Virus record (IMG/VR): IMGVR_UViG_3300030118_003500
Span: 1-28,083 of that record
DNA: 28,083 bases
Origin: a virus
Direction: 5' to 3' (one strand)
The notes under the pieces were generated by a model. It searched no databases, was not told where the DNA came from, and saw only the letters and a list, made by a program, of their open reading frames with translations. This document shows positions 1 through 28,083 of the stretch, in pieces (within the stretch, counting starts at the first letter, position 1; the number at the start of each line of letters is the position of its first letter). The translations under genes were made by a program, and so were the position numbers.

Positions 1-96
1 TAGTCAAACCCTTCTCATAAATCAGTTCATCAATATACAAATTTAAGTCGTGCTTATAAACTTTAATTAAACTTGTAGGATCGGCAGAGAATCCAA
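1..96. repeat. Terminal segment matching the window end (83% identity)
   Basis: Bases 1-96 align without gaps to 27988-28083 with 16 mismatches, 12 of them in bases 53-96. On the minus strand both encode the start of the TerL nuclease domain (FGFSADPTSLIKVYKHDL...), identical except one Asn/Asp. Two serine positions use TCN in one copy and AGY in the other. This reads as the overlap expected at the ends of a circular genome, but from diverged strains. Confidence 0.9.
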
Positions 97-808
97 AGTC
101 TAATCCTAATGCTATTTCTGATGCGTTTTCTGGAATGCTATCAATTATATTAAATGAAGGGAAAATGGTTTCAGTCGCGACCCCTCGTTGACCTTCACCA
201 AAAACCCTCCATAAGTTTTTGTCTACTTCTTTTAATCTTTCAATTTCTGATACTGTTGTTTTATCTAAAAACGGATTGTCCTTATATGTTGATATATGAA
301 AATCTACATCATTTCTATTTGCATCAATTATCTGTGTATATAACCAATGATATTCGTCAGACGGATTAAAGTCAATGATTATTTTAAATGTAGTTCTTAA
401 TGCAAGTTGTGTATATTCTTCAAAGCCAAATTCATTGCATTCGTTAAGAAATAGAATATCACGTTTTCGCCCTCTAACTCTTGCAGGTTGATCAACGCTT
501 ATAAATTCAAAGTAGTTGCCGTAGAGTGTATATAGACTGCTTGATTTATTGTGTAGCTTTTCGTCATATAGGTTTTCTTTTTTTATAATGTCAAAAAAAT
601 CTCGCATTGCTGTTCCTCTTAATGCAGGAAATGTTTTTCTTGCAATTGTGATATAAAGTCCTTTGCCTTTATTCTTATAAGCAAATTCAATCAATGCAAG
701 TAGAATAGAATATGTTTTTCCTGATCTTGTTCCACCTTGTAAAACGCATAATCTTTTTTTAGATTGTTTTAAATCATAATATGGTTTAGCTTGTTTCTTC
801 ATCTTCAT
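1..808 (-). CDS. terL: Large terminase subunit, N-terminal part (runs off the window start)
   Basis: ATPase motor that packages phage DNA into proheads. The reading frame runs unbroken from ATG 808 (or ATG 802) to base 1. A Walker A motif GGTRSGKT lies at residues 25-32, a Walker B-like stretch RDILFLNECN near residue 110, and the fragment ends in the start of the RNase H-like nuclease domain (LGLDFGFSADPTS, whose Asp is the expected first metal ligand). The start overlaps the end of the small terminase by 23 bases. The missing C-terminal nuclease half is encoded at 27620-28083 on the same strand; joined, the protein would be about 390 residues, normal for the family. This is therefore a gene cut by the ends of the sequence, not a truncated gene. 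Confidence 0.95.
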   Translation of the reverse strand, partial: MKMKKQAKPYYDLKQSKKRLCVLQGGTRSGKTYSILLALIEFAYKNKGKGLYITIARKTFPALRGTAMRDFFDIIKKENLYDEKLHNKSSSLYTLYGNYFEFISVDQPARVRGRKRDILFLNECNEFGFEEYTQLALRTTFKIIIDFNPSDEYHWLYTQIIDANRNDVDFHISTYKDNPFLDKTTVSEIERLKEVDKNLWRVFGEGQRGVATETIFPSFNIIDSIPENASEIALGLDFGFSADPTSLIKVYKHDLNLYIDELIYEKGLT

Positions 809-1112
809 TGATCCAAGAAGGTGGCGTTGCACTTACATTAACATTCTGATCTGGTAAACCCTCTATTCTATCTAAAATTTCTTTTATTGCTTTTAGCTTT
901 TCATTGTTATTGCTATCCTTATGGAACGCTATTTGTATTAACATCTTTGCTATTGGCGAACCAAAATCACCTTCACCACCCATGTTTGTATCTTGAACAG
1001 ATAACAATTCTTTTAATACTGTAGCTACATTTCTTCTACCTTTTGGTCTACCATTCTTCTTAGGTTGATTAGTAGAACTAAACTGTGTTGCTTTGTTTGG
1101 AAATTTATTCAT
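786..1112 (-). CDS. terS: Small terminase subunit (putative)
   Basis: A 108-residue protein directly upstream of terL. A basic N-terminal segment (KKNGRPKGRRN, residues 18-28) is followed by a helical region (TVLKELL, IAKMLIQIAF, KLKAIKEILDRIEG) and an acidic tail. This resembles phage small terminases or DUF5681-like proteins that recognise the packaging site and hand DNA to TerL. The call rests on the GRPKGRRN-type basic motif plus position; no structure can be verified from sequence alone. It starts at ATG 1112, just downstream of the tRNA-like element. Confidence 0.65.
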   Translation of the reverse strand: MNKFPNKATQFSSTNQPKKNGRPKGRRNVATVLKELLSVQDTNMGGEGDFGSPIAKMLIQIAFHKDSNNNEKLKAIKEILDRIEGLPDQNVNVSATPPSWINEDEETS

Positions 1113-1140
1113 TGATTCCGTTTTTATTCCGTTTTATTTG

Positions 1141-1212
1141 AGCGAGCAGGTGGACTTGAACCCCATCTTTATACTGGTAGTATAATGCTTTAACCAATTA
1201 AGCTATACTCGC
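1141..1212 (-). tRNA. tRNA-like element, anticodon ACC (Gly?), imperfect T-arm
   Basis: Read on the minus strand, the element has a fully paired 7-bp acceptor (GCGAGTA with TGCTCGC, one G-T pair), U8 and A9, a 4-bp D stem GCTT/AAGC with A14, GG and A21 in the loop, and a 5-bp anticodon stem TTATA/TATAA. The loop CTACCAG gives anticodon ACC. The T loop is TTCAAGT, but the 3' side CCACC faces GGGG where GGTGG would pair perfectly, as if one T had been lost. No CCA is encoded. The anticodon stem can extend to 7 bp, closing the loop. It overlaps the last 15 bases of the Mom-like gene. It may be a degraded tRNA, a sequencing indel, or a tRNA mimic. Confidence 0.6.
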
Positions 1213-1815
1213 ATTTTTAATGTATTCTTTTTTTATTTTATTGCACATTAATCTCATCTCTTTTGTTAGTGGATATATAAATTTATGTTTTACACCTTTT
1301 TTTATTCTTATTAAATCACTTGTTTTATAAACTTTTTTATATACACCAAATTGCTTATTATATCCTTTTGAGCTATGACTTCTACTGTGTATGTCTTTTC
1401 CTGTTTTTGGACATATATATTTATCACCTGTTTTGTGACTTCCTGTATAAAACCAATTAGTAGCTTTATAGATTGTGCCATTATGCCCCTCATCACTATC
1501 TGCATAGGAAACAAGCATTTCGACCAACTTGTTTTCTTTTTTAAATTTTTTAATAGATAACGATAAACATTTGCTTGTTTTTTCTTGTTTTCCATTTAAT
1601 GCCATTCTAGCTAATTCACACACCTTACCTTTTTGCAATCCAAAAGGCTTTTCTATTGCTCCTATTCCATTATTGTATATTATACAACCACACCATTCAT
1701 TTTTTTTATTAAAAACAGAATATCCAACCATTGGTTGTGCTGGTATTCTTTTAGCATAATGAAATTTTAAACAAGCATATCTCATAGCCTTATATGATGC
1801 TTTTTTTAAAATCAT
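1198..1815 (-). CDS. Mom-like DNA modification protein
   Basis: A 205-residue protein resembling the Mu Mom family, GNAT-fold enzymes that modify adenines in phage DNA (methylcarbamoyl addition in Mu) and protect it from restriction. Seen here: the core MVGYSVF (29-35), CGCIIYNNGIGAIEKPFG (42-59), VCELARMAL (65-73), LVSYADSDEG (101-110) and GTIYKATNWFYTG (113-125), the last being the most recognisable Mom-family block. The C-terminal third is basic. Its ATG overlaps the stop of the ParB-like gene as ATGA, so the two are translationally coupled. It ends inside the tRNA-like element. Family assignment is by motif recognition; the actual modification is not known from sequence. Confidence 0.75.
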   Translation of the reverse strand: MILKKASYKAMRYACLKFHYAKRIPAQPMVGYSVFNKKNEWCGCIIYNNGIGAIEKPFGLQKGKVCELARMALNGKQEKTSKCLSLSIKKFKKENKLVEMLVSYADSDEGHNGTIYKATNWFYTGSHKTGDKYICPKTGKDIHSRSHSSKGYNKQFGVYKKVYKTSDLIRIKKGVKHKFIYPLTKEMRLMCNKIKKEYIKNASIA

Positions 1816-2357
1816 ATTTCACCAAAACTTACTGAATAAAAACTATTGTCATATATTTTTATCATTTGTTTAATTTCTTTTTCTGCTAATTTCAAATCAT
1901 TTATATTGTCAAATGTAATTTTTATTGTTGGGGGTTTGTTTTTTAAATCGTCTGTCAATTCATCTAAATTTGGTTCTTCTATTTTATCTATATTAAGTCC
2001 TAAGTCTATTTCTTTAAAACCCCAATCTTTCAATTCTTCTATTTCAAATTCATTTGCTAATATGTCTAAATCAAATTCACCACCACTTTTATTAAGTCTT
2101 ATATTTAATTCTCTTTCTTCTTCTTTTGTTAAGTCTAATACAACACAATCTATTTCTGTATGTTTTAATTCTTTACACACTTTCAATCTTTGATGACCAC
2201 CAATAACAACATTTCCATTTTTATTTACAATAATAGGATCAACTAAATCAAACTTTTCAATTGATTCTTTTAAATCCTTATATTGCTTTGTGCTTATCTG
2301 TCTTGGATTATAACTTGCAGGTTGTAATTTATTTATCTTTATTTTTTCTATTTTCAT
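1812..2357 (-). CDS. ParB-like N-terminal domain protein
   Basis: A 181-residue protein with a ParB/sulfiredoxin-fold domain over about the first 120 residues: LQPASYNPRQ (11-20), then VVIGGHQRLKV (50-60) with the GGHQR nucleotide-binding signature, then LNIRLNKSGGEFD. There is no helix-turn-helix centromere-binding domain, so a partition role is unlikely. Stand-alone ParB-like domains are common next to phage DNA-modification genes; here it is coupled by an ATGA overlap to the Mom-like gene, which suggests a role in targeting or assisting modification (inference). The last 60 residues are acidic and unassigned. Confidence 0.85.
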   Translation of the reverse strand: MKIEKIKINKLQPASYNPRQISTKQYKDLKESIEKFDLVDPIIVNKNGNVVIGGHQRLKVCKELKHTEIDCVVLDLTKEEERELNIRLNKSGGEFDLDILANEFEIEELKDWGFKEIDLGLNIDKIEEPNLDELTDDLKNKPPTIKITFDNINDLKLAEKEIKQMIKIYDNSFYSVSFGEI

Positions 2358-2616
2358 ATTGCTTTAATCTTTTTTCTAATTCTATTAAGCTATAAATTTG
2401 AACGCATACATTCTCTAAATGTTTTATTTTGCAATACATATTGAAGCATCTGTCTGATTCTGCTTTTATATGACAATCACGACAAACACCAATTAAATTT
2501 TCTATATAATCATTTTTAATTTTATTTCTACGTTCTAAATGGTGAATATCAACTGCAACATCATTACACATTTCGCATAGTATGGTCGAGCTTTCATCAT
2601 AACCAAAAAAGTTCAT
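2329..2616 (-). CDS. HNH endonuclease-like protein
   Basis: A 95-residue protein with a compact HNH (beta-beta-alpha metal) fold: Cys14-x2-Cys17 and Cys45-x2-Cys48 form the structural zinc site, and DIHHLERR (23-30) plus ENLIGVCRDCH (39-49) give the catalytic His and Asn/His. ATG 2616 is preferred over an upstream TTG at 2640 because it sits 7 bases past the stop of the preceding zinc-ribbon gene. Its 3' end overlaps the ParB-like gene by 29 bases. It could nick DNA during packaging or replication, or belong with the modification genes next door. Confidence 0.85.
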   Translation of the reverse strand: MNFFGYDESSTILCEMCNDVAVDIHHLERRNKIKNDYIENLIGVCRDCHIKAESDRCFNMYCKIKHLENVCVQIYSLIELEKRLKQYENRKNKDK

Positions 2617-2623
2617 ATATACT

Positions 2624-2779
2624 TTAGTATGATTCTGCAACTTCCTTTTTTCTTCTTTTAATTTTAAAATCGTCTGTTGGACTTGCGACTACAAACTTAC
2701 CTTTGCAGAAATAACAACAATTATCTTGCATTAGAGTCATCCTAACGCATCTACAACAGAATCTAAATATCTGACTCAT
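2624..2779 (-). CDS. 51-residue zinc-ribbon protein
   Basis: A short reading frame, ATG 2779 to TAA 2624, encoding a protein that starts MSQIFRFCCRCVRM and contains a second cysteine group CCYFCKGKF, then a Lys/Arg-rich tail. The two CxxC pairs (residues 8-11 region and 22-25 region) suggest one zinc-binding knuckle. It overlaps the upstream gene by 17 bases and is followed closely by the HNH gene, fitting the local packing. In phage Mu a 62-residue zinc-finger protein, Com, activates translation of mom; size, zinc ribbon and neighbourhood make a Com-like role thinkable, but no sequence homology is claimed. Confidence 0.6.
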   Translation of the reverse strand: MSQIFRFCCRCVRMTLMQDNCCYFCKGKFVVASPTDDFKIKRRKKEVAESY

Positions 2780-3140
2780 TATCTTCTAATTTACAACTAT
2801 TTACATAAACTTTAGCCAATTGTGCAACAGTTTGCTTTACACAACTTCCACAACTGCTTGGTTTTTTATTAGCATTGAATACTTTATTATATAACTTTAC
2901 TAATGTTGCTTGATCCTGTCCACTTATTCTATCTCCAATTCTAGGAAGAACAGATTCATATATTGACATTTCATCTTCTGTGAATTGTCTAACCTTTGCA
3001 TACGGAAACATCTTATTTAGCTTTTCTTTTCTTTCTTCACAACCACAATCTTCACCAAGCACTTTTTTAGCAACCTTATCTATTCCTGTAGCTTTGAATA
3101 CCTTTTCTATTGAATCTCCTAAACCTTTACTTTTTGTCAT
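2763..3140 (-). CDS. Conserved-looking phage protein with two CxC/CxxC motifs
   Basis: A 125-residue soluble protein of unknown function. It begins with a short amphipathic segment (GLGDSIEKVFKATGIDKVAKKVLG), then CGCEERKEKLNKMFPY (32-47), a helical middle, and CGSCVKQTVAQL (97-108). The paired cysteines could bind a metal. The CGCEERKEKLNK block looks like one I associate with other Bacteroidetes phage proteins, also unassigned. ATG 3140 overlaps the preceding gene by 14 bases. Confidence 0.7.
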   Translation of the reverse strand: MTKSKGLGDSIEKVFKATGIDKVAKKVLGEDCGCEERKEKLNKMFPYAKVRQFTEDEMSIYESVLPRIGDRISGQDQATLVKLYNKVFNANKKPSSCGSCVKQTVAQLAKVYVNSCKLEDNESDI

Positions 3141-3366
3141 CTTTTATTGAATTTAAAAATTTATCTCTTATTGTATCGTCATCTATTTTTTCTAATACCT
3201 TATGGATTGTAAAATTAACTGCTTCGTTAATCTTTATATCAAAACCTTCTTTTGTTCCTAGAACATAGGTTTTCCCTTTTTCATCGCTAAATGATACCAT
3301 ATTGTATTTTTTAATCATATCAGTATCAGCTTTTTTTATTGCTCTTATTATTCTGCTTTTTTTCAT
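3127..3366 (-). CDS. Small hypothetical protein, 79 residues
   Basis: Starts at ATG 3366, whose ATGA overlaps the TGA of the upstream 31-residue membrane peptide; a longer TTG start at 3396 is less likely. The protein begins with a basic helix (MKKSRIIRAIKKADTDMIKKY) and continues as a mixed beta/alpha domain (MVSFSDEKGKTYVLGTKEGFDI). No recognised motif and no membrane segment. Function unknown. Confidence 0.65.
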   Translation of the reverse strand: MKKSRIIRAIKKADTDMIKKYNMVSFSDEKGKTYVLGTKEGFDIKINEAVNFTIHKVLEKIDDDTIRDKFLNSIKDDKK

Positions 3367-3458
3367 ATTATTGCTATGGATAAAAGTCCTAGACAAAATA
3401 AAGTTAATAATGCAACAATTACATTTGCAATTATTTCTTCTTCTTGATCGTTAAACAT
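3363..3458 (-). CDS. 31-residue single-pass membrane peptide
   Basis: A tiny gene running from ATG 3458 to TGA 3363. An acidic N-terminus (MFNDQEEE) is followed by one uninterrupted hydrophobic segment of about 22 residues (IIANVIVALLTLFCLGLLSI). Both ends interlock with neighbours: its start overlaps the last 8 bases of the sigma-like gene and its stop shares ATGA with the next start. That packing is the main reason to accept it. Function unknown. Confidence 0.6.
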   Translation of the reverse strand: MFNDQEEEIIANVIVALLTLFCLGLLSIAII

Positions 3459-3966
3459 TTTCTTTTTCTTTAATTAAATACTTCTTGACATTATTAATAG
3501 CTTTAAATAGTGTGTTTCTATTTATCTTAGTTGCTTTCGCCATACTATTCAAACTATGTTCTTCTAAATAATAAACTTTAAAAACCTGCGAATCAAACCA
3601 ATAACAGTCTTTTAGTTTTTCTTCGATCCAATCTAATCTTTCTTCTATTTGGTTTTTATCTTTTATAGTGTATTCTGTATTGTCTGCTGTTATGCTTTCT
3701 ATAGTGGTTGTTGTGTGATATTCGTAATACTTATTGTATTTGTAATAATAACGACTTGTTTTAGAATGGTATTGATTGAGCATTACTCTAGCAATATAAA
3801 ATGTTAATTGATTTTTTTTTATAATTTCATCTATTCTTTCTTGATCGCATTTGTATAGTTCTTCAATAACAAAACTTAATAAGTCGTCTTTTCCTTTTTT
3901 ACCTGCTATATTGAAAGCCATGTCCTTTAGCTTATCATAGTTTTCAATTAGGTATTTGTCTAACAT
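3451..3966 (-). CDS. Sigma-factor-like / HTH transcription regulator
   Basis: A 171-residue protein whose C-terminal third resembles sigma-70 region 4: a helical stretch FDSQVFKVYYLEEHSLNSMA (about 124-143) followed by KATKINRNTLFKAINNVKKYL, a plausible helix-turn-helix. The N-terminal half is helical (LIENYDKLKDMAFNIAGKKG) with a Tyr/Lys-rich linker. Such proteins are frequent in Bacteroidetes phages in the same gene neighbourhood, where they may switch on late genes; that role is inferred here. It sits between early replication genes and the packaging genes. Confidence 0.65.
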   Translation of the reverse strand: MLDKYLIENYDKLKDMAFNIAGKKGKDDLLSFVIEELYKCDQERIDEIIKKNQLTFYIARVMLNQYHSKTSRYYYKYNKYYEYHTTTTIESITADNTEYTIKDKNQIEERLDWIEEKLKDCYWFDSQVFKVYYLEEHSLNSMAKATKINRNTLFKAINNVKKYLIKEKENV

Positions 3967-4241
3967 ATCTTTATTATAGAAGGTATATTTGCCTGTTTCA
4001 TTAAATTATATTCTACATCAGTTATTGTGCTTTTTTCTATCTCCATTATATTGTCAAACCTACTGTGTAGTTTTTTATAAATATAATTTATTACGTTATT
4101 ATCTTTTTTTAAATCTCGTAAAATAAAAGTAAGTTCTGCACCACTATCAAATAAAATTATCCACAAGTAGTTGTTTATATCAACATAATTATCAAACAAT
4201 CTGTCTTTTCTTGAATTAAAAAATGTTCTTTTAGCTTTCAT
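3960..4241 (-). CDS. Hypothetical protein, 93 residues
   Basis: An unrecognised protein with a basic N-terminus (MKAKRTFFNSRKDRLFDNY), a central hydrophobic patch (YLWIILFDSGAELTFIL) and a helical C-terminus. ATG 4241 is chosen over a TTG one codon upstream; it overlaps the methyltransferase stop by 11 bases. The hydrophobic patch contains charged residues, so it is more likely a buried strand than a membrane segment. Confidence 0.6.
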   Translation of the reverse strand: MKAKRTFFNSRKDRLFDNYVDINNYLWIILFDSGAELTFILRDLKKDNNVINYIYKKLHSRFDNIMEIEKSTITDVEYNLMKQANIPSIIKIC

Positions 4242-4881
4242 CAAATAAATCTGTTTGGATATAATTATTTTTATTTATATTTAAAACTGCTTCTAAAATT
4301 GTTTTTCCTGCTTCATAGTCTACTAAGTTTCTTGCAATTTTATTTTTAGTTTGTTTTCCTTTATATTTATTAAAATCATAATCATGAAAATTTGACAAGG
4401 CATCAATTAATTTTTTAGTTCTTGCTAAGTCTGGGTTTTTTCTTGTGCTTAGTATTTTTGGTATTGTAAAATTTGTCCAATATAAATGTCTTTTTCTTTT
4501 TTCTGCTGGAATTAAAGTGTCATAAAAAGGAATGACATTTTCAACACAATATCTTCCATTATAATAATGCTTTAAAAAAATTATTTCTTGATATAAAGCC
4601 ATATCAGGGTATTTCATTTTTCTTTTATTTTTCATTGATATATTAAACCTACTGTGTGTAGGGCAAGGTGGGCTACTCCAAATAAAATCAAATTCTTTAT
4701 AATGGTCTAACAGGTATTGGTGAGCATCTGCTATAATAACAGTGTCATTTGGAAATCTTTCTTGATATAATTTTGCAAGTTCTTCATCCCATTCAACAGC
4801 CGTGACCTCTATGTCTTTTTTAACTTCATCCCACTTGTATCGATTGCCACCAAGACAAGCATATAAATTTAATATCTTCAT
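4231..4881 (-). CDS. C5-cytosine DNA methyltransferase
   Basis: A 216-residue methyltransferase expected to move a methyl group from S-adenosylmethionine to C5 of cytosine. Seen: motif I-like NLYACLGGNRYKWDEV (5-20), an acidic residue in VTAVEWDEELA (26-36), motif IV SSPPCPTHS (69-77) with catalytic Cys73, and motif VI VENV (113-116). It is shorter than typical bacterial enzymes (over 300 residues) with little room for a target-recognition domain, as is common for phage versions. Its ATGA start overlaps the VRR-NUC stop. It probably protects phage DNA from host restriction. Confidence 0.9.
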   Translation of the reverse strand: MKILNLYACLGGNRYKWDEVKKDIEVTAVEWDEELAKLYQERFPNDTVIIADAHQYLLDHYKEFDFIWSSPPCPTHSRFNISMKNKRKMKYPDMALYQEIIFLKHYYNGRYCVENVIPFYDTLIPAEKRKRHLYWTNFTIPKILSTRKNPDLARTKKLIDALSNFHDYDFNKYKGKQTKNKIARNLVDYEAGKTILEAVLNINKNNYIQTDLFDES

Positions 4882-5222
4882 TTTATTTTTCCTTCTAAAT
4901 AACGATTTATAACTACTAAGGCTTCATCTATTCCTGTGCATATTTCTGCAACATATCCTCTTTCATTTAATTCATTACGCCAATATAATTGATCTTTTGT
5001 TGCTCTATTATACCCAACCTTTAATTCAATAGCTAATCCATGAAATTCGCCACGTGGTTCGTATATAAACAAATCTGGAAAACCTTTTTTATATCCACTT
5101 TTTTTTGCTTTGATTCTTTGACTCATATGCACTTGATACTGTCCACCCATTGAACCACAATATAAAACATTTTGCAAGTCTAAGTATTTACATACTGCTT
5201 TTTGTAATTCGTATTCTTTCAT
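4878..5222 (-). CDS. VRR-NUC domain nuclease
   Basis: A 114-residue single-domain protein of the VRR-NUC (PD-(D/E)XK) family. Catalytic pattern: GFPDLFIYEP (47-56, Asp50), LAIELKVG (63-70, Glu66 and Lys68), then TKDQ (75-78). Family members act as structure-specific nucleases in DNA repair or recombination and are common in phage replication clusters. Its ATG shares ATGA with the stop of the 38-residue membrane gene upstream and its stop shares ATGA with the methyltransferase, so three genes are tightly coupled. Confidence 0.9.
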   Translation of the reverse strand: MKEYELQKAVCKYLDLQNVLYCGSMGGQYQVHMSQRIKAKKSGYKKGFPDLFIYEPRGEFHGLAIELKVGYNRATKDQLYWRNELNERGYVAEICTGIDEALVVINRYLEGKIK

Positions 5223-5335
5223 CTGTAAAATTTATATATTAAATATGATATAATTGGCGTTGTCATTATGGTTGTAAATATGTTTATATGGGGTTCACCA
5301 CAAAAACCAAATAAATGTTTTATTATTTCAATCAT
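5219..5335 (-). CDS. 38-residue membrane-associated peptide
   Basis: ATG 5335 to TGA 5219, with an ATGA overlap at both ends (with the replication gene upstream and the VRR-NUC gene downstream). The sequence has a motif HLFGFCGEPH (7-16) followed by a hydrophobic segment IFTTIMTTPIISYLIY and a basic end KFYR, so one membrane span with the C-terminus probably inside. The FG(F/L)CGE..H block recalls small proteins in other phage genomes, from memory only. Function unknown. Confidence 0.65.
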   Translation of the reverse strand: MIEIIKHLFGFCGEPHINIFTTIMTTPIISYLIYKFYR

Positions 5336-6070
5336 TTCTTAATCCATTTTTGACCAGCATTAGGATTGTATTCTGTTGTATATCCTAAATTCTTCAAATG
5401 CTGTTCATATTCTTTTTTAGATGAATCGTCCATTCTTTTGAAAAGTAATGAATCAAAATAGTCTGGAAATCTTGATTTTTGTTTATTAAAATTGTTATTT
5501 GACCACCTTTTTAATCTTCTGCTTATATCAAAAGTCTTTTCCATTTCTGCACGATATTTGCTTCCAGACTTGTTTTTTTCTGTCCAATACAAAAAGAATG
5601 CTTTTTTATCTTCATCATTAATTCCTTCTATTGATTGAATTGATTTTTTAAAATCAATAATTCTTTCTTCTATACTCTTATTTACTTTACTTATACTCTT
5701 ATTTACTTTACTAGCATTGCGTTCGCTATGCGATTGCATTGCGTTTGCATTTTTCCAACGTTTAGATGCGTTTTCTTTTGCCTTGTTTGATTTATTATTT
5801 ATTTCTTCTATATGATTATTTAAACGTCTTGAATAAAAGCAATTATCCTCAATAACAAACAAATCAAAATCTTCAATAACTTGTTTTAAAACGTCAGAAT
5901 CACATTGTAAACCAAATGCTAATGATGCATAGTTTGTTTTCTTCTGTAAATAATAATTCTAATACAGCCCAGAATATGCCATAACCTTCATATCCTAATT
6001 TAGATCTTAATTTTATAACTCTAATATCTAATCTTGCTACTGAATCGTGGTTAAAATATGTTTTTTTCAT
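5332..6070 (-). CDS. DUF4373-like replication protein, interrupted by a +1 frameshift
   Basis: Two overlapping frames together give a phage replication initiator-like protein. Frame 1 (ATG 6070 to TGA 5900) encodes MKKTYFNHDSVARLDIRVIK...GYEGYGIFWAVLELLFTEEN, typical of the DUF4373/Lin1244-type N-terminal winged-helix domain. Frame 2 then supplies NYASLAFGLQCDSDVLKQ...DFDLFVIEDNCFYSRRLN, a repeat-rich linker and a C-terminal domain ending KWIKK at 5332. The join requires skipping one base near 5935-5945 (minus-strand GAAGAAAACAAAC). Frame 2 has only a TTG start at 5862 in mid-domain, so it is not an independent gene. This may be an assembly indel, a recent mutation, or a programmed shift. Confidence 0.75.
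5671..5712. repeat. Perfect 2 x 21-bp tandem repeat inside the replication gene
   Basis: The unit TATACTCTTATTTACTTTAC plus one T occurs at 5671-5691 and again at 5692-5712. On the coding strand it gives the repeated peptide KVNKSIS. It is AT-rich and lies beside the GC-richer iteron-like repeats at 5714-5745. Confidence 0.9.
5714..5745. repeat. Iteron-like repeats, candidate replication origin
   Basis: GCATTGCGTT occurs at 5714-5723 and 5736-5745, exactly 22 bp apart (two helical turns), and each is followed by a TGC/CGC-rich stretch. Together with the AT-rich tandem repeat at 5671-5712 this resembles the arrangement of ori-lambda, where initiator-binding iterons and an AT-rich segment lie inside the initiator gene. 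The coding region here is the linker (NANAMQSHSERNA) between the two domains of the replication protein. Function is inferred. Confidence 0.45.
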
Positions 6071-6085
6071 AATTAAAGAGTTAAG

Positions 6086-6150
6086 AAAATGCCTGTCCTA
6101 AATATAAGGATAAACTAACTAATAAAACAAGTATTACAGACAGGCACTTT
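6086..6150 (-). other. Long-loop stem-loop upstream of the replication gene
   Basis: On the minus strand AAAGTGCCTGTC (6150-6139) can pair with GACAGGCATTTT (6097-6086), giving 12 bp with one G-T pair and a 41-base loop. It lies between the DUF3127 gene and the start of the replication gene. It could be an attenuator, an RNA-stability element or a protein-binding site; the loop is too long for a typical terminator although T residues follow the second arm. Confidence 0.5.
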
Positions 6151-6158
6151 CAGGATAT

Positions 6159-6488
6159 TTAAAATGGTGCATTATGTTCGTTAGTAATTGACTCAATGCT
6201 TTCTTGTTCTCTAATTCTACAATCTTTAATCATTAAAGTATTATAAAACTTGCCTTTGTATTCTCTGCATTTAATATAGAAATCAATATCTACATATTGC
6301 CCTGCAGATAATTTTTTAGAGTGTTCAATTACATTAATAGAAGTTTGTCCAAATAACTCAAATTGCATAATGTTGCGAAAATCAGTAGTTGTTTCTTCTA
6401 TTGTAATTAGTTTTTTAACAAAATCACCTTTATCTGTATTTATTTGTTGATCTTGAACTTCTGTTATTTTACCTTTTATTTGATACAT
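6159..6488 (-). CDS. DUF3127 single-strand-binding-like protein
   Basis: A 109-residue OB-fold-like protein matching the DUF3127 pattern seen in Bacteroidetes and their phages: KGKITEVQDQQINTDKGDFVKK at the N-terminus, then QFELFGQ (42-48), INVIEHSKKLSAGQYVDIDF and CREYKGKFYNTLMIKDCRI. The C-terminus ends in a short acidic tail with a final NAPF, reminiscent of the partner-binding tip DDIPF of bacterial SSB. Probably coats single-stranded DNA during phage replication and recombination, consistent with its position between an annealing-like protein and the replication initiator. Confidence 0.8.
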   Translation of the reverse strand: MYQIKGKITEVQDQQINTDKGDFVKKLITIEETTTDFRNIMQFELFGQTSINVIEHSKKLSAGQYVDIDFYIKCREYKGKFYNTLMIKDCRIREQESIESITNEHNAPF

Positions 6489-6499
6489 ATTTTTAATTT

Positions 6500-6889
6500 T
6501 TATTGATTATTACTTCGTTTAAATGCTTCAGCTTCATCTTCGCCAAAGACTTGATGTTCATAAAAACCAGCTAATTTTAGACAGGCTCTTGACATTGCTC
6601 TTTTTTCAGCCATTGCAACAGGATAGCTATTCTGATTGTTAGAAGGTGATGCTTCGCCATAAGTTTCAATAGATTTATCACCCATTGTTGCTTTTGCTTT
6701 TATTATAATACATTTACAATCCATTGAATTAAATTCTAAATTATAACAAATTTTTATATTATTAGCAGCCATAATTTTATCAATTCCAGACCTTGTTATT
6801 ATATTATAAAACTTATGTTTAAAAACATCTTCATCAGTTAAATTATTTTCTACAAATAATCTATTTAATATATCTTTTTTTGTTTCCAT
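6500..6889 (-). CDS. Putative recombination / ssDNA-annealing protein
   Basis: A 129-residue protein with a central beta-rich region (NLEFNSMDCKCIIIKAKATM) and the block YGEASPSNNQNSYPVAMAEKRAMSRACLKLAGF. A Gly-x-Ala followed by a helix with alternating Ala and Arg (AMAEKRAMSRA) recalls phage Erf/Rad52-type annealing proteins, where such a helix lies near the DNA-binding surface. The match is from memory and partial. Location immediately before the SSB-like gene supports a recombination or replication role. Confidence 0.45.
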   Translation of the reverse strand: METKKDILNRLFVENNLTDEDVFKHKFYNIITRSGIDKIMAANNIKICYNLEFNSMDCKCIIIKAKATMGDKSIETYGEASPSNNQNSYPVAMAEKRAMSRACLKLAGFYEHQVFGEDEAEAFKRSNNQ

Positions 6890-6891
6890 AT

Positions 6892-7095
6892 CTATATATT
6901 TAAAAAATCAACTCTTAATTCTAAATTAAGAATTTTACATAATTTATCAGCTTCACTAAATTTCATTAATTCAGGTCGCTTTAACTTTGAAAGCATTGTT
7001 GGATAAGAAACGTCCATATATTCAGAAAGTTCTAATTTAGATACTTTATGCTTGAACATTGCATATTCAATAGTTTCTTTTAATTTATCATTCAT
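6892..7095 (-). CDS. Small helix-turn-helix regulator (Cro/XRE-like)
   Basis: A 67-residue single-domain DNA-binding protein. KHKVSKLELSEYMDVSYPTMLSKLKRPELMKF (16-47) reads as helix 2, turn and recognition helix of an XRE-type HTH. It is the first gene of the long leftward operon and faces a 175-base divergent control region that contains a 9-bp inverted repeat, a natural operator for it. It probably balances leftward and rightward early transcription. No peptidase or dimerisation domain of CI repressors is present. Confidence 0.8.
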   Translation of the reverse strand: MNDKLKETIEYAMFKHKVSKLELSEYMDVSYPTMLSKLKRPELMKFSEADKLCKILNLELRVDFLNI

Positions 7096-7113
7096 AATTA
7101 TTTATTTAAAATT

Positions 7114-7150
7114 ATAGGACAATAATAATAAATCTTTTTTAATATCCAAG
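7114..7150 (-). promoter_or_regulatory. Candidate leftward Bacteroidetes-type promoter
   Basis: On the minus strand CTTG (7150-7147) is followed after 19 bases by TATTATTG (7127-7120), one mismatch from the TAnnTTTG -7 element. Transcription would start near 7114, about 20 bases before the HTH start codon. Weaker than the rightward promoter. Confidence 0.4.
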
Positions 7151-7166
7151 CAAATTAATTTAATAG

Positions 7167-7191
7167 TTATTAACATTCCAATTGTTAATAA
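7167..7191. promoter_or_regulatory. Inverted repeat, likely operator of the HTH protein
   Basis: TTATTAACA (7167-7175) and TGTTAATAA (7183-7191) are perfect inverted 9-bp arms around a 7-bp spacer, centred at 7179 between the two divergent promoters. The size and symmetry fit a dimeric Cro-like regulator. Confidence 0.65.
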
Positions 7192-7209
7192 ATAAAAAGA
7201 ATTATTTCT

Positions 7210-7239
7210 TTTGTATTAAAATAATTTAATATATATTTG
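7210..7239 (+). promoter_or_regulatory. Rightward Bacteroidetes-type promoter
   Basis: TTTG at 7210-7213 and TATATTTG at 7232-7239 (a full match to TAnnTTTG) are separated by 18 bases, as in known Bacteroidetes sigma promoters. Transcription would start near 7245, giving a leader of about 25 A-rich bases before ATG 7271. Confidence 0.75.
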
Positions 7240-7270
7240 TATCATAATTAATAACTAAATAAATAAAAAA

Positions 7271-7603
7271 ATGATTACAACACGAATTAAAACAAGTATA
7301 AAAGAAGAATTAACATCTTATATAAATGAAAGAGTAGAAGAAATTAAAAAATATGACGGCTCTGAATTAGAAGAACTTCACTTTCACTTATTTAATCAAG
7401 ACTATTATATAATAGGGTATTATCAAGCTCAACAATGGTTAGATAAACATGGAATATCTGCATTTGAAGCATTAGACACTATTAGAGAATATGAAGAATT
7501 TCATTTTGGAGAAACACAAAGCTATGATAATGCTGAAAAAACAGTTAATATGTTAGTATACATATATGGAGAGGAATTGTTAGCTGAAATGAATTTAATT
7601 TAA
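7271..7603 (+). CDS. Conserved-looking phage protein, first gene of the rightward operon
   Basis: A 110-residue acidic protein without membrane segments. A helical N-terminus (TSIKEELTSYINERVEEIKKY) leads to HFHLFNQDYYIIGYYQAQQWLDKHGISAFEALDTIREYEEFHFGE and VNMLVYIYGEELLAEM. The FNQDYYIIGYYQA...WL block resembles an unassigned protein common in marine phages (from memory). The upstream AAATAAATAAAAAAATG has no Shine-Dalgarno but is A-rich, as is usual for Bacteroidetes. Probably an early gene because of its strong promoter next to the regulator. Confidence 0.75.
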   Translation: MITTRIKTSIKEELTSYINERVEEIKKYDGSELEELHFHLFNQDYYIIGYYQAQQWLDKHGISAFEALDTIREYEEFHFGETQSYDNAEKTVNMLVYIYGEELLAEMNLI

Positions 7604-7614
7604 AATATAAAACT

Positions 7615-7800
7615 ATGAAAAAATCAACATTACTATTAGCACTAAACGCTTTAGAAGTTAAATTATTAGAAGAAAGACAAAACTATAAACGCCAACGATT
7701 AAATGATGAAGTTGAGCATATTAATAGATTATTAGAAGAAACAAGGCAAAACATAGAAGAAGTTTCTATTTATTCACCAGATAAAATAAATTTAAAATGA
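7615..7800 (+). CDS. 61-residue coiled-coil protein
   Basis: Almost entirely charged helix: LLALNALEVKLLEERQNYKRQRLNDEVEHINRLLEETRQNIEEV shows a heptad-like leucine pattern over about 45 residues. No catalytic motif. It ends with TGA overlapping the next ATG (ATGA at 7797-7800), so expression is coupled. Function unknown; small coiled-coil early proteins can act as host-protein inhibitors, but nothing here shows that. Confidence 0.65.
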   Translation: MKKSTLLLALNALEVKLLEERQNYKRQRLNDEVEHINRLLEETRQNIEEVSIYSPDKINLK

Positions 7801-8156
7801 GAACAATTGAAATAAAAGAAATAAATGTATCAACTAAACAAGGTCGTTTAGATTGGTTAGAGTATAAAGCTAAAGACGATTGGAAATTTTTAGGAGAAAC
7901 AGGAATGACAATTTTGTTTGAAAGAATTACAGAAGAAGTTTCTGATTGTTGCAATGCTAAATTAATTGAAGAATCAGATGTTTGTTCTAAATGCAACGAA
8001 CATTCTAAAATAATAAATATAATTATGAATGAAGATAAAATATGTTTCAGGTGCTATAAAAATCTAAAAAAAGAAGAAAAATTATTAGATTATAGGTATT
8101 ATTGTGAAAATTGTAATGAGAATTTTTACGAATTTGAAACTTTAAATAATTCTTAA
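7797..8156 (+). CDS. Zinc-ribbon early protein, 119 residues
   Basis: Two cysteine clusters suggest two zinc sites: DCCNAKLIEESDVCSKCNEH (residues about 50-69) and CFRCYKN (82-88) with YYCENCNENF (101-110). The N-terminal part (EIKEINVSTKQGRLDWLEYKAKDDWKF) is a separate small domain. The CCNAKL...CSKCNEH pattern is a common phage zinc ribbon of unknown role. It is coupled to the coiled-coil gene by ATGA and directly abuts the next gene at 8157. Confidence 0.7.
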   Translation: MRTIEIKEINVSTKQGRLDWLEYKAKDDWKFLGETGMTILFERITEEVSDCCNAKLIEESDVCSKCNEHSKIINIIMNEDKICFRCYKNLKKEEKLLDYRYYCENCNENFYEFETLNNS

Positions 8157-8423
8157 ATGAAAAATTGGATAATAACAGGAAAAGGATATGTCAATAGTGG
8201 CGTTACTAACCCTTACAACCTAAATCTTGAAATAACAGATTTACAATATAAGTATAATGAAATTCGTTTAAGATCAACAGAAAAAGATTTAGAAAAATTT
8301 GTTTCTGAATTGATAAAAGATGAAGCATCTTTTAAGCTTATTGGATATTTTGAAAAAGATTCAGAAGATCATTTAGATCATATGTATGGATCAAATAGAA
8401 TGTTTAAACCTAAAAATCTATAA
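8157..8423 (+). CDS. Hypothetical protein, 88 residues
   Basis: Begins immediately after the TAA of the zinc-ribbon gene. Beta-rich N-terminus (WIITGKGYVNSGVTNPYNLNLEITDLQYKYNEIRL) then a helix (EKDLEKFVSELIKDEASFKLIGYFEKD) and a His/Asp-containing end (EDHLDHMYG). No recognised family and no signal or membrane segment. Confidence 0.65.
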   Translation: MKNWIITGKGYVNSGVTNPYNLNLEITDLQYKYNEIRLRSTEKDLEKFVSELIKDEASFKLIGYFEKDSEDHLDHMYGSNRMFKPKNL

Positions 8424-8424
8424 T

Positions 8425-8742
8425 ATGAAAACATTACAATTCGTAAAAACTAGCAAGAGTTATAATTCTAAACATGGTGGAAGCATATACTACATCTTTT
8501 TTAAAGGTATAGGGAAAAGCTATAGAACAGTATTATTTAGCAATATGCGTAACTTTAAAAATTGGAATAATATATTAAACAAAGCTGAAAGAGGTGATTA
8601 TATAGCTGATCTAAAAATGAAGTTATATAAAGGCAAAGAAATAGTAGACGCAGACAGTATGCCTAAGCTAATACCACAACGTGAAATGTATGAAATTGAG
8701 TGTGAAAGATTTGAGGATTATTACGGTATACCCCCACACTAA
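8425..8742 (+). CDS. Hypothetical protein, 105 residues, last gene of the rightward operon
   Basis: Starts at ATG 8425, one base after the previous stop; an upstream in-frame ATG at 8386 lies inside the previous gene and is less likely. Contains a beta-rich segment (IYYIFFKGIGKSYRTVLFSNMRNFKNWNNIL) and ends EDYYGIPPH. Function unknown. Its stop at 8742 abuts, tail to tail, the stop of the leftward 44-residue gene at 8743, with no hairpin terminator visible between them. Confidence 0.65.
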   Translation: MKTLQFVKTSKSYNSKHGGSIYYIFFKGIGKSYRTVLFSNMRNFKNWNNILNKAERGDYIADLKMKLYKGKEIVDADSMPKLIPQREMYEIECERFEDYYGIPPH

Positions 8743-8877
8743 TTATTTCAATTTTTCAATTAACTTCTTAAAGTCTTTTCTTATACCTTTGATGTCATAA
8801 ACTTTTTTATGGTTTTTGTCATAAGTATAATAAGCACCCAATTGAAGTTTTTCTCTATATAGGTTTTTATCTTTCAT
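8743..8877 (-). CDS. 44-residue hypothetical protein, end of the leftward operon
   Basis: Reads from ATG 8877 to TAA 8743. The protein is LYREKLQLGAYYTYDKNHKK followed by VYDIKGIRKDFKKLIEKLK, a small alpha/beta, strongly basic protein. The ATGA overlap with the phosphoesterase stop (8874-8877) and full use of the space up to the convergent gene support it. Function unknown. Confidence 0.6.
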   Translation of the reverse strand: MKDKNLYREKLQLGAYYTYDKNHKKVYDIKGIRKDFKKLIEKLK

Positions 8878-9602
8878 AATTCCATTAATAAATTTATGGG
8901 TAATTTTCCGTTATTCAAAACGACTGAACACCCAATAGCAGGTTTTTTTCCATATTTAGCATAAGCCATAGCATAAGATTCGTGGTCAATTCCACAACCA
9001 ACTTGCATTCCAAATACTCTAAATTTTCTACCGACAAAATGTTGACATCCTGCTAAAGTATGTAAATGACCTTGAACTGTATTCATTAAGTCAGCCCTAC
9101 ACTTGCTAAACGCTTGACCACCTTCACCATGAATGTATTGAACATTATCTTTTTCATACCTTTCAACAAAATTCCATTTAGGCACTTCTAATACTTCTTT
9201 ATAAGATTTGATCCATTTAGAAGGAATTGCAGATGTTTGTGCTTTACGCATGACCATTCTGTCATGGTTTCCGATAATAACAGTAGCTACAGGAAATGCT
9301 TTTCTCCAACGTGCTATTCTTTTTATCGCTAATTCTAATTCATCAGAACCACCCATTCCGTCTGCGTTTGTTTCATGATATGATGAATAGTGATTGTCTA
9401 TTATATCACCAATAAAGACAACTTCATTACAGTTAAATTCAATATATTTTTCTCTACAAAAATCTAAGTATTCATCTAGACAAAATGGTTCGTGAAGATC
9501 GCCAATAACTAGAATGTTATTAGCCGTAGTATTGTCATTATCTCTATATTCTTTTATTAAGTCCCATTCTGTGCGTGATATTCTAGGTCTGTAATAATTC
9601 AA
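8874..9602 (-). CDS. Calcineurin-like metallophosphoesterase
   Basis: A 242-residue enzyme with the complete metallophosphoesterase signature: GDLH (34-37), GDIIDN (65-70), GNHD (111-114), YIHGEG (157-161 region) and GHLHT (178-182), providing the Asp, Asn and His ligands for two metals. Such phage enzymes may act on DNA ends, cyclic nucleotides or phosphorylated proteins; the substrate cannot be read here. The best start is TTG 9602, whose TTGA overlaps the upstream TGA; the next in-frame ATG would remove two catalytic motifs. It lies at the far end of the late operon, after the lysis genes. Confidence 0.9.
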   Translation of the reverse strand: MNYYRPRISRTEWDLIKEYRDNDNTTANNILVIGDLHEPFCLDEYLDFCREKYIEFNCNEVVFIGDIIDNHYSSYHETNADGMGGSDELELAIKRIARWRKAFPVATVIIGNHDRMVMRKAQTSAIPSKWIKSYKEVLEVPKWNFVERYEKDNVQYIHGEGGQAFSKCRADLMNTVQGHLHTLAGCQHFVGRKFRVFGMQVGCGIDHESYAMAYAKYGKKPAIGCSVVLNNGKLPINLLMEL

Positions 9603-9835
9603 ATTTTACATTTTTTATCACACTTTCTGCATTCAAACATCGATAAACATAAAGGAAGAATACCGATAGCACAAAGCACAACACCCTCCCAACTAATGCT
9701 TTCACCCATAGTATTAAGAGCATATATGACTATTGCGCCACCGATAGTTCTTTTAGCTGACCACCTTTTCAAATCTCCAAATTTTTTGTCTTTGAAAATT
9801 GAAGTAATGTCTATAAATTTTAATAAATTATTCAT
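9599..9835 (-). CDS. Small membrane protein, holin candidate
   Basis: A 78-residue protein from ATG 9835, which overlaps the previous stop by 8 bases (a GTG start at 9847 is possible). After a basic amphipathic N-terminus (IFKDKKFGDLKRWSAKRT) come two hydrophobic segments, IGGAIVIYALNTM and GVVLCAIGILPLCLSMF, and a cysteine-rich basic tail CRKCDKKCKI. Two spans, small size and closeness to the M15 peptidase fit a class II holin; the CRKC/CDKKC tail is unusual and might bind metal. Confidence 0.6.
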   Translation of the reverse strand: MNNLLKFIDITSIFKDKKFGDLKRWSAKRTIGGAIVIYALNTMGESISWEGVVLCAIGILPLCLSMFECRKCDKKCKI

Positions 9836-10004
9836 GCGTTCCACCACCTTTTTTGTAGTTAGGAATTATTGCATTAAAGATACTATCCAAATAAGAAAAA
9901 ACTTGATTGTCATCCTCTGTTGGAGTTAAATTAATAACGATCTTTAAAAAAGCCATAAATCCGATTAATAATTCTAACCAATTTGAAAAAATAAAATCTG
10001 TCAT
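9828..10004 (-). CDS. 58-residue membrane protein in the lysis region
   Basis: Starts at ATG 10004, 15 bases after the peptidase stop. One hydrophobic segment (WLELLIGFMAFLKIVINL, about 9-26) is followed by TPTEDDNQVFSYLDSIFNAIIPN and a polar end. The NLTPTE-D block after a membrane span is one I recall from other Bacteroidetes phages near lysis genes. It may be a holin partner or antiholin; not proven. Confidence 0.65.
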   Translation of the reverse strand: MTDFIFSNWLELLIGFMAFLKIVINLTPTEDDNQVFSYLDSIFNAIIPNYKKGGGTHE

Positions 10005-10018
10005 AATAATAAATTTAA

Positions 10019-10402
10019 TTAATAATAAGTCCACAACACCTGTTGTGATTTGTCTTCGTCTATGTCGCAATGAATAAAATTGTTTCCTATTCCAATTCTG
10101 TTTATTCCAACGATCATTAATGCTGTTACAATTTTAAATCTTGTAAATGAATCTTTTGCATATATATCGGCTGCTATTCCTTTAGTATGAGATGAATTTT
10201 TAGAACCTTTATAACCTTGCTCTAATAATGCTTTATTGTATTCTGGCGTTCTATAACCTGATGTTATCTTAAAAGGAACACCTGCAATGCCTCTTGCATC
10301 ATCTAAAAGACAGATGAACTCTTTGTCCATATTGTCTACTCCTTTTCCTTTTCCACTTTTGCAATCAAACTCTTTCCAACTAAAATACTTAAAATCGTCC
10401 AT
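10019..10402 (-). CDS. M15-family peptidase endolysin
   Basis: A 127-residue zinc peptidase of the D-Ala-D-Ala carboxypeptidase/L-alanyl-D-glutamate peptidase type (peptidase M15_3). Zinc ligands are visible as SSHTKGIAADI (His72, Asp79) and FIHCDID (His111); FKITSGYRTPEYNK (44-57) is the usual upstream motif with the conserved Arg. It cuts the peptide part of peptidoglycan at the end of infection. No signal peptide, so it needs a holin; small membrane proteins flank it on both sides. ATG 10402 forms TAATG with the upstream stop. Confidence 0.9.
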   Translation of the reverse strand: MDDFKYFSWKEFDCKSGKGKGVDNMDKEFICLLDDARGIAGVPFKITSGYRTPEYNKALLEQGYKGSKNSSHTKGIAADIYAKDSFTRFKIVTALMIVGINRIGIGNNFIHCDIDEDKSQQVLWTYY

Positions 10403-10575
10403 TATTTGCGTTTTAAGAGGCTTTTAACAAAATTATATATATCCTTACTTAACATAGCAACAAACCCCCCTAAAAGTCCTAAAATGACTGTTTCTGCTAT
10501 TGTTTGTGTTGGGATCATTCCAATAGTGAGTAAATTCCCACAAAAAAAGCAACCAAAGTATTCCAATTTTTCCAT
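10402..10575 (-). CDS. 57-residue membrane protein, holin candidate
   Basis: Reads from ATG 10575 to TAA 10402, joined by one-base TAATG overlaps to both the structural gene upstream and the endolysin downstream. It has two short hydrophobic stretches, CFFCGNLLTIGMIP and TVILGLLGGFVAML, then a basic tail KDIYNFVKSLLKRK. Position directly before the endolysin makes it a good holin candidate. Confidence 0.65.
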   Translation of the reverse strand: MEKLEYFGCFFCGNLLTIGMIPTQTIAETVILGLLGGFVAMLSKDIYNFVKSLLKRK

Positions 10576-11123
10576 TACGATATATCTATTACTCTATATG
10601 TTGTCCAAATGTCTAAAGTTCCTGTTGCACCTACTGAAGGCGATCCATTAAAATAAAAATATAAATCTTCATTTATAATTGTTGTTGTTGCTGATACACC
10701 CTTATCTGATCCACCTCTACCTTGAAATACCCACCATTCTCCATTGTTACTAGGTGCCATAAGTGCTTTTGAGGCAAAATCCCAAAAGTATGTAGAATCT
10801 CCGTCTATGTAGCCAATTACAGGTTGAACAGGACTTGTAGTAGCTGTTGCACCTTCTGTGTATTGAACAATAACACTAATAGGCAAAATAACCTTATTTT
10901 GACCTTTTTTTTCTACTATTTTTTTACCTGTTGTTGCTAATGCTAAAAATTCTGTATTGTTAACACTAACCTTTTCAGTTGCTACAACATACCCAGCTAT
11001 TACTTTTTTACTTGTTCCGTCTGCTGATCCTGTTGTATCGTTTACATCAACGACCATTAAAAGGTCATCACTTGCAGGATTGTTTGCTAGTGCCGATTTG
11101 TCGGTTAATCTTTGTCCAGCCAT
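10575..11123 (-). CDS. Virion structural protein, possible tail fibre component
   Basis: A 182-residue protein that opens RLTDKSALANNPASDDLLMVVDVNDTTGSADGTSKKV, a pattern frequent at the N-terminus of phage fibre or receptor-binding structural proteins. The rest is beta-rich with many Thr, Gly and Asn (VGATGTLDIWTTYRVIDIS at the end). It is at the end of the structural block, before lysis genes, a usual place for fibres. Confidence 0.6.
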   Translation of the reverse strand: MAGQRLTDKSALANNPASDDLLMVVDVNDTTGSADGTSKKVIAGYVVATEKVSVNNTEFLALATTGKKIVEKKGQNKVILPISVIVQYTEGATATTSPVQPVIGYIDGDSTYFWDFASKALMAPSNNGEWWVFQGRGGSDKGVSATTTIINEDLYFYFNGSPSVGATGTLDIWTTYRVIDIS

Positions 11124-11202
11124 AATTTAATTTTTTAATATATTTTTTAAGTTTCTTAAAATTCTCCTTGCTCGAAGGATATGTTCTTCTTTTAACAGCC
11201 AT
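11068..11202 (-). CDS. Possible 44-residue basic protein
   Basis: ATG 11202 to TGA 11068 gives a very basic peptide beginning MAVKRRTYPSSKENFKKLKK. The first 26 codons fill the otherwise empty space between two genes; the last 56 bases overlap the next gene in another frame, which is a long overlap for this genome. Coding is therefore uncertain. Confidence 0.35.
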   Translation of the reverse strand: MAVKRRTYPSSKENFKKLKKYIKKLNYGWTKINRQIGTSKQSCK

Positions 11203-11773
11203 AAATTGTAATGTCTGCACCTTGTAAAAAACTTTTTAATTTATTACTTCTTGGTGCTGTTGAATCTAAATTAATTCCTGCAAAATAATTGTTTGTTGTT
11301 GGATCAAGGTCTGATCCACTATTGCTTGTGTATTCTGGAAAAGAACTTGAATTATTTCTTAAATAGTCTATTGCCCTTTGACGATAAAATTCTGCTGCAT
11401 CTGTTGCTGTGTCCATAACAGGTTTTAGATCGTCATAAGTTGCACTAGAAGATTGATCTGTTGCCCCCATAACCACAACTGCATTATTAACAAATCTTAG
11501 TCTTAAATAAGGCATTAATTGTGTAAATGCAAACTGAACTAAAGCAGGTTGTATATAAGTTTCTAAAAGTGTTTTATATTGGTTTGCTAATGTTCCTGCT
11601 TGAATCTCAGCTTTTAGTTTAGCATCCAAGTCAGTTCCTAAAATTGGAAGTATGTGCATATCTTGAGCCAATAAAATATAAGGCATAATAAGGTCATCTG
11701 AAACAGAACCACCTAATGCAGAATCTTTTTTTAATCTTGTAGAACTAATGTAAAGTGTATGTTGTATAGCCAT
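11192..11773 (-). CDS. Head-tail adaptor-like protein (DUF6712-like)
   Basis: A 193-residue mostly helical protein: MPYILLAQDMHILPILGTDLDAKLKAE, then YKTLLETYIQPALVQFAFTQLMPYLRLRFVNNAVVVMG and DAAEFYRQRAIDYLRNN. The order ILP-LGTDL, Y-LL...P-AL-A and NN-VV-MG matches the DUF6712 family of Bacteroidetes phage structural proteins as I remember it, which look like head-tail connectors. It sits two genes after the portal, consistent with a connector. Confidence 0.55.
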   Translation of the reverse strand: MAIQHTLYISSTRLKKDSALGGSVSDDLIMPYILLAQDMHILPILGTDLDAKLKAEIQAGTLANQYKTLLETYIQPALVQFAFTQLMPYLRLRFVNNAVVVMGATDQSSSATYDDLKPVMDTATDAAEFYRQRAIDYLRNNSSSFPEYTSNSGSDLDPTTNNYFAGINLDSTAPRSNKLKSFLQGADITIYGC

Positions 11774-11774
11774 A

Positions 11775-12095
11775 TTAGACGTCTTTTACGTTTTTATCTT
11801 TGTAATTAATGCTTTTGATGTTTCCCCTGCTATCCTTAACAGATTCTTTAGTTTTCATTGCTGTGTATGCTTGTTTAACAGGGTTTTTGTCTGTATCGCC
11901 AACAGCCATTGTAAATTCAAATTCCACAACGTCAATCGGTGTTTTGTTACTGTTTCTAGCTGCTTCATTATGAAAAACTTCTGCACAAGCTGTAGCTGTT
12001 GATTTTTTATTGTTATAAACTATTTTGTATATTCTGTGATAAGCCTTACTAGATGTAATGCCTGTTGAACTTGTAAATGTATATTCTAAAGCCAT
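11775..12095 (-). CDS. Structural-region hypothetical protein, 106 residues
   Basis: A beta-rich protein (ALEYTFTSSTGITSSKAYHRIYKIVYNNKKSTATACAEVF) with a lysine-rich end (DKNVKDV). It lies between the portal and the adaptor-like protein, so it probably belongs to the virion or its assembly. No family recognised. Confidence 0.6.
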   Translation of the reverse strand: MALEYTFTSSTGITSSKAYHRIYKIVYNNKKSTATACAEVFHNEAARNSNKTPIDVVEFEFTMAVGDTDKNPVKQAYTAMKTKESVKDSRGNIKSINYKDKNVKDV

Positions 12096-12106
12096 ATTTT
12101 TATTAT

Positions 12107-13915
12107 TTATTTAACACCAGGATAATGACCTCTATTAGGCATATTTTCTGGCGCAATTACTGCATCTTTAATTCCTCTTGGTTTTGGTGTATACGATTTT
12201 GGTATACTATCTGTCTTGGTATAGTCGTCCATGCTCTGACCCTCTCTTAATTCTGTTCCGTCTTTTAATCTATATAAAATAACTTTCCAGGCGTGTCTAC
12301 AATAAACACCACCTTTAAATCTAAATAAATCATAAGGACGACCTTTATGCCCTAGCTGTCTGTTCACACCTTCACGACTTGCTTTGTCTATGTCTTCTAA
12401 TCTATAAACAAAACCTGCTTTTGCTAGTCGCATCATATTCTTGCAGAATGTCCTAGTTGATTTGCTAGGTTTTCTGCTCTTTTTAATATATTTAAAACGA
12501 ACCCTGTAATAAGATTTATCTAATGAACTAGGTTGATCTTCTTTGCTTCTTATTTCATCTGCAAACTTTTCTTTGTTTTCTTTAATTAATCTTTTTGCCC
12601 AATCTTCATAATCTTCAATTAATCCTTCGTCTTGTTCGTCCACTATTTCCCAGACTTCTTCGTCCATTTGTTCGCCTTGTAATTCTTCAAATATAATATT
12701 TAAATCATCATCTGACATTTCAACAAAATCATCAGAATCTATATCTTCTTTTGTAACACCTTCTTTTTCTTGATCTTCTTCTGATTGTGTCTTTGTAACT
12801 TCTAAATCAATGAAATCAGCAGGTTTAAGTGATTTAAAGTATAAATCAAGGTGTATATCATTAACTTTAAAAATCTTGTTTAAACCCTTTAAAAGTGTTG
12901 TTTGGAATGGTATTACAACTGTATTGTTAAATAAGCTATAAGCATCTCTTAATTCGTCTGCATTATTACCTAATCCACCACCCTCTGCACGAATACCAAA
13001 TAGAATTGGTGATGTAACTCTGTGTCCTGCTAAAATTTGTGAAACAGATTGTTTAGACATTTCAACCCAAGCAGACTGTGCATCATTCATTTGTATAGGT
13101 TCAATGATAGGTGCAGTTTCTTTTCCGTCATTAAATGTGATTAGAATTTTACCTGCGTTTCCTGTTCCTGCAAATTTTTGATTTAATTGTCTTTCAATAG
13201 TTCTTCTTTCTTCATCTGTTGGAACACCATTAGAGAATCCAACGTGCATAGAAGGTGTCATTCCTGATGTTATATTAGATAAGTGGAATTGTGCAATCTC
13301 TAATTCCATTTGAATCCAATCTGTTGCTGCTACATAGTCAGGCGCAAAGCCATAAAACAAAGCAGGGTTTTTATCTCTTATCATTAAGATTTGAGATGCT
13401 TGACTTCTATCTTGTGTATCAAATGCTTTATATGCTCTAGGTTTATATTCAGATTTTTTACAATTTGCCCAATCAGCAGAATAATAATAATGCTCTATTT
13501 CTCCGTCAATCATTTTACCAGATCGAATATATTGCGCAGGTATATGTTTCATTTTAGCAATCTTGCTTCTATCTCTTGACCATATAACATTAACATAACA
13601 ACCACCAAATAGTTTTAAATCTAATGCTAAATCTTTTAAAACGTCATCGTCTGAATTGTGCAATAATTCTGTTAGTCTTAAATAAGATTCTTTTGTTGCT
13701 TCTGATTCGTCAACATTAGTTGCTGCTATTCCTTCACCATATATCATTGCACCGATTGACTTTATTAATGCGCCATTGATTGCACTACCTAAAAACAATT
13801 CTAAAAGATAATTAGGATAAAGATTATTTTCACCGAAGCTGATCCATTCTTGATTAGTCTTTTCTACTAAATGAGGAATATTATAATGTGATAATTTTAC
13901 TAAATTTAAATTCAT
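12107..13915 (-). CDS. Portal protein with a long C-terminal extension
   Basis: A 602-residue protein. The first ~390 residues look like a phage portal: ISFGENNLYPNYLLELF (26-42), DLALDLKLFGGCYVNVIWSR with a conserved-looking wing/stem pattern, MIRDKNPALFYGFAPDYVAA, and SPILFGIRAEGGGLGNNADELRDAY. A very acidic linker follows (about 395-450). The last ~130 residues form a separate basic domain (FCKNMMRLAKAGFVYRLEDI...HKGRPYDLFRFKGGVYCRHAWKV) resembling the CRHxW block I associate with minor head proteins in Bacteroidetes phages, so this may be a fusion of portal and minor head protein. Its ATG overlaps the upstream stop as ATGA. Confidence 0.85.
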   Translation of the reverse strand: MNLNLVKLSHYNIPHLVEKTNQEWISFGENNLYPNYLLELFLGSAINGALIKSIGAMIYGEGIAATNVDESEATKESYLRLTELLHNSDDDVLKDLALDLKLFGGCYVNVIWSRDRSKIAKMKHIPAQYIRSGKMIDGEIEHYYYSADWANCKKSEYKPRAYKAFDTQDRSQASQILMIRDKNPALFYGFAPDYVAATDWIQMELEIAQFHLSNITSGMTPSMHVGFSNGVPTDEERRTIERQLNQKFAGTGNAGKILITFNDGKETAPIIEPIQMNDAQSAWVEMSKQSVSQILAGHRVTSPILFGIRAEGGGLGNNADELRDAYSLFNNTVVIPFQTTLLKGLNKIFKVNDIHLDLYFKSLKPADFIDLEVTKTQSEEDQEKEGVTKEDIDSDDFVEMSDDDLNIIFEELQGEQMDEEVWEIVDEQDEGLIEDYEDWAKRLIKENKEKFADEIRSKEDQPSSLDKSYYRVRFKYIKKSRKPSKSTRTFCKNMMRLAKAGFVYRLEDIDKASREGVNRQLGHKGRPYDLFRFKGGVYCRHAWKVILYRLKDGTELREGQSMDDYTKTDSIPKSYTPKPRGIKDAVIAPENMPNRGHYPGVK

Positions 13916-14400
13916 ACTGTGTCATTTGTTAAATAAATGCTTTCTGTGTCTGCATCATTAGTTGTGTATTCTTTATATTTTACAGGAACAGGCGTATCGT
14001 CTGCTTCTTTTCTTAATTCTACATTTGCCAACCCCTCCCAAAGAACAGTTAGTCCTGTTGGATCAAGATTTGTGTCAGATGAGTTTTCATAAATAATTGC
14101 ATCATAAAAGCCTAAAGGAAAATCAGTTGTTCCAAGTATTATTAATCCGTCTTCTGGGTTTTCTGTTATTCTTGATGTAACTACACCCAAACTAGCATAT
14201 CGTTCTAAATAAGCAAAATTATTTTGAACATTAAGAGTTGCTGCCTTGCTTTTTTTGGTGAATTGACTTGTTAAAATTATTAAAGGTCTAAATATGTCTG
14301 AAGGATTAAGTGTAGACAATTTATCAGCTATGTCAATAGAATTCCAACTTGAAGAAAGTGGCGTTGAAGAATTTAATCCTGGTATATTAATCTGCATCAT
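13912..14400 (-). CDS. Tandem structural paralog C
   Basis: A 162-residue member of a three-gene family (with 14404-14958 and 15098-15562). Shared features: RPL-x3-TSQ near residue 40-47, an ERY strand, GTTDFPLGFYDAIIYEN near residue 91-107, NLDP, and the C-terminal KYKEYTTNDADTESIYLT. It is beta-rich with no membrane segments. Start at either of two adjacent ATGs (14400 or 14397). It ends in an ATGA overlap with the portal. Probably a virion protein; exact role unknown. Confidence 0.7.
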   Translation of the reverse strand: MMQINIPGLNSSTPLSSSWNSIDIADKLSTLNPSDIFRPLIILTSQFTKKSKAATLNVQNNFAYLERYASLGVVTSRITENPEDGLIILGTTDFPLGFYDAIIYENSSDTNLDPTGLTVLWEGLANVELRKEADDTPVPVKYKEYTTNDADTESIYLTNDTV

Positions 14401-14403
14401 ATC

Positions 14404-14958
14404 TTAAAAAGTTATATATACTGACTCTGTATCTGAATCGTTAACACTATAATCGCTATATTGAACAGATTCAAAATTTAAATTTGTATTGGTGCTTTCG
14501 CTTCCTGTCATATTTAATGTTCCTGTGTATAAGGTTGCCGTTGCATTAGCAGGGTTCAATTCTCCACTTGTTAATGTTTCTAAAATAGTTATATCATAAA
14601 AACCTAATGGAAATTCTGTTGTTCCTACTCTAACTTTGCCTTGTGATAAATCTTCTGTTTGTGTGCTTGATACACTATAAAAAAAAGGTAAAGTTATATA
14701 TCTTTCGTGTTTATCTACACCTATTCCTGTTGGATAGCTAATTGTTCTAGTAAAGTATTTTACTTTTCCTGTTTGTTGACTTTCTAACTTAAACAAAAAA
14801 TAAGGATATGAAATGACATAATATGTAACTCCACTAATAACTGTTGAAACTATCGTTGGTGTAACAGTAAAATATGGTGCTACATTAAAAATAGTATTAG
14901 CTGTTGTTCTCCAAGTTGGAGAATCTGGCGTGTCATTGTATATTATTTCCTGTATCAT
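14404..14958 (-). CDS. Tandem structural paralog B
   Basis: The longest family member, 184 residues. It keeps FLFKLESQQTG, HERYITLPFF, GTTEFPLGFYDITILE, LNPANAT and the C-terminal YSDYSVNDSDTESVYITF, with extra length in its N-terminal third (TPTIVSTVISGVTYYVISYP). Its ATG shares TAATG with the preceding 45-residue gene. Divergence from the other two copies is high, so the duplication is old and the copies probably have distinct places in the particle. Confidence 0.7.
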   Translation of the reverse strand: MIQEIIYNDTPDSPTWRTTANTIFNVAPYFTVTPTIVSTVISGVTYYVISYPYFLFKLESQQTGKVKYFTRTISYPTGIGVDKHERYITLPFFYSVSSTQTEDLSQGKVRVGTTEFPLGFYDITILETLTSGELNPANATATLYTGTLNMTGSESTNTNLNFESVQYSDYSVNDSDTESVYITF

Positions 14959-15095
14959 TAAATACTTTTATAATAATTTAACATTTCAATATAGCTTTCT
15001 GGTATGCCCTCTAATTCTTCTTCAGACTTATTTAATAATGGCTTAACAAACTCATTAAACATAAAACTTCTTTCAAAATGCTCTTTATAACTCAT
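14958..15095 (-). CDS. 45-residue protein paired with paralog B
   Basis: ATG 15095 to TAA 14958, ending in a TAATG overlap with paralog B. The peptide is helical and acidic: FVKPLLNKSEEELEGIPESYIEMLNYY. It loosely resembles the 44-residue protein that precedes paralog A (LLxSEEx...Y...Y), which suggests that a small-plus-large gene pair was duplicated. Confidence 0.6.
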   Translation of the reverse strand: MSYKEHFERSFMFNEFVKPLLNKSEEELEGIPESYIEMLNYYKSI

Positions 15096-15097
15096 AA

Positions 15098-15562
15098 TTA
15101 ATTGTTTGCAACTGCTGTTATGTATATGGATTCATTTTCACTGTCATTGTCTGCGTATTCAGTATATTCTACTGCTAAATTATTTTTATAAGCAACTGCA
15201 TTTAATAAACCACTCCATATTTTTTTAACTGCATTGTCTGGGTTCATATTAGAATTGTCTATGTTTTGGTAAATCTCTACATTATATAAACCATAAGGCA
15301 AATCAGTAGTTCCAAATCCAATAAAACCAAACGCAGTAAATTCAGACAAACCTACTAATGGTATAAATCCTATTCTTACAAACCTTTCTTTATTTGAATA
15401 ATCTGTCGACAAAGGAATTGATGTATAAGAAAAATTTGTTGCCTGACTTGTAAACTTAAATAAAGGTCTATAAGTGGTATCAGTCATCTTATCATATATA
15501 TCTAAATTAACATATTGATTAAGGTCTGGAAGGGTTTCTGATGATGCTATAAACTGAATCAT
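15098..15562 (-). CDS. Tandem structural paralog A
   Basis: A 154-residue family member with RPLFKFTSQATNFS, ERFVRIGFIPLVG, GFGTTDLPYGLYNVEIYQN, NMNPDNA, IWSGLLN and the C-terminal YTEYADNDSENESIYIT. Its ATG forms ATGA with the preceding 44-residue gene. First of the three copies in transcription order, following the terminator after the possible tail tube gene. Confidence 0.7.
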   Translation of the reverse strand: MIQFIASSETLPDLNQYVNLDIYDKMTDTTYRPLFKFTSQATNFSYTSIPLSTDYSNKERFVRIGFIPLVGLSEFTAFGFIGFGTTDLPYGLYNVEIYQNIDNSNMNPDNAVKKIWSGLLNAVAYKNNLAVEYTEYADNDSENESIYITAVANN

Positions 15563-15693
15563 AATATATCAAAGTATTTATCAATAACGTTTCTATATTT
15601 TTCTAATATCATTTTTTTGTCTTCTTCGCTTAATAAATTTAAGTCTGCAACACTAAAATCTGGTGTATTATACTTATCCTTCAATTTGAACAT
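15559..15693 (-). CDS. 44-residue protein paired with paralog A
   Basis: ATG 15693 to TGA 15559 with an ATGA overlap into paralog A. The sequence is a charged helix (SVADLNLLSEEDKKMILEKY, then RNVIDKYFDIL). It fills an otherwise empty stretch and keeps the compact packing seen elsewhere. Unknown role, possibly a chaperone or adaptor for the following structural protein. Confidence 0.6.
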   Translation of the reverse strand: MFKLKDKYNTPDFSVADLNLLSEEDKKMILEKYRNVIDKYFDIL

Positions 15694-15844
15694 TTTTCTT
15701 CTTTTTAGGTTTATCTTGTTCAAAAAACTTATTTCTAAAATGTTCCCTTAATCCCTTTATTTGTTTTTGACTCAATTCATTTAAAGGCACTTTTAAATTG
15801 TCAAGTGTTTTGTTTTCGTATTCTTTTTTTAATTTCCAAGCCAT
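15674..15844 (-). CDS. 56-residue basic hypothetical protein
   Basis: ATG 15844 to TAA 15674, overlapping the next small gene by 20 bases. The protein begins MAWKLKKEYENKTLDNLK and is rich in Lys (KPKKKKNVQIEG at the end), mostly helical. It is the first gene after the terminator at 15892-15917, so it is expressed by read-through or from a weak promoter. Function unknown. Confidence 0.6.
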   Translation of the reverse strand: MAWKLKKEYENKTLDNLKVPLNELSQKQIKGLREHFRNKFFEQDKPKKKKNVQIEG

Positions 15845-15891
15845 ACTATTTTATTATAAATATAAATATAAGTTATTTGTTTTTTTTTAAT

Positions 15892-15917
15892 AAAAAAAAG
15901 GGGTAATAAAACCCCTT
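15892..15917 (-). terminator. Rho-independent terminator (leftward)
   Basis: On the minus strand AAGGGG (15917-15912) and CCCCTT (15903-15898) form a 6-bp stem with an 8-base loop, followed by eight T residues (complement of 15892-15899). It lies about 25 bases after the stop at 15942. Confidence 0.85.
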
Positions 15918-15941
15918 CTTTTCTTTTGTATTGAGTAACGA

Positions 15942-16547
15942 CTAAGTTCCTACTACAAATGCAATATCAGCAAAATCAGTTAATTGGTCAAAAGGATAAC
16001 CTGCTGTTGAAGGACCTAATGTCGGTTTCACTTGTATCGGAGGTAATTTTTCCTCTGATGTGAACTCTAATGTATAACCAGAAAGATCGCCTTTCGCTGC
16101 ACCTGTTACCATTGTTCCACTTGTTATATTACAACCTGTATTCATTCCAAGTAAAAAGATGTTATCCATAGCATCACGAACAAAGATTTGACTTCTATTG
16201 TAAGCAGCCAATTTTAACTGATTTGTTGAATCGTGGTCAATCTTTTGTAAAGTTACCGATAAAACAGAACTAAAAAAAGTTGTTCCTGTTGCAGGGTCAG
16301 AATTAAAGTTAACTGTCAAAGAACTAAGATTAGGTCTTAAATCATACTGCAATAAAGTTTGCTTTGAACTTGTAGGGTCACCATAAGTGTCCCAATCTGC
16401 AAAATCTGCATCAGTCATTTCTGAATCTGCAATAGAAGCAGATGCTTCAATGTTTCCACAATAATTTGGTAGTATATACATTGTTCGAAGACCACCGATG
16501 CTGTCTTTACAATCTACTTTTCTACCTTTTGTTAAATCACAAGCCAT
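15942..16547 (-). CDS. Possible major tail (tube) protein
   Basis: A 201-residue protein starting MACDLTKGRKVDCKDSIGGL, an opening common in a Bacteroidetes phage structural family. Beta-rich with repeated Thr/Ser strands (LSSLTVNFNSDPATGTTFFS, GCNITSGTMVTGAAKGDLSG, YTLEFTSEEKLPP), typical of tail tube or decoration proteins. It follows the capsid gene and is bounded by terminators on both sides, as expected for an abundantly made product. Tail tube is the best guess; head decoration is the alternative. Confidence 0.55.
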   Translation of the reverse strand: MACDLTKGRKVDCKDSIGGLRTMYILPNYCGNIEASASIADSEMTDADFADWDTYGDPTSSKQTLLQYDLRPNLSSLTVNFNSDPATGTTFFSSVLSVTLQKIDHDSTNQLKLAAYNRSQIFVRDAMDNIFLLGMNTGCNITSGTMVTGAAKGDLSGYTLEFTSEEKLPPIQVKPTLGPSTAGYPFDQLTDFADIAFVVGT

Positions 16548-16570
16548 ATTATTATAGTATTAAAAAGTTA

Positions 16571-16598
16571 ATAAAAGGGAGGTATATTGCAACCTCCC
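16571..16598 (-). terminator. Terminator after the capsid gene (leftward)
   Basis: On the minus strand GGGAGGT (16598-16592) pairs with ACCTCCC (16583-16577), a 7-bp stem with an 8-base loop, followed by TTTTATT. Located 15 bases past the capsid stop. Confidence 0.8.
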
Positions 16599-16612
16599 AT
16601 TTAAAGTGTCTA

Positions 16613-17596
16613 TTAAGTCCAAACAGTTGATCCGTAAACACCGTCTGTTGCTACTGCACATTGAACACCAAGTGCAAAGTTCATTACAATTCTAACATTG
16701 TCTGAACCGTCATATTGGTAAGTAGGAATAACTCTTGCTTCTGTCCAATCAGTTGCAAGGTTAGTTCCAAACACTAAGTTTTCTTTGTAAGTTGCAACGA
16801 TTACATCATCAAACATTCCTGGACATACATAAATTGGGAATCCAAAGTAAGTAATTCCTTCAAATGATTGAGCAACACCAAGACTGTTAATACCTTGATT
16901 AGAACCTGCATTAGCTAATGCTTGAATTAAGAAAGCATAAGTTTTAGAGTTCATATAGAATCCAAATCCTGGTTTAGAAGTTAAACCTGCAATTCCAACT
17001 GCTGCATCATATACAGAAGCCATGTCAGTTAAAATATCACTTGCAGCTAAAGCATCACCAAAATCAACTTCCGTAAAGTCTTTTAATTGACTTGCATCTG
17101 CACCTGCTTCGTCTTGTGTTCCGTCATCAGACAAAAAACCTGTTCCAAAAGGTGAAGATCCTTTCCAAATCATATTTTCTATATGAGCACCTGCTTTTCC
17201 TGCAACTGCTGATAATAAAAAGTCTTCAAATGTTCCTGGTAAGTTTCCGTTTCTGTCCATATTCTCACCAATCCAAGTTGGAAATACAGTTCCACGACAA
17301 ATTTCTTCGTTAACTTTCATGTCAGTTAAAGTTAAAACTTGTTCAGTTAATGAAGTGTCATTTCCAGATGAAAATGAACAAGCTGCAGCAACTACAGGAT
17401 CAGTTATACCTATATTCGAAATAACTGCTTTACTATTTAAACCGTCTATTTGTCTAACGTAACCTTTCGCAATTGTGTCTGGTGACTTAACTGCAGCCGT
17501 TACATAAGGCAATGCTAATTTACCTGCATAGGTGTTATCAGTTACGGTTATATCAAACTGATACTCTTTGCTTAAGTTGTATTGATTGTTCGCCAT
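16613..17596 (-). CDS. Major capsid protein
   Basis: A 327-residue protein that follows protease and scaffold-like genes, is GC-richer in codon choice, and is closed by a strong terminator, all fitting the most abundant virion protein. Sequence features: a central long helix region (AASDILTDMASVYDAAVGIAG), FYMNSKTYAFLIQALANAG (about 210-228), ITYFGFPIYVCPGM (about 249-262) and a beta-rich end (NVRIVMNFALGVQCAVATDGVYG). This order (helix, YMN strand, GFPI-V, terminal strands) is what HK97-fold capsids usually show. The fold is inferred. Confidence 0.8.
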   Translation of the reverse strand: MANNQYNLSKEYQFDITVTDNTYAGKLALPYVTAAVKSPDTIAKGYVRQIDGLNSKAVISNIGITDPVVAAACSFSSGNDTSLTEQVLTLTDMKVNEEICRGTVFPTWIGENMDRNGNLPGTFEDFLLSAVAGKAGAHIENMIWKGSSPFGTGFLSDDGTQDEAGADASQLKDFTEVDFGDALAASDILTDMASVYDAAVGIAGLTSKPGFGFYMNSKTYAFLIQALANAGSNQGINSLGVAQSFEGITYFGFPIYVCPGMFDDVIVATYKENLVFGTNLATDWTEARVIPTYQYDGSDNVRIVMNFALGVQCAVATDGVYGSTVWT

Positions 17597-17604
17597 TTTT
17601 AAAA

Positions 17605-18291
17605 TTATTTATTGTTAATGTAATAAGCTGCCCTTTCATTAGTTGACAGTTTTCTTAAATCGATTGTTGTATTAGAGTTTTTCATGCCTTCTGGAGAATA
17701 TGATATTCCTTCTTCTGCAGGTTGTCCACTTAATTCAACGATTTTGCTTTTAAGTTCTTCAATTTGTGTTGTTAATTCACCAATTATTTCTGAACTCATT
17801 TCTGTTTTATCTTCGGAAACTTCTTCTTCTTCTTTTTCTTCTGATAATTCAGCAGATGCTTCTACTTTGTCAGCTTTTAAATCTGCAACTGCATCTTCTA
17901 AATTTTTAATTCTTATTTCCATTCCTTTCCAATCTGCAACATCTGCTTCTTCTGCTAATTCTTCTTCTTTAGGTTCTACATCTTCTGACATTTCTTCTTC
18001 TGATGCTTCAACATCTTCTGCTTCTTTTTCTTCACCAAGATCAAGAATTTCAGAATTTTCTCCAATTGTTAACTTGTTGCCGTTTTCCATTGTATATGAT
18101 CCTGCTTCTAATGCCTCTGCGTTTCCGTCATCTGAAATAGCAAATACTTTAGAACCGATCATAAATTGTTCGTCTTCTGTTGCAACTACTCTGCCGTCAT
18201 CTAGCTTCATTTCAGCATAAAATTTAACAGAATAAGATTTAGGTTCATTTTTCATTTTTAAGATATTTAAAATTTTTTCTATTGTTCCCAT
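17605..18291 (-). CDS. Acidic scaffold-like protein
   Basis: A 228-residue protein with three parts: a small N-terminal beta domain (KLDDGRVVATEDEQF, GSKVFAISDDGNAEALEAGSY), a very Glu-rich low-complexity middle, and a coiled-coil region (EIRIKNLEDAVADLKAD; IGELTTQIEELKSKIVEL). This composition and its place between protease and capsid fit a scaffolding protein. ATG 18291 is chosen because the upstream extension overlaps the protease gene. Confidence 0.7.
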   Translation of the reverse strand: MGTIEKILNILKMKNEPKSYSVKFYAEMKLDDGRVVATEDEQFMIGSKVFAISDDGNAEALEAGSYTMENGNKLTIGENSEILDLGEEKEAEDVEASEEEMSEDVEPKEEELAEEADVADWKGMEIRIKNLEDAVADLKADKVEASAELSEEKEEEEVSEDKTEMSSEIIGELTTQIEELKSKIVELSGQPAEEGISYSPEGMKNSNTTIDLRKLSTNERAAYYINNK

Positions 18292-18331
18292 AACATTAAT
18301 AAATATAAAAGGTTTTAAAGTGTTTATTTCT

Positions 18332-19330
18332 TTATCGTCTGACAGTCTTATTTTTGATCGCTGCACAGACTTTTGCAGCCGTTTCTTTATTGCCGTATTG
18401 TTTCATCTGATCCTTCATACAATCATCCCAAGAATACTTTAACATAGCTTTGCGTTTAGCATAAGCAACATATTCTAGCATCTTGTATTTTTTTTTGTAT
18501 TTACGTTTTCCTTCTTTAGTATATAATTCTTCTTTCATAGTTGCAGAAGAATGATCTACGCAAGGCATATATAACTTAACTCCGTCAACTGTATGCGCAT
18601 GACTACCAGAACAACCTTTAAACATTTCTGCATAAATTTCTGCTTCTTCTTTATTTCTAAATAATGGTTCTCCGTCTAAACTACCAACAGGGTTTAATTC
18701 ATTAGCTAAAATAATATCTTTGATTTTGCCCATCATTACTTCATCAGGGCAATCTTCACAAACTTCGTCAAGTATATCCATTTCTTTTGATGCTTCAATT
18801 AATTTATCAGTAAAATATCCTTCGATACTAAATCCTCTTACTTCTTTGTTCTTAATCTTTTCCCAAATTTCAGGATTGTTTTCTGCGCTAACTTGAACGA
18901 ACCACGTTCCAACAGGCATATTGTTGAAACCATACATATTAGACTTATCATATTTTTTATTTTCTTTTATCCAAGATTCTACGACAGTTAATCCTTGAAC
19001 GGGTTCTTTATGTTCTAAAGTGTGATTATTGTTGTTTAGACTTGACATAAATAGCTTCTGTGCCTGTCTTATTGTTTCCTTAGTAAAGTAAACATCATAT
19101 TCTTCGTTAGTTTCTTTATTTAGTCTAGGAATTTTTTTGTCTGGAATTAAAACTGCACCGATTAACTGCTTTTGCTCTTCATCAATTTTTGCAAGTGATA
19201 AAAAGTCATTATTAAAAAATACAAAATTTTCTTCTATTGCAGGGAATTTAACAACAGAAATAGCATCAACGCCAAAATGTTCTGCTGTTTCGTCAATTAT
19301 TAATTCTATAAGTTTTTTCTTTTTAGCCAT
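18332..19330 (-). CDS. XkdF-like prohead protease with C-terminal extension
   Basis: A 332-residue protein. Residues ~57-175 match the XkdF-type phage serine protease pattern: LIGAVLIPDKKIPR, YDVYFTKETI, HTLEHKEPV (His107 candidate), GTWFVQV and EVRGFSIEGYF (Ser168 candidate). Beyond residue 190 there is an extra region with DEVCEDCPDEV, FKGCSGSHAHTVDGVKLYMPC (Cys/His-rich, possible metal site) and a C-terminal DDCMKDQMKQYGNKETAAKVCAAIKN-like helix. It likely matures the prohead by cutting scaffold and capsid proteins. Confidence 0.8.
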   Translation of the reverse strand: MAKKKKLIELIIDETAEHFGVDAISVVKFPAIEENFVFFNNDFLSLAKIDEEQKQLIGAVLIPDKKIPRLNKETNEEYDVYFTKETIRQAQKLFMSSLNNNNHTLEHKEPVQGLTVVESWIKENKKYDKSNMYGFNNMPVGTWFVQVSAENNPEIWEKIKNKEVRGFSIEGYFTDKLIEASKEMDILDEVCEDCPDEVMMGKIKDIILANELNPVGSLDGEPLFRNKEEAEIYAEMFKGCSGSHAHTVDGVKLYMPCVDHSSATMKEELYTKEGKRKYKKKYKMLEYVAYAKRKAMLKYSWDDCMKDQMKQYGNKETAAKVCAAIKNKTVRR

Positions 19331-19362
19331 ATCATCTATAAATATAAAGTTTCTAATTTTGT

Positions 19363-20748
19363 TTATAATGTAGCTTGTATATCCAATTCTTCTTGCAATG
19401 CTTGAGCATTAGAAATATCGTTTTCTACTACATACGCTTGAACAGGTTGAGATTCGCCTAATGTTGGTCCTGAAATTTCTTCCATATTTGGTAACATATC
19501 ACCAACAACTGCAGGTTCTCTTGATTCAGTATCTATACCAGATGCAGAGCCACCACCACCTGCACTTGCACCTTCATCACCTGTTGACATTATTTTTCTA
19601 ACATTAGCCAGACCCATTGCAATAATACCACCTGCTTGAATTGCGCCAAATATACCACCTTGTGCTAATGCTTTAGTTGCACCAACATAAGTATCTCTAA
19701 TAGCCATACCAACTTGAATTGCTTTCGATGCCTTGCTTTCTTCACCTAACAATGCTACAACACCAGAAACGGCACTTTGAACAATTGCTTCTTTTTGTTC
19801 CTGTGTCATTTCTTCAATTTTGACTTCTTCTTTTTTTGCTTCCTTTACAACTTTTACTGTCTTTTTTTGACTATCTTGATATTCCTTTTCTAAGGCATTT
19901 AAGTTAGTTAATTGTTCTGATCTTTGACCTGTAATTCTTTCTTCCAAATCAGCCATTTCAGTTTTAGCATCAATTAATGCAACTTGTAAGTCTATATTTT
20001 CTTTGTTCCTAGATAATTCTAATGCTGCTAAATCTATTTTCTTTTGAGCTAATGCTTGTTCTTTTTCAAATTGTTCATCTAATACTTGCCCTAATTTTTC
20101 ATTTGCTGCAATTCGTTCTTCAAATGTTAAACTTGTATCATCTCTTAATTGTCTTTGCAATTCTGCATCTCTTTGATATGTTAATTGAAGTTGCCTTTGT
20201 TGCGCATCTGCTAATTTAACTTCGTTGCGCATATTATTCATTGCTTTAGCAAATGCAACAGTTTCTTTTGCACTTTCTTTTGCGTTTTTAATAAAATCAC
20301 CAAAGCTTTTATTATTGCCGACAACAGCCTCTTTAACTCCGTTAAATGATTCTTTTGCTAAATCTCCTGCTTCTTTAAATTCTCCTTTTAAAACCTTTCC
20401 TACGGCTTTTCCTAACAATCCTAAACCCTTAACAACAGATAAAACTGTATTAGTTAATTTTTGAAAAATATCACCAATTACGGCTGTTGCTACATTAACT
20501 TTGTCCATTATTACTTGATTCTCTCCAAGAGCATTTTTTAGGGCAACAAAAGCAGAAACAATAAGACCAATTCCCATTGCTTTAAAAGCTAACCCAACTC
20601 CCCTAACTCCAGATTGCATTACAGAAAACCCTGCTTTGGAATTTTTTGCGCCTTTTCCTGTTGCTTCTACGCCTTTTTTTAATTCGTCAACTTGCTTTAT
20701 TGCGTCTTTAGCATCTACATTTATTTTAACTGTTTTTACCTCCGCCAT
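19363..20748 (-). CDS. Tail tape measure protein
   Basis: A 461-residue, mostly helical protein: N-terminal coiled coil (AKDAIKQVDELKKGVEATGKG), a hydrophobic segment (GVGLAFKAMGIGLIVSAFVAL, about 50-70), long charged coiled coils (QRQLQLTYQRDAELQRQLRD; LEERITGQRSEQLTNLNALE), a second hydrophobic segment near GIFGAIQAGGIIAMGLANV (about 365-384), and a Gly-rich end. This is the tape measure plan. Its short length implies a tail of roughly 70 nm (using the usual 0.15 nm per residue). It overlaps the upstream 58-residue gene by 13 bases. Confidence 0.85.
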   Translation of the reverse strand: MAEVKTVKINVDAKDAIKQVDELKKGVEATGKGAKNSKAGFSVMQSGVRGVGLAFKAMGIGLIVSAFVALKNALGENQVIMDKVNVATAVIGDIFQKLTNTVLSVVKGLGLLGKAVGKVLKGEFKEAGDLAKESFNGVKEAVVGNNKSFGDFIKNAKESAKETVAFAKAMNNMRNEVKLADAQQRQLQLTYQRDAELQRQLRDDTSLTFEERIAANEKLGQVLDEQFEKEQALAQKKIDLAALELSRNKENIDLQVALIDAKTEMADLEERITGQRSEQLTNLNALEKEYQDSQKKTVKVVKEAKKEEVKIEEMTQEQKEAIVQSAVSGVVALLGEESKASKAIQVGMAIRDTYVGATKALAQGGIFGAIQAGGIIAMGLANVRKIMSTGDEGASAGGGGSASGIDTESREPAVVGDMLPNMEEISGPTLGESQPVQAYVVENDISNAQALQEELDIQATL

Positions 20749-20912
20749 AGTATTCTAATTATTTCTTTAAACATTCTTTTAAAACTTGTATGGTATTCTT
20801 GCATTCCATAAGCAAAATCTAATTCTTTGTCTTTGTAATCTACTAATTGTAAATGGTCAATACTTGGAATGATTAAGTCTGCTGTTGTTTCTATGTATCT
20901 TTTTAGTTCCAT
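20736..20912 (-). CDS. 58-residue protein between tail-tip and tape measure genes
   Basis: ATG 20912 overlaps the previous stop by 10 bases and TAA 20736 lies 13 bases inside the tape measure gene. The helical sequence (MELKRYIETTADLIIPSIDH, then LQLVDYKDKELDFAYGMQEY and FKRMFKEIIRILWRR) has no known motif. Its place suggests a tail assembly role. Confidence 0.65.
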   Translation of the reverse strand: MELKRYIETTADLIIPSIDHLQLVDYKDKELDFAYGMQEYHTSFKRMFKEIIRILWRR

Positions 20913-23900
20913 ATTAATAAATCTAAATTTTCAAATAATATATAATCTCCGTTTTGATATAGGGCAAAATTCTCATCATATCCAAGTGTGAAATATGGTA
21001 TTCTATTAATATCCAATTCAACGCTTATTTCCCAAATTCTCTTAGTGTCTGTTTCGCTGTCATCTAACCCAAATCTTAAAACACTATTGTTCATATCTAT
21101 ATATAATGTGCAACTTGCAGGAATAGAACCGTCACGCAAAGAAAAATCACTTACACCACCTGCGACTCCTAATTGAGTAGAACCTGCAATTGTGTTTTTA
21201 AATCCTGTGTGATATGCAAAGCCTTCTGTTGTTCCTAATGGATGTGATGAGCTTGTTCCACCAATTACTGTTGCAATTCCTTTTACCTTTATAATGCAAT
21301 TTGTGTTCGTTGGTATTATTAGTGGTCTGCTGTTTTCTGATCCTTCTGGATAAGCATAGCTTCTTGTATTTCCTTCTGTATATCCTGTCAAAACAAATCT
21401 ATGTGATTCACCTTGTAATTGAGGAACATTTTTTCTTTTGCTTTTGTATTTTATCATCATATCATCACCAAAAGAAGGTAAGATATTCCTACTGTATTTG
21501 TTATTGTCAACTCCTCTTATAAGTGGTTTATTTAATCCACCTAAAGTATCAGATGTTACGCTTCTTAATGTTCCTTGACCTAATATGCTTGTTAGATTTA
21601 TTTGATTTTGAACAACTAAAGGCAAACTACCTGCGTTCACACAACCATATAATGCGTTTCCTTGTTCGCTTCCCAAAATATAAGGCTCACCACCTATGCA
21701 GTAACAACATTCTTCATCAGTATATAATGATACTGGTAGTGTTGGTGTGCAATTAGGCGTTCCCTCTGGGCACCATAAATAGAACATATCATTATATATA
21801 TTTGATCCATTAAGATAACCAGGAACATAATTACAATCAGAACAATTATTAAGAGAATCGATCACTTTTAATAATGTTACTTTTGTTGATGCCTTTGCGC
21901 CGACTTGATAGTTTGTAATATCTAAAATCCTGTAATATGTTTCTTTTATAAAAATCTCATCATTAAACTTAAAGTTAAATATATCTACTTCATTTAAATT
22001 TAAATGACATTCCATAATTCTAGCATCTGTGCTATATATATTGTCTAAATATGGTTTCCAATAAAGTCCATACAAAGTATTTGAACCCCAAGTTCCATTA
22101 TTTGCTTCGTAGTTAAAAATGTCAGATTGAGTTATTGGGGGATTTGACCACCAATACAAACTTTTATTTGTTGGTCCTAAAGTATAAGAATCTGAAGAAG
22201 GCGTTATATCGTAAGGGGTGCAAACAGGGTAGGTGTTAAAACTAACTGTATTAATGGCTTGACCGACAACAGGTTGGTAGTGCATATTGTATGTTATAGC
22301 ATTGTCGCTGTCATCTCTAACAGTTGTTGCAGCTCCATTATACCAAAATAATTTAGGCTTTGTTTCTGCGCTTGTAACAGGTATTTTTTCGCCATCTTCA
22401 TTTCTATTATAACTGTATTCATATTGAACAACCATATTTTTAGGATAGGGCTGTAACCATTGTTCTTCGCTTTGATAAACTTTGTTGTTTATATATGGAC
22501 TAAAAATAGGATTGTTCCTTAATTCGCCAGAAGCAAATTGATTATTAGTTACTTCTATTTCTGCGTGTCCATATACATTGATATTAGGATATTTTTCTTT
22601 AAAAGATTTATTTGCAACATCTTCATCTTCTAAATCAGTCAATAAAACGCTTTTTTTCTGTAGTGATGTAGTGTCTTTTAAAATAACTTCTTTTGAAAGG
22701 TCTAATTTTTTTGTCCAATCCTTTATACTGCTATCGGCTAGATAGTCGTTATAAGGTTCTATAATTAAGTTTGAAGAATCATCTGGATCAGATAATACAA
22801 CTAAATTAAATCTTTGAATAATATCTTTTAAAAAGTCTTTTTGTGTAATATCTGGATCAATGCACATAGGCATATTAACTATAGAATCATAAACACCAAG
22901 TGAATAATTGTCCCAAACAACAGATATTTTGCTACGATAATTTGTTGCACCACAAGAAATAGTGTTTCCTGCTTGAGCACCTAATGTCATACTAGCACTA
23001 AATTCGCCACCAACTCTTTTTGCATTATATACTCTTATAAGTATTCTACAAGAATAGTTTATAGGCATTTCAGATATATCAAAACCATAAACATAATTTT
23101 GGTTTGAATTTCCTATTGGTATTCCTATAGTCTGATCCCACACTTCAGTTGTTATAGGCGTATTTGTTGTTGCATTCCACCCTTCTAACCAAACATCCAT
23201 TAACATATTAGATCCTTCACACGCTTCGACATTATCGTGAAAGATTCTGTGTGTAGCATACATTCCTGTTTGTGTAGGGTGATTTTTTGTAAAATAATGG
23301 TAAGTAGTATTCCATTGATTCTGGTCATCAAAACAAACTGTTCCTGCAGGAATAACAACTGGACCTAGTTCTACACATTCTGCAGCACCTCCAGGCGCAG
23401 GGAATGCGCTACTATTAAACATACCCCAAGCACCGATATTACCAACTGTCATATTACCAGAAAAGTCATCAGAAGTATTAACTGTTGGTAGTGTGCTTTC
23501 TCCTAAATGGTTTCCTGTAGTCATATAGATTTTCCCGAAATAATCTCCGTCTATAAAATTAGAAGTATAAGAAAAACCTGCTCTTGCAAAGATAAGTTTG
23601 AATAATGTTTTTAATTGTATTGAAGGTCTAAATTGCAAAAAGCTAACCATATAAGGAAAAGCATCAATAACTCCATAGCTTATTATATCGCTTGAAGTCA
23701 TATCCAAAAATTGATTAGATTCTTGTTCCCAATAAAACTCTGGTTGCGTTACCGACAATGGATACATAACCTTTTGAACATTTACATCTGTATCTCTTAA
23801 TGATGTTCCTGCTGCATTTACAAACGCACTACTGCTACCATTCCAAGAATTAGCCATTTGCGTTTCATTATATTGGTGATTTAGTTCTGCAGAGTATGTG

Positions 23901-24325
23901 CCGTCATCATTTTTTAAACAATCTCTTAGCTTCTTTTCTCCGATAACACTAAAAAGATCAGAAGTGTTTGACATTAAAACAACTTCGTAACATTGCGCTT
24001 TTTGGTATACTGCTTTTAATTGTAATGATCCTTCAAATTGAGGAACAGTTCCTACATATAATGTTGCATCAAATTTTGTTCTAGTATCATAAACCAACGT
24101 GTCTATGTTTACATTATACCAATCTTGAAAGAATTGGTGATTGTTGTCTGTAAATGGTAATTTAAAAGTTTGCGAATAACTACCCTTCCTTGCATCTGGT
24201 TCTTTAATGTCTGAGAACTGAAAGTTCAAAGAGATATTTGGTTCTTCTTGTAAATCTAACTGAAATGTGCTGTCTGCTGTATCAGATGTTGTATTTGGTC
24301 TATATGCTACTAAACGAACTTTCAT
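20903..24325 (-). CDS. Large tail-tip / baseplate protein (Tal-like), 1140 residues
   Basis: The largest gene. The N-terminal 130 residues (FQFSDIKEPDARKGSYSQTF, LYVGTVPQFEGSLQLKAVY) look like the hub domain of tail-tip proteins in Bacteroidetes phages. The middle (DFLKDIIQRFNLVVLSDPDD, 497-516; LDLSKEVILKDTTSL) matches the phage hub fold that holds the tail tip. Residues 828-895 form a cysteine-rich insert (Cys828, 831, 852, 859, 873, 874, 876, 895). The last ~200 residues are beta-rich and may contact the receptor. Its start shares TAATG with the previous gene. Probably host attachment and tail-tip assembly. Confidence 0.7.
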   Translation of the reverse strand: MKVRLVAYRPNTTSDTADSTFQLDLQEEPNISLNFQFSDIKEPDARKGSYSQTFKLPFTDNNHQFFQDWYNVNIDTLVYDTRTKFDATLYVGTVPQFEGSLQLKAVYQKAQCYEVVLMSNTSDLFSVIGEKKLRDCLKNDDGTYSAELNHQYNETQMANSWNGSSSAFVNAAGTSLRDTDVNVQKVMYPLSVTQPEFYWEQESNQFLDMTSSDIISYGVIDAFPYMVSFLQFRPSIQLKTLFKLIFARAGFSYTSNFIDGDYFGKIYMTTGNHLGESTLPTVNTSDDFSGNMTVGNIGAWGMFNSSAFPAPGGAAECVELGPVVIPAGTVCFDDQNQWNTTYHYFTKNHPTQTGMYATHRIFHDNVEACEGSNMLMDVWLEGWNATTNTPITTEVWDQTIGIPIGNSNQNYVYGFDISEMPINYSCRILIRVYNAKRVGGEFSASMTLGAQAGNTISCGATNYRSKISVVWDNYSLGVYDSIVNMPMCIDPDITQKDFLKDIIQRFNLVVLSDPDDSSNLIIEPYNDYLADSSIKDWTKKLDLSKEVILKDTTSLQKKSVLLTDLEDEDVANKSFKEKYPNINVYGHAEIEVTNNQFASGELRNNPIFSPYINNKVYQSEEQWLQPYPKNMVVQYEYSYNRNEDGEKIPVTSAETKPKLFWYNGAATTVRDDSDNAITYNMHYQPVVGQAINTVSFNTYPVCTPYDITPSSDSYTLGPTNKSLYWWSNPPITQSDIFNYEANNGTWGSNTLYGLYWKPYLDNIYSTDARIMECHLNLNEVDIFNFKFNDEIFIKETYYRILDITNYQVGAKASTKVTLLKVIDSLNNCSDCNYVPGYLNGSNIYNDMFYLWCPEGTPNCTPTLPVSLYTDEECCYCIGGEPYILGSEQGNALYGCVNAGSLPLVVQNQINLTSILGQGTLRSVTSDTLGGLNKPLIRGVDNNKYSRNILPSFGDDMMIKYKSKRKNVPQLQGESHRFVLTGYTEGNTRSYAYPEGSENSRPLIIPTNTNCIIKVKGIATVIGGTSSSHPLGTTEGFAYHTGFKNTIAGSTQLGVAGGVSDFSLRDGSIPASCTLYIDMNNSVLRFGLDDSETDTKRIWEISVELDINRIPYFTLGYDENFALYQNGDYILFENLDLLIWN

Positions 24326-25821
24326 TAGCTATTGGTGTTTACATTGTTTGCGTATTCTATCTGAATAGTATATTTTATTAGCTTGTCATTTGCAATAGTT
24401 TTTTTAACAATAGAAGAATCAGTTACCATAACGCCTTGCGTAAATTCTGTATCTGCATTTTCAACTATATAAACATCTGTTGACATAATTAGCTTTTCCA
24501 TTAAATATGCTTGATCTTCTGTCATCCAATCTGTATTCAATGTTTCCTTTAAAACTGCTGTTACCTCTCTAGTCTTTTTGCCTCGCATAGTGTTATTATA
24601 ATACCATTTAGAAGCATTGAATCGCCCCATTATAGTATTGTAGTTATTTCTATTTACTTCAATTGTCTGTGTAGATTTCATTTTGAAATTAAAATAATCA
24701 TAACAACCTACACTATTACGCCACGCTAATCTTCTAACTTTAAAACCTTTGCAACTTCCTGATTCTTTTATAAAATAATAATTAGCCGTAGCAGGGTCAG
24801 TTTCACCCCCTGCGCCTGTTCCTTGTATCTTGTAATACGCCCACCCGTCATTAGCTGCATCAGAAGGTTTTGCATCAGCTAATCCTGCAATCGTTTGTCC
24901 TTCAAGGTTTCCTGGACCACAACCAAAATAAAGTAGTCTGTGTTTATCTTCCATTCCTGTTGATGTGCTTGGTGGCCAACCTCCATAAGTAGAACTATTT
25001 ACTGCTGTATCTGTGCTTAAAAGTGAGCCACTAGCATCATAGTATTTAATAATAATAAAATCTAAATCGCTAGAAAAATTTCCAAAATCATTTAAAAATG
25101 CAACAGTATGGTAATCACCTACATTTGTTGTGCTATCCCATTGAACGTAATTTATATATCCTGTAACACCATAAGTTGGATCAGTAGTTATTCCAACATC
25201 ACTTAAAAATCTGTCCGTTCCACTACTTGCTTGATATGGTTGGAAAGCTGTTCCTTGTATATAGTCAGAGTCGTCATCTCTTGCCGTTAATAAAGGCAAA
25301 GAAGCAGCCATATAAATAAGTGTATCTTCTACATTTGGAGTTGTATCTTCTGCAGGTATTGCATCAACTGCGCTACTAGACTGTTGATAACCCTTTACAT
25401 AAATAGTCTGCATTTGCGTTTCATCTGTTCTGCTATCTCCGTTAACGCTAAAGATTTTAGTAGTAACGCCTGTATTTGCACCTAATCTATGTATTGGTTC
25501 AAATGGTATTCCTGTTTGGTTTTGATCTTCTACTGTGTTTACTAATTGACTGTTAATGATACTCCTTAAATCAAAAAATGCTCTTGCTCTTTGTGTTGCG
25601 CCATTATTATCTGGACCATATCCATTTCTTCTTTGTTTTATTTTTGCAATTAATGTTCCTGTTGAACTATCTAATCTAACTTCTAATACTAATCTAAAAT
25701 AAAATAAACCACTTATATCGTCATAGTAAAGCATATAGCCTATCATAGGATTCCAATTGGTTATTACAGGCACTTTGTCTGCTGTGTTTACAGGCTCTTG
25801 CTCAAATGTTATATTAGGCAT
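24325..25821 (-). CDS. Distal tail protein candidate, 498 residues
   Basis: A beta-rich protein starting PNITFEQEPVNTADKVPVITNWNPMIGYMLYY, with paired N- and C-terminal regions (ARAFFDLRSIINSQL; NFKMKSTQTIEVNRNNYNT; RGKKTREVTAVLKETLNTDW; LIKYTIQIEYANNVNTN). The C-terminal part, with a strand set ending VTDSSIVKK...IQIEYAN, resembles distal tail (Dit-like) proteins, which form the ring joining tube and tip. Immediately upstream of the large tip protein, as Dit usually is. Confidence 0.6.
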   Translation of the reverse strand: MPNITFEQEPVNTADKVPVITNWNPMIGYMLYYDDISGLFYFRLVLEVRLDSSTGTLIAKIKQRRNGYGPDNNGATQRARAFFDLRSIINSQLVNTVEDQNQTGIPFEPIHRLGANTGVTTKIFSVNGDSRTDETQMQTIYVKGYQQSSSAVDAIPAEDTTPNVEDTLIYMAASLPLLTARDDDSDYIQGTAFQPYQASSGTDRFLSDVGITTDPTYGVTGYINYVQWDSTTNVGDYHTVAFLNDFGNFSSDLDFIIIKYYDASGSLLSTDTAVNSSTYGGWPPSTSTGMEDKHRLLYFGCGPGNLEGQTIAGLADAKPSDAANDGWAYYKIQGTGAGGETDPATANYYFIKESGSCKGFKVRRLAWRNSVGCYDYFNFKMKSTQTIEVNRNNYNTIMGRFNASKWYYNNTMRGKKTREVTAVLKETLNTDWMTEDQAYLMEKLIMSTDVYIVENADTEFTQGVMVTDSSIVKKTIANDKLIKYTIQIEYANNVNTNS

Positions 25822-25824
25822 AAT

Positions 25825-26364
25825 TTATTCTTTTATTGTTTTATCAATTGCTAATTCTAAATCATTAGCAAATGCTTTGACTATTTCGTCTGATTCTTTA
25901 TTTAATTGTTGCGTAAATGGTTTGCTAAAAAACTGTGTTCTTTCTAATCCTCTTTGATATATTGCTCTTTGAATTAAAAATGCTAAACTTTTTCTTGAAA
26001 TAAACTTTCCGTTTTTTCTAGCTGCCTTTAATGGCTTTCTAACAATCCACCTATCAATTGCACCTCTTGGGGGCATCTTAGTTGAAAACTTGAAAGGACT
26101 TCCTTGTCCTCGCATTTTTCCACTACCTTTAAATCCACCTGCACCTTTAACACCTTCATCAACAAATTTCCAATAATCTTCTGCACCCCCAAATTCAAAT
26201 TCTAAAGTAACAGAAGAATCTGATGCTGTTACTAAATAATCAAAATCATTGTATAATGTATTTCCACTTGTTTGCTTTTTTTTCTTTTTTAAAATAGACC
26301 TTCCTTCCTTGACTACATTTGCGCCAAGTTTCTGCATTGCTTGTATGGTGTTTTTAAACTGCAT
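25825..26364 (-). CDS. HK97 gp10-like tail component
   Basis: A 179-residue basic protein with the gp10-type layout: an N-terminal helix (AMQKLGANVVKEGRSILKKKK), a beta region with DYWKFVDEGVKGAGGFKGSG (82-101), the Arg/Pro motif MPPRGAIDRWIVRK, and C-terminal helices (SLAFLIQRAIYQRG; IVKAFANDLELAIDKTIKE). The FVDEGVKG and P-x2-aI--W- features are those of minor tail proteins near the head-tail joint. ATG 26364 forms TAATG with the upstream stop. Confidence 0.75.
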   Translation of the reverse strand: MQFKNTIQAMQKLGANVVKEGRSILKKKKKQTSGNTLYNDFDYLVTASDSSVTLEFEFGGAEDYWKFVDEGVKGAGGFKGSGKMRGQGSPFKFSTKMPPRGAIDRWIVRKPLKAARKNGKFISRKSLAFLIQRAIYQRGLERTQFFSKPFTQQLNKESDEIVKAFANDLELAIDKTIKE

Positions 26365-26855
26365 TAGCTATTTGGTGTTATTGGAACAAGACAAAGATTG
26401 TTTTTATTAGGGACTTCAATAACTAGATTAGCAGCCCAACCTGTTAAAGTATTATCAAATCTAGCTGTAAATGGTTCTGCATTTATTGGTAAACTTAAAA
26501 AAACATCATTGTCAACCCAAGAAGTAGAATAAAGATTTTGATGAAACTCATTTATTACGTCTTGGATTATATTTAATGTCTGTGAATAAGTGTTAACACG
26601 CCCAACTCTTTGGTTATTTGGTTCATCTCCTAATTGGTCGCTTACCATATCCATAACATAAATAGAAAAGTTATAAGTTAAAACGCCCTTATCTACAACT
26701 ACTGTTCCTGGTTCAGCATATAAAATAATATAATCTGTCGCACCGAGTTTGTTTAAATCTACTTCATCTAATTGTCCAGAATGAAAACTGTTAATTTCAA
26801 AATGTTTTTCAGCAATGGTTTCTAAATATCCTACTACATTTCTAAATGTTATCAT
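26364..26855 (-). CDS. Tail terminator/completion-like protein, 163 residues
   Basis: An alpha/beta protein (NVVGYLETIAEKHFEINSFH, DYIILYAEPGTVVVDKGVLTYNFSIYVMD, TLNIIQDVINEFHQNLY, ANLVIEVPNKN). The order helix, long strands, helix, strand matches small tail-completion proteins that cap the tail tube. It is placed next to the gp10-like gene, the usual pairing. The assignment is by context and pattern. Confidence 0.55.
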   Translation of the reverse strand: MITFRNVVGYLETIAEKHFEINSFHSGQLDEVDLNKLGATDYIILYAEPGTVVVDKGVLTYNFSIYVMDMVSDQLGDEPNNQRVGRVNTYSQTLNIIQDVINEFHQNLYSTSWVDNDVFLSLPINAEPFTARFDNTLTGWAANLVIEVPNKNNLCLVPITPNS

Positions 26856-27003
26856 AGTTGTTTCTTTGTTTATTATTATGATCTTGCGTATATGCTAAAT
26901 AAGTCAATGTTTGCAAAATCGGTATTCTTGTTATTTTATCAATATCTAAAATGCTATTAGCTAAACTGTATAACACATTATACCAACCCCATTTACTTTG
27001 CAT
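26842..27003 (-). CDS. Second part of the tail chaperone pair (own start or -1 frameshift product)
   Basis: From ATG 27003, two bases after the stop of the previous gene, this frame encodes 53 residues (MQSKWGWYNVLYSLANSILD, then KITRIPILQTLTYLAYTQDH and an Asn/Lys-rich end). The same frame stays open back to 27126, overlapping the previous gene by about 120 bases in the -1 register, with a run of nine T at 27090-27082 as a possible slip site. This is the layout of lambda gpG/gpGT-type tail assembly chaperones, where the longer form is made by frameshifting. Confidence 0.5.
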   Translation of the reverse strand: MQSKWGWYNVLYSLANSILDIDKITRIPILQTLTYLAYTQDHNNKQRNNYDNI

Positions 27004-27005
27004 GC

Positions 27006-27587
27006 TTACGCCTTTTGTTGTTTCATTTCCTGTTTGCTCAAAAAGTTGTGCGAAGTCTTGACTAATTGTTCGCCTAAATTCAAAAAAAAACCTAACGAAC
27101 TTAACGCTATATCCATTGGGCAATCCTTAAATAATTCTTCTTTAAATTCATCAGGATTGTAGCTTTCAATAGTGTATCTTTCGTTTCTTTCAAACGTAAC
27201 TTTTCTATATAGTATTGACATTATAATATGCAAATTCTCAATAGGGTTTTTACAATATGTTTCAAGGTCTATGTATTCTCCTGTTGTTATTCCAGACAGA
27301 TTAGGACAAAAGCCGTATTTTTCTTTTTTGAACATAAATGTCTTCCTAAAATTTTCTTTGTCTGGTTCTGTGTCAATCATTTTTTTTATTATGCTCATTA
27401 TTTCTAATAAGTCTTTGTAAGCCATTTTTTTAACTACAAAAGGACTAACATTGCATAACAACGCTAGACTCTTTATAACTTTGTTTTTCTCACTTCCTTT
27501 GCCTTCTTGTATTTCTACATATTTTTGATAGGTTTCAATAGTTATGTCTGACCACCTATCTGGAATAGTTAATTTAACTTCTTTCAT
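27006..27587 (-). CDS. Tail assembly chaperone-like protein
   Basis: A 193-residue, mostly helical protein starting MKEVKLTIPDRWSDITIETY, followed by LALLCNVSPFVVKKMAYKDL and a helical C-terminus ending KQEMKQQKA. An N-terminal strand with PDRW-DIT and a helical body resemble phage tail assembly chaperones of Bacteroidetes phages. Support comes from the overlapping -1 frame downstream. It directly follows terL, unlike most siphophages where the chaperone lies before the tape measure gene. Confidence 0.5.
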   Translation of the reverse strand: MKEVKLTIPDRWSDITIETYQKYVEIQEGKGSEKNKVIKSLALLCNVSPFVVKKMAYKDLLEIMSIIKKMIDTEPDKENFRKTFMFKKEKYGFCPNLSGITTGEYIDLETYCKNPIENLHIIMSILYRKVTFERNERYTIESYNPDEFKEELFKDCPMDIALSSLGFFLNLGEQLVKTSHNFLSKQEMKQQKA

Positions 27588-27619
27588 TACTAATAAATAT
27601 AAATTGTTATTATTTGTCT

Positions 27620-28083
27620 TTACGAAATATAATACTTACCAGAATAAGATACTATTAGCTTATTTAATGCAACGTATCTAACTGCATCAACTGCATGATT
27701 AAAAGCATCTATTGGCTTGTTTGTTATTTCGTTGTTCTTGTTTTTAATCCACTTATAGTTTCTAAATTCCTTTATTGCATTAATGCTTCTTTTAGTGATA
27801 TTTATTTTATGTCTTTTTAAAACATCTATACCAATACGAATAGAATCAGCACCCTTTTTTGCAGGTTTGATATTAATACCACCCATTCTAAAAATTTCTT
27901 CTATTGATTTAGGTTCAGCACTATCTGCATAAATCTCTATGCTTCTGTCAATCCCTAAGTCCTTGATCTTGTGTGCTATGTCTTGATTAGTCAAACCCTT
28001 TTCATAAATCAGTTCATCAATATACAAATCTAAATCGTGTTTATATACTTTTATTAATGATGTTGGGTCTGCACTAAATCCGA
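27620..28083 (-). CDS. terL: Large terminase subunit, C-terminal nuclease part (runs off the window end)
   Basis: The frame is open from base 28083 and carries the rest of the RNase H-like nuclease: FSADPTS, then IEIYADSAEPKSIEEIFRMG with the second Asp and NKPIDAFNHAVDAVRYVAL with the last acidic metal ligands. This domain cuts concatemeric DNA when a head is full. The first 31 residues repeat those encoded at 1-96. A TTG codon at 28027 is inside the domain and not a real start. The next gene begins 33 bases downstream. Confidence 0.95.
   Translation of the reverse strand, partial: GFSADPTSLIKVYKHDLDLYIDELIYEKGLTNQDIAHKIKDLGIDRSIEIYADSAEPKSIEEIFRMGGINIKPAKKGADSIRIGIDVLKRHKINITKRSINAIKEFRNYKWIKNKNNEITNKPIDAFNHAVDAVRYVALNKLIVSYSGKYYIS
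27988..28083. repeat. Terminal segment matching the window start (83% identity)
   Basis: Partner of bases 1-96; see that entry. The match continues to the last base of the window, so the true length of the similarity is not visible. If the ends are joined here, the terL frame is restored without gap or frameshift and the circle is about 27,987 bases. Confidence 0.9.

What the first reader, a model, noticed from the sequence alone, without database searches (positions are those of the whole stretch)
1198..2779. Compact DNA-modification cluster: zinc ribbon, HNH, ParB-like and Mom-like genes
Four overlapping genes end in a Mom-family protein. In phage Mu, Mom needs the small zinc-finger protein Com for translation; here a 51-residue zinc-ribbon protein leads the cluster, and a ParB-like nucleotide-binding domain is coupled by ATGA to mom. 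A separate C5-methyltransferase lies 2.4 kb upstream in the same operon. The combination may be a self-contained adenine hypermodification system with its own targeting (ParB-like) and control (zinc ribbon), in a Bacteroidetes phage. The functional links are inferred.
Basis: partly seen in the sequence, partly recalled or inferred. Interest (0 to 1): 0.75.

Follow-up and report, generated by a model that had tools for sequence, protein, structure and literature searches.

The report
Mom cassette with dedicated glycine tRNA
A virus of bacteria carries a swappable gene cassette that probably disguises its DNA by attaching glycine to adenine, and the cassette brings its own oddly built glycine tRNA, which seems made to feed that DNA-modifying enzyme and not to help make proteins.

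Summary
The four genes exist as described, and the last is a real Mom enzyme (PF25680; best solved match is Mu Mom, PDB 8BV8; catalytic residues kept). Two links fail. The zinc ribbon and HNH genes belong to the backbone of this phage lineage and stay when mom is absent, so they are not a Com-like control module. Sister phages match the window up to ParB codon ~126 and again just past the tRNA; in between they carry other DNA-modification enzymes or nothing. A covariance model of this tRNA finds it at mom in 72 of 83 non-redundant Moms, and in 21 of 21 versus 0 of 57 ParB loci with and without mom. It keeps glycyl-tRNA synthetase identity bases, but 84 of 86 copies have a bulged A in the T stem and 40 of 86 an 8-base anticodon loop, so it looks excluded from translation. 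Best reading: a dedicated glycyl donor for Mom, with the ParB-like protein as docking adaptor. A 2025 conference report says Mu Mom depends on tRNA-Gly; the dedicated tRNA family and ParB-tail cassette appear unreported in the papers searched.

The parts
1136..1978 (-). Swapped cassette: ParB tail + mom + tRNA-Gly
   Evidence: Sister phages match the window up to ~1978 (ParB codon ~126) and again from ~1136; several unrelated contigs match the window only within about this block
1140..1212 (-). tRNA-Gly, anticodon ACC, bulged A in the T stem, U73, CCA not encoded; overlaps the mom 3' end by 15 nt
   Evidence: ARAGORN; Rfam RF00005 51.1 bits, E 3.9e-9; covariance model R1 80.6 bits
1198..1815 (-). 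Mom-family DNA adenine hypermodification enzyme (205 aa)
   Evidence: PF25680 1.3e-30; AF2 model pLDDT 92.7, best PDB match 8BV8 Mu Mom S124A; S81 = Mu S124 and H19, Y20, E67, R70, S103, D106, Y116, N120, H143 conserved
1812..2357 (-). ParB-like protein (181 aa): N-terminal ParB/Srx nucleotide-binding fold (codons 1-~117) plus mom-specific C-terminal tail (codons ~127-181)
   Evidence: PF02195; AF2 pLDDT 89, PDB matches ParB-CDP, Noc, KorB, PadC; tail HMM hits 84 of 94 Mom-paired ParBs and none with another known partner
1812..1815 (-). ATGA overlap of parB stop and mom start; upstream GGWGA in the parB 3' end can serve as ribosome-binding site
2329..2640 (-). HNH-like protein (103 aa), backbone gene of this phage lineage, not mom-linked
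   Evidence: PF01844 21.2 bits; conserved upstream of ParB in sisters without mom
2624..2779 (-). 51-aa zinc-ribbon-like protein, backbone gene, not mom-linked
   Evidence: no significant match to Com
786..1112 (-). Probable small terminase gene; homology to sisters resumes just before it
   Evidence: phrog_2538 terminase small subunit, weak; followed by large-terminase-like ORFs in sisters
4231..4881 (-). Short C5-methyltransferase-like gene in a second variable slot
   Evidence: PF00145 1.1e-9 over residues 1-80; absent in L199, L200, L202; a Mom lies at this place in L216

Best explanation
The window holds a mobile DNA-hypermodification cassette of three parts: the mom-specific tail of a ParB-like protein, the Mom acyltransferase-fold enzyme, and a dedicated tRNA-Gly. 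Proposed working: the host glycyl-tRNA synthetase charges the phage tRNA with glycine; its abnormal T stem (and, in many relatives, 8-base anticodon loop) keeps it out of translation; Mom moves the glycyl group onto the N6 amino group of adenine in phage DNA, giving a Mu-type glycinamide/carbamoylmethyl-adenine that blocks host restriction enzymes. The ParB-like protein is a docking adaptor: its nucleotide-binding N domain is a constant socket and its tail is a plug specific to the enzyme made next, translated in step through ATGA. Shown here: enzyme identity and catalytic residues, tRNA-mom linkage, abnormal tRNA architecture, tail-enzyme matching, cassette exchange. Inferred: charging, glycyl transfer in this phage, the product, and the ParB mechanism.
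For: Mom. Linkage: covariance model R1 hits 86 of 98 Mom sources, all at mom (offsets), and none convincingly in 77 ParB loci without mom; sampled through ParB alone, 21 of 21 Mom loci and 0 of 57 non-Mom loci; 72 of 83 non-redundant Moms. The tRNA follows Mom and not the lineage: within the zinc ribbon/HNH lineage 0 of 27 non-Mom slots have it, while L227, whose slot holds a Mom from the Mu side of the tree, has it. Test after the model was built: Salinibacter phage B2_17 has ParB, Mom and the bulged tRNA-Gly, 64.5 bits. Architecture: GCG acceptor start 84/86, U73 85/86, CC of the anticodon kept, bulged A 84/86, 8-nt anticodon loop 40/86; strong covariation of the bulged structure; host tRNA-Gly genes have ordinary T stems and 7-nt loops; 16 of 86 copies lie on the opposite strand yet stay at mom, so the product acts in trans. 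Independent biochemistry: a conference report states that Mu adenine hypermodification depends on tRNA-Gly for transfer of a glycyl group (PMC12908700). Adaptor: the ParB domain is fused or adjacent to N6/N4 MTase, C5 MTase, TET-associated glycosyltransferase (with a TET/JBP oxygenase in L226), ABC-GNAT, amino acid:DNA transferase and two Mom classes, so it cannot supply one shared chemistry.
Against: 11 of 83 non-redundant Moms lack a detectable tRNA (mostly a subclade including gut genomes; also L002, close to the window), so host tRNA-Gly must suffice there, as in Mu. No expression, charging or modification data exist for this phage. Exclusion from EF-Tu is inferred from the T-stem bulge alone. 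Some sisters keep a solo ParB with no adjacent enzyme, so ParB may have another role. The tail could be conserved partly for the ribosome-binding site within the parB 3' end. The Mu evidence is one sentence in a conference report.
Confidence: 0.8

Rival explanations
1. The tRNA-Gly is an ordinary phage tRNA or a recombination/integration landmark that merely sits beside mom.
For: Phages often carry tRNAs and integrate at tRNA genes; the tRNA lies at one boundary of the swapped block.
Against: It is always Gly, in dozens of divergent Mom loci and in none of the 77 ParB-only controls; only one of 396 Bacteroidota genomes has a copy at E <= 1e-12, and that one is at mom; conserved T-stem bulge and 8-nt anticodon loops are unsuited to decoding; it lies between mom and terminase genes; it tracks Mom when the slot gene changes (L227).
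Confidence: 0.1
2. One reading: a self-contained four-gene system in which the zinc ribbon acts like Com and ParB gives sequence targeting.
For: Gene order and overlaps; Mu Mom has a zinc-finger regulator; ParB proteins of Actinobacteria, Enterococcus and Salinibacter phages end in a CPxCG motif just before mom.
Against: Ribbon and HNH persist in mom-less sisters and are absent from most Mom loci; the ribbon is not Com-like; no DNA-binding helix-turn-helix domain in ParB.
Confidence: 0.04
3. ParB-like (or HNH) is a nuclease that attacks unmodified host DNA while the neighbouring enzyme protects phage DNA, as in restriction-modification.
For: The ParB/Srx fold includes nucleases (from memory, RK2 ParB and Osa); any protective chemistry could partner it; HNH genes lie directly upstream of mom in L020 and Geobacillus phage PK3.6; jumbo-phage Moms are fused to nuclease domains (PMC7824862).
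Against: Sisters with solo ParB have no adjacent protecting enzyme; the tail switches with the enzyme, which fits docking; ParB is covalently fused to methyltransferases.
Confidence: 0.12
4. ParB-like is itself a catalyst in the modification path (SerK-like kinase or sulfiredoxin-like).
For: Weak SerK profile match 0.0083; free serine kinase and sulfiredoxin among the lower structural matches.
Against: The same domain serves methylation, acyl transfer, glycosylation and amino-acid transfer to DNA, which share no step.
Confidence: 0.06

Closest known systems
Bacteriophage Mu com-mom
   Same: Mom enzyme fold and active-site residues; dependence on tRNA-Gly reported for Mu (PMC12908700)
   Different: Mu uses com, has no ParB-like gene beside mom and no linked tRNA; it must use host tRNA-Gly
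Non-proteogenic tRNA-Gly of staphylococci used by FemXAB for cell-wall glycine (from memory)
   Same: tRNA-Gly diverted from translation by weak EF-Tu binding and used by a GNAT-related transferase
   Different: Here phage-borne, linked to a DNA-modifying enzyme, with a conserved T-stem bulge and often an 8-nt anticodon loop
Phage ParB-methyltransferase fusions (phrog_498; Wolbachia prophage methyltransferase, PMC3089641)
   Same: Same ParB-like N domain
   Different: Here the ParB is separate, with a mom-specific tail, ATGA-coupled to Mom
ParB, Noc, KorB and PadC CTP-binding proteins
   Same: Fold and partial nucleotide motif (GxxR, N89)
   Different: No helix-turn-helix or dimer domain; positions of M. 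xanthus ParB Q52 and E93 are D40 and L88 (from the alignment)

Membership tests
Mom (PF25680) | Profile score above the curated cut-off | tested here: met
   107 bits against 27.1
Mom (PF25680) | GNAT-like Mom fold | tested here: met
   Best PDB match 8BV8, TM 0.67-0.72
Mom (PF25680) | Residues essential in Mu Mom, such as S124 | tested here: met
   S81 aligns with S124 of the inactive S124A structure
Mom (PF25680) | Makes N6-carbamoylmethyl-adenine | not testable with these tools
   Needs mass spectrometry or nanopore data
Com-Mom system of Mu | Com-type zinc-finger regulator linked to mom | tested here: not met
   Ribbon lacks significant similarity to Com and is retained in mom-less sisters
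ParB partition proteins | ParB_N nucleotide-binding fold | tested here: met
ParB partition proteins | Central helix-turn-helix DNA-binding domain | tested here: not met
   Only a short helical hairpin and a tail follow the N domain
ParB partition proteins | Conserved CTP-hydrolysis residues (Q52, E93 in M. xanthus numbering) | tested here: not met
   D40 and L88 in the window (read from the alignment; PDB entries of the mutants listed)
tRNA-Gly | tRNA fold and bacterial glycyl-tRNA synthetase identity (G1-C72, C2-G71, U73, C35, C36) | tested here: met
   Rfam tRNA 51.1 bits; sequence table; identity set from established knowledge
Translational tRNA | Regular 5-bp T stem and 7-nt anticodon loop | tested here: not met
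   Bulged A in 84 of 86 including the window; 8-nt loop in 40 of 86 (the window has 7)

The most novel reading that the evidence does not exclude
Phages of several bacterial phyla carry a family of tRNA-Gly genes that left translation and became dedicated glycine carriers for chemical modification of DNA, travelling with mom. A ParB-like adaptor with exchangeable tails lets one phage backbone swap among at least six kinds of DNA-modifying enzymes at a single slot.
Probability: 0.72. Interest if true: 0.9.

Novelty: new variant of a known kind. Interest (0 to 1): 0.85.

Why it matters
The glycine source of the Mom modification was a long-standing open question. This gives comparative evidence, independent of biochemistry, that it is glycyl-tRNA, and supplies natural tRNAs apparently tuned for the job, which makes the mechanism directly testable in cultured phages. 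A tRNA dedicated to DNA modification would be a new role for tRNA. The exchangeable ParB tails suggest a general docking rule for phage DNA-modifying enzymes and could be used to find unknown ones.

Tried and rejected
Zinc ribbon as Com homologue: no significant similarity and mom-independent synteny. HNH as part of the unit: stays in mom-less sisters. Natural ParB-Mom fusion as proof of interaction: none found. ParB as shared-chemistry enzyme: partners too diverse. Near-DNA search in phage records: no match. Literature on ParB with Mom: nothing in the held library; Iyer 2009 and 2013 and the Mu Mom mutagenesis paper are not held. tRNA near Mu-type and Listeria-type Moms: not found. Scan of 396 Bacteroidota genomes: one hit, the mom prophage already known, so it adds specificity but no new loci.

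Full report
WHAT IS THERE. The window is a 28,083-base linear virus record. The four minus-strand genes are present as described. The 205-aa protein is a genuine Mom: PF25680 at 107 bits, phrog_1384, profile E 2.5e-22 to Mu Mom in PDB 8BV8, and an AF2 model (pLDDT 92.7) whose best solved match is the same structure. S81 aligns with Mu S124, the residue mutated in the inactive 8BV8 protein; H19, Y20, E67, R70, S103, D106, Y116, N120 and H143 are invariant in 62 relatives and identical in Mu.

PARB AND MOM ARE A REAL PAIR. In about 115 Mom loci from viral contigs and genomes a ParB-like gene lies directly upstream, nearly always with the 4-base ATGA overlap. The pair also occurs in Enterococcus phiEf11, Microbacterium Appa, Psychrobacter Y8A and, with one small gene between, Arthrobacter BarretLemon. 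Mu, Listeria A511 and LP-114, Proteus, Riggi and other Moms have no recognisable ParB gene beside mom.

ZINC RIBBON AND HNH ARE BACKBONE GENES. Searches with these two proteins found about 30 further contigs with largely the same gene order: ribbon, HNH, ParB, slot, small terminase, large terminase. The slot gene varies: Mom like the window's, a Mom of the Mu side of the tree (L227, L228), C5 methyltransferase (L203), ABC-GNAT (L222), TET-associated glycosyltransferase (L229), glycosyltransferase-like plus TET/JBP oxygenase (L226), glutamine amidotransferase-like plus amino acid:DNA transferase (L211), N6/N4 methyltransferase fused to ParB (L198, L204, L212, L216, L218, L220, L230), or nothing (L199, L200, L202, L205, L217, L219, L223, L225) (class assignments from Pfam for representatives, by similarity or length for the rest). 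Ribbon and HNH stay in nearly all, so they are not mom-specific.

THE CASSETTE. DNA comparison with sisters gives sharp edges: homology runs to window ~1978, which is ParB codon ~126, and resumes at ~1136, just beyond the tRNA. Conversely, several contigs with other backbones match the window only from about the ParB tail or the ParB middle through mom or the tRNA. The moving unit is therefore ParB tail + mom + tRNA-Gly. The tail is enzyme-specific: a profile from half of the Mom-paired tails hits 84 of 94 Mom-paired ParBs (43 of 52 held out) and none of the 63 ParBs whose slot holds another known enzyme or nothing; three of the 17 ParBs with an unclassified neighbour also hit, and one of these (L093) does precede a mom whose frame was called too long. 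A different tail with NENSNGN occurs in 3 of 3 ParBs paired with the Mu-side Mom and nowhere else. In the Taibaiella-type loci the N domain is very divergent but the tail is kept.

THE tRNA. A covariance model built from 25 copies, with strong covariation (137 double-changed cells against 42 in shuffles), finds the tRNA in 86 of 98 Mom sources, all at mom, and not convincingly in 77 ParB loci without mom (two 21-27-bit hits in L153 are below every mom-linked copy). In the set drawn through ParB alone the split is 21 of 21 against 0 of 57; the loci are related, so the p-value there is nominal, but the swaps within one lineage act as replicates. The offset to the mom stop is mostly between -113 and +35, most often -14; 16 of 86 copies are inverted. 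In the Mom tree 73 of 84 members of the ParB-associated clade have the tRNA and 16 of the 17 others do not, the exception being L227. Salinibacter phage B2_17, met after the model was built, shows ParB, Mom and the bulged tRNA-Gly.

WHY IT LOOKS NON-TRANSLATIONAL. Acceptor GCG (84/86), U73 (85/86) and the anticodon CC are kept, the bacterial glycyl-tRNA synthetase identity set (established knowledge). But 84 of 86 have a bulged A in the T stem, in the region contacted by EF-Tu; the two exceptions are the actinobacterial copies; 40 have an 8-base and one a 9-base anticodon loop; some lack the usual D-loop GG or T-loop TTC. The window copy has a 7-base loop with anticodon ACC, rare in bacteria (from memory). 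Host tRNA-Gly genes show none of this.

MECHANISM. Mu's product differs from adenine by the atoms of one glycine residue. The dedicated tRNA points to glycyl-tRNA as donor. I reached this from the genomes; a literature check then found a conference report that R. M. B. Silva (New England Biolabs) showed Mu hypermodification to depend on tRNA-Gly for transfer of a glycyl group (PMC12908700). How an N6-glycyl adduct becomes the carbamoylmethyl isomer reported for Mu is not addressed; an intramolecular rearrangement is possible (speculation). The ParB-like protein most likely docks the enzyme: constant N domain with a ParB/Srx fold, variable tail matched to the enzyme, and partners with unrelated chemistries. 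Two residues needed for CTP hydrolysis in ParB are changed, so a sliding CTP clamp is not assumed.

LIMITS. No experiment was possible. Eleven of 83 Moms lack a detectable tRNA. ParB function is the weakest step (about 0.6 alone). The paper library omits most subscription journals, so 'unreported' means unreported there.

Noticed in passing
window 4231-4881; L216:1773-2399: A second variable modification slot lies between the VRR-nuclease gene and the next small gene: C5-methyltransferase-like in the window, absent in L199/L200/L202, a distant Mom in L216.
   Followed up: partly
L180, L181, L184, L251 ParB C-termini: ParB proteins of Firmicutes, Actinobacteria and Salinibacter phages end in a CPxCG zinc-knuckle-like tail directly before mom, a third tail type and a loose parallel to Com.
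   Followed up: partly
L012, L018, L058, L136 and others: The tRNA lies wholly inside the mom reading frame, so the last ~25 residues of Mom are translated tRNA sequence.
   Followed up: partly
L199, L200, L202, L217, L219, L223, L225, L205: Sister phages keep a solo ParB with a short other tail and no adjacent modification enzyme; in L200 and L202 an N6/N4-methyltransferase-like ORF follows the large terminase.
   Followed up: no
L020; L187 (Geobacillus phage PK3.6): An HNH nuclease gene lies directly upstream of, and overlaps, mom in these ParB-less loci.
   Followed up: no
L211:6134-8138; L226:4296-6335; L145: ParB next to amino acid:DNA transferase, to TET/JBP oxygenase, and ParB-methyltransferase next to a PAPS reductase: ParB neighbourhoods could be mined for new DNA-modifying enzymes.
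   Followed up: partly
L056:2058-2675 and 4750-5421: One phage contig carries two Moms from different clades.
   Followed up: no
window 3451-3966: 171-aa protein with weak sigma-70/ECF and YlxM profile matches, conserved in the lineage; possible phage transcription factor.
   Followed up: no
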